A stretch of DNA of 48,359 bases from a virus. Of this stretch, positions 1 through 48,359 are shown one piece after another. The first letter of the stretch is position 1; the number at the start of each line of letters is the position of its first letter. A model generated the notes under the pieces. That model did not search any database and was not told where the DNA came from. It saw only the letters and a list, made by a program, of their open reading frames with translations. Position numbers and translations under genes: made by a program. Location: the IMG/VR virus record IMGVR_UViG_3300028025_007001, positions 1-48,359 of that record; one strand, written 5' to 3'.

Positions 1-57
1 GAATAAATTATTAATCTACTTGGTTTTTCTGTTGGTAATAAATGTATGTTTTTCATT

Positions 58-267
58 CTATTCTGATTTAAAGGTTATTTTACTAACTGATATACCAACT
101 CCCCATTTTAACCACGTCAAACATATCATTGTTGTTGTTACCCCGGTAGTCTCGTTTGACTTACTACCAGTTCTAAATTTTATTGATGGCGTAATATCTA
201 CATCATCGTTTACCCAATTTCCTACAATCTTGTGTAGTTTAAACTTAACATTCTTCATTCTATTCAC
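58..267 (-). CDS. Small hypothetical protein
   Basis: A 69-residue reading frame on the strand shared by its neighbours; Met4 is an equally good start. The C-terminal half is hydrophobic and Trp-rich (LTWLKWGVGISV) and may form one membrane or amphipathic segment. It is the last gene seen of the leftward operon that starts at the promoter near 2.54 kb. No family is recognised. The overlapping plus-strand frame is low complexity and was not chosen. Confidence 0.55.
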   Translation of the reverse strand: MNRMKNVKFKLHKIVGNWVNDDVDITPSIKFRTGSKSNETTGVTTTMICLTWLKWGVGISVSKITFKSE

Positions 268-297
268 ATTTAAAAGTTATTCATCTCTTTCCCCTAA

Positions 298-699
298 TTA
301 TTCCGTTTTATTTCGTTCTAAAATTTCAATAATAATTTCAATTGCTCGTGTTTGTGCTTCTTCGTATGTTTTAAAATCCTCATCATCTCTGTAATCAACA
401 TAATCCCATTTTCCTGATTTATGTAGATAATCGATCGATAGTCCAAAAGGTTTATTTTTACCTAAGCAATGGTATGAATCTATATTAACGTGAAAATTCT
501 TCTCTCTGAGCCACGAAAATACTTGCTGGTAAAGAGGTGCAGAACACCCGATTTCGGGCTGCGATCCGACATCCGAATAACAAAAAGCATATCCAGAAGA
601 GTATCCACTATCAACATCATAATAACCGAAACACTCTTCGTCAAACCCGAGCCTCTTTAGCCTCAAAGCCAACTCATAAGGTACAAATTCTTTCCCCAT
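298..699 (-). CDS. EFVPYELAL-family protein, copy 1
   Basis: A 133-residue protein of a family present four times in this operon (also at 1304, 1696 and 2111). The family pattern is an N-terminal M-x-KEFVPYELALRL block, then LGFDE-x-CF, a variable middle, a central QxFxWxREK motif and a C-terminal YKTYEEA segment followed by a helix ending in LIEIVE. Copy 1 is the most diverged: QQVFSWLREK replaces QAFRWFREK, and the tail helix reads IEIIIEILE. As far as I know the family is common and uncharacterised in Bacteroidota phages and prophages. Function unknown. Confidence 0.85.
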   Translation of the reverse strand: MGKEFVPYELALRLKRLGFDEECFGYYDVDSGYSSGYAFCYSDVGSQPEIGCSAPLYQQVFSWLREKNFHVNIDSYHCLGKNKPFGLSIDYLHKSGKWDYVDYRDDEDFKTYEEAQTRAIEIIIEILERNKTE

Positions 700-707
700 A
701 TTACTTA

Positions 708-881
708 TTATTTAAGCTTTTCTTTAATCTCACCCACATCAAACATGAGAGTCAACCCTCTAAATTTTGCTACTGTTGTTAACTCTGGGTCTTCAAATGC
801 AAACACTAGGCCTTTTTTACGGTTTAGCTCATTAGAATCTACATAATAGATTTTACCCATATATTCTACACCTATACTCAT
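708..881 (-). CDS. Small hypothetical protein
   Basis: A 57-residue protein starting MSIGVEYMGK. I chose this Met rather than the one 18 codons upstream because it lies 10 bases after the stop of the preceding gene, whereas the longer form would overlap that gene and begin with a low-complexity stretch. It contains alternating beta-like stretches (GKIYYVD, GLVFAFED) and ends in a short charged helix. No family recognised. Confidence 0.7.
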   Translation of the reverse strand: MSIGVEYMGKIYYVDSNELNRKKGLVFAFEDPELTTVAKFRGLTLMFDVGEIKEKLK

Positions 882-891
882 TTTTTGCCCT

Positions 892-1296
892 TTATCTTTT
901 CTCGAATTTGGCTTTAAGCTCTTCGTATTTTTCACGCTCTTTACGAGCCTCTTCCTCTAATTCCTCTTTTATTTTCTTATAATATTCTTCTTTAGCAATT
1001 CTTTCTTTTTCAAGTCGGCTGTCGCGTTCTTCAATAGCCGCTTTTTCTAAGTCTGCATCTAAAAGAGTTAGCCATTCAATCGGAAAACTAAACCAATAAT
1101 CGCGAGGATAGTCTCCATAGCTATCATCACATCTTACATCAACTTCTCCTTCATCGAAACTAATCATTTCAATACCTCTTCGTGTGCCGTATTCTTGACG
1201 GTCTACTTCCTCTAAGATTGGAATTTTTCGTTCTACTAAGCTGATCAAATCTTTGTACACTGAGATGATTTGATTTATTTCTTCTATAGTTTTCAT
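892..1296 (-). CDS. Coiled-coil-tailed hypothetical protein
   Basis: A 134-residue acidic protein. Residues 1-35 form a likely helix, residues 40-75 a short beta-rich globular part with DYPRDYWFSFP, and residues 80-134 a long charged E/K/R heptad-like helix that should form a coiled coil. It sits in the operon between copies of the EFVPYELAL family. The globular part resembles small unannotated phage proteins with similar Tyr/Trp-rich segments, but I cannot assign a role. Confidence 0.75.
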   Translation of the reverse strand: MKTIEEINQIISVYKDLISLVERKIPILEEVDRQEYGTRRGIEMISFDEGEVDVRCDDSYGDYPRDYWFSFPIEWLTLLDADLEKAAIEERDSRLEKERIAKEEYYKKIKEELEEEARKEREKYEELKAKFEKR

Positions 1297-1303
1297 TTAT
1301 CTT

Positions 1304-1696
1304 TTATTTAACCTTTTCGACTTCTTTCCCCTCTATGATCTCTATCAGCTTTTCAAGACAAGAAATTTCCGCTTCTTCATAGGTTTTATAATCCACATCC
1401 GAATCATATCTTCTGTCCACATGTATAATACTATTATCAGGTGTGTTATCTAAGTGTATTTGATATCCAAATGCGTAAGATGTAATTCTGTGCATGATCC
1501 CATACTTCTCTCTAAACCATCTAAATGCTTGTGAGAACGCCGGTGCATCAACAGTAAATGAATCTTTTGTAACAAGAGGTCTTGAATAATATTCTAACTT
1601 TCCACTTGAGCTATTATATCCTGCTAAACAAGGCTCATTAAATCCATATATTTTCATTAATAAAGCCAACTCATACGGTACAAATTCTTTTTCCAT
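1304..1696 (-). CDS. EFVPYELAL-family protein, copy 2
   Basis: A 130-residue paralogue. The N-terminus MEKEFVPYELALLM, the YGFNEPCL block, SQAFRWFREKYG near residue 68 and the tail YKTYEEAEISCLEKLIEIIE all match the family. The middle (residues 25-60 and 80-105) is unlike the other copies, so diversity is concentrated between conserved blocks. Its start overlaps the stop of copy 3 by one base, consistent with translational coupling. Confidence 0.85.
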   Translation of the reverse strand: MEKEFVPYELALLMKIYGFNEPCLAGYNSSSGKLEYYSRPLVTKDSFTVDAPAFSQAFRWFREKYGIMHRITSYAFGYQIHLDNTPDNSIIHVDRRYDSDVDYKTYEEAEISCLEKLIEIIEGKEVEKVK

Positions 1697-2109
1697 TACT
1701 TATTATTTTCAACGATTTCAATTAGCTTTCCAAGACAAGCGAGTTCTGCCTCTGCATAGGTGGTAAATTGGATTTCACTACTTATCATAACCTTACAATC
1801 TTCGTGCAATTCATATACCCAAAACTTATACCATTCCCTCTCTTCTGCTCTCTGTGGAATACCCTCTAAATCATACTTCTCCCTAAACCATCTAAATGCT
1901 TGTTGCCATGTAGGAATCGGTAACGACTCAACGCTGCTATCAATAGTACACTTAGGATACGCACAATGTACGTTAGGTAATTGACATCCTCCGGGTTGTG
2001 CCTGATTTTCACAAATCTTTTTAACCGACTCATACCTAAAGCACCTTTCATCAAATCCAAGGGATCCTAGTCTTAAAGCCAATCCATACGGTACAAATTC
2101 TTTTTCCAT
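1696..2109 (-). CDS. EFVPYELAL-family protein, copy 3
   Basis: A 137-residue paralogue with MEKEFVPYGLALRLGSLGFDERCF, QQAFRWFREKYD and a LACLGKLIEIVE tail. The variable middle holds four cysteines within about 20 residues (CENQ...CQLP...CAYPKC), which could bind metal or form a separate small loop; the other copies lack them. The start follows copy 4 by one base. Confidence 0.85.
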   Translation of the reverse strand: MEKEFVPYGLALRLGSLGFDERCFRYESVKKICENQAQPGGCQLPNVHCAYPKCTIDSSVESLPIPTWQQAFRWFREKYDLEGIPQRAEEREWYKFWVYELHEDCKVMISSEIQFTTYAEAELACLGKLIEIVENNK

Positions 2110-2110
2110 T

Positions 2111-2506
2111 CTATTTTAATTTACTTTGTTCTACAATTTCAATTAGTTTCTCAAGACAAGCAAGTTCTCCTTCTTCATAGGTAAGATAAAATAGATTATT
2201 ATTTGCTCTTACAAATTCACGGCTTGTCATTTTTTCATCCCATTTAAAAATAGTAAACCAATATGCTCTCTTAGTCCTTAGGTCATCCCGATAAAATACT
2301 ATTTCATTTAATAAATTATACTTCTCTCTAAACCATCTAAATGCTTGTGAGAATGTTGGTATTTTAATTTCACAATCTAAAAAATTTGTCTTTGTCTCAT
2401 TGAAAATGAAATTCCTATCACAATCCAAATAAGCAAAACAAGGTTCATCAAATCCAAGGGATCCTAGTCTTAAAGCCAATTCATACGGTACAAATTCTTT
2501 ATTCAT
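2111..2506 (-). CDS. EFVPYELAL-family protein, copy 4
   Basis: A 131-residue paralogue and the first gene of the operon. I start it at MNKEFVPYEL, which aligns with the three other copies; a longer frame upstream would run into the promoter. Family blocks: LGSLGFDEPCFAY, SQAFRWFREKYNL and the tail ELACLEKLIEIVE. The DNA encoding LGSLGFDE is almost identical to that of copy 3, pointing to a recent duplication. The promoter at about 2523-2556 drives it. Confidence 0.88.
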   Translation of the reverse strand: MNKEFVPYELALRLGSLGFDEPCFAYLDCDRNFIFNETKTNFLDCEIKIPTFSQAFRWFREKYNLLNEIVFYRDDLRTKRAYWFTIFKWDEKMTSREFVRANNNLFYLTYEEGELACLEKLIEIVEQSKLK

Positions 2507-2522
2507 CTTTGATTTTATAGGA

Positions 2523-2556
2523 ACAAATATAAGGTCACATCTTGTAGAAAAAAAAT
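2523..2556 (-). promoter_or_regulatory. Early-type promoter of the EFVPYELAL operon
   Basis: Leftmost copy of the repeated promoter. On the minus strand a T8 tract and CTAC box are followed, after the usual spacer, by TATATTTG at 2523-2530, an exact TAnnTTTG match. The start codon of the first paralogue follows about 17 bases later. Confidence 0.7.
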
Positions 2557-2568
2557 TACTCATATTGT

Positions 2569-2598
2569 CTTAGAAGTGCTTAGAAGTACTTAGAAGTA
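2569..2598. repeat. Three 10-bp tandem repeats
   Basis: CTTAGAAGTG, CTTAGAAGTA and CTTAGAAGTA lie head to tail just upstream of the leftmost promoter. They could be operator-like sites or simple slippage products. Confidence 0.85.
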
Positions 2599-2674
2599 AT
2601 TCCTTTAATCCTTATTTGATGTCTTTTGCTATCTTTGATATGATTAAGTAATCTATTTGGTGAAAAGTCCTTTT

Positions 2675-2706
2675 GTCTAATTGTCTAATTGTCTAATTGT
2701 CTAATT
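2675..2706. repeat. Four 8-bp tandem repeats
   Basis: Four perfect GTCTAATT units. They are followed at once by alternating GTCCC and AAAAAGTCCC words, a second looser repeat extending to about 2750. They sit inside the gene-free GC-rich gap. Confidence 0.9.
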
Positions 2707-3081
2707 GTCCCTAAAAAGTCCCAGTCCCTTTTGTCCCTTAAAAAGTCCCTATTATTTGCTGGGCTTTTTCTTCGCAGATATTTCACACATATGCGAGGCC
2801 CCTCCAAAAGACCCCCTATATGGGACCCTCCTGAGCATCCCTTTCTCCCTCCTGCCAATATGGGTCCCCTCCCCTGGGCTATTCCACCCTAGATATTCCC
2901 TGTATACGCGAGGGCCCTTAGCCTCCCCCAGGGAGGACATTATTTTAGGGGCCCTCCAAAATACATAAGGGCCCTTTTTTCTAGGGGATTCGTTTATATG
3001 ATTTCAAAAGGAATGTGCCTCTTTTGGTACATTATAAAAGTACTTATTCTTCTCGTAGGAAAAAACCCTAGGAGAGACTTT

Positions 3082-3306
3082 TTATGATATTAGTATTTCT
3101 TCTTGAGAAATGGTTACATGGAAGAACTCTTCGTTTAATCTTGAAATGGTTTCTAAATCAATTTCAACTTCTATGCTATTCCAATAATACTCGTCGAATG
3201 ATTTTCTTTGGGTGAACATGGATTCTGATTGAGGAATAATTTTTATTATATCTCTTACGAAAAATCCAGGCTTAATTCCTTCATAGAATGCTAACTTTCT
3301 TTTCAT
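3082..3306 (-). CDS. Small hypothetical protein
   Basis: A 74-residue protein with its own upstream promoter (core near 3349). It reads as beta strands followed by a mixed end: KLAFYEGIKPGFFVRDIIKI, then VEIDLETISRLNEEFFHVTIS. No known motif. The next promoter downstream points into the gene-free gap. Confidence 0.75.
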   Translation of the reverse strand: MKRKLAFYEGIKPGFFVRDIIKIIPQSESMFTQRKSFDEYYWNSIEVEIDLETISRLNEEFFHVTISQEEILIS

Positions 3307-3368
3307 GTGTTATCCTTTTTGTTATAATGCTAAAGTACTTATTCCTCTCGTAGGAAAAAACCCTAGAT

Positions 3369-3536
3369 TTACTTTTTATTTTTTCTAGCCTCTTCTCTCC
3401 TTTTGGCGCGATTCGATTTAATCGGAGGAGCTGATTTGTTTATTCCCGTCATTTTAAACTCTTTAAACTCGAATTCCTCATGATTGGGATTTGCAAAAAA
3501 CTCGTACGTTTCTATTGGGTTTTTGGTATTTTCCAT
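3369..3536 (-). CDS. Small basic-tailed protein
   Basis: A 55-residue frame starting MENTKNPIETYEFF. The N-terminal half is acidic and aromatic; the C-terminus is a basic tail (NRAKRREEARKNKK), suggesting nucleic acid or ribosome contact. It starts two bases after the stop of the upstream membrane protein, so the two share the promoter near 3782. No family recognised. Confidence 0.65.
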   Translation of the reverse strand: MENTKNPIETYEFFANPNHEEFEFKEFKMTGINKSAPPIKSNRAKRREEARKNKK

Positions 3537-3537
3537 T

Positions 3538-3738
3538 CTATTTGTCTTTGGTTGCGTATGCTAGTCCTATTAGAACTAATATAATTAAAGAGAAAACGAA
3601 AACTATGAAGTTGAGGGTGTACAAAGCTACAAGGAGAGAGATCGCCATAAGCACATTATAGTTTCCTTCTTTTTCGATGATATTAAGAACCATTGCGATC
3701 CCTAATATGCAGGCTATTACTAGCATTGGTGTTTCCAT
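3538..3738 (-). CDS. Small two- or three-helix membrane protein
   Basis: A 66-residue hydrophobic protein: METPMLVIACILGIAMVL (helix 1), then a short charged loop (EKEGNY), then two closely spaced hydrophobic segments ending LIGLAYATKDK. Probably an inner-membrane peptide. It is the first gene after the promoter near 3782 and is coupled to the basic-tailed gene downstream. Confidence 0.75.
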   Translation of the reverse strand: METPMLVIACILGIAMVLNIIEKEGNYNVLMAISLLVALYTLNFIVFVFSLIILVLIGLAYATKDK

Positions 3739-3908
3739 ATTATTTGGCTTTTGATTATGAAGTAAATATAAGAATTTCTCTCGTAGGAAAAAAACCTGGA
3801 GAAGTCTTCAGGAGCTTCACCTGCCTTCTAATTATACTTGTACTTCTCAGTTAAGAGTCGGTACGAGCTTTCTTACTTTGACCCCTTTTGGTTTATCCCT
3901 TTATTTCT

Positions 3909-4127
3909 CTAACACGCTGAATCGAGGTTTTGCCATATCTCCATATGTCCATCGGCATCCTCTTTGTCCACGAAAAATCCAACTCTACTATATCCAGGTA
4001 TACCGAAGAGAATGTATCCCTGACAAACAGTATACCCTGTATATGTTTTCCCTTCCCAATCATATGGGACTGGATTGATGAAGTAACCTGTGTTTAAATT
4101 AAATATTTTTTTAAAGATCTTTTTCAT
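3909..4127 (-). CDS. Small hypothetical protein
   Basis: A 72-residue protein with a basic start (MKKIFKKIFN) and a beta-rich Tyr/Gly body (YTGYTVCQGYILFGIPGYSRVGFFVDKED). Its own promoter lies near 4169. About 115 bases between its stop and the next promoter hold no gene. Confidence 0.75.
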   Translation of the reverse strand: MKKIFKKIFNLNTGYFINPVPYDWEGKTYTGYTVCQGYILFGIPGYSRVGFFVDKEDADGHMEIWQNLDSAC

Positions 4128-4187
4128 GTCGTGTGTTTTAAGTTATAGGTAAATATACTAATTCCTTTCGTAGGAAAAACCCCTTGG

Positions 4188-4505
4188 TTATTCTCCTAGG
4201 TGTGGTTCCTCAAAGAACACTATCCTAGCTCCTCCCTCTCTGAACTCGTCTAGAGGCAATAGGAGTCCGTGTAGGGAACTTTTGTCCTCTTGGCTTAGGT
4301 TATACCACTTGGCCACATAATCGTATTCGTACATGAACCCTATTGGCTCGTTTCTGCACATGCTTCCTGTTCTGTACCCCAATTCCCTTAGGGTTTTCTC
4401 TGCCTCGTAGAAGGCTTTGAATGTTCCACCTTCTGGTATTTCGATAACGCGAGAGGCCTTTCTCCCTTGAAATTCCTTTCCGATTAAATCCTTTCTTTCT
4501 ATCAT
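4188..4505 (-). CDS. Hypothetical protein
   Basis: A 105-residue protein, monocistronic with a promoter near 4589 and a leader expanded to several TTTATGTAATTGG-like units. Features are a G-x-TFKAFYEAEKTLRELGYRTGSMCR block and repeated short hydrophobic segments. It may be a small alpha/beta fold; function unknown. Confidence 0.75.
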   Translation of the reverse strand: MIERKDLIGKEFQGRKASRVIEIPEGGTFKAFYEAEKTLRELGYRTGSMCRNEPIGFMYEYDYVAKWYNLSQEDKSSLHGLLLPLDEFREGGARIVFFEEPHLGE

Positions 4506-4612
4506 GGTCTTGTGTTAATTGGTTTATGTAATTGGTTTATGTAATTAGTTTATGTAATTAATTATGAGACAAATATACTAATCCCCCTCGTAGGAAAAAA
4601 ACCTAGAGACGA

Positions 4613-4843
4613 TTAAAAATCATCGTCCCAATCATCCTCATCGTCCTCAGGAAATCCACTTAGGGAGACATCCCAATCCCCATCTTCATCTCTAAATGCA
4701 ATCCACCCATGAATCTTAGGTCCAACTTCTCCAATCCAATCCTGGATCCCCATTCGATCCTCAGGGTGATTTTCGGAATTCCATTTAGCAAGATCCTGCC
4801 TTACCAGGCTCCACCATTCCTCTTTGTTTTTTGCGATTGACAT
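4613..4843 (-). CDS. Small acidic protein
   Basis: A 76-residue acidic protein ending in a very acidic tail (DDEDDWDDDF), with six tryptophans overall. Such size and charge are common in phage inhibitors that mimic nucleic acid, but that is only a possibility. Own promoter near 4889. Confidence 0.75.
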   Translation of the reverse strand: MSIAKNKEEWWSLVRQDLAKWNSENHPEDRMGIQDWIGEVGPKIHGWIAFRDEDGDWDVSLSGFPEDDEDDWDDDF

Positions 4844-4902
4844 ACTCTTTTTGTTAATTGGTTATGAAGTAAATATACTAATCTTCTACGTAGGAAAAAA
4901 CC

Positions 4903-5112
4903 CTAGGGGATAATTTTTTTCATAATCTCCTGAGGGGTTTCTTTAACCTCAAATCCCCCATTGTTATGGGTAACTACTCCAAGTCTTGTGTGTTTAGGCT
5001 TTGATACCTTTCCGTATTCTATTTTTTCTCCGGCCTCATACATGTGTCCTATGTGTTGAGGGTTAACGAAGATTGGATCTCCGTTTAAATTTGTTACCTG
5101 GATAAATTTCAT
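4903..5112 (-). CDS. Flagellar-FlbD-like small protein
   Basis: A 69-residue protein: MKFIQVTNLNGDPIFVNPQHIGHMYE, then a beta hairpin and EVKETPQEIMKKI. This arrangement (I-x-V-T-x-x-x-G-x-x-x-x-V-N-x-x-x-I, later a V-x-E-TxxEI helix) resembles small proteins found in bacteria and phages with an FlbD-like fold. Role in the phage unknown. Own promoter near 5158. Confidence 0.75.
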   Translation of the reverse strand: MKFIQVTNLNGDPIFVNPQHIGHMYEAGEKIEYGKVSKPKHTRLGVVTHNNGGFEVKETPQEIMKKIIP

Positions 5113-5171
5113 AGTCTTTTTGTTAATTGGTTATGAAGCTAAAGTACTAATCTTTCTCGTAGGAAAAAAAC

Positions 5172-5858
5172 CTATAGTGATTTTTTATTTTGGCTGAACC
5201 ATTCTTTTGTGGACTCAATAGGTTCACCTAAATCATAACTCAATTTAAGTATTATACTCAAGACTTCTTCCTCACTATACATTCTTTCTTGCTTTTTAAG
5301 AAGTAATGCTAAAGCTTTCTCTAATGTTTGAATTGCATCATCTTTAAATAATTGTTCAGCTTGCCATTTAGCACCTTCGATAAAATCTACTGATTCAGTT
5401 CCATCTGATTCGTTAAAACTATTTTCGTATCTATAAGCAGCTTCTTCAAGTGTTTCTTGTTTTGGTTCTTCTTGGGGAAGAACGATTTTATAATTTTCAT
5501 AAACCCCTTCAACTACGCTTCCGTCTGGAAAATAGTCAACATATTGACCATCCTCTGCTCTTTCGAGCTCAACCAATTCACAAGTAGGATTCTTAGCAAA
5601 CCATTCTAGGAACTCGGAATCAATAGCCCGAACATCTCCTTGAATTAAAGAAGGATCGTTTGTTAGCACCACTTTTTGGATTATCTTACCTGGGAATCCC
5701 TCAGCTTGGGCTTTACTCCATTGAAATAGATTTGGACCAGCAAATCCTTCGCCTATGTAATGGTCTCCAACCTTAGATTCTACCGAACGTGTTATGTAGA
5801 TATGTTGAGGACTTAGAATTCCGTTTCCGTGTGCTGGTAATAAAAATAGATTTTTCAT
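5172..5858 (-). CDS. Conserved phage protein of Bacteroidota
   Basis: A 228-residue protein of a mosaic type I recognise from Flavobacteria phages and prophages. An N-terminal segment ends KIIQKVVLTNDPSLI; the block AIDSEFLEWFAKNPTCELVE lies near residues 80-99; a linker with EEAAYRYENSF follows; then a DFIEGAKWQAEQ motif and a helical tail with MYSEEEVLSIILKL. The tail modules occur as interchangeable endings on otherwise unrelated phage proteins. No biochemical role is known to me. Own promoter near 5903. Confidence 0.85.
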   Translation of the reverse strand: MKNLFLLPAHGNGILSPQHIYITRSVESKVGDHYIGEGFAGPNLFQWSKAQAEGFPGKIIQKVVLTNDPSLIQGDVRAIDSEFLEWFAKNPTCELVELERAEDGQYVDYFPDGSVVEGVYENYKIVLPQEEPKQETLEEAAYRYENSFNESDGTESVDFIEGAKWQAEQLFKDDAIQTLEKALALLLKKQERMYSEEEVLSIILKLSYDLGEPIESTKEWFSQNKKSL

Positions 5859-5916
5859 TGGTTTATGTTAATTGGTTATGAGACAAATATACTAAATCCC
5901 CTCGTAGGAAAAAAAC

Positions 5917-6306
5917 CTATAGCGAATCTTCCCACTTCCTTCGGGCTGATGCAAGAACCGAGTAGGCCGTAGATTCACCTATAATTTTACCGTTGTGCTC
6001 CCTAATAGGAACTGATTTTACAAGAATGTCTCCTTTAATCACCTCGTCCTTTTCTAGAAACTCGATAAACTCCCCTATTGCCTCTACCTTTGCCCTCTTC
6101 GTTAATTCGGCGTTGTGCTTAGAGATTATCTTTTCAATCCACGAGAACGCAACCAGGGGAAACATGAGAAAGGAAAGAAGGAAAAGAATCAATATCCCTA
6201 TTGAGATTTGCCCTTTACCCGGGGTCATTGATTCAGCCACGGTAAAGAAGATAAAAATCGATACGATCATCACAAGGACCGTAAGTAAAAAGTTAATGAT
6301 TTTCAT
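5917..6306 (-). CDS. Two-helix membrane protein
   Basis: A 129-residue protein with two clear transmembrane segments (residues about 5-25 and 36-58) joined by a short loop (SMTPGKGQ), then a soluble C-terminal part with a helix (LTKRAKVEAIGEFIEFLEKDEV) and a basic end. It could act in superinfection exclusion or lysis timing, but nothing specific supports either. Own promoter near 6346. Confidence 0.8.
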   Translation of the reverse strand: MKIINFLLTVLVMIVSIFIFFTVAESMTPGKGQISIGILILFLLSFLMFPLVAFSWIEKIISKHNAELTKRAKVEAIGEFIEFLEKDEVIKGDILVKSVPIREHNGKIIGESTAYSVLASARRKWEDSL

Positions 6307-6365
6307 GTGTGTCTTTTTTAATTAAGTAAATATACTAATCTTCTACGTAGGAAAAAACCTCAGGA

Positions 6366-6758
6366 CTAATTTAATAGTCCTGAGAAAGTATCTGCAACCT
6401 TTAGTGGTCCTTTGAAATTATTTTCTCTTCCCCAGATCTCTGCTTTTCCGGAATGACCACATTTAGGGGTTACCGTGTAAATAACTCCATCTGGACTACA
6501 AATTCTGAAATCGTCATAGAGAGGACCCACCATCGGACAGTTGTTCTTAAAGAACACATACACCTCTGTTGTGTCAATCTGTGGATTTGCTTTTAGGAAC
6601 TTCTTCACCTTGGCGAATAGTGACCTTGCTTTTCTTTCTAGGGAGGTGTCCTTGCAGAACCAGTCATAGAAGTTAAAGCACCAGCTTTCATTTCCGTCCG
6701 AGTCTAGGAAGATCCCTTTGTCGAATGCTTCTAATTGTTTTTTAAGGTTTGTTTCCAT
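6366..6758 (-). CDS. Hypothetical protein
   Basis: A 130-residue protein with own promoter near 6805. It has an N-terminal helix, a Trp/Phe-rich WCFNFYDWFCK segment, and then alternating strands (TEVYVFFKNNCPMVGP, DFRICSPDGVIYTV). Phage proteins with this strand pattern exist, but I cannot name the family. Confidence 0.78.
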   Translation of the reverse strand: METNLKKQLEAFDKGIFLDSDGNESWCFNFYDWFCKDTSLERKARSLFAKVKKFLKANPQIDTTEVYVFFKNNCPMVGPLYDDFRICSPDGVIYTVTPKCGHSGKAEIWGRENNFKGPLKVADTFSGLLN

Positions 6759-6834
6759 TGGTCTTTTTGTTAATTGGTTATGAAGCTAAAGTACTAATCC
6801 TTCTCGTAGGAAAAAAACCTAGGAGGGGATTTTT

Positions 6835-6999
6835 TTAATTTAAATTGAGGGTGAAGTTCATTCCAAGTGCTCTGGTGTTCTCCATTGTGGATATCTCCTT
6901 CTTGGCTTCTCTGTCCTTCTTCTTCATGAACTCAAGGTACTCGTTTATGATGCGGTCTTGCTCGGCTCTTCTTCTTTCGTAATATCCTTCTGGTGGCAT
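6835..6999 (-). CDS. Small charged helical protein
   Basis: A 54-residue protein starting MPPEGYYERRRAEQ. I start it here rather than 26 codons upstream, because the upstream part overlaps a better frame (7004-7162) and this Met follows that gene's stop by four bases. Mostly one charged helix (RIINEYLEFMKKKDREAKKEI). Confidence 0.6.
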   Translation of the reverse strand: MPPEGYYERRRAEQDRIINEYLEFMKKKDREAKKEISTMENTRALGMNFTLNLN

Positions 7000-7003
7000 G
7001 GTC

Positions 7004-7162
7004 CTATTTATTAGTTGTACGTGTAACGAATGGACGCTTTGTCGCATTCTGAGTTTTTGTGTTTCCGCTAAAACCATATGTGGCTTTAGGCGATTTTGGG
7101 ATTAGACGAACTGCTGCTTCTGCTAATTCCATGGTTGCGATTCGAGTGATTGAGAAAATCAT
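7004..7162 (-). CDS. Small hypothetical protein
   Basis: A 52-residue frame, MIFSITRIATMELAEAAVRL and onward, ending in a basic tail RPFVTRTTNK. It lies directly after the promoter near 7219 with the standard leader, which supports it over the competing frame that starts inside it. Two cistrons share this promoter. Confidence 0.6.
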   Translation of the reverse strand: MIFSITRIATMELAEAAVRLIPKSPKATYGFSGNTKTQNATKRPFVTRTTNK

Positions 7163-7232
7163 TGGCGTTGTTTTAATTGGTTTATGTAATTGGTTAGAAC
7201 AAATATACTAATCTTATGCGTAGGAAAAAAAC

Positions 7233-7499
7233 CTATACGGTTCTTATTTTTCCACATTTGGTGCACTTAATCTCTTTGCCTCCTTCGAAGACAACCCTGC
7301 TGTCCCCGTCTCTGAAGTAACTTTGGGAAATGGTTTTCTCATGGTCTGAACAATCATGTTCTGCTGTGTCCATTAGCCAAAGGCCTATGATACAAGAGAT
7401 AACTGTGATGTAGTCTCCTAAAGGGTTTCCGAAAGCCATCATCATTCCCCCTAATACGATTCCCGCTAAAGCGATAAGGTTAAAAGCTGTTCTTTTCAT
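7233..7499 (-). CDS. Membrane protein with zinc-ribbon knuckle
   Basis: An 88-residue protein. Residues 6-45 form two hydrophobic helices (LIALAGIVLGGMMMAFG and YITVISCIIGLWLMD). The soluble tail contains HDCSDH and a CTKCGKIR knuckle near the C-terminus that could bind zinc together with the upstream Cys/His. Own promoter near 7546. Confidence 0.75.
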   Translation of the reverse strand: MKRTAFNLIALAGIVLGGMMMAFGNPLGDYITVISCIIGLWLMDTAEHDCSDHEKTISQSYFRDGDSRVVFEGGKEIKCTKCGKIRTV

Positions 7500-7559
7500 T
7501 TTTGTTATTGTTAATTGGTTATGAAGCTAAAGTACAGAATCTTCTCGTAGGAAAAAAAC

Positions 7560-7784
7560 CTATAACCCCTCCGTAGAAAATATTTCTTCGACAAATTCTG
7601 AATCTGAAGTTACCCCAGATAACTCCGAGGATCGGTCTACCGAAACCTCGTCTCCTTCGCAGTAGTCCTCGACTAGATTATACTCTTCTGCGATGAGTTC
7701 GATTGCACGCTTTTTCGAGGAAGCTCCGACTACCAAAGCAATGGTCTTTTCCTCCCCCGATAATAAAAATTGAAATACTTTCAT
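7560..7784 (-). CDS. Small acidic protein
   Basis: A 74-residue acidic alpha/beta protein: strand MKVFQFLLSGEEK, strand IALVVGASS, helix KKRAIELIAEEYN, then an acidic Ser-rich tail. Proteins of this design occur as small phage modulators; no assignment. Own promoter near 7831. Confidence 0.72.
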   Translation of the reverse strand: MKVFQFLLSGEEKTIALVVGASSKKRAIELIAEEYNLVEDYCEGDEVSVDRSSELSGVTSDSEFVEEIFSTEGL

Positions 7785-7860
7785 CTTAATTGTTTTAATT
7801 GGTTTATGAAGCTAAAGTACTTAAAAAGCCCGTAGGAAAAAAACCTAGGAGAAAAAATTA

Positions 7861-8391
7861 TCAAGAAAAAGTGATTTCTTCTCCTGCTATTTTAATTTCC
7901 CTCATTTCACTGATTTTGAATTGGGTGAATTTGGAGGACTTCAATTCTTTACGAAGAGCGTTTTTAGCAATCGTTAGGTCCTTCGAATTTACCGAAGGGT
8001 AAGTACCCTCTTGAATAATCTCTTTCTTCATCCTAAGGCCAAATACATAGATCTCTCCTGTCACATTGTGAACTTTAAGTCCTTTGGTGATTATAGTGTA
8101 AGTGTCTATTTGCCCTTTGCTCCTATTCGAATCCGGGTTCTCTAATGATTTGATCAGTTCCGCTATTGCAAGCTCTTCGATCTCGGTGGATCCTGATTTA
8201 CCTTTAAGAAACTCTATGTCTTTCTTTTTTGCGTTATCCAAACTTGCACCTATGTTGACAATGCTGTTGGATATTTCCCCATTCGAGTTCCGATACCCTC
8301 TAATAGATACCATTGTAACTCCAGTAGGGGATTTGAGGATTGCTCTGTTTAGGTTCTCAATTACCTTTTGTGCTATCTGTGAAATTTCCAT
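7861..8391 (-). CDS. Hypothetical protein
   Basis: A 176-residue protein. I chose the start MEISQIAQKV because it follows the promoter (core 8451) with the usual leader; the frame continues upstream but there runs through the promoter itself. The body has strands (GVTMVSIRGYRNSNGE, IVNIGASLDNA), a helix-rich middle with ELAIAELIKSLE, and strands again (TYTIITKGLKVHNV). No family named. Confidence 0.75.
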   Translation of the reverse strand: MEISQIAQKVIENLNRAILKSPTGVTMVSIRGYRNSNGEISNSIVNIGASLDNAKKKDIEFLKGKSGSTEIEELAIAELIKSLENPDSNRSKGQIDTYTIITKGLKVHNVTGEIYVFGLRMKKEIIQEGTYPSVNSKDLTIAKNALRKELKSSKFTQFKISEMREIKIAGEEITFS

Positions 8392-8440
8392 TTTTCCTTG
8401 TTTTAATTTCCTTGTGTGATTAATTATAAGGTAAATGTAC

Positions 8441-8479
8441 AAATTCTCCCCGTAGAAAAAAAACCTACGGGGAGAATTT
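8441..8479. terminator. Perfect 15-bp hairpin spanning a promoter spacer
   Basis: AAATTCTCCCCGTAG at 8441-8455 pairs perfectly with CTACGGGGAGAATTT at 8465-8479 across an A-rich loop. The left arm is the spacer of the promoter for the 8391 gene, and the right arm is the 3' flank of the preceding gene. The same sequence can therefore end one transcript and start the next. Confidence 0.6.
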
Positions 8480-8496
8480 TTAACCAATCAACCAAC

Positions 8497-8799
8497 CTAA
8501 TCAATATACCCAACGTTACGAAGTAGATGACAATAGAACCTTATTCCGTGTACGTTAATGTTGTCTGCTCGGGAGAATGCTCCCATAAGATTGTTATCGA
8601 TAATCGCCTGGATAAATCCTCCGGGCCGAAACCCTATTCCCCATTCTGCGGAGAGTATAGAGACCCCGGTGTCTATATAAGGCTCTTTACCAAATCGGTT
8701 GTTATCCCTTATCCCCGGATCAAAAACTTGGCATATCTCATACTCCTCTTCTACTCTTTTTTTAATTCTCTCTTTTTGGCCTTCATTAAATTCTTTCAT
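8497..8799 (-). CDS. Hypothetical protein
   Basis: A 100-residue protein: a charged N-terminal helix (EGQKERIKKRVEEEYEICQVF), a middle with KEPYIDTG and Trp/Gly turns (SAEWGIGFRPGGFIQAIIDNN), and a short end with RFYCHLLRNVGYID. Monocistronic; promoter near 8844. Confidence 0.75.
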   Translation of the reverse strand: MKEFNEGQKERIKKRVEEEYEICQVFDPGIRDNNRFGKEPYIDTGVSILSAEWGIGFRPGGFIQAIIDNNLMGAFSRADNINVHGIRFYCHLLRNVGYID

Positions 8800-8868
8800 T
8801 TGGTTTATGTAATTGGTTATGAAGCTAAAGTACTAATCCTTCTCGTAGGAAAAAAACCTAGGGGAGTT

Positions 8869-9411
8869 TTAATTCTCCCCTTTATATCCAGAATTCTCTG
8901 TTGTCAAAATGTGGTGAATAACAGCATCAGTAAGAGCGTTATAGATTCCCATTTCGTAGTCGTCGAATTTATAGTTTGAGTAACCTCTAGAAGGGTCCTC
9001 CATAAAATCTCTAACCTCTTGAACCGGAGCATGCGGAACATTCTCCTCGATAAGGTCTAGGAATCTTCCGTAGAAGTCGGTGATTAAGGTATCCCCTTCT
9101 TCTTCTCCGCTACCGTAGCACCAAGAGCAATCCTCATAAACATCTTCTCCCTCGTCATCTACATGTGAAAATTCTTCTCCATCCCCTCCGCAATGTGAGC
9201 ATCTTCCCATTTCCACCTCTATGGCATTGCAGTTTCCATTGTTGCAGAATTCATAGAAAAGTCTTGAAGTTGCTCGGATAAGTTCTCCGTGAAGTGTATC
9301 GCACGATCCTGAAGCTGGAACCAACTCGTTCCATAGTCTATCGTGATCTTCTTGATAAGCTCCTGAGTCTTTCCAGTAACTTTGTCCTGCTGGGGTGTGT
9401 CTTTTTTCCAT
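8869..9411 (-). CDS. DnaJ-type zinc-finger protein
   Basis: A 180-residue protein whose centre carries two CxxCxGxG-type knuckles (CSHCGGDGEE and CSWCYGSGEE) separated by an acidic linker, as in the Cys-rich domain of DnaJ. The J-domain is absent. The N-terminal half (Trp/His-rich, with HDRLWNELVPASGSCDTLHG) is typical of a phage protein group that couples a small helical domain to this finger. Likely zinc binding; function unknown. Promoter near 9454. Confidence 0.8.
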   Translation of the reverse strand: MEKRHTPAGQSYWKDSGAYQEDHDRLWNELVPASGSCDTLHGELIRATSRLFYEFCNNGNCNAIEVEMGRCSHCGGDGEEFSHVDDEGEDVYEDCSWCYGSGEEEGDTLITDFYGRFLDLIEENVPHAPVQEVRDFMEDPSRGYSNYKFDDYEMGIYNALTDAVIHHILTTENSGYKGEN

Positions 9412-9485
9412 TTCTTTTGTTTAATTGGTTAAGATAAAAGTAATGAATTTCCTCGTAGGAAAAAAACCTAGGAGGGGAAATTTTA

Positions 9486-9866
9486 TTAAACTTGTTTTAC
9501 CTCTTTTCGATTGATGATTCCGAATCCGTCATCCAATGAATCGATCAATTCTTCAATATCATTACCTTGAATCAGGTCCCAGTTTTCGAATTCATCCTCT
9601 GTAACGATTTTATTCAATTTGGATAGAGTCAAATTCTGTCCCTTTCTGTCCATTTCAATTTTATCTCTCTCCAAGATAAAATTATCAGGATCCTCTACAT
9701 ACCCTTCTTCCTCGTCGTTCCGATATCCTTTAAGAATACGAACGAGCCAAAAATCCCAAACGTCAGGACAAATAAAGATTCTTTCGTAGCCTGAAGCTTT
9801 GTAATCAGGATTATGCTTCATTGCATAATCTGTAATTTCTGTGTACTTTGCAAATTCAAAATTCAT
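9486..9866 (-). CDS. Acidic hypothetical protein
   Basis: A 126-residue acidic protein with an aromatic N-terminal half (YERIFICPDVWDFWLVRIL) and a C-terminal half rich in E/D with helices (KLNKIVTEDEFENWDLI, DIEELIDSLDDG). No family recognised. Own promoter near 9912. Confidence 0.75.
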   Translation of the reverse strand: MNFEFAKYTEITDYAMKHNPDYKASGYERIFICPDVWDFWLVRILKGYRNDEEEGYVEDPDNFILERDKIEMDRKGQNLTLSKLNKIVTEDEFENWDLIQGNDIEELIDSLDDGFGIINRKEVKQV

Positions 9867-9942
9867 ATTGGTTGTTTTAATTGGTTATAAGTCAAAAGTA
9901 ATGAATCCTCTCGTAGGAAAAAAACCTAGGGAAAACTTTTTT

Positions 9943-10086
9943 TTAGATTCCCATACAGGAGGAGGGATGAACGTTACCTGTGATCATTTGGGCGATCGCA
10001 TATCCTATTGCAAATAGAATGGTTGCACATAGAGCAAGGGAAAAAATCTGAAGACCCTTTAAAGCTAAAAATTCAATTCTTTTCAT
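9943..10086 (-). CDS. Single-pass small membrane protein
   Basis: A 47-residue frame: short basic start MKRIEFLALKG, one long hydrophobic segment (LQIFSLALCATILFAIGYAI), then a short polar tail with one Cys. Promoter near 10157 and a leader containing three tandem TTTATGTAATTGG units. Confidence 0.65.
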   Translation of the reverse strand: MKRIEFLALKGLQIFSLALCATILFAIGYAIAQMITGNVHPSSCMGI

Positions 10087-10197
10087 TGTGTTTATGTAAT
10101 TGGTTTATGTAATTGGTTTATGTAATTGGTTATAAGGTAAATGTACTAATCCCTCTCGTAGGAAAAAAACCTACGAGTTAAATTTTTCGAAATTCCT

Positions 10198-10662
10198 CTA
10201 CGGAAAGACAAAACTACTTTTTATCTTTCGGTATGATTCCATTGCTTCTTTTAGATCTAGTCCTTCAAGAACCTCGTTAGTAAGAGAAAGGTCTTTTCTT
10301 TTCATTTTTTCCAAAGAGGATATAGCTTCAAAGATGGTTTTTCCAGATGCGAGTTCTTTAAGGATAACAACGGAAGATTCCGGTGAGATTGAATACGGGT
10401 GATCTATTCTAACCCCATCGTGATGCCAGTAGAAGAATGGTCTTTTCTTTGATGTCTCTCTAGGTAGACCAACGATGGAAAAAATCCGGTTCATATGCTT
10501 GGTTGTCGTTCTACTGAATTTTCCATTCCCTGTCACTTTTCCGTTCTCTATGAACCCCACCGTAGTCGAGTAACTTTGTATCTCTGCATTTTTCATCTTT
10601 AGGGATTTGTCTAGCGTAACCCTAACTAATAGATTTTGCTGGATTGAAAGATCGATTCTCAT
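10198..10662 (-). CDS. Hypothetical protein
   Basis: A 154-residue protein with a beta-rich N-terminal two thirds (MRIDLSIQQNLLVRVTLD, a strand with YSTTVGFIENGKVTG, then PFFYWHHDGVRIDHPYS) and a helical C-terminus (ELASGKTIFEAISSLEKMKR). Promoter near 10722. Possibly a DNA-contact protein from its charge pattern, but unassigned. Confidence 0.75.
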   Translation of the reverse strand: MRIDLSIQQNLLVRVTLDKSLKMKNAEIQSYSTTVGFIENGKVTGNGKFSRTTTKHMNRIFSIVGLPRETSKKRPFFYWHHDGVRIDHPYSISPESSVVILKELASGKTIFEAISSLEKMKRKDLSLTNEVLEGLDLKEAMESYRKIKSSFVFP

Positions 10663-10764
10663 TGTGTTTATGTTAATTGGTTTATGTTAATTGATTATGA
10701 AGCTAAAGTACACAAAAAACCCGTAGGAAAAAAACCTACGGGTTAAATTTTTCGGATTTAATTT

Positions 10765-11253
10765 TTATCCGTTCCAATATTTAGCTTTTGTTGCATCTAT
10801 TACAATGGTAAGTTTATTCCCAGCTATTGCTTTATTTTCCAAAGTCCAGGTAGTCTTTTTACCTATATCTTGGGAAGGTCCATAATCCGGGGGCTCATTT
10901 AATCCTACCACTTCCTGATTAATTTTTGCGTTACGATCTGTAGGTTTACCGAATTTATAAAGATAAATATCCTTAACCCCTGGTATTTTTAAAATTAAAT
11001 AAAATCTACAATTTTTCATTAATTGGACAGAAGGAAAAACGCATTGAATTTTATTAGGTCCTAAGACTGAAAAAGTAACACCTTTTATCTCGGTTACATT
11101 AGTTGAAGATGCTGGCAAATCCTTCCATTCTTTACCAACCCATTCTATTTTTCTTGACTTCCCGTAAACTTTTATCTGTGATTTGACGTCCTGGAGGTTA
11201 ACTTGGGAAGCTGCTTCGTTCAGAAAATTTTCAAATTCGTATATGTGTTTCAT
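10765..11253 (-). CDS. Putative packaged protein with capsid-targeting-like N-terminus
   Basis: A 162-residue protein starting MKHIYEFENFLNEAAS. The YEFENFLNE stretch matches the pattern of T4 internal-protein targeting peptides (MKTYQEFIAE), in which the prohead protease cuts after an [IL]xE triplet; FLNE would be the cleavage site. The body is beta-rich and ends TIVIDATKAKYWNG. It follows the 11292 gene and probably shares its late-type promoter. Packaging is inferred, not shown. Confidence 0.6.
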   Translation of the reverse strand: MKHIYEFENFLNEAASQVNLQDVKSQIKVYGKSRKIEWVGKEWKDLPASSTNVTEIKGVTFSVLGPNKIQCVFPSVQLMKNCRFYLILKIPGVKDIYLYKFGKPTDRNAKINQEVVGLNEPPDYGPSQDIGKKTTWTLENKAIAGNKLTIVIDATKAKYWNG

Positions 11254-11291
11254 ATCATTTTTATTTTATCGTTAAATTTTTTATAAGAATC

Positions 11292-11579
11292 TTACTCTTC
11301 GTAGTCCTCTTCTTCCTCTTCGTATTCTGATTCCTCTTGAAGCTTATCCATGTACTGTTGGATCCCCATGTCGTAACCAGACGCATCGATCCAATTATTT
11401 AGATGTCCTATTATATAGGCACCTGCATGTCTTTCATGAGAGGTTCCTTTTAGTGCTTGTTCTATTAGAGATACCGTCTCTGATAACTTCTGTTGAGCTT
11501 CCATAAGAAGATCTATTCTTTCTTCCGTAGGCATTCCTCCGTTAGGACCAAAAGATTCATACAATTCTAGATTTTTCAT
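11292..11579 (-). CDS. Acidic-tailed protein, possible packaged protein
   Basis: A 95-residue protein starting MKNLELYESFGPNG. The first ten residues resemble the targeting-like pattern shared by several genes here, though without the [IL]xE triplet. Residues 15-75 are helical and the end is a stretch of Glu/Tyr (EEEEEDYEE). Unlike its neighbours it has no early promoter directly upstream; instead GATATATAAA lies 21 bases before the start codon. Confidence 0.65.
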   Translation of the reverse strand: MKNLELYESFGPNGGMPTEERIDLLMEAQQKLSETVSLIEQALKGTSHERHAGAYIIGHLNNWIDASGYDMGIQQYMDKLQEESEYEEEEEDYEE

Positions 11580-11600
11580 TTTGTTTAGTTTTTAATTTTC

Positions 11601-11610
11601 TTTATATATC
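11601..11610 (-). promoter_or_regulatory. Late-type promoter candidate GATATATAAA
   Basis: Exact decamer on the minus strand, 21 bases upstream of the 11579 start codon. The same decamer precedes genes at 32373, 36035, 36611, 42515 and 43029. It is similar to the T4 late -10 sequence TATAAATA. Confidence 0.45.
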
Positions 11611-11669
11611 TTTTTTTGGTTATGAAGCTAAAGTACACAAAAAACCCGTAGGAAAAAAACCTAGGGCAC

Positions 11670-11700
11670 AAAAAAGATCCCGAGCCAACCCGGGATCTTT
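11670..11700 (-). terminator. Intrinsic terminator
   Basis: AAAGATCCCG at 11673-11682 pairs perfectly with CGGGATCTTT at 11691-11700. On the minus strand the stem is followed by a U tract. It ends the candidate small RNA and any read-through from the 11781 gene. Confidence 0.8.
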
Positions 11701-11745
11701 AACCAATATAACAAACAAAAAATAAAAAAGATGTAATATCTTTTA
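11670..11745 (-). ncRNA. Candidate small RNA between promoter and terminator
   Basis: An early-type promoter (TATATTTG at 11751-11758, box near 11769) lies just after the stop of the 11781 gene, and a strong terminator at 11670-11700 follows about 50 bases later with no coding frame between. The predicted RNA of about 76 nucleotides starts with a hairpin (AAAAGAT/ATCTTTT at 11726-11744) and ends with the terminator hairpin. Antisense, sponge or decoy roles are all possible. Confidence 0.4.
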
Positions 11746-11780
11746 CAATACAAATATAGGGTATCTTTCGTAGAAAAAAA

Positions 11781-12107
11781 TTAAAAGGGTAGATCCAAAA
11801 AAGTCAATTCAACTTTTGCCTCTTCGTCCCAGGATTCAGGAAGGCTCTCTTCTAGATCAAAGGCCCATTTGCAGGACTCTGGGAATCTAGAGTCGAACAA
11901 GGCAACCACCTCGTGGTAAATTCCAAAGTCGTGAGGGAAGGACTGAATCTTTAGAGCTCCTCCCACCGGGGGTTCTCCCCCTATCCTTCTCAGCTGGTTG
12001 ATATAGGCTCTACACTCTTGTCTTGATCTTTCGTAATACCCAATGCTCCCCACCTGGGAGCAATCTTCCGAAATGGGAACGGGTCCTAAATAAATTTCCT
12101 CTACCAT
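11781..12107 (-). CDS. Hypothetical protein
   Basis: A 108-residue protein with SVGSIGYYERSRQECRAYIN-like content near the start, a Pro/Gly loop (GGEPPVGGALKI) and an acidic end (AFDLEESLPESWDEEAKVEL). It starts one base after the 12109 gene, so the two form an operon from the promoter near 12474. Confidence 0.72.
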   Translation of the reverse strand: MVEEIYLGPVPISEDCSQVGSIGYYERSRQECRAYINQLRRIGGEPPVGGALKIQSFPHDFGIYHEVVALFDSRFPESCKWAFDLEESLPESWDEEAKVELTFLDLPF

Positions 12108-12108
12108 C

Positions 12109-12414
12109 TTAGTTGTTTGTGGTTATTTTCTTTCTTGCGATCTTTAGCGTCTCGGTAACCTTTTTCCCTGTCTCGATCTCCATCCTAATATTTTCCATCT
12201 CCTCTAGGTTCTCCTGAATCTTTTTTTCTCTAAAGTCATTAACATGCTCCAGGAAGCTCTTCAAATCCCCCATAGATGCACTTATCATAAACAGCTGAAG
12301 ATCTGCTGCTATGTTTAGAAGAATTTGGTCCTTTAGCGCTTCTCCTCTATCCCCGATTTGGGCAGCTAATGATTCGATTGCTAAAATTGCTTTTTCGTGC
12401 TCTGATAAATTCAT
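12109..12414 (-). CDS. Helical hypothetical protein
   Basis: A 101-residue all-helical protein (SEHEKAILAIESLAAQIG, then a second helical block ending in a K/R-rich tail TLKIARKKITTNN). Amphipathic repeats suggest a small helical bundle or coiled coil. First gene after the promoter near 12474. Confidence 0.75.
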   Translation of the reverse strand: MNLSEHEKAILAIESLAAQIGDRGEALKDQILLNIAADLQLFMISASMGDLKSFLEHVNDFREKKIQENLEEMENIRMEIETGKKVTETLKIARKKITTNN

Positions 12415-12486
12415 GATATTTGTTTTTAATTGGTTTATGTAATTGATTATGAAGTAAATGTACTAACTTTTCTCGTAGGAAAAAAC

Positions 12487-12798
12487 CTATTTATAAGTAT
12501 ATCCGGAAATTGAGTTACCGTATTTTTCCGCCAGAGATTTTAGACCCGTACCGGTAGCAAAATCCACCATAATCCCTCCGAAAAGAAATCTTCCACTTTG
12601 GTCGTGTTGGAATTCTCTGTATTCATCAATCTGGCACAGAGGAGATTTTCCTGAGGTAGCAACTATTCGGAATTCCCCATAAACTTGATAAACCTCGTAA
12701 GTCGTGTCTTCTCCCCAAGTTTCATAGACATTGAAGTATTTGGATTTTCCTGTCTTAAGGTTAATTTTTCCTAATGGTAAAATTGAACGTCTTCTCAT
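12487..12798 (-). CDS. Hypothetical protein
   Basis: A 103-residue beta-rich protein with a basic N-terminus (MRRRSILPLGKINLKTGK) and strands TYEVYQVYGEFRIVATSG and FLFGGIMVDFATGTGLK. Promoter near 12844. No family recognised. Confidence 0.72.
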   Translation of the reverse strand: MRRRSILPLGKINLKTGKSKYFNVYETWGEDTTYEVYQVYGEFRIVATSGKSPLCQIDEYREFQHDQSGRFLFGGIMVDFATGTGLKSLAEKYGNSISGYTYK

Positions 12799-12870
12799 GG
12801 TATTTGTTTTAATTGGTTATGAAGCTAAAGTACTAATCTTCTCCGTAGGAAAAAACCCTACGGGATAATT

Positions 12871-13122
12871 TTAATCTATTTTAGATACGTGTTCCTTTAG
12901 TGAACCCCAGAATCCTCCAGCCCCTGTAGCCTCATCCTTCCAATAATCTGCACCTGAGCCAGTTGTACAGGATATTATTCTATCCCCTTTCGAATATTTA
13001 TAGGTTCTAACAAATCCTATATCCTCTTTGTCGATTGGGGTGAATCCAGAATTTATCATGGTCTCATAGTGCCATTGGGTTTCTACCGGATGAACGATTT
13101 TGTTTGCTTCTTCGAATGTCAT
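12871..13122 (-). CDS. Small conserved phage-type protein
   Basis: An 83-residue protein: helix MTFEEANKIV, the pattern ETQWHYETMINSGFTPIDKE, then strands VRTYKYSKGDRIISCTTGSG, then WKDEATGAGGFWG. The W-Y-x(6)-GF-x(n)-V-x-x-Y-x-Y arrangement looks like a family seen in Bacteroidota phages. Promoter near 13168. Confidence 0.75.
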   Translation of the reverse strand: MTFEEANKIVHPVETQWHYETMINSGFTPIDKEDIGFVRTYKYSKGDRIISCTTGSGADYWKDEATGAGGFWGSLKEHVSKID

Positions 13123-13220
13123 ATTATTTGTTTTAATTGGTTATGAAGCTAAAGTACTAATCTTCTCCGTAGGAAAAAACCCTAGGGTAAATCTTTTCTC
13201 TAAATTTATTTTCGCCGTAG

Positions 13221-13253
13221 GGTTTTTTCCTACGTAGGGATTTAGTAGTTTTG
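13221..13253 (+). promoter_or_regulatory. Right-facing copy of the early promoter
   Basis: GGTTTTTTCC at 13221-13230 with TACG, then TAGTTTTG at 13246-13253, an exact TAnnTTTG. It faces the 3' end of the DUF932 gene and can produce only a short RNA before the hairpin at 13296-13309, or an antisense RNA if that hairpin fails. Confidence 0.6.
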
Positions 13254-13264
13254 TGTTGGTGCCC
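13244..13264 (+). repeat. Left arm of inverted repeat around DUF932 gene
   Basis: AGTAGTTTTGTGTTGGTGCC plus C occurs here on the plus strand and at 14247-14267 on the minus strand; flanking bases add weaker matches over about 40 bp. The repeat covers the -7 element and first transcribed bases of two inward-facing promoters. Confidence 0.85.
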
Positions 13265-13287
13265 CTTTCTTAGCGAATCCCTTCCAC

Positions 13288-13312
13288 AAAAAAGACCCTC
13301 GTGTGAGGGCCT
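13288..13312 (-). terminator. Intrinsic terminator after DUF932 gene
   Basis: CCCTC at 13296-13300 pairs with GAGGG at 13305-13309 across GTGT; on the minus strand six U residues follow. On the plus strand a CCTTTT follows, so it may work both ways. Confidence 0.7.
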
Positions 13313-13331
13313 TTTGGGTTCGGGTGGCTTC

Positions 13332-14132
13332 CTAAGAAGCCATTGTGTCTGCTAATGCAAATAGCTTTTGGTTGATGTCGATATCCATGTGGAAGTTCTT
13401 AACCTTACGAGCTTTTCTTTCTTTTCCTTTCGTCTCGTATCTGAATTCCCCGCTTAGTAGTTTCTCTTGAACCACATTGAATACAGACCAAAGGTTTTTT
13501 TCTTCATCCTCTTTTCTTGTAGGTTCAAGAATTTCGTTGATGTCGAAAATATACCCTTCGAATTGTTCTTTGGTGAAACGGATCTTAAGAGCTTCGGTAA
13601 CGAATTCTTCAGCTTTTTCTGGGGTCAATTCCACAGACTTCATTTTCTTGATTGACTCAACTGTCAATGGAAGTTGCATAACCATCTCTTTGATTTGAGC
13701 GCGAAGATCTTCGAAAGAGTAACCGCTGTGACGGATACTCACGTTCTCAAATTCCTGTGTTGCCACAACCAGACCATTTTCACATACTAGGCGAAATAAG
13801 CCTGCTCTGAACACGAAAGAAGAACGTCCATCGTGAGAGTTGGTAAGAAGGATTTGAGGGTAAACCGTGTCACCATCTTCTGAAGTGATAACGATATTTT
13901 CGTTACGGAATACAACCAAGTGCTTTTGAAAGCCATCAGACTTCTTAGATTTGATTTGTTTTCCGTCGATAACACCCCATCCGAGTTTTGCCATGTCTTC
14001 AATCACCCTAGAAGTAGGGATATGAGTGTAGTGGCGAGAAAGAGTTTCAATTCCTTTATCTGCGAAGATAGAAGGAGCTTGAGCACGAAGTTGTTCTGTT
14101 GATAAGAACCCTGAATTAGATAAGTTTAACAT
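13332..14132 (-). CDS. DUF932-family protein
   Basis: A 266-residue protein of the DUF932 phage/plasmid-like family. The diagnostic block lies near residues 95-125: LLTNSHDGRSSFVFRAGL, then RLVCENGLVV. The N-terminal part has SRHYTHIPTSRVIEDMAKLGW, and the C-terminus is helical and basic. Family members are common on large phages and plasmids; their role is not firmly known. It is the largest gene for several kb on either side. Promoter (TATATTTG, core 14181) upstream, strong terminator downstream, and the gene lies between inverted copies of a promoter sequence. Confidence 0.92.
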   Translation of the reverse strand: MLNLSNSGFLSTEQLRAQAPSIFADKGIETLSRHYTHIPTSRVIEDMAKLGWGVIDGKQIKSKKSDGFQKHLVVFRNENIVITSEDGDTVYPQILLTNSHDGRSSFVFRAGLFRLVCENGLVVATQEFENVSIRHSGYSFEDLRAQIKEMVMQLPLTVESIKKMKSVELTPEKAEEFVTEALKIRFTKEQFEGYIFDINEILEPTRKEDEEKNLWSVFNVVQEKLLSGEFRYETKGKERKARKVKNFHMDIDINQKLFALADTMAS

Positions 14133-14246
14133 AATTGAAATGGTTTAATTGATTAACAATACAAATATACATTACCAGTACGTAGGAAAAAACCCTAGGA
14201 GGGATTTTTTGCGTAAAAGATAAATCTTTTCTCTTCCCTTAGAATA

Positions 14247-14267
14247 GGGCACCAACACAAAACTACT
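14247..14267 (-). repeat. Right arm of inverted repeat around DUF932 gene
   Basis: Reverse complement of the 21-bp sequence at 13244-13264. It includes the -7 element CAAAACTA (14258-14265 on plus, TAGTTTTG on minus) of an early promoter (box near 14277) that lies upstream of the regular DUF932 promoter, so this gene has two promoters in series. Confidence 0.85.
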
Positions 14268-14297
14268 GAATCCCCTTGTAGGAAAAAAACCTAGAAC

Positions 14298-14325
14298 ACA
14301 AAAAGAGGGACAATGTCCCTCTTTT
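14298..14325. terminator. Bidirectional intrinsic terminator
   Basis: AAAAGAGGGAC at 14301-14311 pairs perfectly with GTCCCTCTTTT at 14315-14325 over a three-base loop, with A/T tracts both sides. It ends the 14469 gene transcript. Confidence 0.82.
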
Positions 14326-14355
14326 GTAACCAATCAACCAACCAACCTAATTTCT

Positions 14356-14469
14356 TTATGCCTCGTTATTTTTATGTTTTTCTTTTCTCGTGTATTTCTT
14401 ACGATTTCGATAAACATTTGGACGAGTTGCCATTCTAATTTCCTGCTGTGTTATTTCTATTGCTTTCAT
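14356..14469 (-). CDS. Small basic YRNRKKYTRK protein
   Basis: A 37-residue very basic peptide, MKAIEITQQEIRMATRPNVY then RNRKKYTRKEKHKNNEA. The NVYRNRKKYTRK motif is one I recognise from short basic proteins in Bacteroidota phages and prophages. A nucleic-acid-binding role is likely but unproven. Promoter near 14520, terminator directly downstream. Confidence 0.75.
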   Translation of the reverse strand: MKAIEITQQEIRMATRPNVYRNRKKYTRKEKHKNNEA

Positions 14470-14533
14470 TGGTTGTTGGTTTATGTAATTGATTATGAAG
14501 CTAATATACATATCTTATCCGTAGGAAAAAAAC

Positions 14534-14779
14534 CTATTTGAACCAAAGTACTTCAAATACTGAAGTATCTTCGGGATCTTTTTCCTTGATGTTATAGTGA
14601 TAATCTTCTAACATGTCTCCATATTCCTCAAGGTTAAAATCCTCTTGCGTAAAAAACTGATCCTCTAGAGTTTCTAATCTCTTTTTCAATTTACCCGTAA
14701 GTAACTTTACCTCTTCGTCCTCGTTGAATGCTTCCTCAAGTGAAAATAGTTTCTTTAAAAGTTCTTCTTTTGTTTTCAT
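14534..14779 (-). CDS. Small acidic helical protein
   Basis: An 81-residue helical protein rich in Glu/Leu (KEELLKKLFSLEEAFNEDEE). Probably a short coiled coil. Monocistronic; promoter near 14822. Confidence 0.72.
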   Translation of the reverse strand: MKTKEELLKKLFSLEEAFNEDEEVKLLTGKLKKRLETLEDQFFTQEDFNLEEYGDMLEDYHYNIKEKDPEDTSVFEVLWFK

Positions 14780-14848
14780 GGTATTGTTAATTGGTTATAA
14801 GATAAAAGTACAGAATCCTTCCGTAGGAAAAAAACCTATATGGATTTT

Positions 14849-15088
14849 TTAGAATCTTTTTGGACCTCCGTTTATAGTTACAGAATCCAAAACTTTTCCA
14901 CCAGACTGCTCTGAACAGATAGTTACTTCCATTGAAAGTTCATCTGCAATCTGAAATATCTGGATTGCAGTTTCCTCAGGATAATTGAATCCACATTCAA
15001 CGATCACTTCGTTGATTTCCATTTTAACCCGAACTCTCAGGCTTGTCTTTTGAAGTCTTGCCACCAGGCGGTCGAATCTTTTTCTCAT
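14849..15088 (-). CDS. Small hypothetical protein
   Basis: A 79-residue alpha/beta protein: basic helix (RKRFDRLVARLQKTSLRVRV), strand EINEVIVECGFN, helix EETAIQIFQIADELSMEVTI, strand DSVTINGG. Promoter near 15147. Confidence 0.72.
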   Translation of the reverse strand: MRKRFDRLVARLQKTSLRVRVKMEINEVIVECGFNYPEETAIQIFQIADELSMEVTICSEQSGGKVLDSVTINGGPKRF

Positions 15089-15160
15089 TTTCTTTTGTTT
15101 AATTGGTTTATGTAATTGTTTATAAAGTAAATATACTAACTTTCCCCGTAGGAAAAAAAC

Positions 15161-15634
15161 CTACTCGAGATATTTTTCTATGTTAAACCAGATCTCAAAT
15201 CCATTTGCAATATCCTGCTGTCTTCCACTTTTCTTCCAGAACCAATCGTGGGTAAACTCCCCTTCTATTTTTCTTACCTCCTCTACGATAGGCTTTTCTC
15301 CTACGTATCCCATTACGACCTTAATAGGATTTTTGAATTCTATGATTGCCTTAGCCTCGTAGTCAGCATTTCTTGTGATGGTTGTTCCATAGAAGTCAAC
15401 ATTAAGTTTATTTCTTTTCCGTGTAAGACGATTGATAAAATAGGAAGTTCCCTGATCCTCCAAAGAATTTGCAAATCTTTTGTAGTCAGAGACTCTTGGG
15501 AATGTACCGTCGTCAGTGTCCTCGCTTATCTCTATAAGCATTGAGTTCTGAATGTGGTGAGAATGTTTTGGGGTAAAAGGAGATAGAATTTTTCCTTCTT
15601 CTAAAATTTCCCAGATTGAGCTTGAAGTTTCCAT
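15161..15634 (-). CDS. Hypothetical protein
   Basis: A 157-residue protein with SIWEILEEGKILSPF near the start, a His-rich stretch (PKHSHHIQNS), a beta-rich centre (NVDFYGTTITRNADYEAKAI) and a Trp/Phe-rich end (THDWFWKKSG). Pro/His spacing early on is reminiscent of ADP-ribosyl-transfer folds, but key residues are not clear and I do not assign it. Promoter near 15694. Confidence 0.72.
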   Translation of the reverse strand: METSSSIWEILEEGKILSPFTPKHSHHIQNSMLIEISEDTDDGTFPRVSDYKRFANSLEDQGTSYFINRLTRKRNKLNVDFYGTTITRNADYEAKAIIEFKNPIKVVMGYVGEKPIVEEVRKIEGEFTHDWFWKKSGRQQDIANGFEIWFNIEKYLE

Positions 15635-15674
15635 TTTCTTTTGTTTTAATTGGTTTATGTAATTGATTATGAAG

Positions 15675-16220
15675 CTAAAGTAACAATTTGTCTCGTAGGA
15701 AAAAAATCTTTTGGATAATTTTTTTCCATTCGGACTCTTCCATTCCGTGGAAGGGATAGTTTCTTCCGAACCAGATCTCTGCTGATTTCTCTACCGTATC
15801 TCCTGTCATTTGAGATACTCTTTCCCATCCTGCAACTTGTGCTTCTACCTCATGTCTCTGAAGAAAATATTTAGAAGGTGGTAATTCCTTATTTCCCTTA
15901 CGTGGTAGTCTTCCCTCTAGATACTGATGGTAGTGACAAATTTCATGAGCAATAATTTCATTAAAAGCCCAATTCATCCAATGGAGATTTTTCTCTTTGT
16001 CTGGGTTATAGACAATTACTATCTCTATAGAAAGATCTTCCTGGTAAAAATTTCCGTCTATTAGAAAGTCATCTACCTCCTTACTTGGTGCAAAGCTAAG
16101 AGTAATTTCGAGATCGTACATTCCCTCGCACTCAAGATAGACAATTCCCTTATTGTGGGTAGCTATAAAAGACATTCCTTTTTTTGCTAGTTCTTCGATA
16201 TGTGAGGAAAGGTATCTCAT
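15675..16220 (-). CDS. HExxH metallopeptidase-like protein
   Basis: A 181-residue protein with NEIIAHEICHYHQYLEG near residues 86-102, a classic zinc HExxH motif with a further His after a short gap. The N-terminal part is a beta-rich domain and the C-terminal part carries QRHEVEAQVAGWERV, where a downstream Glu may be the third ligand. Most like small Zn proteases of the SprT or peptidase-like type. One of three HExxH proteins in the window. Promoter near 16257. Confidence 0.78.
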   Translation of the reverse strand: MRYLSSHIEELAKKGMSFIATHNKGIVYLECEGMYDLEITLSFAPSKEVDDFLIDGNFYQEDLSIEIVIVYNPDKEKNLHWMNWAFNEIIAHEICHYHQYLEGRLPRKGNKELPPSKYFLQRHEVEAQVAGWERVSQMTGDTVEKSAEIWFGRNYPFHGMEESEWKKIIQKIFFLRDKLLL

Positions 16221-16279
16221 TTTGTTTATCTATGAAGCTAAAGTACAAAATCCCCTCGTAGGAAAAAAACCTGTCTCTC

Positions 16280-16345
16280 GTACGAGGGGGTGCACATACA
16301 CTATATTACTGAGATAGTGTTTACAGTAAGGGGTTTACTGTAAAC
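16280..16345. repeat. Two hairpins after the 16447 gene
   Basis: ACACTAT-x(n)-ATAGTGT at about 16294-16314 is followed by a perfect 11-bp stem, GTTTACAGTAA with TTACTGTAAAC, ending near 16345. The first hairpin recurs near 25544 and 25738. No clear U tract, so this is not an obvious terminator. Confidence 0.6.
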
Positions 16346-16767
16346 TAAAAATGTGATTCATTTATAACTACAGGGAATCCCTCTCTGCCGGATGCCTTGA
16401 ATAACCATTCTCCCTCCTCAGTGAAAAGATAAGAATATGATTCATTTCAGTTACGAAAAAATTCGCTTACTGAAGTATTGATTTGCTGAGGAATGAAACC
16501 TTCCCCACGATCTCTATGATAAGCAACAGTGACCCCAGGTTGAGGAGAAGCGAACGAATGAGGGCCAGTAGGTATAATCTCTTCCATAAGGAAAGATATA
16601 TCCCCAAGAGAAATTAGGGCTTCTACTTTTTCTCGATCCTGATAATTTTCCATTAGAGTTTTTCCGACTCCAGAAGGGTATCCATCAAAGTGACAGTAAA
16701 TGCTTTTAATTACTTTGTTACCGGAAGCGTTGGTGGTTTCGATTCCAATTCTAGAAGGTGTTGCCAT
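16345..16767 (-). CDS. DGYPxGVG-family phage protein with in-frame TGA
   Basis: The first 106 codons match a phage family I recognise: MATPSRIGIE, then SIYCHFDGYPSGVGKTL, then DREKVEALISLGDISFL and PGVTVAYHRDRGE. The frame meets TGA at 16447-16449, but the same frame stays open for 33 more codons and reads like protein (SYLFTEEGEWLFKASGREG...) before TAG at 16345. Relatives I recall are longer and end with a Tyr/Trp-rich tail, so the tail is probably the original C-terminus. Either the gene is truncated by a nonsense change or TGA is read through. Promoter near 16816. Confidence 0.8.
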
Positions 16768-16829
16768 TTTTTATTTGTTTTAATTGGTTTATGAAATAAA
16801 AGTACTAATTCCTCTCGTAGGAAAAAAAC

Positions 16830-17267
16830 CTACAGATTAAAAAATTCTTTAATCTTTTTTATTTCTTTTGGGTTTAATGTGTATGCTCTAAAGTTCCATC
16901 TGAAATGTCCTTTTCCTAAAGATCCTCTTTCCCATTCAGAATTCCCTTTCTTGTTTTTATAACGATATTGGGTTTTAACCCCACATTCAACTATCGATTT
17001 TAACATTGGCTTAATTGAATCCCCCTTACCAGTAAACATCATATGGGTTATCTTATCAGCCAAAGCACTAAGTCCACTCGAAACACCAGATAGATCTTTT
17101 ATTCCCCAGGTATCGTGAAGATCAGAAAAATTCCTAACCCTTAAGTGAGAACCGATTTCTCTTACGTCATCGGTTCCCATGTCAGGTAAATTTTTGCTAA
17201 TGTTATAGGCAATCTCTTTGTATTTGCCCCAATGCGAATCTATATAGTCTAATCCTGAATTTTTCAT
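16830..17267 (-). CDS. Hypothetical protein
   Basis: A 145-residue protein with helical N-terminal half (YIDSHWGKYKEIAYNISKNL) and basic C-terminus (QYRYKNKKGN, LNPKEIKKIKEFFNL). It overlaps the stop of the 17264 gene by four bases (ATGA), so translation is coupled. No family recognised. Confidence 0.75.
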   Translation of the reverse strand: MKNSGLDYIDSHWGKYKEIAYNISKNLPDMGTDDVREIGSHLRVRNFSDLHDTWGIKDLSGVSSGLSALADKITHMMFTGKGDSIKPMLKSIVECGVKTQYRYKNKKGNSEWERGSLGKGHFRWNFRAYTLNPKEIKKIKEFFNL

Positions 17268-17422
17268 TCTCCGCTAAATTCATCCTTTGAATCCTCCATA
17301 GCTTCAAGAGCTTCTTTTCCTGATAGGAAGTTGAATATGATATGCTCTAGAATTCGATCCGGTGATATTCCCTCCGAATAAAGGGATTCCAGTATCTGAG
17401 TTGCTTTTTGTCTGTCTGTCAT
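17264..17422 (-). CDS. Small helical protein
   Basis: A 52-residue frame, MTDRQKATQILESLYSEGIS and onward, with an acidic end (DSKDEFSGE). It lies between two coupled genes: 11 bases after the 17434 gene and overlapping the 16830 gene start. Confidence 0.7.
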   Translation of the reverse strand: MTDRQKATQILESLYSEGISPDRILEHIIFNFLSGKEALEAMEDSKDEFSGE

Positions 17423-17433
17423 GGTCTTTGGAA

Positions 17434-17649
17434 TTAAAGTTTAACAATTTCTTCATCTTTAACCTCTATGGAGAATATCTCGAATCCGTCTACGTCTTCT
17501 TCATCATACCCACATTCTTCTATTAGGTTTTCTCTTACGAACACCTCGGCTTCCATCCCGGTATCGGATTCGACATGGAAGATTATCGGACCTAACATCC
17601 CTGAAAAATTACGGGGGTCTGTAACGATAACACAAAATAGTTTTTTCAT
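17434..17649 (-). CDS. Small hypothetical protein
   Basis: A 71-residue alpha/beta protein (MKKLFCVIVTDPRNFSGMLG, then a strand IIFHVESDTG, helix EAEVFVRENLIEECGY and strand FEIFSIEV). First gene of a three-gene operon from the promoter near 17696. Confidence 0.72.
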   Translation of the reverse strand: MKKLFCVIVTDPRNFSGMLGPIIFHVESDTGMEAEVFVRENLIEECGYDEEDVDGFEIFSIEVKDEEIVKL

Positions 17650-17724
17650 TTCATTTGTTTTAATTGGTTTATGAAGCTAAAGTACACAAAAAACCCGTAG
17701 GAAAAAAACCTACGGGATAAGATC

Positions 17725-18120
17725 CTATAAAGAAATCTCAAATCTGTCCTTCATTGCCTGGATTTTATCCTCAGGACACCCATGAACATTTACCCCTCCG
17801 TGACGGTTTTCAACTATGATAGTGAATGCGGTATATCCATGACGCGAGGCCATATCTAAGTAAGTATGCATCTCCCATTCCTGAGTAAACGTATTGGATA
17901 TAACTATTAGAGGTTCTCCCATCTCCATATGGGATTCACACATTGTCTGACACCAATGATGAGCTTCTTTTATCTTAGAAGGAACAAATACATAGTTACT
18001 GTTTTCATCTAAGAAAAACATATCAGCTTCGTAATGTACCCCACCCAAAGATCTAGCAAATGTGCTCTTTCCGGAGCCCGGAACTCCTCTTACTAATATT
18101 AACCTCTTTTCCATTTCCAA
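17725..18120 (-). CDS. P-loop polynucleotide kinase-like protein
   Basis: A 131-residue P-loop protein with Walker A RGVPGSGKST at residues 11-20, EADMFF as the likely acceptor-side strand, and VVISNTFTQ-like text (LIVISNTFTQEWE) typical of the T4 Pnkp/zeta-toxin-like AAA_33 kinases. It overlaps the upstream HD gene by 22 bases. In Runella slithyformis a single protein, HD-Pnk, joins an HD 2',3'-phosphoesterase to a 5'-OH polynucleotide kinase of this type; here the same order is split into two genes. Predicted role: phosphorylation of 5'-OH RNA or DNA ends. Met3 (18114) is an alternative start. Confidence 0.85.
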   Translation of the reverse strand: MEMEKRLILVRGVPGSGKSTFARSLGGVHYEADMFFLDENSNYVFVPSKIKEAHHWCQTMCESHMEMGEPLIVISNTFTQEWEMHTYLDMASRHGYTAFTIIVENRHGGVNVHGCPEDKIQAMKDRFEISL

Positions 18121-18629
18121 GATTTTTCTAAGTCATTTAAATCAAATTCCACTAACATGTTATCCGCTGCACCGAATATCTGAAGTTGATCCCAGATACC
18201 AAAGTCTTTCCAATCTTGGATTTGTTTCTCCCTTTTTGCCTGTCTCATTTCTCCTAGTATATGGAATCTCATATGGGCTCTACATATCTCCGAAACTGTA
18301 TCTATTGCTGCACCGTTATCCAATATCCAATCCCCTATGGAAGAATCGCTTTCTATAAGTTTTGCTGCTGCTTCATCGTGTCCTGGAGAAGTTGGGAATC
18401 CATTTCTAGGGTTTTCCCTTACGCAATCAAATTTGCAGATGTCATGTAGAATCCCTGCCATTATTAAGTTTGGATCCCCTGTAGGAATTAACCTTTCAGT
18501 AACAATTTTAATGTGGTGAAATGCAGAAGGCTCGGGATGATAATCAGGACGCTCTCTAAGGAACTTGAGTTGCTCAAGTTTTCTCTTTATCAATCGTGGT
18601 GCTCCTTCAATTGCCTTACCAAATTCCAT
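18099..18629 (-). CDS. HD-domain phosphohydrolase
   Basis: A 176-residue protein with HD-family metal residues: HH at 38-39, LHDICKFD with His62-Asp63, then a GHDEAAAKLI motif and a later His/Asp-containing helix. This is the order of a 2',3'-phosphoesterase HD domain. The kinase reading frame starts inside its 3' end, at -1 relative to it, so the pair looks like a split HD-Pnk end-healing enzyme. It follows tRNA-Arg directly and probably shares that gene's promoter near 18786. Confidence 0.85.
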   Translation of the reverse strand: MEFGKAIEGAPRLIKRKLEQLKFLRERPDYHPEPSAFHHIKIVTERLIPTGDPNLIMAGILHDICKFDCVRENPRNGFPTSPGHDEAAAKLIESDSSIGDWILDNGAAIDTVSEICRAHMRFHILGEMRQAKREKQIQDWKDFGIWDQLQIFGAADNMLVEFDLNDLEKSWKWKRG

Positions 18630-18680
18630 CCTTTAATTTTTGTGGTCCTGCTGATCTAAGGGACCTAATTTTTATTCTTG

Positions 18681-18752
18681 TAGGCTCACCAGGACTCGAA
18701 CCTGGAATAGAAGCTTAGAAGGCTACTGTTATATCCCTTTAACTATGAACCT
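18681..18752 (-). tRNA. tRNA-Arg (anticodon UCU)
   Basis: A 72-base cloverleaf on the minus strand: acceptor AGGTTCA with TGAGCCT (one G-T pair), D stem GTTA/TAAC, anticodon arm with loop CTTCTAA giving anticodon TCT, a four-base variable loop, T arm CCAGG-TTCGAGT-CCTGG, discriminator A. The anticodon stem has one T-T mismatch. No CCA is encoded. It reads AGA, a codon common in the window's genes. A promoter (TATATTAG, box near 18786) sits directly upstream, and the HD and kinase genes follow downstream. Confidence 0.92.
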
Positions 18753-18756
18753 TTTT

Positions 18757-18795
18757 AATTATAGTGCTAATATACAATTAAATTTCGTAGGAAAA
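18757..18795 (-). promoter_or_regulatory. Promoter of tRNA-Arg and HD-kinase genes
   Basis: Minus strand GGTTTTCCTACG followed by TATATTAG; a shorter T tract than usual. The tRNA 5' end lies within about 20 bases downstream. Confidence 0.6.
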
Positions 18796-18799
18796 CCCC

Positions 18800-19660
18800 T
18801 TATATGAATTTTTTAAGGAATTTTGCTCTCGGACCTCCTCTAAGCTTTCTTAGAGCTGCTTCCCGAATTTGACGAATCCTTTCTTTACCAAGACCTATAG
18901 TCTCGGATATTTCCTCCATTGTCTTTTCTTCTCCTCCTAGTCCAAATGACAATTGAATTATCATCTTCTCACGAGGGTCTAATGTTTCTAAAATGGTGGT
19001 GACCGCGTCCACTTTCTCGTCGGTATTGAAGTCCTTATCTGTTCTGAAAGTCTCGTCTGAAAGGGTATCTCCCAATGTGAAGTCTTCTTCCCCTATAGGC
19101 TCATCTATAGAACTCATAGTGTTTACCGATTTAAGGGATGTCACAACTTTCATTTCGGAAAGTCCGGATTCTTTTACGATCTCCTGGAAAGTGGGATCCC
19201 GGTTTTCCCTTACGTTGAAGTCGCTAATGACTTTTCGTATCTTAGCCATATCTCGGATTCGGCTAAGAGGAAGACGAATGGCTTTACCGTTCATGGTTAT
19301 CGATTCGGCAATGGCTTGTCTAACCCACCAGAGAGCACATGTAATAAATTTGAACCCTCTTTCTCCTTCAAATTTCTGAGCTGCCCGAACGAGACCCAAA
19401 TTGCCTTCGCTTATAAGATCCTCTAGGGGAAGCCCTTGATTCTGGTACTTCTTAGCTACGGATATAACGAATCGAAGGTTTGCACAGACCAATTCATCCA
19501 AAGCTTCCTGTGATCCCTCTTTAATTTTTTCTGAAAGCTCTAATTCTCTTTCTTGGGAAATCATCGGTATAGAAGATACCGCATCTAGATAAGCTTTAAG
19601 GGACTGAGTCTCCTTCAGAGTTATCATCTGTGTGATCGTAAATTTTCTGTTCTGTTTCAT
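18800..19660 (-). CDS. rpoD-like: RpoD-like sigma factor (group 1/2 type)
   Basis: A 286-residue sigma-70 factor of the compact Bacteroidota type, about the length of the host primary sigma factor. Region 1.2 is SLKAYLDAVSSIPMIS; region 2 runs from ANLRFVISVAKKYQNQGLPL through EGNLGLVRAAQKFEGERGFKF to WWVRQAI; region 3 starts RLPLSRIRDMAKI; region 4 contains LDPREKMIIQLSFGLGGEEK and a helix-turn-helix RIRQIREAALRKLR. Region 2.4 and 4.2 differ from host RpoD at several positions, so it may prefer phage promoters. Its own promoter (TAATTTTA, box near 19702) is a diverged copy. A primary-type sigma factor in a phage is unusual; most phages carry smaller or late-specific sigmas. Confidence 0.95.
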   Translation of the reverse strand: MKQNRKFTITQMITLKETQSLKAYLDAVSSIPMISQERELELSEKIKEGSQEALDELVCANLRFVISVAKKYQNQGLPLEDLISEGNLGLVRAAQKFEGERGFKFITCALWWVRQAIAESITMNGKAIRLPLSRIRDMAKIRKVISDFNVRENRDPTFQEIVKESGLSEMKVVTSLKSVNTMSSIDEPIGEEDFTLGDTLSDETFRTDKDFNTDEKVDAVTTILETLDPREKMIIQLSFGLGGEEKTMEEISETIGLGKERIRQIREAALRKLRGGPRAKFLKKFI

Positions 19661-19717
19661 ATTGGGGTGTTTTGTTATAGTGTAAAATTACTAAAAGGTT
19701 TCGTAGAAAAAAACCCT

Positions 19718-19748
19718 AGGGCGAAACTTTTTTAATTTTTTTCGCCCT
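19718..19748. terminator. Hairpin downstream of the sigma promoter
   Basis: AGGGCGAAA at 19718-19726 pairs perfectly with TTTCGCCCT at 19740-19748 across a T/A-rich loop. It ends the 19756 gene transcript on the minus strand and overlaps the upstream part of the sigma factor promoter. Confidence 0.65.
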
Positions 19749-19755
19749 TAAGACC

Positions 19756-20718
19756 TTAAATCTTTAGCTTGGAAATGACCTCTGATAGCTCTTGGAGATC
19801 AACAGGGTCCATTTCCACCTTTACCGGCTCTCTTTCTTCTTCGTCGATGATTCCTTCAACGTCGACATCTAAAAGATCTTCGTGGTATTCAACATCCCCA
19901 GACTGACTAAGAGAATAAAAAAGTTTTGTTCCTATTTGTCCCCTTCGGTTTTTAGTGAACTTCATATGAGGGGTCTGATTGTCTTCTCTTCTAAGCTCAA
20001 GCATCCCTGTTGTGTTGTGCTTAAGTTTATTAGACCCTACGAATACTCCTCCTTTTGTTACTTGCTGTATCGCAAGAAAGGTGGTATTTTTACCCGATTC
20101 GTTGCCTCCAAGGTTATGGGAAAGCATAAGATCGATCAACCATTTCTCTGCTGCATTACCTGATATATGCAGGGTTTCTTTGACTGTGGATTGTACCTCC
20201 GCAAAAGAATCTATAAGAATACAGTCATACCCTTCGGAGAAGACTTTCTCAAGAACCTTTTTAGGATTTGAATCAGCATACTCCCCAAGGAAAAGAATCG
20301 GAATGCTACCAAACTTAGGGAATCTCTGAACGTACTGGAAAAGATCGATTCGAGTCATCTCTGCAGATACAAAGAGAACAGAGTGCCCGGACATAGCTAG
20401 ATCTGAAAGAACATCAAGACCAACCGTGGATTTACCTACACCAGGACCACCGGTAATAATGTAGTTACATGCTTTTGGAATTCCTCCGTCGTTGGAAAAG
20501 AACTCATCTATCTCTTTTCCCGTGGTCATATTAACAAATAGATCGGGATCGAAATTCTGGTTTCTCATTTTAACCAATTCTGGTTCTTTTTCGGAGAATC
20601 CAGGAATACCCAATTCCTGTCTTTTCTTTTCCGCATTAGCTCTAACTGATGCTGCGATCTTTGCACGAGCCTCGTCGCTCATAGGTTGTCTTACACCTAA
20701 CAATTCTTTTCTTGCCAT
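19756..20718 (-). CDS. RadA/KaiC-like RecA-fold ATPase
   Basis: A 320-residue RecA-superfamily ATPase. Walker A is GGPGVGKST at about residues 90-98; Walker B is CILIDS at about 167-172; and KNRRG at 256-260 matches the KNRFG motif of RadA. The N-terminal 60 residues are helical and basic, and the last 45 are acidic. RadA acts in branch migration during recombination; the phage protein lacks the zinc-finger N-terminus and the Lon-like C-terminus, so it is a minimal core and could instead act as a DnaB-like helicase. Promoter near 20766 with an overlapping perfect hairpin. Confidence 0.85.
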   Translation of the reverse strand: MARKELLGVRQPMSDEARAKIAASVRANAEKKRQELGIPGFSEKEPELVKMRNQNFDPDLFVNMTTGKEIDEFFSNDGGIPKACNYIITGGPGVGKSTVGLDVLSDLAMSGHSVLFVSAEMTRIDLFQYVQRFPKFGSIPILFLGEYADSNPKKVLEKVFSEGYDCILIDSFAEVQSTVKETLHISGNAAEKWLIDLMLSHNLGGNESGKNTTFLAIQQVTKGGVFVGSNKLKHNTTGMLELRREDNQTPHMKFTKNRRGQIGTKLFYSLSQSGDVEYHEDLLDVDVEGIIDEEEREPVKVEMDPVDLQELSEVISKLKI

Positions 20719-20800
20719 TCTTTATTTGTTTTTATTGGTTATAAAGCTAAAGTAATGAATCCCCTCGTAGGAAAAAAACCTAGGAGGGGATATTTTTAGG

Positions 20801-21481
20801 TTATAAGTAGAATTCTCTTTGTAATCTTTTCGAAGTATTCATAAATCTTCTAATAACTTTCCCCTCTAATTTTCCCTTGAATAACTCTCGAATTTCATTC
20901 TCGTCCTTTTTAAGATCATGAAAACCTAGATTCCCCTCAATTTGGGGAGAAAAATTAGAACCTATTTCTTTCACGGAACAAAGAACCAGATTTCCTTTTA
21001 CTTTTGGAGAGAATGAATTTGGGATTTTTCTAAGACATTGGAATTCTAAATGACCACTTATTTCGGGAGAAAATCCTTCAGGAATTTGGATATCCGGATT
21101 CTGGAAACTTAATTGTTTAACTCTGGTTAAAGAGAATTCTTTTGGAACTTTTTCTACATTTGTGTAAATAACTCTTGTCTTCGGGTTAAACCCTTTAGGG
21201 AATTCCGCTTTACCAATACTAATTAAATGTCCCGCTTCGGGAGAAAATCCTTCAGGTAAAACCTCCACTTTATCCATGGTAAGGAATGAAGTTACCTTGG
21301 GGGAAAATCCTTCTGGAATCTCTGTAATATCCTCTAGAAGTAAAGACCCGTCAATTACCTTTTTTCCTAGAAATTCATCTTCTGTGATTTCGTTTCGATA
21401 CTCATACCTTAATCTTCCTTCTCTTTCAGCAGGAACCAAGTATCTAACGGTTACCGATTTCATAAATTCTTCTTTCTTCAT
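20801..21481 (-). CDS. Diverged 20-residue-repeat protein
   Basis: A 226-residue protein. I start it at MKKEEFMKSV because the longer frame runs through the promoter leader. From residue 55 on it has repeats of about 20 residues built on IPEGFSPKVTSFLTM, LPEGFSPEAGHLISI, FPKGFNPKTR, VPKEFSLTRV, IPEGFSPEISGHLEF, IPNSFSPKVKGNLVL and so on. The core 'LPxGFSP' corresponds to 'LPPGVEF' of the large array at 28-33 kb, so this is a distant member. The LRR-like or solenoid fold is inferred. Promoter near 21541. Confidence 0.75.
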   Translation of the reverse strand: MKKEEFMKSVTVRYLVPAEREGRLRYEYRNEITEDEFLGKKVIDGSLLLEDITEIPEGFSPKVTSFLTMDKVEVLPEGFSPEAGHLISIGKAEFPKGFNPKTRVIYTNVEKVPKEFSLTRVKQLSFQNPDIQIPEGFSPEISGHLEFQCLRKIPNSFSPKVKGNLVLCSVKEIGSNFSPQIEGNLGFHDLKKDENEIRELFKGKLEGKVIRRFMNTSKRLQREFYL

Positions 21482-21569
21482 AATATATGTTTTTAATTGG
21501 TTTATGTAATTGATTATGAAGCTAAAGTACAAAATCCCCTCGTAGGAAAAAAACCTGTAGTAAATTTTT

Positions 21570-22085
21570 TTAAAAAGATTCCAATTGGGAATCCAGAGAG
21601 ATTATTATAGGAAGTATAGTCTCTAAGCTGGCCTCATCAAAGATAAGAAGGTACAGCATCCAAGCCATGGTATATCCCTCGGAAGAATTTTGAGGGATTT
21701 CGTCTAAAAATTGCACAAGAAATTCTGGAGAATATGAATTTTCCATCAGAATAAGAATTCTTCTAACCCCTTCTGATTCTACCCCGGCAACAAGATTTCT
21801 AAATCTTCTAAGGTTAGCTAACTCCTCCTCTTCGGTAATTCCCCCTTCAGGCGGAGATATGTTCAGAACTCCTCCTTTAAAAGTGTTCTTTTCTCTATTG
21901 CAGAATTGAGTTAGGGAATCATACACCGGAGAGAATTTTTCCATTATCTCTTTGGCTTCCTCTTGTTCCAGAACTCTGGAGAAGAAAAAGGCCACAGCCG
22001 ATAGTTTACGACTTTTCTCGTTTCCCTGTTGTAAAAACCAACCTATTCCTGTGAATTGGCTCTTTAGGTATTCGGTTACTCCCAT
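21570..22085 (-). CDS. Helical hypothetical protein
   Basis: A 171-residue mostly helical protein (SRVLEQEEAKEIMEKFS, EEEELANLRRFRNLVAGVE, MLYLLIFDEASLETILPIII). It starts five bases after the stop of the 22091 gene and shares the promoter near 22322. Confidence 0.75.
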   Translation of the reverse strand: MGVTEYLKSQFTGIGWFLQQGNEKSRKLSAVAFFFSRVLEQEEAKEIMEKFSPVYDSLTQFCNREKNTFKGGVLNISPPEGGITEEEELANLRRFRNLVAGVESEGVRRILILMENSYSPEFLVQFLDEIPQNSSEGYTMAWMLYLLIFDEASLETILPIIISLDSQLESF

Positions 22086-22090
22086 AGAAA

Positions 22091-22273
22091 TTATTTTCTC
22101 AATGACTCTTTCTGGCGAAGTATGTTTTCTGATATCTCGTTAAAAGTTAGACCCCTACCAGTCACGTCAACAACTCGACTAACCTTCATCCCTGGAGTAA
22201 GGTCGATAGGATCACCTGGAATTTCTTTTCCCCTTAAAGCTCTCTTTAGCAAAGTGCGAATTTTCTCTTTCAT
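22091..22273 (-). CDS. Small basic protein
   Basis: A 60-residue protein: basic start (KEKIRTLLKRALRGKEIPGD), then a strand MKVSRVVDVTGRGLTF, and a helix ISENILRQKESLRK. First gene of the pair driven by the promoter near 22322. Confidence 0.7.
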   Translation of the reverse strand: MKEKIRTLLKRALRGKEIPGDPIDLTPGMKVSRVVDVTGRGLTFNEISENILRQKESLRK

Positions 22274-22335
22274 AACTTTTATATTTGGATTGATTAATAA
22301 AACAAATTTAAGGTTTCTTTTCGTAGGAAAAAAAC

Positions 22336-22725
22336 CTACCCGAATATTTCTTTTACCTTCTTTTCGATCAAATTCAGTTGTTTTGGATTATCGAAAGGGT
22401 TCATGAACCCTCTAGGGGATTCCATAGTGAAAACACACTTTGTGAAATATGAATCAGGAAAAAATCGACTAGAAGCCTTTTCTAGAATCTCTGAACACTT
22501 CTCTTCTGAGGTAAGTAGAACACAGATCCACCCTTCTGGGGTTTCTTTAAGTATTACATAGGGATGATTAAATATGGCGTGCATAAAAACATCACCTCTT
22601 TTGAACTTTGTGGGATTTCGGTTTGAACATGTTCCTGGAAGGCATTTTACCCATGCCATGATTTTAGATTTATCCAAGGAAGATCCTAGTCCTTCCAGTT
22701 TCTTTATGAGTTCGAATTTATCCAT
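22336..22725 (-). CDS. Hypothetical protein
   Basis: A 129-residue protein with a helical start, a Cys-rich middle (WVKCLPGTCSNRNP) and a beta-rich part (GDVFMHAIFNHPYVILKETP, WICVLLTSEEK). Promoter near 22763 with TGTAGG instead of CGTAGG. Confidence 0.72.
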   Translation of the reverse strand: MDKFELIKKLEGLGSSLDKSKIMAWVKCLPGTCSNRNPTKFKRGDVFMHAIFNHPYVILKETPEGWICVLLTSEEKCSEILEKASSRFFPDSYFTKCVFTMESPRGFMNPFDNPKQLNLIEKKVKEIFG

Positions 22726-22779
22726 TTGCCTTTTGTTATAAGGTAAATCTACTAAATCCTCCTGTAGGAAAAAAACCTT

Positions 22780-23034
22780 TTATGAAAATAACTGTGGGTA
22801 TTCTTCTCCTATTTCCCTTTGGGTCATTCCAAATCTAGAGACTAGCATTCCTTTTATATCGTAGGGATGCCCTTCATATTCAACCAATGGCCATTCTCCC
22901 TCCTCTTTTATCGAATAAGATATTCCCATGTATTCTAAAAAATCTTGGAACTCTTTATCCATGTCGGGATCTACTCCCATGAAAGTAAGTCTCTCTATCT
23001 TTTCTCTTTTTGGTTCATTAGGAGGTGGTATCAT
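22780..23034 (-). CDS. Hypothetical protein
   Basis: An 84-residue protein with MIPPPNEPKREKIERLTFMG, an acidic helix DKEFQDFLEYMGI, a strand SYSIKEEGEWPLVEYEGHPY and a helical end. It starts five bases after the 23040 gene ends. Confidence 0.72.
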   Translation of the reverse strand: MIPPPNEPKREKIERLTFMGVDPDMDKEFQDFLEYMGISYSIKEEGEWPLVEYEGHPYDIKGMLVSRFGMTQREIGEEYPQLFS

Positions 23035-23039
23035 TCTTT

Positions 23040-23429
23040 TTATATCTCGTCTTGGCTTAAAGATTTCACCCTTGCTCTCAAAAGAGCTGCTGCCTCTTTC
23101 CTTCTTAAAGAATCTAATATTGTTATGGCAAGATCATCTGCTTCGTCCTCATGGTCTTGATTTCTTTCCCCGCTGTGACCTAGCCTTTCGTGAGCTATCT
23201 CATGTGCTTCTATGGCAAGAAGGTGGTTGTCCGTTAGTCCTTCCTTCTGAACCCTTTCCCCGTCTATGACGATAACCCCTTCCCCAGGCATAAGAGCTCC
23301 TATGGAGTTGTCCAGGGATTCCAGGCTTCTTCTTACGATAGGGTAAGCCATAGATTCTTTGTAGATGACAAGGACTTTAAACCCTGGATCTATCCTAGAC
23401 CCAAAAGATATGATTCCCTCGCCTTTCAT
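23040..23429 (-). CDS. HExxH metallopeptidase-like protein
   Basis: A 129-residue protein with AIEAHEIAHERLGHS near residues 72-86 and EADDLAI some 13 residues later: HExxH plus a downstream Glu-containing helix, the gluzincin-like order. Small proteins of this kind occur in many large phages. N-terminal strands (FKVLVIYKES, GVIVIDGER) complete a compact fold. It overlaps the 23426 gene by four bases. Confidence 0.82.
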   Translation of the reverse strand: MKGEGIISFGSRIDPGFKVLVIYKESMAYPIVRRSLESLDNSIGALMPGEGVIVIDGERVQKEGLTDNHLLAIEAHEIAHERLGHSGERNQDHEDEADDLAITILDSLRRKEAAALLRARVKSLSQDEI

Positions 23430-23515
23430 TTTTTCTTATATGTAAGGTAAGAAATTATAACCAGAGAGATTAAAGCTGCCGGTACTATAAAAGCAATGAT
23501 GATTTCTAGATTCAT
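23426..23515 (-). CDS. 29-residue single-pass membrane peptide
   Basis: MNLEIIIAFIVPAALISLVI followed by ISYLTYKKK: one transmembrane helix with a basic end. It follows the promoter near 23559 closely, and its stop overlaps the next start (ATGA), which supports a real small gene. Confidence 0.6.
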   Translation of the reverse strand: MNLEIIIAFIVPAALISLVIISYLTYKKK

Positions 23516-23572
23516 AATATTTAGTATTTTTGGTTAAAGTAAATATAAGAATCCCTCTCGTAGGAAAAAAAC

Positions 23573-23794
23573 CTACTCCTTCTTATTTCCAGATCCCCCC
23601 GAGAGAATACTCAGTAATATGAGGGCACCGAACCAAGTCTCCAGGCTGTACTCTATCCCAAGACCAAGGAGCCTTAAAGAAAATATGAATACGAATGGCA
23701 TAGCTATAACTATACCGATTCCTAACACCACAAGTAGCAGAGTTAGAAGTATATTACTCTTATTTTTAAAAAAGAGGTTTAAGATTTTTCCCAT
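23573..23794 (-). CDS. Two-helix membrane protein
   Basis: A 73-residue protein with two hydrophobic segments (ILLTLLLVVLGIGIVIAMPF and GALILLSILSGG) and a basic end. It overlaps the 23779 gene by 16 bases. Part of an operon from the promoter near 24069. Confidence 0.75.
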   Translation of the reverse strand: MGKILNLFFKNKSNILLTLLLVVLGIGIVIAMPFVFIFSLRLLGLGIEYSLETWFGALILLSILSGGSGNKKE

Positions 23795-23997
23795 AATATT
23801 GATTGTTCTGTTTCTATTTTATTTGGAAGGGCTTTCCCTTCCTTTTCACACCTTTCTAAAATCTTCCGGCAAAAAGATTCCGGAAACTTTACTTTGTCGT
23901 AAACCCTAGTCTCTCCGGGATAGTGAATCCAAACGGAACACCCTCCAGGTTTAAGGCTCAAATGGTTTTTTCTATATTCGTCTCCTACTTTGAACAT
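23779..23997 (-). CDS. Small hypothetical protein
   Basis: A 72-residue protein with a beta-rich first half (FKVGDEYRKNHLSLKPGG, then CSVWIHYPGETRVYDKV) and a helical second half. No family recognised. Confidence 0.72.
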   Translation of the reverse strand: MFKVGDEYRKNHLSLKPGGCSVWIHYPGETRVYDKVKFPESFCRKILERCEKEGKALPNKIETEQSILWEKS

Positions 23998-24082
23998 TCT
24001 AACCTTTTTAAAAAGTAAAATTTCATATCCCTTTTATATTATATTAGGGTAAATGTAATAAGTTTCCCCGTAGGAAAAAACC

Positions 24083-24289
24083 CTACACTTTATATTTTCC
24101 AAGGACAACCCTTTGAAAATCCTCAGGTCTAACATCATCGTGAAAGAGAGAATTTGGATTGCTCGCTCTTGCCACACATTTATAACATGTGAGACGATCA
24201 GTCTTGGAATCCACAAGAGAAGAGTTCTTATTGCAGACGTGGCACACTAGCACCTTCATCGACTCGGGCTTATAAGCTTTTCTTTTCAT
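24083..24289 (-). CDS. Zinc-ribbon protein
   Basis: A 68-residue protein with CHVCN and CYKCV knuckles 17 residues apart, a zinc-ribbon arrangement, between a basic N-terminus and a basic C-terminal strand. It overlaps the 24286 gene stop by four bases (ATGA). Confidence 0.78.
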   Translation of the reverse strand: MKRKAYKPESMKVLVCHVCNKNSSLVDSKTDRLTCYKCVARASNPNSLFHDDVRPEDFQRVVLGKYKV

Positions 24290-24633
24290 TGTCCTAGGAA
24301 TTTTTTAACCTCTTCTATTCTAGGGTCCAATTTGGCATCTGGAATTTTAGACTCCATAAACTTCCTCAGGGTTTCGCATTTTTCATATTCCTCCTGAAGT
24401 ATAAAAAGAGCGGACATTCGATTCAATGCATTTACCAAATTTTCTTTCTTTGTTGCGGAGTTGTCCTCGTTCACAATATTATTAGGATCCAATTTGATAG
24501 CTTCGTAAGCTTCATTACAGTTCTTAATAAATTCTTTTCTTGCTTTAGCTTCTTTTTCCATTTCCATCTCTTTAATAATTGCGTCTTCATCTAAGAAGTC
24601 ATCATCTTCGTCGTCGTCAAAATAGTTTCTCAT
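24286..24633 (-). CDS. Acidic helical protein
   Basis: A 115-residue helical protein with an acidic start (DDDEDDDFLDEDAIIKEMEM), then helices with NEAYEAIKLDPNN and a UvrB/UvrC-like KENLVNALNRMSALFILQEEYE-type run. A UVR-like motif is possible: two helices with EYEKCETLRK. Coupled on both sides by four-base overlaps. Confidence 0.75.
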   Translation of the reverse strand: MRNYFDDDEDDDFLDEDAIIKEMEMEKEAKARKEFIKNCNEAYEAIKLDPNNIVNEDNSATKKENLVNALNRMSALFILQEEYEKCETLRKFMESKIPDAKLDPRIEEVKKFLGQ

Positions 24634-24854
24634 ATCTCTAAAAGGTGACAGGTTTTAGACCATCCGTTTTCTTTGATGTCCCTAAACAAAGTACCTCCTT
24701 CGCAGATTATTTCCAATTCTCCTTCGAAGTCGGTGGATGTGTCTTTTCTAATCTTTTCTCTAACAATAGCTCCACCCGCCATAGACACTTTATTATGTAT
24801 CTCATAGTGCGAGGCCTTCTTGTCTGTGGTACAAATAAATCTAGTGGCTCCCAT
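24630..24854 (-). CDS. Small hypothetical protein
   Basis: A 74-residue protein with strands RFICTTDKKASHYEI and GELEIICEGGTLF. First gene of a three-gene coupled operon from the promoter near 24890. Confidence 0.7.
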   Translation of the reverse strand: MGATRFICTTDKKASHYEIHNKVSMAGGAIVREKIRKDTSTDFEGELEIICEGGTLFRDIKENGWSKTCHLLEI

Positions 24855-24901
24855 TTGTTGTTTGTTTTGACAAATATGGGATCATTTCCCGTAGGAAAAA
24901 A

Positions 24902-25051
24902 TTAGGTGTTCCTTAACCCCTTTAAATACCCTTTAAATGTTTTCTTTTCGGCCGCACTCATTCCGGCATGAAAAGACTTAAATTCTCCGCCTTTGGCCAA
25001 AAATTCTTTTACCAATTCCTCTTGTCCTCTTTCTTTTCTGTTCTCGTTCAT
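24902..25051 (-). CDS. Small basic helical protein
   Basis: A 49-residue frame, MNENRKERGQEELVKEFLAK and onward, with a basic C-terminus (EKKTFKGYLKGLRNT). Preceded by the promoter near 25104 and an A/T-rich leader. Compositionally coding. Confidence 0.65.
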   Translation of the reverse strand: MNENRKERGQEELVKEFLAKGGEFKSFHAGMSAAEKKTFKGYLKGLRNT

Positions 25052-25175
25052 TTCGATTAGATTTAATGGTTAATAATTATAAGGCAAATCTACTAATTCC
25101 CCCTGTAGGAAAAAAACCCACACAAAAACTTTTTACCAGAAAGGTCCTATATAATAACGGGTACGTACGGGAGGG

Positions 25176-25517
25176 CTAATCCTCTTTGTCCTCAACGAGA
25201 ACAAGTCTTGCAGAATCTCCTCCAAAGACTTCGATCCCTTTTGATATGTACACGGTCTCGGTAAAGATCTCCCCGAAGGCCTCGCTCCAGATTCTATCCC
25301 TTGCCCAGACTCGTGAAGGCTGGATCTTCCCCAGAAGAGAATTTATGTACTTCCCTTCTTTTACGAAGGGTAACCTAAGTCCCGCAGCCTTAAGGGTGTC
25401 CTCACTAGGAAGTCCCTCTCTCATCAAATTACCATTTGGACGAATCCATTCCGGATCTACCCCAAGGGCTAGAAGTCTAGTCTTCTCTTCTACTCTATTT
25501 TCTATGTAAACCTTCAT
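25176..25517 (-). CDS. Hypothetical protein
   Basis: A 113-residue protein with a basic start, RLLALGVDPEWIRPNG, a strand-rich middle and an acidic end (LVLVEDKED). Its leader of about 165 bases from the promoter near 25701 is much longer than others and holds several hairpins, which suggests control by the leader. Confidence 0.7.
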   Translation of the reverse strand: MKVYIENRVEEKTRLLALGVDPEWIRPNGNLMREGLPSEDTLKAAGLRLPFVKEGKYINSLLGKIQPSRVWARDRIWSEAFGEIFTETVYISKGIEVFGGDSARLVLVEDKED

Positions 25518-25680
25518 TCTCTTTCTCGTAGGCCCGCCCAGACACTATCTTACTACTATAGTGTTTTCCGAGAGCCCCTTTAGGTCCCTGGTCTCCAATG
25601 ACCCCGAAGTCATCTATAGGTCTAGTCTCCCCGTAGACCTCTATTGGGATCTACGGGAAGGCTAGTTCCTGAGCCATGGT
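25518..25680 (-). promoter_or_regulatory. Long structured 5' leader
   Basis: Between the promoter near 25701 and the 25517 start codon there are about 165 bases instead of the usual 30. Hairpins: CCCGTAGA with TCTACGGG, ATGAC with GTCAT, and the recurrent ACACTAT/ATAGTGT stem next to the start codon. The last could control ribosome access. Possible riboregulator; no known riboswitch consensus recognised. Confidence 0.4.
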
Positions 25681-25734
25681 ACAAATGTAAGGCCTTTTCT
25701 CGTAGGAAAAAAACCCTCTCGCGGGAGGACCGCC

Positions 25735-25840
25735 CATACAATATCTTAGTAATATAGTGTCTTTTCAGACACGGTAAACGAGTCTCTTTTCAGACCCGGT
25801 AAACGAGTCTCTTTTCAGACACGGTAAACGAGTCTCTTTC
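25735..25840. repeat. Hairpin plus three 25-bp tandem repeats
   Basis: A hairpin (ACAATATC...ATATAGTGT) at about 25737-25760 is followed by three 25-bp units, TCTTTTCAGACACGGTAAAC plus GAGTC, at 25760, 25785 and 25810, differing by one base in the middle unit. The block lies downstream of the 25851 gene and contains no frame. Together with the leader to its left this is a gene-free stretch of over 300 bases. Confidence 0.85.
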
Positions 25841-25850
25841 TTATATGTAT

Positions 25851-26219
25851 TTAAAGGTGGCTGTGAGAAGGTCCCCGTAGTTGTATTCCATCTATATTAT
25901 GGAAGTATATAGTACCGCTTTTGATAAGAACAGATCTGACCTCTTTTCCAAATTTTGTTCCTCTGGGTATTCTGGTTATCCCTTCAGCGAATATAGCTCC
26001 GCCGTTATCAAAAACCACCCCTTCTGGCAATTGGGCCACCTCTCCTAGGTTAAGGGATCCGACATTCCTGAATGTGACATTGGGTGGAAGGGAGGTGATC
26101 CTGTAATCCCCCAGATTAATATAATATTCGTCACCACTGCCAACCACAATCCTTTCCCCTTCCTCGGAGTACGAGATTCCCCCTCCTTCCAGTGCTCTTA
26201 TGAATTGTTCTCCGCTCAT
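25851..26219 (-). CDS. Short member of the 20-residue-repeat family
   Basis: A 122-residue protein whose N-terminus, MSGEQFIRALEGGGISYSEE then GERIVVG, matches the start of the large paralogue array on the other strand, followed by three repeats (SLPPNVTFRNVGSLNLGEV, LPEGVVFDNGGAIFAEG, IPRGTKFGKEVRSVLI). The conserved 'LLNKMI...GLF' ending is missing, so it is a truncated or diverged member. Its start lies about 20 bases from the ligase promoter T tract. Confidence 0.8.
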   Translation of the reverse strand: MSGEQFIRALEGGGISYSEEGERIVVGSGDEYYINLGDYRITSLPPNVTFRNVGSLNLGEVAQLPEGVVFDNGGAIFAEGITRIPRGTKFGKEVRSVLIKSGTIYFHNIDGIQLRGPSHSHL

Positions 26220-26240
26220 CTAACTATATATCTCCAAGAT

Positions 26241-26275
26241 TTTTTTCCTACGAGAAAAAGTCGTATATTTGACTC
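26241..26275 (+). promoter_or_regulatory. Ligase promoter, nearly leaderless
   Basis: TTTTTTCCTACGAG from 26241, then TATATTTG at 26264-26271, only four bases before the ATG at 26276. With a start site a few bases after the -7 element, the mRNA would begin at or next to the start codon. Confidence 0.75.
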
Positions 26276-27646
26276 ATGAACAAAGAACTAGATCTACTAA
26301 TCCAAATAGAGGGACTGACCGGTGCAGGATCCCAGAAGGTCAAACAAGATCTCATCAGGGACAACATGTCGCCAGAGCTGGAGACGATCATCAGGATTTC
26401 ATTTGACCCATTCCTCACCACAAAGCTACACAAGCTTGAGGTGCTACCCGAGTCTTCAAATGATCTTCCGACAGAACCATTTCCTACTCTAAAGGGACTC
26501 TCAGAGAGACTCTTCGCAGCCCCGGCAGCCAACGACTCTCTACGTAAAGAGGCACATGATCTAGTCAACCGATCTCCACTCTCACTAGAGCAGAGAAAGA
26601 TGCTAGCAAAAATTCTCACCAAGCGTGTCAACATAGGTATAGGAGCCAAGCTCATCAATAAAGCTCTGGGCTCGGCTCTAGTACCAGATCCGTCTCTAAT
26701 GCTCGCAGAAGACGACGAGTCACAGATAGCAAAGTGGCCAAGGATAGTCATAGAGGAGAAGTACGACGGAGTAAGGGTAATCGCCATAGTTAAAGGAGAT
26801 GACGTGACCTACTTCACCCGTGCCTTCAATGAGCTTCCCGCAAGGTGCCTACAGAAGATCACGGAAGAGATAAAGTCTCTCTTAGAAGGAATAGAGATGC
26901 CAGAGGGAATCTTCTTCGATGGAGAACTCACGGACTCCAACCGCAAATCTGTCTCAGGGAAGGTCACACAGATGCTTAAAGGGAATCCACAAGACTCCAT
27001 AGGTGATGACATGCTCTACAACATATTCGATGTGGAAGAGATCTCCACACTAGAGAAGGGAAAGGGCACAAACCCTTTCTCGAGAAGAAGGGAACTACTA
27101 GAGACCATGTTCAAGTCCAAGAAATTAACCCACATAGTAGAGAAATACGTAGACCAAAAGGAGGTCTACCCATTCACCTCATTAGTCCTCGCAGCCTCCA
27201 TCACAACAGACGACCACTCTCTCATACACAAGACCTACAAAGAGCTTGTAGACATAGGAGGAGAAGGTGTCATAGTGAAATCACCAGATCACCTATATGA
27301 GTGCAAGAGAAGCAAGTCATGGATCAAGATCAAAGAGGTCAACGACTGTGATCTCATAATCAAGGGCCACTACCCAGGAGAGGGAAAGAGAGAGGGATTC
27401 ATAGGCGGTCTCATCTGCGAAGACTCCTCAGGGGAGGTCAAAGTAAAGGTCGGATCAGGGTTCACCGAAGAGGATCTGAAGGTCCTGAGTGGGAACCCAG
27501 ATGGGCTGATCGGAAAGGTGGCAGCTGTCCAGTACAATGTCGTAATCAACGACAAGTCTGGAGGTTGGTCTTTATTTCTACCGAGATTCGTAGAGGTAAG
27601 GGAAGACAAGGTCGAGGCTGACGACATGAGGGGACTGCTAAAATAA
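26276..27646 (+). CDS. ATP-dependent DNA ligase
   Basis: A 456-residue ATP-dependent ligase. Motif I is EEKYDGVRV with Lys162 as the adenylated residue; motif III FFDGEL; motif IV GGEGVIVKSPDHLYE; motif V SWIKIKE. The N-terminal 150 residues are the helical DNA-binding domain and the last 100 residues form the OB domain (IIKGHYPGEGK, VKVGSGFTEEDL). It seals nicks during phage replication and repair, like T4 gp30. The gene is GC-richer than most of the window and uses more C-ending codons, and it is the first plus-strand gene after the leftward early block. Confidence 0.96.
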   Translation: MNKELDLLIQIEGLTGAGSQKVKQDLIRDNMSPELETIIRISFDPFLTTKLHKLEVLPESSNDLPTEPFPTLKGLSERLFAAPAANDSLRKEAHDLVNRSPLSLEQRKMLAKILTKRVNIGIGAKLINKALGSALVPDPSLMLAEDDESQIAKWPRIVIEEKYDGVRVIAIVKGDDVTYFTRAFNELPARCLQKITEEIKSLLEGIEMPEGIFFDGELTDSNRKSVSGKVTQMLKGNPQDSIGDDMLYNIFDVEEISTLEKGKGTNPFSRRRELLETMFKSKKLTHIVEKYVDQKEVYPFTSLVLAASITTDDHSLIHKTYKELVDIGGEGVIVKSPDHLYECKRSKSWIKIKEVNDCDLIIKGHYPGEGKREGFIGGLICEDSSGEVKVKVGSGFTEEDLKVLSGNPDGLIGKVAAVQYNVVINDKSGGWSLFLPRFVEVREDKVEADDMRGLLK

Positions 27647-28098
27647 ACGGGGCGAGGGGACGAGGCGAGAGACCGGAGAAGCCTCGGAAACAAGGTCACG
27701 CAAGGGAAATCTTTATTGGGTGATGGATTCTGGGAAAATTTACCACGGAATCCCACTAATTACCAGAAATTACCACGGAATCCCAGAAATCCCCACAGGG
27801 GAAGAAACCCTAGGTGATTTCGGGGCATCGGGGAAATCCTTTTTAACCCTGGGTGGTTTTAGGGGCTGGTCCTAGAGAGGACTTGCCAAGGGGTCCTCAC
27901 AATTAGATTTACTATTGGGTTTACTATTGGGTTCCTCTTAGATTTACTATTGGGTTTCTTCGGTCTCAACAATTAGGTTTAGTCGAGTCTGGTCTCTCTA
28001 ATCTGGTCCTTTCATCTCCCGGTTTACCTTAGAATTTGATTTGGGTATTCCCTTTAGAAACCTTGTTTACGTGGATCTATTTTTAGAAGAAAACACAT
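27647..28098. other. Gene-free repeat-rich gap
   Basis: About 450 bases with no convincing gene. TTACCACGGAATCCCA occurs twice (27740-27755 and 27770-27785), TTTACTATTGGG three times (27908, 27920 and 27943), and short inverted words such as ATTCTGGGA/TCCCAGAAT lie nearby. It sits at the switch from ligase to the repeat-protein array. Iteron-like origin, late control region or decaying gene are all possible. Confidence 0.5.
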
Positions 28099-28506
28099 AT
28101 GGAAAGAGAAGAGTTTAAGAGAATGTTGAAAGAGAAGGGTTACCCTTGTGAGGAATCGGAAGGAAGACTCATAGTAGGTAGGACGTGGAATAATATAGAC
28201 CTTTCTTGGGTGAAGTCAATTCCTTCTGGGATTGTATTTAGTAACAACTTCACTGTTAACCTGGACTCTCTGGAAGCCATTCCTTCTGGTGTGGAGTTCA
28301 AGAACACATTGGGTGTCTATCTGGCTTCGCTAAGAAGAATTGACCCTTCTGTGAGATTCTTTAATCTTAGCTCAGTCATATCCCCTATACTGGGTGGAAC
28401 TATAGAAGGTTCTATCATTTGGTCTTTTTCTTTTAGTGTTCCTGGTATAGAGAATTATAGGGTACTTAATAACATGATCTCTATGGGTTTATTTTGGAGA
28501 AGCTAA
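28099..28506 (+). CDS. 20-residue-repeat protein, type A copy 1
   Basis: A 135-residue protein, first of the array. Layout shared by the family: an N-terminal helix plus hairpin (MEREEFKRMLKEKGYPCEES, then GRLIVGRTW), repeats of about 20 residues of the form SIPSGIVFSNNFTVNLDSLE, and a C-terminal motif GIENYRVLNNMISMGLFWRS. The repeats have a hydrophobic position every 2-3 residues and likely stack as a beta solenoid. Type A copies have three repeats, an RRIxPSVRF repeat and a longer loop before the ending. Confidence 0.85.
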   Translation: MEREEFKRMLKEKGYPCEESEGRLIVGRTWNNIDLSWVKSIPSGIVFSNNFTVNLDSLEAIPSGVEFKNTLGVYLASLRRIDPSVRFFNLSSVISPILGGTIEGSIIWSFSFSVPGIENYRVLNNMISMGLFWRS

Positions 28507-28509
28507 TCT

Positions 28510-28914
28510 ATGGAAAGAGAAGAGTTTAAAAGAATCTTGGAGGAGAAGGGTTACCCTTATGAAGAGACACTAACGAGAATAATGGTAGGTAAACATAGAA
28601 ATTCTATAGATCTATCTGAGTTAAAGTCTATCCCTTCTAACGTCGTATTTAGGAATATGGGATCCCTTAGTCTAGACTCTATAGAAGCCATTCCTTCTGG
28701 TGTTGTGTTTATGAATGGACTATATGTCTACTTTAACTCTCTAAGAAGAATTCACCCTTCTGTGAGATTTCTTAACGAGGGTGAAAGAATCTATACCTGT
28801 ACTAAAACTGTAGGGGCTGTTACTATTTGGTCTTTTTCTTTTGGTGTTCCTGGTATAAGCGATTATAGGGTACTTAATAAGATGATCTCTATGGGTTTAT
28901 TTTGGAGAAGCTAA
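28510..28914 (+). CDS. 20-residue-repeat protein, type A copy 2
   Basis: A 134-residue protein, closely similar to copy 1 in DNA and protein (MEREEFKRILEEKGYPYEET; ends VLNKMISMGLFWRS), so a recent tandem duplication. It starts four bases after copy 1. Differences cluster in repeats 1-3 and in the loop before the ending, as expected if that face is under diversifying pressure. Confidence 0.87.
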   Translation: MEREEFKRILEEKGYPYEETLTRIMVGKHRNSIDLSELKSIPSNVVFRNMGSLSLDSIEAIPSGVVFMNGLYVYFNSLRRIHPSVRFLNEGERIYTCTKTVGAVTIWSFSFGVPGISDYRVLNKMISMGLFWRS

Positions 28915-29062
28915 TCTATCTATAAGAAATCTTATTAGAGTTCAGTAGACGTGTTCTATGACGGTATTACATGAATCTGGGGAAGAGAAATGAGATGGGA
29001 CGCCGCGGGGGGTCTGGGTTAGGGTTCGAAAGGACCCGTTTTGGTTTGGATATATAGGGTAT

Positions 29063-29449
29063 ATGACAAGAGAAGAGTTTATAAAGGTGTTGGATGGGAG
29101 GTATTCCTATGAGATTCAGGGGAATAATGTGGTTGTTTATGGAAAGTATACCACTAATTTGGATTCCCTCACTTCTCTTCCTCCGGGGGTGAAGTTCAAG
29201 AGCGAAGCGGATGTCTGGCTGGAATCTCTCACGAGTTTACCCACCGGGATATCGTTTGAGAACAAAGGGAATGTGTATTTGCGTGATCTCACTTCCATTT
29301 CCCCTATGTTTACTTTCGGGAATAAAAGGGATGTCCATTTGGGTTCTCTAACAGGAGGATGGTTTTCCGAATGGAATGGAAATATAAAAGGGATAGAGAG
29401 TAAGTGGTTACTAAACAAGATGATTAAAGACGGGGTATTTGAAAGATGA
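29063..29449 (+). CDS. 20-residue-repeat protein, type B copy 1
   Basis: A 128-residue protein of the second subtype: start MTREEFIKVLDGRYSYEIQG, repeats SLPPGVKFKSEADVWLESLT and SLPTGISFENKGNVYLRDLT, then GGWFSEWNGNIKGIE and the ending LLNKMIKDGVFER. The upstream DNA contains a 30-bp block shared with the one before the 32373 gene. Confidence 0.87.
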   Translation: MTREEFIKVLDGRYSYEIQGNNVVVYGKYTTNLDSLTSLPPGVKFKSEADVWLESLTSLPTGISFENKGNVYLRDLTSISPMFTFGNKRDVHLGSLTGGWFSEWNGNIKGIESKWLLNKMIKDGVFER

Positions 29450-29841
29450 CTAGAGAAGCGTTTATAAAGGAATTAAAGGAGAGAGGTTACTCCTATGATA
29501 TAGAGAGGGATAAGATAGTGGTGACCTATGGAGGGAATGTCCATTTTCATGATCTCACTTCTCTTCCGGCTGGTGTTGTGTTTAGGAACAAAGGGCATGT
29601 CCATTTGGATTCCCTTCCTTCTTTTCCTCCTGATGTCACTTTCGAGAACGAAGGTCATATTCTTTTAAATTCCCTCTCTTCTATTTCTCCTGGCATTGTG
29701 TTTGAGAATAAAAGGGATGTCTTTTTGGGATCTTTAATAGGCGAATGGTCTGACGATTGGGCGGGTAATATAAGAGATATAGACAGTAATAGGTTACTGA
29801 ACAAGATGATTTCATTGGGGTTATTTGAAAAGAGAAGATGA
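29446..29841 (+). CDS. 20-residue-repeat protein, type B copy 2
   Basis: A 131-residue type B member (MTREAFIKELKERGYSYDIE). Repeats: LPAGVVFRNKGHVHLDSLP, FPPDVTFENEGHILLNSLS, ISPGIVFENKRDVFLGSLI. Ending RLLNKMISLGLFEK with an extra RR. The start overlaps the previous stop (ATGA). Confidence 0.87.
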   Translation: MTREAFIKELKERGYSYDIERDKIVVTYGGNVHFHDLTSLPAGVVFRNKGHVHLDSLPSFPPDVTFENEGHILLNSLSSISPGIVFENKRDVFLGSLIGEWSDDWAGNIRDIDSNRLLNKMISLGLFEKRR

Positions 29842-30407
29842 CAAGAGAAAAGTTTATAAAGTTGTTAGACGAAATGGGATATTCCTATAAGATAGAAGGG
29901 AATAAGATAGTTGTTACTCATAAAGGAACTGTCCATTTGAATTCTCTCACTTCTCTTCCTCCTGGGGTGGAGTTTAGAAATAGAGGGGATGTCTATTTGA
30001 GCCGTCTCACTTCTCTTCCCCCCGGAGTGGAGTTTAGAAATAGAGGGGATGTCTATTTGAGCCGTCTCACTTCTCTTCCCCCCGGAGTGGAGTTTAGAAA
30101 TAGAGGGGATGTCTATTTGCCATCTCTCACTTCCATCTCTTCTGATGTGAAGTTTAATAATGAAGGGTATGTCAATTTGGATTCCCTCACTTCTATTCCT
30201 TCTGGGGTGGAGTTTAGAAATGGAGAGAGTGTCTATTTGAGCCGTCTCGCTTCTCTTCCTCCTGGGGTGGAGTTTAATAATAAAAAGAATGTCTTTTTGG
30301 TATCTCTAACAGGAGATTGGTTTTCTGAATGGAAAGGTAATATAGGGGAGATAGACAGTAATAGGTTACTAAATAAAATGATTAAAGACGGGTTATTTGA
30401 AAGATGA
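29838..30407 (+). CDS. 20-residue-repeat protein, type B, expanded
   Basis: A 189-residue type B member with six to seven repeats instead of three. The repeat LTSLPPGVEFRNRGDVYLSR occurs three times almost unchanged, encoded by 60-bp units (30001-30060 and 30061-30120 differ at one base; 29941-30000 at a handful). Later repeats at 30121, 30181 and 30241 stay in the same 60-bp register but have drifted. It overlaps its upstream neighbour (ATGA) and ends LLNKMIKDGLFER. Confidence 0.9.
   Translation: MTREKFIKLLDEMGYSYKIEGNKIVVTHKGTVHLNSLTSLPPGVEFRNRGDVYLSRLTSLPPGVEFRNRGDVYLSRLTSLPPGVEFRNRGDVYLPSLTSISSDVKFNNEGYVNLDSLTSIPSGVEFRNGESVYLSRLASLPPGVEFNNKKNVFLVSLTGDWFSEWKGNIGEIDSNRLLNKMIKDGLFER
29941..30300 (+). 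repeat. Six 60-bp intragenic repeats
   Basis: Tandem 60-bp units inside the 29838 gene; each encodes one 20-residue protein repeat, so gain or loss of a unit keeps the frame. Units 2 and 3 are 59/60 identical, which means very recent duplication or conversion. Confidence 0.95.
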
Positions 30408-30504
30408 TCATAAATGGGCTTTTAGCCTTATTTTTTCGCATAGACCTTTTCTTGGTCTTAGACGTTCTCCTTAGAATTGGATTTTTTTGAAACGGGATTG
30501 ACCT

Positions 30505-30512
30505 TATATTTG
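30505..30512 (+). promoter_or_regulatory. TAnnTTTG promoter without CCTACG box
   Basis: TATATTTG preceded 16 bases upstream by a T7 tract (30482-30488), with the start codon of the 30533 gene downstream. This variant lacks the CCTACG box of the early promoters and may be a host-type promoter. Confidence 0.5.
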
Positions 30513-30532
30513 AGGGACCTTAATGAATAAGA

Positions 30533-30952
30533 ATGGGGGAAGAAGACTTCAATAGACATATGGAGCAGGAAGACTTTAAGAGAGTTCTTACTAGGAGAAG
30601 AATCCCTTATAGAGTAGAGGGAAAGAGACTTATAGTGGGCAGGTGGCGGAGTGATATGGATCTTTCCGGGGTGAAGACAATTCCTTCTGAGACTGTGTTT
30701 AATAATATGGGAAGTATCAATCTTCCCGATATAGAAGAGATCCCTTCTGGAGTTGAGCTTAGGACTTCATTTGTCCATTTGTATGCTCTAAAAAGAATTC
30801 ACCCTTCTGTGAGATTCACTGATTCGACCTCGGTGATCTCTCCCCTATTGGGAACTGGGGATTTCCCCTTTCGGGTTCCTGGCATAGAAGATTTTAGGGT
30901 ACTTAATAAGATGATATCATTGGGGTTATTTTGGAGAAGGCAAAGAGGATGA
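30533..30952 (+). CDS. 20-residue-repeat protein, type A copy 3
   Basis: A 139-residue type A member. Met10 (30560, MEQEDFKRVLTRRRIPYRVE) aligns better with the other copies and may be the true start. Repeats: TIPSETVFNNMGSINLPDIE, IPSGVELRTSFVHLYALKR, IHPSVRFTDS. Ending VLNKMISLGLFWRR. Confidence 0.83.
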   Translation: MGEEDFNRHMEQEDFKRVLTRRRIPYRVEGKRLIVGRWRSDMDLSGVKTIPSETVFNNMGSINLPDIEEIPSGVELRTSFVHLYALKRIHPSVRFTDSTSVISPLLGTGDFPFRVPGIEDFRVLNKMISLGLFWRRQRG

Positions 30953-31371
30953 CAATAGAAGAGTTTAAAAGTGCATTAGACCAAAAAGGAATCTTCTACG
31001 AGATGGAGGAAGAAAGGCTAGTGATAGAGTGTTATTCGGATTTAAAGCTAAACCGAATAAAGACCATTCCCCCTGGAGTTATATTCAGATATTGGCTCAG
31101 CGGGGTTTACCCAGCGGTTTACCTTAATGACCTAGAAGAAATTCCTCCAGGGGTCGAATTTATGGGAGGACGGATTTACCTGAATTCATTAAGAAGAATA
31201 GACCCTTCAGTAAAGATTGGAAGTAATTGTGTGATGGTTTGTCCTATGTTAGGGGAAGAAACTATTAACGATGTGCCGGTGATTTATCATTTCCTATTTG
31301 CTATTGACGGCATAGAGGATTGGAGGATTTTGAATAAGATGATCTCTGTAGGTTTATTTAATATAAGATAA
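30949..31371 (+). CDS. 20-residue-repeat protein, type A copy 4
   Basis: A 140-residue type A member. The start MTIEEFKSAL overlaps the previous stop (ATGA) and aligns with the family; a Met six codons upstream is less likely. Repeats TIPPGVIFRYWLSGVYPAVY and IPPGVEFMGGRIYLNSLRR; ending ILNKMISVGLFNIR, where the usual Trp/Glu is Asn. Confidence 0.83.
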   Translation: MTIEEFKSALDQKGIFYEMEEERLVIECYSDLKLNRIKTIPPGVIFRYWLSGVYPAVYLNDLEEIPPGVEFMGGRIYLNSLRRIDPSVKIGSNCVMVCPMLGEETINDVPVIYHFLFAIDGIEDWRILNKMISVGLFNIR

Positions 31372-31374
31372 AGT

Positions 31375-31821
31375 ATGGAAATAGAAGATTTTAAGAGAAC
31401 CCTAACGGAGAAAGGGTACATGTGTGAAGAGAAGGAGGGTAAGATCATAGTGAATAGAACAAATCTGAACGAGATAAACATAACGCTCGACCTATCCGAT
31501 TTAAAGACAATTCCTCCGAATGTCATATTCAGAAATGTGGGTAATGTCAATCTCTCGTCCATAGTGGAGATTCCCCAAGGCGTGGAGTTCGAGAATCATT
31601 CGTTTGTATACCTGACTTCGCTAAGAAAAATCGATCCCTCTGTGAGATTCTCAGGGTCTTGTTCTATCGTTTCCCGTCTTCTAGGAGCAGAGATTTGTGA
31701 GGATGGATCTTTTAAAAACGGGTTTAAGTTCTTTACGTTTGGGATTAAGGGAATAAATGATGTGAGGATAGTTAATATGATGGTGGGATTGGGACTATTT
31801 GAAAGGAGGGTTTATGGGTGA
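31375..31821 (+). CDS. 20-residue-repeat protein, type A copy 5
   Basis: A 148-residue type A member (MEIEDFKRTLTEKGYMCEEK). Repeats TIPPNVIFRNVGNVNLSSIV, IPQGVEFENHSFVYLTSLRK, IDPSVRFSGS. Ending IVNMMVGLGLFERR, a diverged form of the shared LNKMI motif. Confidence 0.83.
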   Translation: MEIEDFKRTLTEKGYMCEEKEGKIIVNRTNLNEINITLDLSDLKTIPPNVIFRNVGNVNLSSIVEIPQGVEFENHSFVYLTSLRKIDPSVRFSGSCSIVSRLLGAEICEDGSFKNGFKFFTFGIKGINDVRIVNMMVGLGLFERRVYG

Positions 31822-32245
31822 AGAAAGACGAAAGTTTATAGCATTGTTGGAATCTCTTGGGTGTTACTGTAGAGTAGAAGACGGAAAGACTATCGTCTAT
31901 GTTCCTGAAGGGAGTAAAACCTATTCTATAATTCTTAACAGTGTTAATTCTATTCCGCCCGATTTCGTCTTTAGTGTCCCAGGAGATGTGTGGATGGATG
32001 TGGACGCGATTCCTCAAGGGGTGGAATTTAGAAACGGGGGAAATGTGATTCTGGCTTCGACTAGGAGAATACATTCCTCTGTGAGGATTTTGAATGAAGG
32101 AGAATTTGTTATAAGGCCATTCCAATCAGAGGGAAACCTTTTAGGGGAAGGGGAATTCAAGTTCAAGGCGGAGGGAATTTCGAATAGAAGAATTCTTAGG
32201 AAGATGATCGAAATAGGACTATTTGAAAGAAGTGTGAACGAGTAA
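31814..32245 (+). CDS. 20-residue-repeat protein, type A copy 6
   Basis: A 143-residue type A member; MGEERRKFIALLESLG aligns with the family start and overlaps the previous gene by eight bases. Repeats SIPPDFVFSVPGDVWMDVDA and IPQGVEFRNGGNVILASTRR; ending RKMIEIGLFERS. The most diverged of type A. Confidence 0.82.
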   Translation: MGEERRKFIALLESLGCYCRVEDGKTIVYVPEGSKTYSIILNSVNSIPPDFVFSVPGDVWMDVDAIPQGVEFRNGGNVILASTRRIHSSVRILNEGEFVIRPFQSEGNLLGEGEFKFKAEGISNRRILRKMIEIGLFERSVNE

Positions 32246-32261
32246 GGAAGGAAAATCGTTT

Positions 32262-32372
32262 ATGAAGGAGTTGGAAACCCTTCCGATCAATGTGACCTAT
32301 GGACAAAGGGGGGAAAAGATCACAGTGGGAAGAGGAAGAAAGGAACCGTTTTGGTTTGGATATATAAAGTAG
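32262..32372 (+). pseudogene. Remnant of a repeat-family gene
   Basis: A 36-codon frame, MKELETLPINVTYGQRGEKI and then TVGRGRKEPFWFGYIK, that fits the N-terminal hairpin (KI-x-VGR-x-R) of the family and stops before the first repeat. The last 30 bases of it recur upstream of the 29063 gene, where they encode PFWFGYIGY. Probably a degraded copy now serving as a leader. Confidence 0.45.
32359..32368 (+). promoter_or_regulatory. GATATATAAA motif upstream of the 32373 gene
   Basis: Exact copy of the candidate late motif, four bases before the ATG. It lies inside the 30-bp block shared with the 29063 upstream region, where the matching sequence is GATATATAGG. Confidence 0.35.
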
Positions 32373-32768
32373 ATGACAAGAGAAGCTTTTACAAGGGAAT
32401 TGAATAAGAATAACTATTCTTATAAGATTCAGGCGGGAAGGATTGTGGTTACTCAAGATGGATCCGTCTGGCTGAGCTATCTTAGGGATTTGCCTTCCGG
32501 GGTGGAGTTCAGGAATGGAGCTAATCTCAATTTGGAGGGATTGAAGGTCTTGCCTTCTGAAACGAAATTTAATAATAAAAGGTATATTTGGTTGTCGTCT
32601 CTAGCCAGTTTGCCCTCTAAAATTGTTTTTATGGAGGGTCAAAATCACGACGTTCATCTCGGATCCTTCACTGGAGGATGGTTTTCCGAATGGAATGGAA
32701 ATATAGAAGGAATAGACAGTAATAGATTACTGAATAAGATGATTAAAGACGGACTATTTGAAAGATGA
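32373..32768 (+). CDS. 20-residue-repeat protein, type B copy 4
   Basis: A 131-residue type B member (MTREAFTRELNKNNYSYKIQ). Repeats DLPSGVEFRNGANLNLEGLK, VLPSETKFNNKRYIWLSSLA, LPSKIVFMEGQNHDVHLGS, then GGWFSEWNGNIEGIDSNRLL and NKMIKDGLFER. DNA near the end is close to that of the 29063 gene. Confidence 0.87.
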   Translation: MTREAFTRELNKNNYSYKIQAGRIVVTQDGSVWLSYLRDLPSGVEFRNGANLNLEGLKVLPSETKFNNKRYIWLSSLASLPSKIVFMEGQNHDVHLGSFTGGWFSEWNGNIEGIDSNRLLNKMIKDGLFER

Positions 32769-33334
32769 CAAGAGAAGAATTTATAAAGATATTAGAAGAG
32801 AATAAATACACCTATGCCATTCAAGGGAATAAGGTGGTTGTTACTTCTGAAAACGATATACATTTTGGAAAACTCGAGAGCTTGCCTCCTGGAATACTAT
32901 TCGAGAATAAAGGAGGTGTCTATTTGACCTCACTCGAGAGTTTACCTTTCGACGTCGTGTTCAGTAATAAAGGGATCGTCTGGTTGGAATCCCTCGAGAA
33001 TTTACCTTCCGGGGCGGTGTTCAATAATGAGGGAGAGGTTTATTTTGGCTCACTAACCGATTTACCCTCCGACGTTAGATTTAATAACGGGGGAAATATC
33101 TATTTGAAATCATTTAAGAGCTTGACTTCATCCGCTGGATTCAATAATGGAGGACATATCTATTTGAATTCTCTTACAAGTTTTTCCCGTGAAGTTGAGT
33201 TTAATAACGTAGGAGATGTCTATTTGGAATCCCTAACAGGGGATTGGTTTTCTGATTGGAAAGGAAATATAGAAGGTATAGATTCTAAGAGACTACTGAA
33301 CAAGATGATTAAAGATGGGGTATTTGAAAGATAA
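32765..33334 (+). CDS. 20-residue-repeat protein, type B, long
   Basis: A 189-residue type B member with seven repeats, all diverged at the DNA level, unlike the expanded copy at 29838. Sequence runs SLPPGILFENKGGVYLTSLE, SLPFDVVFSNKGIVWLESLE, NLPSGAVFNNEGEVYFGSLT and so on, then DWFSDWKGNIEGIDSKRLL and NKMIKDGVFER. The start overlaps the previous stop (ATGA). Confidence 0.88.
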   Translation: MTREEFIKILEENKYTYAIQGNKVVVTSENDIHFGKLESLPPGILFENKGGVYLTSLESLPFDVVFSNKGIVWLESLENLPSGAVFNNEGEVYFGSLTDLPSDVRFNNGGNIYLKSFKSLTSSAGFNNGGHIYLNSLTSFSREVEFNNVGDVYLESLTGDWFSDWKGNIEGIDSKRLLNKMIKDGVFER

Positions 33335-33361
33335 CCCATTCCGATTTTAAATATATAAATT

Positions 33362-34102
33362 ATGAGAGTAAATAATTTTAATGATTTCCTACTAGAGAAA
33401 GAAATCAAATCCAAAATCATAAAATTCTTGCACGATGGGTGTAAGATGGTAAGGGTAGATGATGCTATTAATGAAGGATCTGTAGATAGAGCAGATTACG
33501 AGCTGGATAGACTTATTAATAAAGCCAAAGCCGAAGGAAATGGAACACCGATCATAAAAGAATTTATTCCCGAAGTTAAAGCACTAGTGAAAAAATTTGC
33601 AGATTCTGGACAATCTGGAGGATCTGCTCCTTTTACGACTTCGGTAATAGTTAAGGTGATAGAAAAACTTCTGAAGCAAGAACCACTTGGTGGCATAGAC
33701 GGAACAGATGATGAGTGGGTCAGTCTCTCAGATATGGGAGATAACGAATCCTATCAAAACAGCCGTCTAAGCTCGGTTTTTAAGAACGGTAAAGACGGAA
33801 AACCTTATTATCTAGACGCTATCGTTTTTAAGGTTAAAGACAAAGATTACACTTTCACCTCAGGTTCAGTTGATCTTCCGGATCTTGCAGGAGACGGAAA
33901 AGGGGGAAAAATCGGATCTGCACAGTACATTAAAAGCTTCCCTTTTGAACCGAAAACTTTTATCATCGAAGTTGACGAGAAAGAGTACAGAAAGAACGAG
34001 GATGGAAGTTTAACCCCAGAAGATGGTGGAGGATGGTGGGAATCTTGGGTAAAAGATCCGAGCCAATTGGATGAAGTCTGGGAATATTACGATAGAAAAT
34101 AG
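33362..34102 (+). CDS. Phage protein with capsid-targeting-like N-terminus
   Basis: A 246-residue protein starting MRVNNFNDFLLEKE; NDFLLE fits the targeting pattern with an [IL]xE cleavage triplet. The body contains a block I recognise from unannotated phage proteins: DDEWVSLSDMG, SYQNSRLSSVFKN, PYYLDAIVFKVKDKDYTFTS, then SAQYIKSFPFEPKTFIIEV. It ends with a Trp/Asp-rich tail. Possible internal capsid protein; function unknown. It follows AAATATATAAATT directly before the start. Confidence 0.7.
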   Translation: MRVNNFNDFLLEKEIKSKIIKFLHDGCKMVRVDDAINEGSVDRADYELDRLINKAKAEGNGTPIIKEFIPEVKALVKKFADSGQSGGSAPFTTSVIVKVIEKLLKQEPLGGIDGTDDEWVSLSDMGDNESYQNSRLSSVFKNGKDGKPYYLDAIVFKVKDKDYTFTSGSVDLPDLAGDGKGGKIGSAQYIKSFPFEPKTFIIEVDEKEYRKNEDGSLTPEDGGGWWESWVKDPSQLDEVWEYYDRK

Positions 34103-34294
34103 ATGAAACACATTACCCTTTTCGAGGCTTACACTAAGAAGACCACTTGTGAGAAGTGCGATCATTCCTGGAAGATAGAGAAAGAGGACAAGCACCCTTA
34201 TCTATGTCACGCATGCGGATATGATTCTAAAGAAGGAAAATTTAATCCCAAAGAACTTGAAAGATTTTGGAAAAACTACGAGGTAAATGACTAG
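34103..34294 (+). CDS. Zinc-ribbon protein with targeting-like N-terminus
   Basis: A 63-residue protein: MKHITLFEAYTKKT at the start (partial match to the targeting pattern), then a zinc ribbon, CEKCDHSWKIEKEDKHPY followed by CHACGYDS, with two CxxC pairs. I recognise the 'C-x-x-C-x-x-S/W-W...PY-x-CHxCG' ribbon from small proteins of large phages. The tail is basic. It starts immediately after the 33362 gene. Confidence 0.78.
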   Translation: MKHITLFEAYTKKTTCEKCDHSWKIEKEDKHPYLCHACGYDSKEGKFNPKELERFWKNYEVND

Positions 34295-34331
34295 AGAAGA
34301 GTTTATAGAGACATTAAAAATAGAAAAGTGA
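34287..34331 (+). pseudogene. 14-codon remnant of repeat-family start
   Basis: MTREEFIETLKIEK then stop. The first seven residues are exactly the type B start; the DNA overlaps the stop of the ribbon gene (ATGAC). It is a leftover or a leader peptide. Confidence 0.4.
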
Positions 34332-34453
34332 AAAATATAATCTCTTACGAAAAATTCATAAACGAGAAAAAAAACCCTTGCTGGCCTGGATATAAACAGA
34401 TAGGTACAAAAAAGAAAAAAGGAAGAATTGTTCCTAACTGTGTAAAGGAATGA
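34328..34453 (+). CDS. CWPGYKQIG/VPNCV peptide
   Basis: A 41-residue peptide with a GTG start: VKNIISYEKFINEKKN, then PCWPGYKQIGTKKKKGRIVP and NCVKE. The N-terminus has SYEKFINE, a close match to the T4 capsid-targeting pattern with an INE cleavage triplet. The C-terminal CW-x-GY-x-x-[IV]G-x-K...VPNC block is one I recognise at the ends of diverse proteins in large phages, usually with no known role. Here it stands nearly alone, which makes it a minimal module. Confidence 0.7.
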   Translation: MKNIISYEKFINEKKNPCWPGYKQIGTKKKKGRIVPNCVKE

Positions 34454-34484
34454 TTTTAAATATTTCTAAATAGAAATAATAGAT

Positions 34485-36035
34485 CTAAGCTACATCTAAA
34501 TTAGAATAAGAATTCTCTCCTTCACCTTCCCTTTTAGCATATTCTTTAGGAAATTCCTCTTTTGGAGGAAGATCTGCATATTTAGGAACGAAATACCTAT
34601 GGAAATTTAACATACCATTAGTCCATCCAGTAATATAGGTATCTGCGTTTTTATAGGATTCATAAAGTTTTATTTGTTCCAATAGCATAAGCTCTGTTAC
34701 AAATTTTTCGCCTACTTTTTCTATAGCATCATTTAAACTTGAATATCCATATTCTTTTAATTTTTTTAGTGTGTTTTCTATTGTTTTTTGCCCGTGAGAT
34801 ATTGAAGCCCACATTGCAGTTCCTATGCAGTGATTCACTAAAGGGCTTGTAGTTTCTAGACCTTTATCTTTTACATTTTTATCATAGAATGTTAGCTCAT
34901 AAACTTTTCTAGCATTATCATCGGTCATCTCGAAGAATCCTTTTGCAACCTCCAATGGACTTGTTATCCCTAGAAGAGCTGCGGTAGATTTCCAAGTTGG
35001 CCATATGGTTCCCCTAGATGTGTGCCATCTATTAGATTTACTTGTTCCTGTGATAGAGCTAACGCTATCTTTTAAATGCGGATTGATTGCCAATTTATAT
35101 TCTTTTCCTTCGAAATTCAGTGTTCCTGTTTTTGTGTCAAACTCATAAGGACATGGATCTTTAGCTGGACCGGTATCCCTAGTGTCGTCAGATAATCCTC
35201 CCTCTTTTTTACTATTGAAGATGTACATATCTTTAATGATATCCCCAGTGAGTTTTAATTTGTAGTCCAAAGCTCCTTCTTCTTTCCACTGTTTATCATA
35301 ATAAGGAAGAGTTAATCCTGTATCTATATAAGGCTTTAATTCCGGTTTTTTAGCCTTTAGTGATTTTTCTTTTAGATCCAATATATTCTTGGCTAGTTTT
35401 TGATCATATAACTTACCCGAATCTATTAGAGCTTCTTTAAATATGAGAATATCGTTGGGGTTCGAAAGATCTATTCTATTTATACCACTTAAACTATTAA
35501 GAGCTTTTTGGGTTTCCCCGTTAAAATAGCAGGTAATACCATTTTTAAGAGGTCCAGATTTAGATTTAAGAAACCCTAATTCTTTAAGTATAGCTTGGAG
35601 GTGAGAATTTCCTTTTATATTTATTATATTTTTCCCTAAAACCGTTTTTCCTGCGGATTCGATAAGAGGATTTAAGATTGAATCTGCCAATTCATTATCT
35701 TCTTTATTTAATTTATCTAATGCGTCAGAAAGAATCTTTTTTCCTAATTCGGTTCCAGCCGAAATTGTTTCCTTTTTCAATTCTTTTTCTAGATCCGAAT
35801 CTCCCTTCATTTTCAGCAGTTCTTCTTCGGGTATTTCAAAAATTTTACCTTTCGGATTTGTTTCTCCGGATATTTTAACGAATTGATCTTTAGATTGGTC
35901 GTAATAATATTTTCCCACTGAAGAAGAATTTTTATAATCCTCCGATTTATCAGGTTCTTCTTCTTTATCTTTATCCTCAAATATAGGAAAATAATTTTTT
36001 ACGAAATCCTGAAAATTTTCAAATACTGGCCTCAT
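34485..36035 (-). CDS. Putative GH108-like muramidase with packaged N-terminus
   Basis: A 516-residue protein. It starts MRPVFENFQDFVKNYFPIFE, related to the targeting pattern. Residues 30-320 are low-similarity helical and charged sequence. The C-terminal 200 residues look like a GH108-type lysozyme-like domain: RGTIWPTWKSTAALLGI, then KVYELTFYDKN, then a CIGTAMWASISHG stretch, and an end with SSLNDAIEKVGEKFVTELML and GWTNGMLNFHRYF as in the linked peptidoglycan-binding domain. The catalytic Glu is not clear, so the call is tentative. Motif GATATATAAA lies 12 bases upstream. Confidence 0.5.
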   Translation of the reverse strand: MRPVFENFQDFVKNYFPIFEDKDKEEEPDKSEDYKNSSSVGKYYYDQSKDQFVKISGETNPKGKIFEIPEEELLKMKGDSDLEKELKKETISAGTELGKKILSDALDKLNKEDNELADSILNPLIESAGKTVLGKNIINIKGNSHLQAILKELGFLKSKSGPLKNGITCYFNGETQKALNSLSGINRIDLSNPNDILIFKEALIDSGKLYDQKLAKNILDLKEKSLKAKKPELKPYIDTGLTLPYYDKQWKEEGALDYKLKLTGDIIKDMYIFNSKKEGGLSDDTRDTGPAKDPCPYEFDTKTGTLNFEGKEYKLAINPHLKDSVSSITGTSKSNRWHTSRGTIWPTWKSTAALLGITSPLEVAKGFFEMTDDNARKVYELTFYDKNVKDKGLETTSPLVNHCIGTAMWASISHGQKTIENTLKKLKEYGYSSLNDAIEKVGEKFVTELMLLEQIKLYESYKNADTYITGWTNGMLNFHRYFVPKYADLPPKEEFPKEYAKREGEGENSYSNLDVA

Positions 36036-36047
36036 CTAATTGTTTTA

Positions 36048-36057
36048 TTTATATATC
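36048..36057 (-). promoter_or_regulatory. GATATATAAA motif upstream of the 36035 gene
   Basis: Exact decamer on the minus strand, 12 bases before the start codon of the putative muramidase. Confidence 0.45.
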
Positions 36058-36071
36058 TTTACTAAAAAATT

Positions 36072-36611
36072 CTATACCCCTAATACCTGGGTTAATAAAA
36101 GGTCTTTAAATGTTTCTGCCCCTGTTTTTTCTATATCTCCCCTCATCATAGAAAACACTTGGGATCCTACAAATTCATTGCTTCTTAGATCCTTTTCATA
36201 AAAGTCTACAAATTCGGAAAATCCAAGATCTCTCATTGAAGATATAGCAAAATCGTTAGCTTCTTTTTCTACCCTTTGGTAAAGGTTAGAAAATTCTCTC
36301 ACATCTCCTTTTTTTGCGTAATTGAAATATGCATCCATTTCACCCCTTTTCTCTTGATCGCAATGGAAAGATTCATGGATAGCTATGAATAATTTAAAAT
36401 CTGGTAAATGTCTAGCCTTTTTATTTATTGCAACTTTATTTTCTCCTATGTAAACCCCGATTATAGAATCTTGGGAATTAAATTCAAAATAGTGTATAGA
36501 AATTTCTTTCCTATTAAGACCCCACCATTCACAAACCCCTGGTATAAATTCTTCTTTAATTCCTATTTCTATTAGAAAATCTTCTATGGATAAAAGCCCT
36601 GGTATTACCAT
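36072..36611 (-). CDS. HExxH metalloprotein
   Basis: A 179-residue protein with FIAIHESFHCDQEKRGEMDA near residues 75-94: HESFH is an HExxH zinc motif. VEKEANDFAISSM later supplies a possible third ligand Glu. The N-terminus contains LSIEDFLIEIGIKEE, which also fits the targeting pattern. Third HExxH protein in the window. The GATATATAAA motif is two bases before the start. Confidence 0.75.
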   Translation of the reverse strand: MVIPGLLSIEDFLIEIGIKEEFIPGVCEWWGLNRKEISIHYFEFNSQDSIIGVYIGENKVAINKKARHLPDFKLFIAIHESFHCDQEKRGEMDAYFNYAKKGDVREFSNLYQRVEKEANDFAISSMRDLGFSEFVDFYEKDLRSNEFVGSQVFSMMRGDIEKTGAETFKDLLLTQVLGV

Positions 36612-36613
36612 AT

Positions 36614-36623
36614 TTTATATATC
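36614..36623 (-). promoter_or_regulatory. GATATATAAA motif at the 36611 start
   Basis: Exact decamer, only two bases before the ATG. Such closeness argues either for a leaderless start or for a role other than a -10 element. Confidence 0.35.
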
Positions 36624-36678
36624 ATATTTTTTATCTACGGGATTTTACCTATATTTATAAAAATAATAAAATAGAATA

Positions 36679-37617
36679 ATGAATAAAATAAAAATTGCTT
36701 TTGATCCTAAAACGGGTCTTTACATGGGGAATAACCCGGATCTAAGATCACATTCAACCCGAAAAATTTTGGTTGACGGAGAAGAGATTCAAAATCCATT
36801 TGGAACTTCAACCGTAGTACTTAAAGGAAAACCTAGTAAAATAGAATCTATCACAACAGGAAGAAATTTCATCGGGTGGGAGGATCTGAAAACAGGAACA
36901 AGTATCTCGATAGAAGAATACGATTCTTTAAAAAAAGAGATGACCCAAAACGGGGTACAAGATGAAGATACCTACGAATGGGAATTTGAAGAGATAGAAG
37001 ATCAAGTAAAATTCCTAAGGTTCGATAAGACTTGGACCCGTAAATACACAGAAGAACCGATAGTAGTAGAATTGGAGATAGAAATTATAGAGCATCCAGT
37101 AAGTGAAATCCCAGAAATAATTGGATCTTTTAGTACAGGTGGAAATTCTATATTTGATACTATTTGTGAATATCGTTTAAATTCTGCTCATCTTTTTAGA
37201 AAAAGATGCGAGCACTTTGGGATAGTAAAAGCCAAAACCGAAAATGAAAAAGGAAATGTTTACTGGCTAGAAGATAGGTATAAAGATTTTAGATTTTCTA
37301 AACTAGGGGGAAATTATTGTTCGAGCGACGAATTAAATAGATCTGTTAGAACTACTGCAAGAGGAACATACGAAGAACTAAAAAAACTTCACGAATCTAA
37401 TGTGGAAAAAATAGATAACATCATCAAAGATTGGATTTCTAAACAAGATAAAACAAAAATAGATCCCATAACTTTAGGAAAAGAAATTTCATTTCTGTCC
37501 TCATTGATGGAAAGAGTTAGGAAGATGGAAGTAAAAAAGGTGGATTATCCTTCTCAGAGATCTATAGTGGCTTCTATATCTTCTCGTCTGGAAGATCTTA
37601 AAGGAAGTTTAAATTGA
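36679..37617 (+). CDS. Hypothetical protein
   Basis: A 312-residue protein on the plus strand, divergent from the 36611 gene. N-terminal third is beta-rich (KIAFDPKTGLYMGNNPD, ILVDGEEIQNPF, STVVLKGKPSKIES); then an acidic segment (DEDTYEWEFEEIEDQVKFL); the C-terminal half is helical and basic. It could be a structural or virion component given its neighbours, but nothing proves it. Its last codons contain GTTTAA, the left edge of the cassette array. Confidence 0.8.
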   Translation: MNKIKIAFDPKTGLYMGNNPDLRSHSTRKILVDGEEIQNPFGTSTVVLKGKPSKIESITTGRNFIGWEDLKTGTSISIEEYDSLKKEMTQNGVQDEDTYEWEFEEIEDQVKFLRFDKTWTRKYTEEPIVVELEIEIIEHPVSEIPEIIGSFSTGGNSIFDTICEYRLNSAHLFRKRCEHFGIVKAKTENEKGNVYWLEDRYKDFRFSKLGGNYCSSDELNRSVRTTARGTYEELKKLHESNVEKIDNIIKDWISKQDKTKIDPITLGKEISFLSSLMERVRKMEVKKVDYPSQRSIVASISSRLEDLKGSLN

Positions 37618-37636
37618 AAAACAGAATATAAATATT

Positions 37637-37852
37637 ATGGAAAAACTTATTAAAAAATACGGAAGGCATTTTCTATACACATTGTCAGTTTCCGTTTTTT
37701 TGACTTCTTGTGCAGAAGATAAACACAAGTTAGATGGACAAATAATTAAGGTAAGAGGTGAATATTTTAGGCTAGAAAATAGAATGGGTAATGCATATAT
37801 TCTTGAACCTGTAAAAATTGATAGCACTGCTGTTATTTTAAATGACAACTAA
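37637..37852 (+). CDS. Cassette gene 1: small lipoprotein
   Basis: A 71-residue protein with a lipoprotein signal peptide: basic start (MEKLIKKYGRH), hydrophobic core (FLYTLSVSVF) and lipobox LTSC, so likely anchored to a membrane at Cys26. The mature part has strands (GQIIKVRGEYFRLENRMGN, AYILEPVKIDSTAVIL). The stop codon TAA is part of the attC box ACTAACG, typical of cassette genes. Confidence 0.8.
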   Translation: MEKLIKKYGRHFLYTLSVSVFLTSCAEDKHKLDGQIIKVRGEYFRLENRMGNAYILEPVKIDSTAVILNDN

Positions 37853-37981
37853 CGTTATGCGGTTTTGTCTTGTTGCCAATAAAATAAGACCTAATCTTTA
37901 AATTAAACACTAAAAATGGAAAGAACAAAACAAACTGAAAATTTAACCCAATGTGGCAATAAGTCAAAACCACTGTTAGTG
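37848..37981 (+). repeat. attC site 1 (134 bp, long type)
   Basis: Outer boxes ACTAAC (37848-37853) and GTTAGT (37975-37980) are perfect complements. The inner stem pairs 37861-37878 (GGTTTTGTCTTGTTGCCA) with 37954-37971 (TGGCAATAAGTCAAAACC), 16 of 18 positions. The central part, about 75 bases, is unpaired. The length and mismatched stem are typical of long attC sites. Confidence 0.88.
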
Positions 37982-38131
37982 GCAGTTAAATCTGCTTGTT
38001 ATCAGTATAAAAGTGATTTAAAATATGTAAAAAACGTGTCTAAAATATGGTACGGAAAACCATATAGAGGTTTAATTACTAAAATATCAATAGCGTGGCA
38101 CAATTTCTATTGGCACGTTCTTAAAAGGTAA
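37916..38131 (+). CDS. Reading frame crossing the attC 1 end
   Basis: A 71-codon frame. Its first 20 codons lie inside attC 1 (NLTQCGNKSKPLLV overlaps the right arm), so the start is probably not real. Codons 25-71 (SACYQYKSDLKYVKNVSKIWY...) look coding but have no ATG after the site. It may be a degraded cassette gene. Confidence 0.3.
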   Translation: MERTKQTENLTQCGNKSKPLLVAVKSACYQYKSDLKYVKNVSKIWYGKPYRGLITKISIAWHNFYWHVLKR

Positions 38132-38175
38132 TTACTTTAAAAAACTTTAAAAAATTAAACTTTAAAATATAGTTA

Positions 38176-38538
38176 ATGAAAAAGAATATTATTGTTAAAG
38201 AAATTTCTACTTATATTGAATCAGAGCAAATTGAGATAGTTTATATTACCTTACCCCAAAGAACAGAGATTTCCGCCTCTCTGCGGCATAAAGATATATC
38301 CAAAGCGTTTGTCTTTAATTTTAATAGCAAACTATTAAAATACCACCCACAAGAAACTAAAAAAACAATTCATTTTAATTATGGGGTTGGGATAGCTAAA
38401 ACAGAATGGATGTATACAGACAAAATATCCGGCGTAGAAGATTTTAGTAAAAAAAGAGAGAGGAGTGATATGAAAATTGATATTGCATTTCCAAAAGTAG
38501 TTAAAGATATAAGTATCGAAACATTTAATGATAATTAA
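38176..38538 (+). CDS. Cassette gene 2: hypothetical protein
   Basis: A 120-residue beta-rich protein (IEIVYITLPQRTEISASLRH, AFVFNFNSKLLKYHP, IHFNYGVGIAKTEWMY). It ends ten bases before attC 2. No family recognised. Confidence 0.75.
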   Translation: MKKNIIVKEISTYIESEQIEIVYITLPQRTEISASLRHKDISKAFVFNFNSKLLKYHPQETKKTIHFNYGVGIAKTEWMYTDKISGVEDFSKKRERSDMKIDIAFPKVVKDISIETFNDN

Positions 38539-38542
38539 TTAC

Positions 38543-38596
38543 GCATAACGTCCGACGATAAACAATCTTTTTAATGTTGTTTATCATTTGTTAGGT
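38543..38596 (+). repeat. attC site 2 (54 bp, short type)
   Basis: GCATAACG (38543) to GTTAGGT (38590-38596), inner perfect 9-bp stem GATAAACAA (38557-38565) with TTGTTTATC (38577-38585), loop TCTTTTTAATG. The loop recurs nearly exactly in the 39908 hairpin. Confidence 0.85.
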
Positions 38597-38633
38597 TTAG
38601 TTAAATTATTGTTTTACAATTAAAAATATAAAT

Positions 38634-38831
38634 ATGGACAATATTAAATTAACATCAGTAATTCCACAGGAACAAAACACTATCTTTTTTATGCAAGATA
38701 ATGGCGCAAGAGAAATTCTAAAACTTTGTGAAAACGGAGATATTTTCGTAAAAGGTAAACTTGCAGAAAATGACAAAGAAGTTGTGAATGCTTTAAGAGA
38801 ATTTCTCAAAGGACAGGGTTTCCTAAAATAG
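38634..38831 (+). CDS. Cassette gene 3: small hypothetical protein
   Basis: A 65-residue protein with MDNIKLTSVIPQEQNTIFFM, strand GAREILKLCENGDIFVKG, and helix DKEVVNALREFLKGQGFLK. Small proteins of this type (short strand pair 'ENGDIFVKG' and C-terminal helix) are ones I recall from Bacteroidota genomes and phages. It ends one base before attC 3. Confidence 0.78.
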   Translation: MDNIKLTSVIPQEQNTIFFMQDNGAREILKLCENGDIFVKGKLAENDKEVVNALREFLKGQGFLK

Positions 38832-38930
38832 CCTATAACGTTTTGCAGGTAGGCGATAGTGCCGCTTACCACAAATTTTAAATCGAAGCACTCAGGCTCA
38901 TAGCGGCATTTTGCCTACCTGCTGTTAGGT
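38832..38930 (+). repeat. attC site 3 (99 bp)
   Basis: CCTATAACG to GTTAGGT. Inner perfect 10-bp stem GCAGGTAGGC (38845-38854) with GCCTACCTGC (38913-38922), then a second stem AGTGCCGCT (38858-38866) with AGCGGCATT (38902-38910), one G-T pair, and an unpaired centre. The clearest attC in the array. Confidence 0.92.
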
Positions 38931-38977
38931 GTCTGTAAAAAATAAATTTAGCGCGGGCGAATTAAACAAATTACAAA

Positions 38978-39175
38978 ATGCAAAAAGCTATTAAAGTATT
39001 ACAAGACAAAATCAATGAGTGTGAAAACATGAAAACTTGGTTTGAAACTGAGTTATTAAAACACCAACACGCAACTGCCGACCAAACAGAAGTCCAAAGA
39101 CTTAAAATTGGGCAACAAGAAGCTGTTGATATAAGCAAAGAGTGTTTTGATGCTATTGATATGTTAACCAAGTAG
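38978..39175 (+). CDS. Cassette gene 4: small coiled-coil protein
   Basis: A 65-residue helical protein (MQKAIKVLQDKINECENMKT, then WFETELLKHQHATADQTEVQ, EAVDISKECFDAIDML). A short coiled coil is likely. Followed by a hairpin that resembles an attC end. Confidence 0.75.
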   Translation: MQKAIKVLQDKINECENMKTWFETELLKHQHATADQTEVQRLKIGQQEAVDISKECFDAIDMLTK

Positions 39176-39187
39176 GATGTTGATTGT

Positions 39188-39226
39188 GTTGGGTGCGTGG
39201 GAAATTTATTTTTTATTGCACCTAAC
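39188..39226 (+). repeat. Short attC-like hairpin after gene 4
   Basis: GTTGGGTGC (39188-39196) pairs with GCACCTAAC (39218-39226), one G-T pair. The box order is GTT...AAC, opposite to a standard attC, so this may be two neighbouring site ends after loss of the cassette between them. Confidence 0.5.
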
Positions 39227-39251
39227 GTAAAAATATAAAAACAGTAACGGA

Positions 39252-39554
39252 ATGAAAGAATTAGAGATAAAAATACTTGAAGAAGTAACCAATGGAACAC
39301 TTGACACAAATGACATACTACGTAAGTTATTGTTTTTATATGGTGTTACCGAACGTTATTTTTATCATTACTCATACATTTCACCAAATGGAAATGGTAA
39401 CATAAATACTAATGAGTTGATAGAATGTACCAAAGATTTTTATGATAAAATAAAATCTGATAAAAGAGATACTGACTTACATAAACCAGTAAAATATATG
39501 AGTGATGATATACCAACAGATAAGAAATTACGTAAGATTTTATATGTTCGGTAA
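39252..39554 (+). CDS. Cassette gene 5: hypothetical protein
   Basis: A 100-residue acidic helical protein (MKELEIKILEEVTNGTLDTN, LRKLLFLYGVTERYFYHYSY, IECTKDFYDKIKSDKRDTDL). The same word GTAACGGAA occurs just before (39244) and at its end (39551), and GTTACCGAAC/GTTCGGTAAC form an inverted pair (39345 and 39546). Its flanking sites are degenerate. Confidence 0.72.
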   Translation: MKELEIKILEEVTNGTLDTNDILRKLLFLYGVTERYFYHYSYISPNGNGNINTNELIECTKDFYDKIKSDKRDTDLHKPVKYMSDDIPTDKKLRKILYVR

Positions 39555-39598
39555 CGGAAAATAATAAAAGCAGTGCGAATTTTAAAAATAAATATAAT

Positions 39599-39889
39599 AT
39601 GGAAGAATTAGTAAATTGTCCTCTTTGTGGGAGGGAGGAAGAATACGGACAAATGTACGAATATAGAGGTGCATTAGCTTGTTGTGATTGCATTGAAGAA
39701 GCAAGGGAAAAAAGAGATGCTGAACGTGCTGAAATAATCGAAGAGCAAAAACATAAAATAGACAGATTTAAAGGAATTGATTTAAGTGATAGCACAATTG
39801 GAAAAGCTAACCGCCAAATATTGAAAGCGGATATTGAGGTGGCAAAAAAAGAGGGAAAACGATTGCGTGATTACGAAGATAGGAGCTAA
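39599..39889 (+). CDS. Cassette gene 6: zinc-finger protein
   Basis: A 96-residue protein with CPLC and CCDC knuckles about 21 residues apart (a zinc-ribbon-like N-terminus), then a long charged helix (EEAREKRDAERAEIIEEQKH) and a basic tail. Stop is followed by GCTAA. Confidence 0.78.
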   Translation: MEELVNCPLCGREEEYGQMYEYRGALACCDCIEEAREKRDAERAEIIEEQKHKIDRFKGIDLSDSTIGKANRQILKADIEVAKKEGKRLRDYEDRS

Positions 39890-39907
39890 GCATTGCTTTT
39901 ATACCAT

Positions 39908-39936
39908 GTTAGCAAATCGTTTTAATGTTTGCTAAC
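39908..39936 (+). repeat. Small hairpin before attC 6
   Basis: GTTAGCAAA (39908-39916) pairs perfectly with TTTGCTAAC (39928-39936); the loop TCGTTTTAATG differs by one base from the loop of attC 2. Its right arm is also the left outer box of the next attC. Confidence 0.75.
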
Positions 39937-40024
39937 GGTTTGCGTATATACGAGGTACGCCTTAACGAAATTTCAAATTATAAACAAATGCTTGTAGGTG
40001 TATCTTGTATATACGCTGTTATAA
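39931..40024 (+). repeat. attC site 6 (94 bp)
   Basis: GCTAACG to GTTATAA. Inner perfect 10-bp stem GCGTATATAC (39942-39951) with GTATATACGC (40007-40016), extended by partial pairing of GAGGTACGCCT with AGGTGTATCTT. Unpaired centre about 35 bases. Confidence 0.9.
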
Positions 40025-40043
40025 GCTGTAAAAATTACGGAAT

Positions 40044-40223
40044 ATGAACAAAGAACTTTTAAAATCAATATGGACGTTAATTGGAATAGTGATATGGCTA
40101 TTACTATTTACAAAAACATTTTATGAATGGACACAAGGTAAGCAACCAGATAACTTTACTATAATGGTGATATTGTTAATAGCCATATCGCTTGAAAGTA
40201 AATTTAATAGCAGAAAGCAGTAA
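40044..40223 (+). CDS. Cassette gene 7: two-helix membrane peptide
   Basis: A 59-residue protein: MNKELLKSIWTLIGIVIWLL and LFTKTFYEW (helix 1), a polar loop (TQGKQPDNF), then TIMVILLIAISLE (helix 2) and a basic end. It starts about 20 bases after attC 6, typical for a cassette gene. Confidence 0.78.
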   Translation: MNKELLKSIWTLIGIVIWLLLFTKTFYEWTQGKQPDNFTIMVILLIAISLESKFNSRKQ

Positions 40224-40232
40224 TTTTTATTG

Positions 40233-40275
40233 CTTATAACTATATTATATAATAACCTTTTTATAGGTGTTTAAT
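40233..40275 (+). repeat. Degenerate site at the right end of the array
   Basis: Begins CTTATAAC and ends GTTTAAT, with AACCT/AGGT as a partial inner pairing. This is the last boundary before the recombinase and could be a decayed attC or the site used for insertion. Confidence 0.4.
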
Positions 40276-40289
40276 CGCCAATACTTTAA

Positions 40290-41096
40290 TTGATGAAAAA
40301 TCAAAAAATTATAAAGATTTGTGAAGAAAAGTTTATATATTTAAATTATTCCCCGAGAACTAGAGATAATTATATGTCTCATATTAAATCCTTTTTGGAA
40401 AGTTTAGGAGACAAACAAATCATCCATTGTAATTCAAATGATTTTCAATCGTATTTAGATAGTTATAAGTTTACATCAGTCTCTCAACAAAATCAAATTA
40501 TTAATTCTATTAGATTTCTTTATAAAGAAGTTTTAGGTAAAAAATACGATAAAGTAAGTTTTAAAAGACCTAGAAAAGAAAAGAAACTACCAAAAGTGAT
40601 AGATGGAGAGTTTATAAAATCTAAATTGTCTAAAATCGAGAACTTAAAGCACAGAGCAATTTTAACATTAACTTACTCGATAGGATTAAGGGTTTCTGAA
40701 ATAGTTAATCTTAAAATTGAAGATATTGATTCTAAGAGAATGCTGATCCATATCAAGAATGCTAAAGGTAAGAAAGATAGGATATTGCCTCTTTCTCAAA
40801 CAGTTTTAGAATTACTACGAGAGTATTTTAAAGAATATAGACCAAAGGAATACCTTTTTAATGGGCAAAACTCTTTAAAATATTCAATAGGGAGTTGTCA
40901 AAAAATATACAAACGTTATATAGATTCGACATCATCGATCCACACACTCAGACACTCGTCATTTACTAATCTTCTTGAATCCGGAACTGATCTTAGAATC
41001 ATTCAAAAAATTGCAGGACATTCTTCTTCTAAAACTACTGAGATCTATACACACGTTTCAAATCAATTACTAAATAAAGTAAATCTTCCAATTTAG
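40290..41096 (+). CDS. xer-like: Xer-like tyrosine recombinase
   Basis: A 268-residue site-specific recombinase. Catalytic residues visible: Arg134 in SIGLRVSEI, Lys about 159-162 in KNAKGKKDR, His218 and Arg221 in HTLRHSSF, His244 in GHSSSKTT and Tyr253 in EIYTHVS. The N-terminal core-binding domain (YSPRTRDNYMSHIKSFLESL) is present. The region between the Lys strand and the HxxR box has no IntI-specific insertion, so it is XerC/D-like rather than an integron integrase. Length is close to XerD. It could act on the adjacent attC-type sites, on phage integration, or on phage genome dimers. Confidence 0.93.
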   Translation: MMKNQKIIKICEEKFIYLNYSPRTRDNYMSHIKSFLESLGDKQIIHCNSNDFQSYLDSYKFTSVSQQNQIINSIRFLYKEVLGKKYDKVSFKRPRKEKKLPKVIDGEFIKSKLSKIENLKHRAILTLTYSIGLRVSEIVNLKIEDIDSKRMLIHIKNAKGKKDRILPLSQTVLELLREYFKEYRPKEYLFNGQNSLKYSIGSCQKIYKRYIDSTSSIHTLRHSSFTNLLESGTDLRIIQKIAGHSSSKTTEIYTHVSNQLLNKVNLPI

Positions 41097-41128
41097 ATCC
41101 TATTATTTTTTTATCCCAAAATTTTTCT

Positions 41129-41136
41129 TATATTTG
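41129..41136 (+). promoter_or_regulatory. TAnnTTTG promoter before the 41150 gene
   Basis: TATATTTG, with a T7 tract (41106-41112) about 16 bases upstream. Lacks the CCTACG box. Confidence 0.55.
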
Positions 41137-41149
41137 AATAAAAATAGAA

Positions 41150-41305
41150 ATGGATAAAGAAAAAACAGGATTAACCAAAATTATCATAGAATCTAAAATG
41201 AATGACGAGCAACGAGAATGCCTTGTCGACGAAATTATTAGGATTTCTGAAATTATTGGAATTAAATTGGAAATTAAACAATCCAAAGAGGGTATAAATC
41301 TTTAA
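41150..41305 (+). CDS. Small hypothetical protein
   Basis: A 51-residue frame, MDKEKTGLTKIIIESKMNDE and onward, with strand-helix-strand character (ISEIIGIKLEIKQSKEG). Preceded by a good promoter; the stop comes one base before the next start. Confidence 0.65.
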   Translation: MDKEKTGLTKIIIESKMNDEQRECLVDEIIRISEIIGIKLEIKQSKEGINL

Positions 41306-41306
41306 G

Positions 41307-41948
41307 ATGAAAGTACTTTTTCTTGATATAGATGGGGTAATGAACTCAAGGATCTTTTATAAACAAAGACATAAGAGAGAAATGAGAAGACCTATTTATT
41401 GGTGGAGGCAATTAAAATACTTGATAAAGAAATTATTAAGGATTAAACCCAAAGGTGTATCTTTAGCTGACTATAAACCTCCTAAAAATTCATACACATT
41501 TGATTATCAATTCAACAGGCTAAAGGAAGAAACCTGCCCGGAGAAATGGAAATGGCTAAGTGAATGGTGCAACGAAAGGGGTATTAAGATATGCGTATCC
41601 TCAGTTTGGAAGAATCATTTTGGAACTGAAGGGTATGTTTCAACTCCAGAAAAATGGGAAGATGCTTTTGTTAAATTGGGGTTTAATCCAGGTACCTATG
41701 TAGGTATAACAGGGGATCGAAAATCCTTAAGGGGAGAAGAGATACAAGAGTGGTTAGATAAACACCCAGAATTTGAAGATTATGTAATTCTAGATGACGA
41801 TGGAGATATGATGGACCACCAATTTGATCGGTTTCATCATTGTGATTCCTGGTTTGGTATGTCTCCCAACCATCTTTATAGAATGGGTATGTATTTTGAC
41901 GGAAGAAATATAGATGGATACGAAAGATTAAATAAAACAGTAAGATAA
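41307..41948 (+). CDS. HAD-superfamily protein
   Basis: A 213-residue protein with HAD motif I FLDIDGVMN near the start, motif II SSVW (CVSSVWKNHF), and motif IV ILDDDGDM at about residues 155-162. This matches HAD domains found in phage and bacterial RNA-repair-associated proteins (HAD_SAK type). A long basic stretch (residues 20-50) forms the cap region. Substrate unknown; phosphatase of nucleotide or nucleic-acid ends is plausible. Confidence 0.85.
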   Translation: MKVLFLDIDGVMNSRIFYKQRHKREMRRPIYWWRQLKYLIKKLLRIKPKGVSLADYKPPKNSYTFDYQFNRLKEETCPEKWKWLSEWCNERGIKICVSSVWKNHFGTEGYVSTPEKWEDAFVKLGFNPGTYVGITGDRKSLRGEEIQEWLDKHPEFEDYVILDDDGDMMDHQFDRFHHCDSWFGMSPNHLYRMGMYFDGRNIDGYERLNKTVR

Positions 41949-41949
41949 A

Positions 41950-42150
41950 ATGGAAAAATTAAAATTCAAAAAAGGTGTAGGGACTATGCCATTAACAGAA
42001 GATTTCTTCTATATGATTTCAGGAGGAGGATGGTGTAAACCTGAAAAATATCTAGAAGAGGAGGATGCTAAAAAAGTCAGAGAAGCTATTTCTCTCATTG
42101 AGCTCTATCAATCCCAAGGAATTGAAGAAGGGGTTTTCGAAGAGTTCTAA
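41950..42150 (+). CDS. Small acidic protein
   Basis: A 66-residue protein (MEKLKFKKGVGTMPLTEDFF, GGWCKPEKYLEEEDAKKVRE, then an acidic end). Starts one base after the HAD gene. No family recognised. Confidence 0.72.
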   Translation: MEKLKFKKGVGTMPLTEDFFYMISGGGWCKPEKYLEEEDAKKVREAISLIELYQSQGIEEGVFEEF

Positions 42151-42168
42151 TTAATAATTAAAAATAGA

Positions 42169-42417
42169 ATGGAAAATATGAATTTAAAAAACAATTTTAC
42201 CCGGGGATATTCTTTAACTATCGACCGTAAAGAATACGAAGAAGACCTTCAGAGAAGACAAAAAGAACATCTAGATAATATTTCAGGGAATCAAAACTGG
42301 AGACCCTGCTTGCATGATAGCTGTCCAGATTGTTTAGGAACCGGGGTTAAAAGAAGCGGGGGAATGTGTGTTCATGGGATAAGTTGTCCCTGTGCAAAAT
42401 GTACTCCTTCTTATTAA
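42169..42417 (+). CDS. DnaJ-finger-like phage protein
   Basis: An 82-residue protein with CPDCLGTGVKRSGGMC and CPCAKC at its end, a single DnaJ-type CxxCxGxG finger, preceded by RPCLHDS. I recognise this N-x-WRPCLHDSCP block from unannotated Bacteroidota phage proteins. Likely binds zinc. Confidence 0.8.
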   Translation: MENMNLKNNFTRGYSLTIDRKEYEEDLQRRQKEHLDNISGNQNWRPCLHDSCPDCLGTGVKRSGGMCVHGISCPCAKCTPSY

Positions 42418-42494
42418 TTCTAAGAAATAAAAGTATACATGGAAATAAAAGATTTAAATTAAATTTTTTACTGGGAAAAATCTGAAAGAAGTTA

Positions 42495-42504
42495 GATATA
42501 TAAA
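42495..42504 (+). promoter_or_regulatory. GATATATAAA motif upstream of the 42515 gene
   Basis: Exact decamer, 10 bases before the start codon. Confidence 0.45.
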
Positions 42505-42514
42505 ATAAAATTAT

Positions 42515-42775
42515 ATGGAAAACAAAACGAAAAAACACATTAATAAGTTTAATGACTTCTTAAAAGAAGATGTTGTTAATAAAGGTACTAAAACATCAAC
42601 AAGATTAGTCGAAGTCGATTATAACGGTCAAAAAATGAAAGCGGTTGCTATCGGTTATGGTTCTGGTCCTTACTTTAAAGAAGTTTATTATCTATTGGAT
42701 GAAATTCAGTATGAAAATGACTATTTTGATAATATTAAGGAAATTGATCCCTCTGATTTGATAGTGAGCGGATAA
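42515..42775 (+). CDS. Putative packaged protein
   Basis: An 86-residue protein starting MENKTKKHINKFNDFLKEDV; HINKFNDFLKE fits the targeting pattern with an LKE triplet. The rest is a beta-rich domain (TRLVEVDYNGQKMKAVAIGY, FKEVYYLLDEIQYE). Unknown function. Confidence 0.68.
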   Translation: MENKTKKHINKFNDFLKEDVVNKGTKTSTRLVEVDYNGQKMKAVAIGYGSGPYFKEVYYLLDEIQYENDYFDNIKEIDPSDLIVSG

Positions 42776-42803
42776 AAAATTATTAAAGATATTAATCTTT
42801 CAA

Positions 42804-42998
42804 GTGAAATCCCATTGTAAGGAATGCCCTCACGTAGTCAGGAATAGGCATAACGATATGATTTTAGATTTTTCCAGAAGACATAAAAAGCCTCATAATT
42901 GTCATATGACCGAGGGAAAAAAAGACTTATGGAACGTAAAATATAAATCACTAATTTGTTACGGATCGAAATTAAAAGAAAAAGAAACCCTAGAATAA
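42804..42998 (+). CDS. Zinc-finger-like phage protein
   Basis: A 64-residue protein with a GTG start: KSHCKECPHVVRNRHNDMIL, then a Cys/His cluster NCHMTEGKK and a basic tail. CxxC followed by a CH pair about 30 residues later suggests a zinc site. I recognise the block HNCHMTEGKKDLWN from large phages. A terminator overlaps its stop. Confidence 0.75.
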   Translation: MKSHCKECPHVVRNRHNDMILDFSRRHKKPHNCHMTEGKKDLWNVKYKSLICYGSKLKEKETLE

Positions 42999-43013
42999 TA
43001 TCTAGGGTTTTTT
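42985..43013 (+). terminator. Intrinsic terminator
   Basis: AAACCCTAGA (42985-42994) pairs perfectly with TCTAGGGTTT (43001-43010), six-base loop, followed by a U tract to 43013. The stop codon of the 42804 gene lies in the loop. Confidence 0.85.
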
Positions 43014-43015
43014 GT

Positions 43016-43025
43016 GATATATAAA
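43016..43025 (+). promoter_or_regulatory. GATATATAAA motif upstream of the 43029 gene
   Basis: Exact decamer directly after the terminator and three bases before the chosen ATG. Confidence 0.45.
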
Positions 43026-43028
43026 AAG

Positions 43029-43388
43029 ATGAAAACATTCAGAGCAGGTAATTTAGAGGTAATGAGGGAAGATTTGGATTATCCAGATTTTCCTTTGAAG
43101 ATGGATTACGATGAAGTAGAATCGTTAGATCTTTCAGAATATCCTGACGGATGGAGGATACCTACCTATGAAGAAATAAGGAATCTTTATAAGTTTGCTA
43201 ACTGCGCAGCTTACAATAGATCGGAATGGAATTCCCAAAAATGGTCTATAGGAGGGTTTGGAGACGACTACTATTGGGCAATTGATCAGAATTCAGATCC
43301 TTCTTCTTTTGTCTTATTTGATTTCCTTAGCGGATCTAAGGAACCTTGGGGTAAAGGAAAATTAAGATTAGTAAAAAATATAGAATAA
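43029..43388 (+). CDS. DUF1566-like protein, copy 1
   Basis: A 119-residue protein starting MKTFRAGNLEVMREDL; the start is set by the motif and terminator just upstream. It has the DUF1566 / C-type-lectin-like signature: DGWRIPTYEEIRNLYKFA, DDYYWAI and a final KLRLVKNI strand. This fold is used for ligand or receptor binding in some phage tail proteins, so a virion role is possible. Confidence 0.75.
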   Translation: MKTFRAGNLEVMREDLDYPDFPLKMDYDEVESLDLSEYPDGWRIPTYEEIRNLYKFANCAAYNRSEWNSQKWSIGGFGDDYYWAIDQNSDPSSFVLFDFLSGSKEPWGKGKLRLVKNIE

Positions 43389-43747
43389 TGGTAAAAGAGG
43401 AATATTTATACCCGTCTATAAAATTAGGAAAAATAGAAATAGCATCTAAAGATTGTCCAGAGTGGTTAGATTGGAATGACACAAATGAATTAATATCAGT
43501 AATAGGAGATGGATGGAGACTTCCTACCTCCGAAGAAGGTTTATATTTTATAGATCTTTCTACCAATCTAGAATTAGGGGAATTTGACAGATACGGTAAT
43601 AATGATAGAAGAGGATATTGGACCTCCGATAATTTTACTTCAGCGACAGGTCAATTAAGATCTGGAATTTACATAGATCATAGAAGAAATTATGGATATA
43701 ACATAGCTAATCCGTGTTTAGTTAGATTAGTTAGAGACATCCGGTAG
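43388..43747 (+). CDS. DUF1566-like protein, copy 2
   Basis: A 119-residue relative of the preceding gene: DGWRLPTSEEGLYFIDLS, GYWTSDNFTSATGQLRSGI, then LVRLVRDIR. It starts in the stop codon of copy 1 (TAATG) and diverges from it except in the GWR-x-PT, YW and LVRLV motifs, so an old duplication. Confidence 0.8.
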   Translation: MVKEEYLYPSIKLGKIEIASKDCPEWLDWNDTNELISVIGDGWRLPTSEEGLYFIDLSTNLELGEFDRYGNNDRRGYWTSDNFTSATGQLRSGIYIDHRRNYGYNIANPCLVRLVRDIR

Positions 43748-43813
43748 TATAGATTATTTTACGTATACTGAACTTTATATATAGATTAATAGATAATCTA
43801 AGAAAAATAAAAA

Positions 43814-44017
43814 ATGACCGTAGATCCAAATTATTTAAAAATGATAGCAGACCGTTTAGATAAGATGAACGGGGGTTCTCCTGCTAGATCTGGAGAGATT
43901 CAGGGAGAATATAAACTTCCTAACATAATGGATCAAATGGGACAAACTGCAATGGCTTACCTAAATAGAAAGAAGGAAGAAGAGGCTAGAAATCTAAATA
44001 ACAGACTGGATAGTTAA
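43814..44017 (+). CDS. Small hypothetical protein
   Basis: A 67-residue helical protein (MTVDPNYLKMIADRLDKMNG, DQMGQTAMAYLNRKKEEEAR). Its 3' end overlaps the convergent 43986 gene by 32 bases. Upstream is an AT-rich TTATATATAG box. Confidence 0.7.
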   Translation: MTVDPNYLKMIADRLDKMNGGSPARSGEIQGEYKLPNIMDQMGQTAMAYLNRKKEEEARNLNNRLDS

Positions 44018-44351
44018 GGCCAAATCCTGGATATATTTTTCCTTTAAATTCTTTCTGTAAAAATCTTATATCAGGAGATAGATCTTTAAGGTAACATAAA
44101 AGATGTTCTTCGTCTTTGTATATCAAAACCCCATCTACACCTTCGGTATTATAAAGGGTTCTAACTTTTTCCGTTATGGCTTTATCCGAATCTAAATCTT
44201 TTACCATCACCCATAGATGACGACATTTATTTTTGCATTCTATAAATAAATCTTCTTCTATTCCCTCAAATTCCCCGCAGATAACTCCTGTCCCATATTT
44301 TTTAAAATCGGGAATAAAAAATTTGTTCACTGAATTAAATAGACTCTTCAT
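43986..44351 (-). CDS. Hypothetical protein
   Basis: A 121-residue alpha/beta protein starting MKSLFNSVNKFFIPD (a TTG two codons earlier is possible). Strands GTGVICGEFEGIEEDLFIE, HLWVMVKDLDSDK, GVLIYKDEEHLLCYLKDLS. It overlaps the end of the 44335 gene, so coupled translation, and converges on the 43814 gene. Confidence 0.72.
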   Translation of the reverse strand: MKSLFNSVNKFFIPDFKKYGTGVICGEFEGIEEDLFIECKNKCRHLWVMVKDLDSDKAITEKVRTLYNTEGVDGVLIYKDEEHLLCYLKDLSPDIRFLQKEFKGKIYPGFGLNYPVCYLDF

Positions 44352-45003
44352 TACCAATCTCGATTAAAATTGGTTCATTCCAAGGTTTATACCTTAGAGT
44401 ACAAGTGGAAGCATTTATAAAAATAGGACCATTTTCACCAATTGTTTTGGTTCCATATTCTTCGTGAATGTGACCGAATGCATGTATTTTTAGGTCTTTC
44501 AATTTTAAAACTTCTTCCATAAGAGAAGGACATCCTACATTTTCCTGTCCATAAACAACTAAATCTAAAATACCTTTTGGTGGTCCATGGGTTATTAAAA
44601 CATTAGTGTCTCTAGGAATTATTTCCCACTTACCTTTTATCTCATCCTCATTTAGCATAAAAGCCCAATTATAGAAAGGTGGTGTCCAAGGACTTCCCCA
44701 GAATTTAATCCCATCTATTTCTACCCCGGAGTCCTCTAAATAATGGATATTTTTTTCTTTTAATCCATCTAGAGTTTTTTGTAGTGCATTATCTCTATAT
44801 CGGAATCCAAAATCATGATTTCCCGCAATAAAGATCTTATTCTTATGAGGAAGAGAAGAAAACCAAGCCAAAAAATCTTGTATTTCACTTCCTGTTCCCC
44901 TTCCAGAAACATCCCCACAATGAACTAGGACATCTCCTTCTGGGATCTCGTTTAACATTTGATCGTGAAGAGTATGGGTATCTGATATAAAAATTATTTT
45001 CAT
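44335..45003 (-). CDS. Calcineurin-like metallophosphoesterase
   Basis: A 222-residue enzyme with the complete metal motif set: DTH at residues 8-10, CGDVSGRG (Asp31), AGNHDFGF (Asn62-His63), THGPP and GHIHEEYG. Closest in plan to MPPED1/2-like phosphoesterases. A phosphodiesterase or phosphatase acting on nucleotides is most likely. It starts two bases after the HAD gene. Confidence 0.95.
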   Translation of the reverse strand: MKIIFISDTHTLHDQMLNEIPEGDVLVHCGDVSGRGTGSEIQDFLAWFSSLPHKNKIFIAGNHDFGFRYRDNALQKTLDGLKEKNIHYLEDSGVEIDGIKFWGSPWTPPFYNWAFMLNEDEIKGKWEIIPRDTNVLITHGPPKGILDLVVYGQENVGCPSLMEEVLKLKDLKIHAFGHIHEEYGTKTIGENGPIFINASTCTLRYKPWNEPILIEIGNEESI

Positions 45004-45004
45004 G

Positions 45005-45367
45005 TTATTTCCAAAGCATTTGTTCTACTTCATTCCAGTCGATAAATTTCCGATTGGATAGGGAATAATCCATTTTGCAAGGAGATCCTAAAGCTGCGTC
45101 ATCAATATACAATTGGGCATAAGCTTTAGGGGAAGAGGTCCAAGATTTTTGTGTTGGGTTTTCCTGTATTCCGTATAATTCTATTCCATTATTCTCAAAC
45201 CATTTGATAGCATCGTTTAACTCTTTTCCACTTCTCATAGTCCATAGAATTAAAGAGTGACCTTCCTCTACTAATCTTTTAAGTACAGGAACTGCCCCTA
45301 TATCTTTTCCTACCCTAGGATAATCGTGAGTTACACACGTTCCGTCAAAATCTACTGCTATTAGCAT
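45005..45367 (-). CDS. HAD-like hydrolase
   Basis: A 120-residue minimal HAD protein: motif I AVDFDGTCV near the start, motif II LWTMRSG, and YIDDAALG as motif IV. Similar to small capless HAD proteins of Bacteroidota. Sits in a nucleotide-handling pair with the phosphoesterase. Upstream AATATATAAA resembles the late motif. Confidence 0.85.
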   Translation of the reverse strand: MLIAVDFDGTCVTHDYPRVGKDIGAVPVLKRLVEEGHSLILWTMRSGKELNDAIKWFENNGIELYGIQENPTQKSWTSSPKAYAQLYIDDAALGSPCKMDYSLSNRKFIDWNEVEQMLWK

Positions 45368-45385
45368 ATTTTTATTTTTTATATA

Positions 45386-45976
45386 TTAATCCCACCATCT
45401 TCTCATTCTTTCTTTAAGAACCCTGTATAGAAGATCGTTTGCTTTTTCCCCGTTGTAATGGGCAACCCAAAAACATAAATCTTTCTTATCCAAATCTTTT
45501 TTATCCCTAAGAACTTTACGAACCGTAGCCCCATATTTATTTAGATATTCATCATATCTTTCAGAGATCACATCTTCTTCTAGGGTACAAATTCCCGGTT
45601 TATCTTCTATATCTTCGAATCTGAATTTTGTTTCCGAATAATCAAGATATTCGGTTTGATAATATTCCTCTTTAATTCTTTCGATGAGATTAAGAACTAC
45701 AGTCATATCTCTATTATCTCTTTCTACTGCAGTGTGTCTATTAGCATAAATAATTTCTTTCCTTTGAAATTCTATCTTTTTCTGTAATATGTTTAGTATG
45801 TACCATTCATCAAAATCTCTATCCTTCCAAAGAGTTGGTGCCCATTTTATAATATTATGGCAGTTCGTTAAAAACCCTCTTATTCTCCAGTGTAGAAATC
45901 TCCATATTCTAGCAGATAAAGTTTTTCTGTTCCAAACAGAATCCTCAGGTATTATAAGTTTTTCGTAATTTTTCAT
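45386..45976 (-). CDS. Conserved Trp-rich phage protein
   Basis: A 196-residue protein with WRFLHWRIRGFLTNCHN, a WYILNILQKKIEFQRKEI helix, RDMTVVLNLIERIKEEYYQT, and a C-terminus LCFWVAHYNGEKANDLLYRV then KERMRRWWD. I recognise this type (helix, YY-x-x-E, KKDL, end WWD) from many phages; no function known. Confidence 0.85.
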   Translation of the reverse strand: MKNYEKLIIPEDSVWNRKTLSARIWRFLHWRIRGFLTNCHNIIKWAPTLWKDRDFDEWYILNILQKKIEFQRKEIIYANRHTAVERDNRDMTVVLNLIERIKEEYYQTEYLDYSETKFRFEDIEDKPGICTLEEDVISERYDEYLNKYGATVRKVLRDKKDLDKKDLCFWVAHYNGEKANDLLYRVLKERMRRWWD

Positions 45977-46263
45977 TAGTTTCTATTTTCTCCTATGATG
46001 TTGTCGTTGAACATGAATTTATTTTTATAATAGTCCTCAGCATCTTCCCTGTCTTCTAATATTTCCCTGCCTGCATCTATTCCAATATATCCAGATACAA
46101 TACTCACCATTTCCGTTTGGGCTTGGTGATAAGAATCTTCTATTTGGGACCTTTCGGAATCTATGAGGGATAGAACTTTTTCTATCACAACAGAATTTTC
46201 TTCTGGATTTAGCCTTAGCCAATCCAGAAGATTCTGAAGTGTAGTTTTTCTATCCGATCCCAT
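45976..46263 (-). CDS. Helical hypothetical protein
   Basis: A 95-residue helical protein (TTLQNLLDWLRLNPEENSVV, IDSERSQIEDSYHQAQTEMV). It overlaps the preceding gene stop by one base. No family recognised. Confidence 0.75.
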   Translation of the reverse strand: MGSDRKTTLQNLLDWLRLNPEENSVVIEKVLSLIDSERSQIEDSYHQAQTEMVSIVSGYIGIDAGREILEDREDAEDYYKNKFMFNDNIIGENRN

Positions 46264-46267
46264 AAAG

Positions 46268-46423
46268 TTAATCTAAATAAATTCCTTTATTTGTAGCGTA
46301 ATGATCCAGGTAGATCCCCATCATTAACAATCTATCAAAAGCTGATTCATTTTTTTCCATCTCTAAAGATTTAATAATTAAATCTGCTAAAGACTGGAGA
46401 ATTTTTCTTCTTATCTTATACAT
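46268..46423 (-). CDS. Small helical protein
   Basis: A 51-residue frame, MYKIRRKILQSLADLIIKSL and onward, filling the gap between two genes and overlapping the lipoprotein gene end by 13 bases. Compositionally coding; no family recognised. Confidence 0.65.
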   Translation of the reverse strand: MYKIRRKILQSLADLIIKSLEMEKNESAFDRLLMMGIYLDHYATNKGIYLD

Positions 46424-46659
46424 ACTCTAACTTTAAGGGTGTCTACTATTATATACGTTTGCGCAGGAAGCCAAGAACATAGACATTCTTCCTCAAGGTG
46501 AACGTGTTCTTCTTCTAGATATAAAGTATCTATCATCACATAATCAAAATCCAAAGGGGATTTTTTATTGGATCCGTAAGCATCGCAATTTGCATTTTTT
46601 GTGGTTTTGCAAGACCCTAAAGCTAATAAAATAGCTAAACCTAAAATTATTTTTTTCAT
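46411..46659 (-). CDS. Small lipoprotein
   Basis: An 82-residue protein with a clear lipoprotein signal: MKKIILGLAILLALGSC, Cys17 as lipid site. The mature part is acidic (LYLEEEHVHLEEECLCSW) and ends with a strand. I chose MKK (46659) over the Met five codons upstream since the latter would overlap the upstream gene. Possible superinfection exclusion or lysis accessory (spanin-like) role, not proven. Confidence 0.8.
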   Translation of the reverse strand: MKKIILGLAILLALGSCKTTKNANCDAYGSNKKSPLDFDYVMIDTLYLEEEHVHLEEECLCSWLPAQTYIIVDTLKVRVCIR

Positions 46660-46660
46660 A

Positions 46661-47050
46661 TTACCATTTATCAATATCAGTTAAATCCAATTCGGCATTA
46701 GCAAGCTTGCTCCAAACCTTTTTAATAATTCCTATTCCTCCCCCGCTTTCAAAACTATAAACATAATCTCCATAAGATCCATATATAGCTTTTATGTGTT
46801 CCTGCCATTCCTTTAATTTCTTAGATTCTTCTTGATCTAATTTATAAGTAATAGTATTCTTTTTTTCTTCTTTCTCCTCTTTTCTTTCCCATCCATGATC
46901 TGAATTATTTTCCCACATCTCATATGATTTCTGGATCCATTCTGTTGGACTGGATTCGTATGTCAAGGGGGTTTCAGAATTAGGATCCTCCTGATGGGCA
47001 TGTGTATTTCTTAATATCCATCCGGTCCAATTTAATAGCCAATTTTCCAT
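46661..47050 (-). CDS. Hypothetical protein
   Basis: A 129-residue protein with a Trp-rich start (MENWLLNWTGWILRNTHAHQ), a charged helix (GWERKEEKEEKKNTITYKLD), and a Gly/Tyr-rich segment (YGSYGDYVYSFESGGGIG). No family recognised. Confidence 0.75.
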   Translation of the reverse strand: MENWLLNWTGWILRNTHAHQEDPNSETPLTYESSPTEWIQKSYEMWENNSDHGWERKEEKEEKKNTITYKLDQEESKKLKEWQEHIKAIYGSYGDYVYSFESGGGIGIIKKVWSKLANAELDLTDIDKW

Positions 47051-47051
47051 T

Positions 47052-47441
47052 TTATCTGTTTATTTTTTCTTCTGCGTGGGATTCACATAAAGTAAATATC
47101 CAACCGCCACTAATAGATTTACCAGGTTCCCCACATTTTTCGCATACCTCGTGAGATTTTGATTCTGCTTCGGTAATTCTTTTATGAATCTCATCACTTC
47201 CTTCGTTTATATAGAATCTTAATCCCCCGAATTTTTCTTTTACCTGGCAGATCTGTTTATCCCATCCTAACTGGATTAGATCTTCTATTAGCGATTTAAC
47301 TATTCCTAACCATCCGTTTCCAATGCAGAAAAAATCTGAATCTTTTATTGGTTCTCTGCCCGTATAGAATCCATTCTCTAGTCCACCTATAGATTCTAAA
47401 AAATTATTAAAATCTTCTTCCGTAAGATAATTTTCATTCAT
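47052..47441 (-). CDS. KFGGLRFY-type zinc-knuckle protein
   Basis: A 129-residue protein with VKEKFGGLRFYINEGSDEIH, a helix EAESKSHEVCEKCGEPG with one CxxC knuckle, and a late CESHAE that may complete a zinc site. I recognise the KFGGLRFY...CExCG arrangement from a widespread unannotated family of bacteria and phages. Confidence 0.82.
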   Translation of the reverse strand: MNENYLTEEDFNNFLESIGGLENGFYTGREPIKDSDFFCIGNGWLGIVKSLIEDLIQLGWDKQICQVKEKFGGLRFYINEGSDEIHKRITEAESKSHEVCEKCGEPGKSISGGWIFTLCESHAEEKINR

Positions 47442-47447
47442 ATATTT

Positions 47448-48359
47448 CTATCTTCCAAATCCAACTTTCCCACTTCCTTTTATAGTAGGAGATTTTTTAA
47501 GCCCCTCCAGGTTTTCAATAGTCTCTTCAAAAGTTCTTCCCATTATGATAACAGAGATAACAACTTCTTTTAAATGGGAAAGAGACATGCCCTCAGTTTT
47601 TCTTATCCATTCATCTATATCTATTTTAGACAAGTCTTCTTTGGACAATTTATTTTCTATGAAGCATTTTCTTATTTCGGAATTAGGTAATTCCACCTTA
47701 TATCTCCTATCAAATCTAGAAGGTCTATTTGTTATTCTCTCTTGTAATTTTTCTGGGTAGTTTGTAGTTGCTATATAAACAACATTTTCTATCTGCTTAA
47801 CCCCATCTAGTATATTTAGGAGTCTGCTTACCGAATAATTATGTTCTCCTGCTATAGAATCGATATCCTCCAATATAACTATCAAAGGCCTATTCGGTTC
47901 TATTTCCCGAAAATACGGAATGAAAGAAGAAAATCTTTCAACGTCATCTTCATCTTTTATATTTATAACTATTCCCCCTTTTTCTATAATGTTCTTAGAT
48001 ACCATTTGAATGATTCCAGATTTTCCGCATCCAGGTTCTCCGAACATTAGAATTCCTCTTTTATGAATAAATTTATATTTTTCATACTGATCCCTCATAT
48101 TCCAAAAATTATCAATATCGTTAAGTATATCTATAATTTCGTCCGAAGGAAGAGTATAAAGTTCGTCTGTCTTGAATGGCTGCTTCTTTAAAGTTTCCGT
48201 TCCCAATTTTGTATTATAAACTATTTCGTAAATTCCAGAGGGAACCCCGTCTATAGTATGGTAAGATGGAAGGAACTCGTCATTTTCTAAAACCGCCCAA
48301 CAAGAAAATTTTTTCCCTCTTTTAGGTATTTCGGTTTCCCCTGTTGACCAGGTTTCGTA
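47448..48359 (-). CDS. BCS1-like AAA ATPase (5' end outside window)
   Basis: At least 303 residues; the frame stays open to the right edge, so the true start is outside. Walker A is GEPGCGKS, Walker B VILEDIDS, sensor 1 ATTNYPE and the arginine-finger region RPSRFDRRYKVELP. This is the BCS1 group of AAA ATPases, which unfold or move proteins. The N-terminal part seen (YETWSTGETEIPKRGKKFSC) is not part of the AAA domain. A role in virion assembly or host takeover is possible. Confidence 0.9.
   Translation of the reverse strand, partial: YETWSTGETEIPKRGKKFSCWAVLENDEFLPSYHTIDGVPSGIYEIVYNTKLGTETLKKQPFKTDELYTLPSDEIIDILNDIDNFWNMRDQYEKYKFIHKRGILMFGEPGCGKSGIIQMVSKNIIEKGGIVINIKDEDDVERFSSFIPYFREIEPNRPLIVILEDIDSIAGEHNYSVSRLLNILDGVKQIENVVYIATTNYPEKLQERITNRPSRFDRRYKVELPNSEIRKCFIENKLSKEDLSKIDIDEWIRKTEGMSLSHLKEVVISVIIMGRTFEETIENLEGLKKSPTIKGSGKVGFGR

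Follow-up and report, generated by a model that had tools for sequence, protein, structure and literature searches.

Integrons of the IntI type, whether sedentary chromosomal or mobile, possess an attI site by the recombinase and attC hairpins boxed by TAAC and GTTA, with a single unit in each cassette, cassette ends that match, a G^TT crossover and an attC-to-attI polarity; all of these features recur in the phage locus described here. It differs from them in that its recombinase is patchless and placed outside the IntI clade, its genes are inverted with respect to attC and its attCs encode leaders. Qi and co-workers (Qi et al., 2023; PMC9892861) found clusters of attC sites in virulent phages, one of them a Polaribacter phage, as CALINs without integrase whose attCs can be used by IntI1, and host-type integrons in temperate phages, that is, complete integrons with IntI, host-derived in the Vibrio cases. 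Because of that work an array in a phage is not new in itself, contrary to what a preliminary description of this locus had supposed. The parts of that paper considered here describe neither a recombinase dedicated to phages nor a phage attI, nor cassettes in reversed orientation, and no account of a dedicated phage class with its own recombinase, attI and inverted cassettes was found in the literature consulted.

The closest bacterial recombinases (43-50% identity) belong to Bacteroidota chromosomal arrays with a patchless XerA-like recombinase (loci L089, L107, L124, L138-L140 and L146). These arrays share the attC architecture, and attC models match across both groups, whereas the array is located 3' of the recombinase and the canonical gene-then-attC order prevails (31:0). 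The Treponema integrons (PMC3607928) are likewise atypical in layout, their recombinase and cassette genes sharing one direction, but there intI is transcribed toward attI, whereas transcription of the phage recombinase leads away from attI and its array is on the 5' side. XerA, XerC and XerD have the same catalytic core; Xer works at one dif site, in contrast to the phage recombinase, which is tied to multi-cassette arrays.

The array and its attC sites

The sequence analysed (the window) is a linear IMG/VR fragment of 48 kb (48,359 nucleotides; IMGVR_UViG_3300028025_007001). It contains an array with six cassettes that are recognisable as such, A-F (37853-40239), and the remnant of a further unit (Table 1). 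Very probably this region is a phage-owned integron, consisting of these units, an attI-like site and a dedicated XerA-like tyrosine recombinase. PHROG matches in the window comprise a phage-type ligase, a sigma factor and a metallophosphoesterase, and a tRNA was the sole match in an Rfam scan. TerL (phrog_2), present in 15 of the 31 carrier records searched, is absent from the window fragment. The cultured relatives Freya and Danklef are phages infecting Polaribacter.

Table 1. Positions of the array components and neighbouring genes in the window. R1 and R2 are the covariance models described in the text.
Feature	Position	Strand	Evidence
Phage gene left of the array, 312 aa	36679-37617	+	ORF
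Lipoprotein-like ORF, lipobox LTSC; cargo of leftmost unit	37637-37852	+	Sequence; no family match
attC1, long type; R boxes TAAC 37850, GTTA 37975	37845-37983	+	R1 41.8 bits, E=9.3e-7; R2 50.1 bits, E=5.7e-10
Cassette A ORF, starts within attC1 and reads through its right arm; leader MERTKQTENLTQCGNKSKPLL, then VAVK..	37916-38131	+	Sequence
Cassette A second ORF, 120 aa, no known family	38176-38538	+	Family searches
attC2, short, weak	38541-38598	+	R1 23.9 bits, E=0.0094; no R2 match
Cassette B cargo ORF, 65 aa, no known family	38634-38831	+	ORF, family searches
attC3	38831-38932	+	R1 69.8 bits, E=5.2e-13; R2 38.2 bits, E=3.1e-7
Cassette C cargo ORF, 65 aa, no known family	38978-39175	+	Family searches
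attC4, degenerate	39218-39353	+	R1 E=0.0048; R2 E=1.2e-4
Cassette D cargo ORF, begins in attC4 and reads through it	39252-39554	+	Sequence
attC5, gene-in-loop; R boxes TAAC 39552, GTTA 39908; left arm damaged	39552-39911	+	
Cassette E cargo ORF, small zinc-ribbon protein	39599-39889	+	PF14354 E=1e-4, under gathering cut-off
attC6	39928-40026	+	R1 82.7 bits, E=6.6e-16; R2 36.1 bits, E=9.2e-7
Cassette F cargo ORF, membrane peptide	40044-40223	+	Sequence
attI-like site, GCTTATAAC / TATATTATATAATAACC	40232-40258 (site at 40237)	+	Conservation in relatives
Tyrosine recombinase, 267 aa, XerA-like, without IntI patch	40293-41096	+	PF00589 E=4.7e-33

Two covariance models were used to search for attC sites, R1 derived from 43 attCs found in other phages and R2 based solely on attCs of bacterial chromosomes. 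Over the 48 kb window, R2 recognised four array sites with E-values from 5.7e-10 to 1.2e-4 and elsewhere just one at E=2, and R1 gave no match at E<=5 in the rest of the window outside the array. A structural scan scored the two best window sites at 14.7, compared with a best value of 10.7 in 20 Markov-simulated windows. Bacterial loci picked as negative controls for the attC model proved to hold arrays themselves; informative controls of this kind are provided by the remainder of the window and by sequence downstream of the recombinase.

The preliminary description had placed palindromes with attC architecture between the genes, and they were indeed found at these positions. Among the four sites that it called convincing, those at 37848, 38832 and 39931 are strong, whereas the site at 38543 is correctly placed but weak (R1 E=0.009, no R2 match). 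Failure of attC models at all four would have refuted the idea; this did not occur, although our own models rather than those of IntegronFinder were run. Two sites had been overlooked, attC4 and the gene-in-loop attC5. The latter could be recognised because the same cassette occurs elsewhere (L240/L241, 97.6% identical) with intact arms, GGTATAAAAGCAGTGC / GCATTGCTTTTATACC. In these copies, whose ORF is 97% identical, identity runs as far as the right-hand TAAC, at window position 39937, and the flanks are unrelated. A near-identical twin of attC3 is present in another phage (L035:1268-1369).

The genes between the sites are small, run in one direction and lie where they had been described, but they number eight ORFs rather than seven. 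The attC of the leftmost unit itself has decayed; its ORF ends in a TAA stop codon that belongs to the attC1 R box, and the TAA stop of the cassette D ORF is the attC5 R box, which is in frame. For the gene left of the array no NCBIfam or PHROG family and only a sub-threshold Pfam match was obtained. Since this gene shares the strand of the array, read-through transcription into the array is possible, and we infer that the cassette genes would be transcribed in this way from the upstream phage operon. A promoter within attC was also considered and rejected; TAnnTTTG is not enriched in the arrays (136/129 on the +/- strands).

Cassette boundaries, attI-like site and recombinase

In each of cassettes C-F, the start and the end of the unit are reverse complements of one another over 8-10 bases, which is the signature of integrons. 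The ends match over 8 bases in cassette C (GTTAGGTG / CACCTAAC), 10 in cassette D (GTTACCGAAC / GTTCGGTAAC) and 9 in cassette F (GTTATAAGC / GCTTATAAC). The ends of cassettes A and B agree over the 4-base core only, which counts against the integron reading. End complementarity amounted to 5.7 of 8 bases within the same cassette, compared with 3.4 within one site and 3.2 for random ends.

The attI-like site (TAACTATTATATATA) is conserved 55 bp ahead of the recombinase gene, and its core TAACTATNATATATA is kept in about 70 related phage contigs. Across relatives the sequence to the right of TAAC is conserved and that on the left, cassette side is variable; contigs with identical or near-identical recombinases part exactly at TAAC. 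These boundaries bear on the possibility that the enzyme is a lysogeny integrase and the conserved site its attP, the small genes being early genes of the usual sort accompanied by unrelated palindromes. In many phages an integrase has small genes as neighbours, and Bartlau et al. (2021; PMC8776804) interpreted the related integrases of Freya and Danklef as indicating a temperate life style. Nevertheless, this explanation is already contradicted and scarcely tenable, as it accounts neither for the confinement of attC-model matches to the array nor for the matching cassette ends, the parting of near-identical relatives at TAAC or the stepwise insertions in Freya isolates.

A second possibility is that the array was formerly mobile and is now immobile in this phage, with activity in relatives only. 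The weakness of attC2, the degeneration of attC4 and attC5 and the lack of a clear attC in the leftmost unit would fit such decay. On the other hand, the attI-proximal attC6 is nearly perfect and the ends of cassette F agree well, as expected if the newest units adjoin attI, and the recombinase reading frame is intact. We therefore regard decay as unlikely, without dismissing it.

As had been proposed, the phage's own recombinase adjoins the array. Alignment with the IntI model TIGR02249 covers only positions 3-180 and 254-313 and leaves out 181-253 (155.5 bits; cut-off 265), and the spacing between KDR and HxLRH is 53 aa compared with 100 aa in IntI. Lacking the IntI patch, the enzyme is not IntI, and in the tree it falls outside the IntI clade (100/100). 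Best fold matches were an archaeal Xer (4a8e) and an integron integrase (2a3v). Known IntI proteins use the patch to bind folded attC, and its absence counts against the integron reading. That the phage recombinase acts on the array sites and catalyses their exchange is inferred, in the absence of biochemical evidence.

Gene orientation and attC-encoded leaders

Phage cassette genes are inverted relative to attC and attI by 161:1, compared with 0:42 in bacterial arrays (0:11 and 0:31). The canonical gene-before-attC order is thus not met in phages, and due to the inversion each attC sits 5' of its gene. A read-through leader providing a start codon and N-terminal residues was found in 88 of 135 long phage attCs (control, 15/135), for example MKDLKHIKRFNESEENLNISDV. 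In 178 of 181 cases the hairpin formed by the + strand is more stable than that of the other strand, which is consistent with recombination of a folded single-stranded attC. Insertion of the array at R'' was dropped as a candidate (symmetric polarity, first structural scanner); canonical IntI arrays (L200, L204 and L222) share the attI polarity and have opposite gene strands.

According to the mechanism that we propose, the recombinase would fold the + strand of attC, the counterpart of the bottom strand in known attCs, into a hairpin. Exchange would occur in the left R box between TAA and C (G^TT on the opposite strand), the partner being the attI-like site next to the recombinase gene or another attC. 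Because either partner might be used, cassettes, putatively circular, would be gained beside the recombinase and could be lost at any position of the array. Unlike known cassettes, the units are ordered attC-then-gene with genes pointing toward the recombinase, and the hairpin of long attCs supplies start codon and N-terminal leader. We lean towards the view that this is a separate phage-specific integron class with its own patchless recombinase lineage and a hairpin ahead of the gene that doubles as start codon and leader, so that each capture sets how the cargo protein begins, some cassettes having the whole gene in the hairpin loop.

Cassette turnover in related phages

In 11 phage loci of relatives, R2 detected 85 sites, every one a + strand site, with 84 lying upstream of the recombinase. 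The structural scan gave 311 + strand versus 23 - strand sites upstream (396 kb) and 16/8 on the +/- strands downstream (565 kb). The cargo of relatives is nearly all different (236 ORFs in 224 clusters), and no relatives of window cassettes A, C and D were found in the viral contigs searched. Six Freya genomes (Freya_1/2/5/6/8/10) differ by whole units of 842, 902, 472 and 3198 bp at the position corresponding to the window array; the insertions lie at YAAC, either between units or ahead of the integrase, and the genomes are otherwise nearly identical there; these differences were taken from GenBank records without a raw-read check. Ten Freya isolates have been sequenced. The Freya integrase is just 37% identical and Freya attCs are weak under R1, which counts against transferring these data to the window. 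Danklef_1/2 part at TAAC.

Fixation of near-identical cassettes in all relatives, which would have refuted the array, is thus not observed. The claim of an integron-like array beside a phage recombinase is supported by matching attC models, individually bounded cassettes, varying cargo and turnover in isolates. Comparison of the Freya and Danklef isolates, the occurrence of cassette E elsewhere and the matching ends suggest that cassettes move as units, which has not been shown experimentally.

Could a host integron integrase have put the cassettes in, leaving a passive CALIN beside an ordinary phage integrase? Of 396 sampled Bacteroidota genomes, 105 have a canonical IntI, and a host IntI could also recombine the sites; IntI1 recombines attCs of virulent-phage CALINs (PMC9892861), and Danklef keeps its array despite a truncated integrase. 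We consider this improbable, however. The attI-like site accompanies the recombinase gene in the phage contigs and, among bacterial relatives, only L083, itself in the phage clade; phage gene orientation is opposite to that in every bacterial array tested, and arrays lie upstream of the recombinase and hardly anywhere else. For most Bacteroidota IntI genes fetched, the structural scanner detected no array.

The cassette E protein is weakly similar to the restriction-alleviation protein Lar, and the cargo includes some DNA methyltransferases and Lar-like proteins, most of it being unknown small proteins. The most plausible reading of the cargo is a shifting repertoire of genes for host interaction and counter-defence, a function that is inferred. 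Since dozens of related phages share the device with different genes and isolates differ by such units, phages appear to own an integron-like gene-collecting machine. If true, dedicated gene-capture platforms are run by phages and not by bacteria alone, on carrier contigs of up to 362 kb, and small genes, anti-restriction genes included, have a direct route between phages. This puts in doubt the rule that the IntI patch is required for folded-attC recombination, on which integron detection software relies. As attC and gene share a reading frame here, the long-standing question of how genes and attCs became joined becomes testable, and in the cultured Freya phages cassette gain and loss could be watched by an ordinary plaque experiment.

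Layout of the array and attC model matches

The IMG/VR record is linear and 48,359 bases long. Eight small ORFs, all on the + strand, lie between a phage gene and a tyrosine recombinase gene. They are broken up by palindromes beginning with TAACG and ending with TGTTA. The preliminary description was right about the single direction and wrong about the number of genes, given as seven; its reading of the palindromes as attC-type was borne out by two covariance models. Model R1, built from 43 attC sites of other phages with the window excluded, matched five window sites, with E values from 6.6e-16 to 0.009, and gave no other match in the window at E values up to 5. Model R2, built from bacterial-chromosome sites only, matched four, the next window match coming only at E = 2. 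Since R2 contains no phage sequence and yet matches the array, identification of the palindromes as attC sites is supported by bacterial sites alone, with the caveat that these were picked using R1 and their choice is not fully independent.

Features of the window
Feature	Position	Strand	Remark
tRNA-Arg (tct)	18680-18752
RpoD-like sigma factor gene	18800-19660
Phage gene, 312 aa	36679-37617		left neighbour of array
attC	37845-37983		R2 E = 5.7e-10
ORF with attC-encoded leader	37916-38131	+
attC	38831-38932		R2 E = 3.1e-7
attC	39218-39353		R2 E = 1.2e-4
ORF with attC-encoded leader	39252-39554	+
attC with 96-aa ORF in loop	39552-39911
ORF-less short cargo	39908-39936
attC	39928-40026		R2 E = 9.2e-7
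Tyrosine recombinase gene	40293-41096		right neighbour of array

An integron cassette begins with the reverse complement of its own end, since the two together make up the hairpin base in the circular cassette. Own-end complementarity in the window covered 8 bases in cassette C, 10 in D and 9 each in E and F, while A and B matched at the 4-base core only. Units from related phages (n = 170) matched on average at 5.7 of 8 outer positions; the two halves of a single in-array site gave 3.4, and randomly paired ends 3.2. A 97.6% identical copy of cassette E occurs between unrelated flanks in the viral contigs L240 and L241, and the identity stops at the right-hand TAAC.

Three further observations were made. 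The 96-aa ORF lies whole inside an attC loop both in the window and in L240 (1465-1835), the left arm being intact in L240 and damaged in the window. One short kind of cargo, a remainder without an ORF whose centre is constant (GTTAxxxxx-TCGTTTTAATG-xxxxxTAAC), recurs between two R boxes (the attC end boxes), also in the comparison contigs L005, L006, L022 and L044. The phage tRNA-Arg gene adjoins that of the sigma factor.

The recombinase, its attI-like site and unit turnover

Assignment of the window recombinase to IntI was rejected. It scored 155.5 bits against TIGR02249 (cut-off 265), lacks model positions 181-253 and has 53 residues between KDR and HxLRH (100 in IntI, 58-62 in most bacterial relatives without the IntI patch); the IntI sequences form a separate clade (support 100/100). 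The predicted fold (mean pLDDT 80, pTM 0.64) is nearest to archaeal Xer 4a8e and integron integrase 2a3v. Integron-like function rests on the array, the attI-like site and turnover, not on enzyme family, and recombinase activity itself is inferred.

Recombinase relatives are encoded on 177 viral stretches, the best 80 of which were compared (54-92% identity, contigs of 5-362 kb). Upstream of nearly every recombinase in these best 80 lies a conserved site, a variable part followed by YTAACTATTATATATA, usually 45-95 bp ahead of the start codon. Where contigs have identical or near-identical recombinase genes (L038/L039/L041, L042/L044, L059/L060, L081/L082), their sequences agree on the right-hand side of this site and are unrelated on the left-hand side, with the break at TAAC. 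A structural scan found 311 attC-like sites on the + strand and 23 on the other in 396 kb upstream of recombinases, and 16 and 8 on the two strands in 565 kb downstream. Contig L024 carries a second small attC-like group downstream of its recombinase, off the main array (about 16245-16600). Terminase large subunit was found on 15 of 31 records searched. Two contigs binned as bacterial, L083 (contig PAJP01000008.1 of a Methylophaga MAG) and L084 (from a Flavobacterium MAG), have recombinases inside the phage clade; these are probably misbinned phage contigs, or prophages.

The closest cultured relatives by recombinase, Cellulophaga phage Ingeline (39% identity) and Polaribacter phage Freya (37%), group with the phage clade (support 94/89). 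Before the integrase, isolate Freya_1 has the core TTTACAAC|ACCCCTATAACAACAATAAG without insert, while Freya_2 carries 842 bp inserted there, Freya_5 a further 902 bp and Freya_6 a further 472 bp. Freya_8 has 3198 bp more than Freya_2, and Freya_10 has the Freya_8 arrangement with the 902-bp unit added at an internal site. All Freya insert junctions are at YAAC, and Polaribacter phages Danklef_1 and Danklef_2 likewise diverge at TAAC. Judged from the deposited records, whose sequencing reads are unchecked, these isolate differences are the strongest evidence for unit movement. The isolation paper interpreted the integrase as pointing to a temperate life style and mentions neither integrons nor cassettes (PMC8776804). 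In Danklef_1, _2 and _5 (L237-L239), the integrase is truncated (annotated CDS of 132 bp); the isolates still differ by a cassette-like unit, with a DNA methylase gene present in Danklef_1 and absent from Danklef_2.

Orientation, leaders and content of the cassettes

The attC polarity toward attI in the phage arrays is shared by arrays that accompany true IntI in Bacteroidota (L200, L204, L216, L222). In these IntI arrays the genes are on the opposite strand (0:11), in the phage arrays on that of the recombinase (161:1). Gene order is canonical (31:0) in arrays next to patchless bacterial relatives. For 178 of 181 phage sites, and for 8 of 10 in L204, the strand expected to fold gives the more stable structure. 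With attC polarity shared and gene strand opposite, the phage arrays are, on sequence evidence, of conventional recombination polarity with flipped cargo, attC standing 5′ of its gene.

In 88 of 135 attCs 105 nt or longer, an ATG opens a frame that crosses the right arm and the R box and continues as the cassette gene, compared with 15/135 in a Markov control and 12/129 short sites. Among the recurrent leaders are MKDLKHIKRFNESEENLNISDV, MEHENLNNQESTQLGIGAV and MNKDNKNTELDNTDKKLHISDV, as well as lipoprotein signals, e.g. MKTKTSIYHHTFAFAYVLL followed by VAVIFFGC, and the cargo varies immediately past the R box. As Bacteroidota promoter motifs were not enriched in the arrays, read-through from upstream would be the simplest guess for cassette transcription.

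The 236 cassette ORFs of related phages fell into 224 clusters, so content is almost never common to two arrays; near-identical cassettes fixed across relatives, which would have refuted the initial reading, were not seen. Family matches were rare among 150 representative cassette proteins, with a single member each for three Pfam families of DNA methyltransferase, for Lar, YopX and RNA ligase, and for a few others. The cassette E protein weakly resembles Lar. Counter-restriction as a common theme is plausible, but support for it is thin.

Relation to known integrons

The preliminary description regarded a phage-borne array beside its own recombinase as new. The array does adjoin a recombinase, but phage attC clusters are already published: Qi et al. 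(2023; PMC9892861) describe them in virulent phages, with complete integrons in temperate phages, and show phage attCs to be usable by IntI1. No account of a lineage of phage recombinases having its own attI, reversed cassettes and attC-encoded leaders was found; this is weak evidence, as preprints and most subscription journals were outside coverage. The window system works like an integron, recombinase activity being inferred, but lacks two usual features of the family, the IntI patch and the gene-then-attC order, each of which was tested for. On Bacteroidota and Ignavibacteria chromosomes (L089, L107, L124, L138, L139, L140, L146, L158), patchless XerA-like recombinases are flanked on their 3′ side by attC arrays that keep the canonical gene order. 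Searches demanding the IntI patch would miss patchless bacterial arrays or class them as CALINs.
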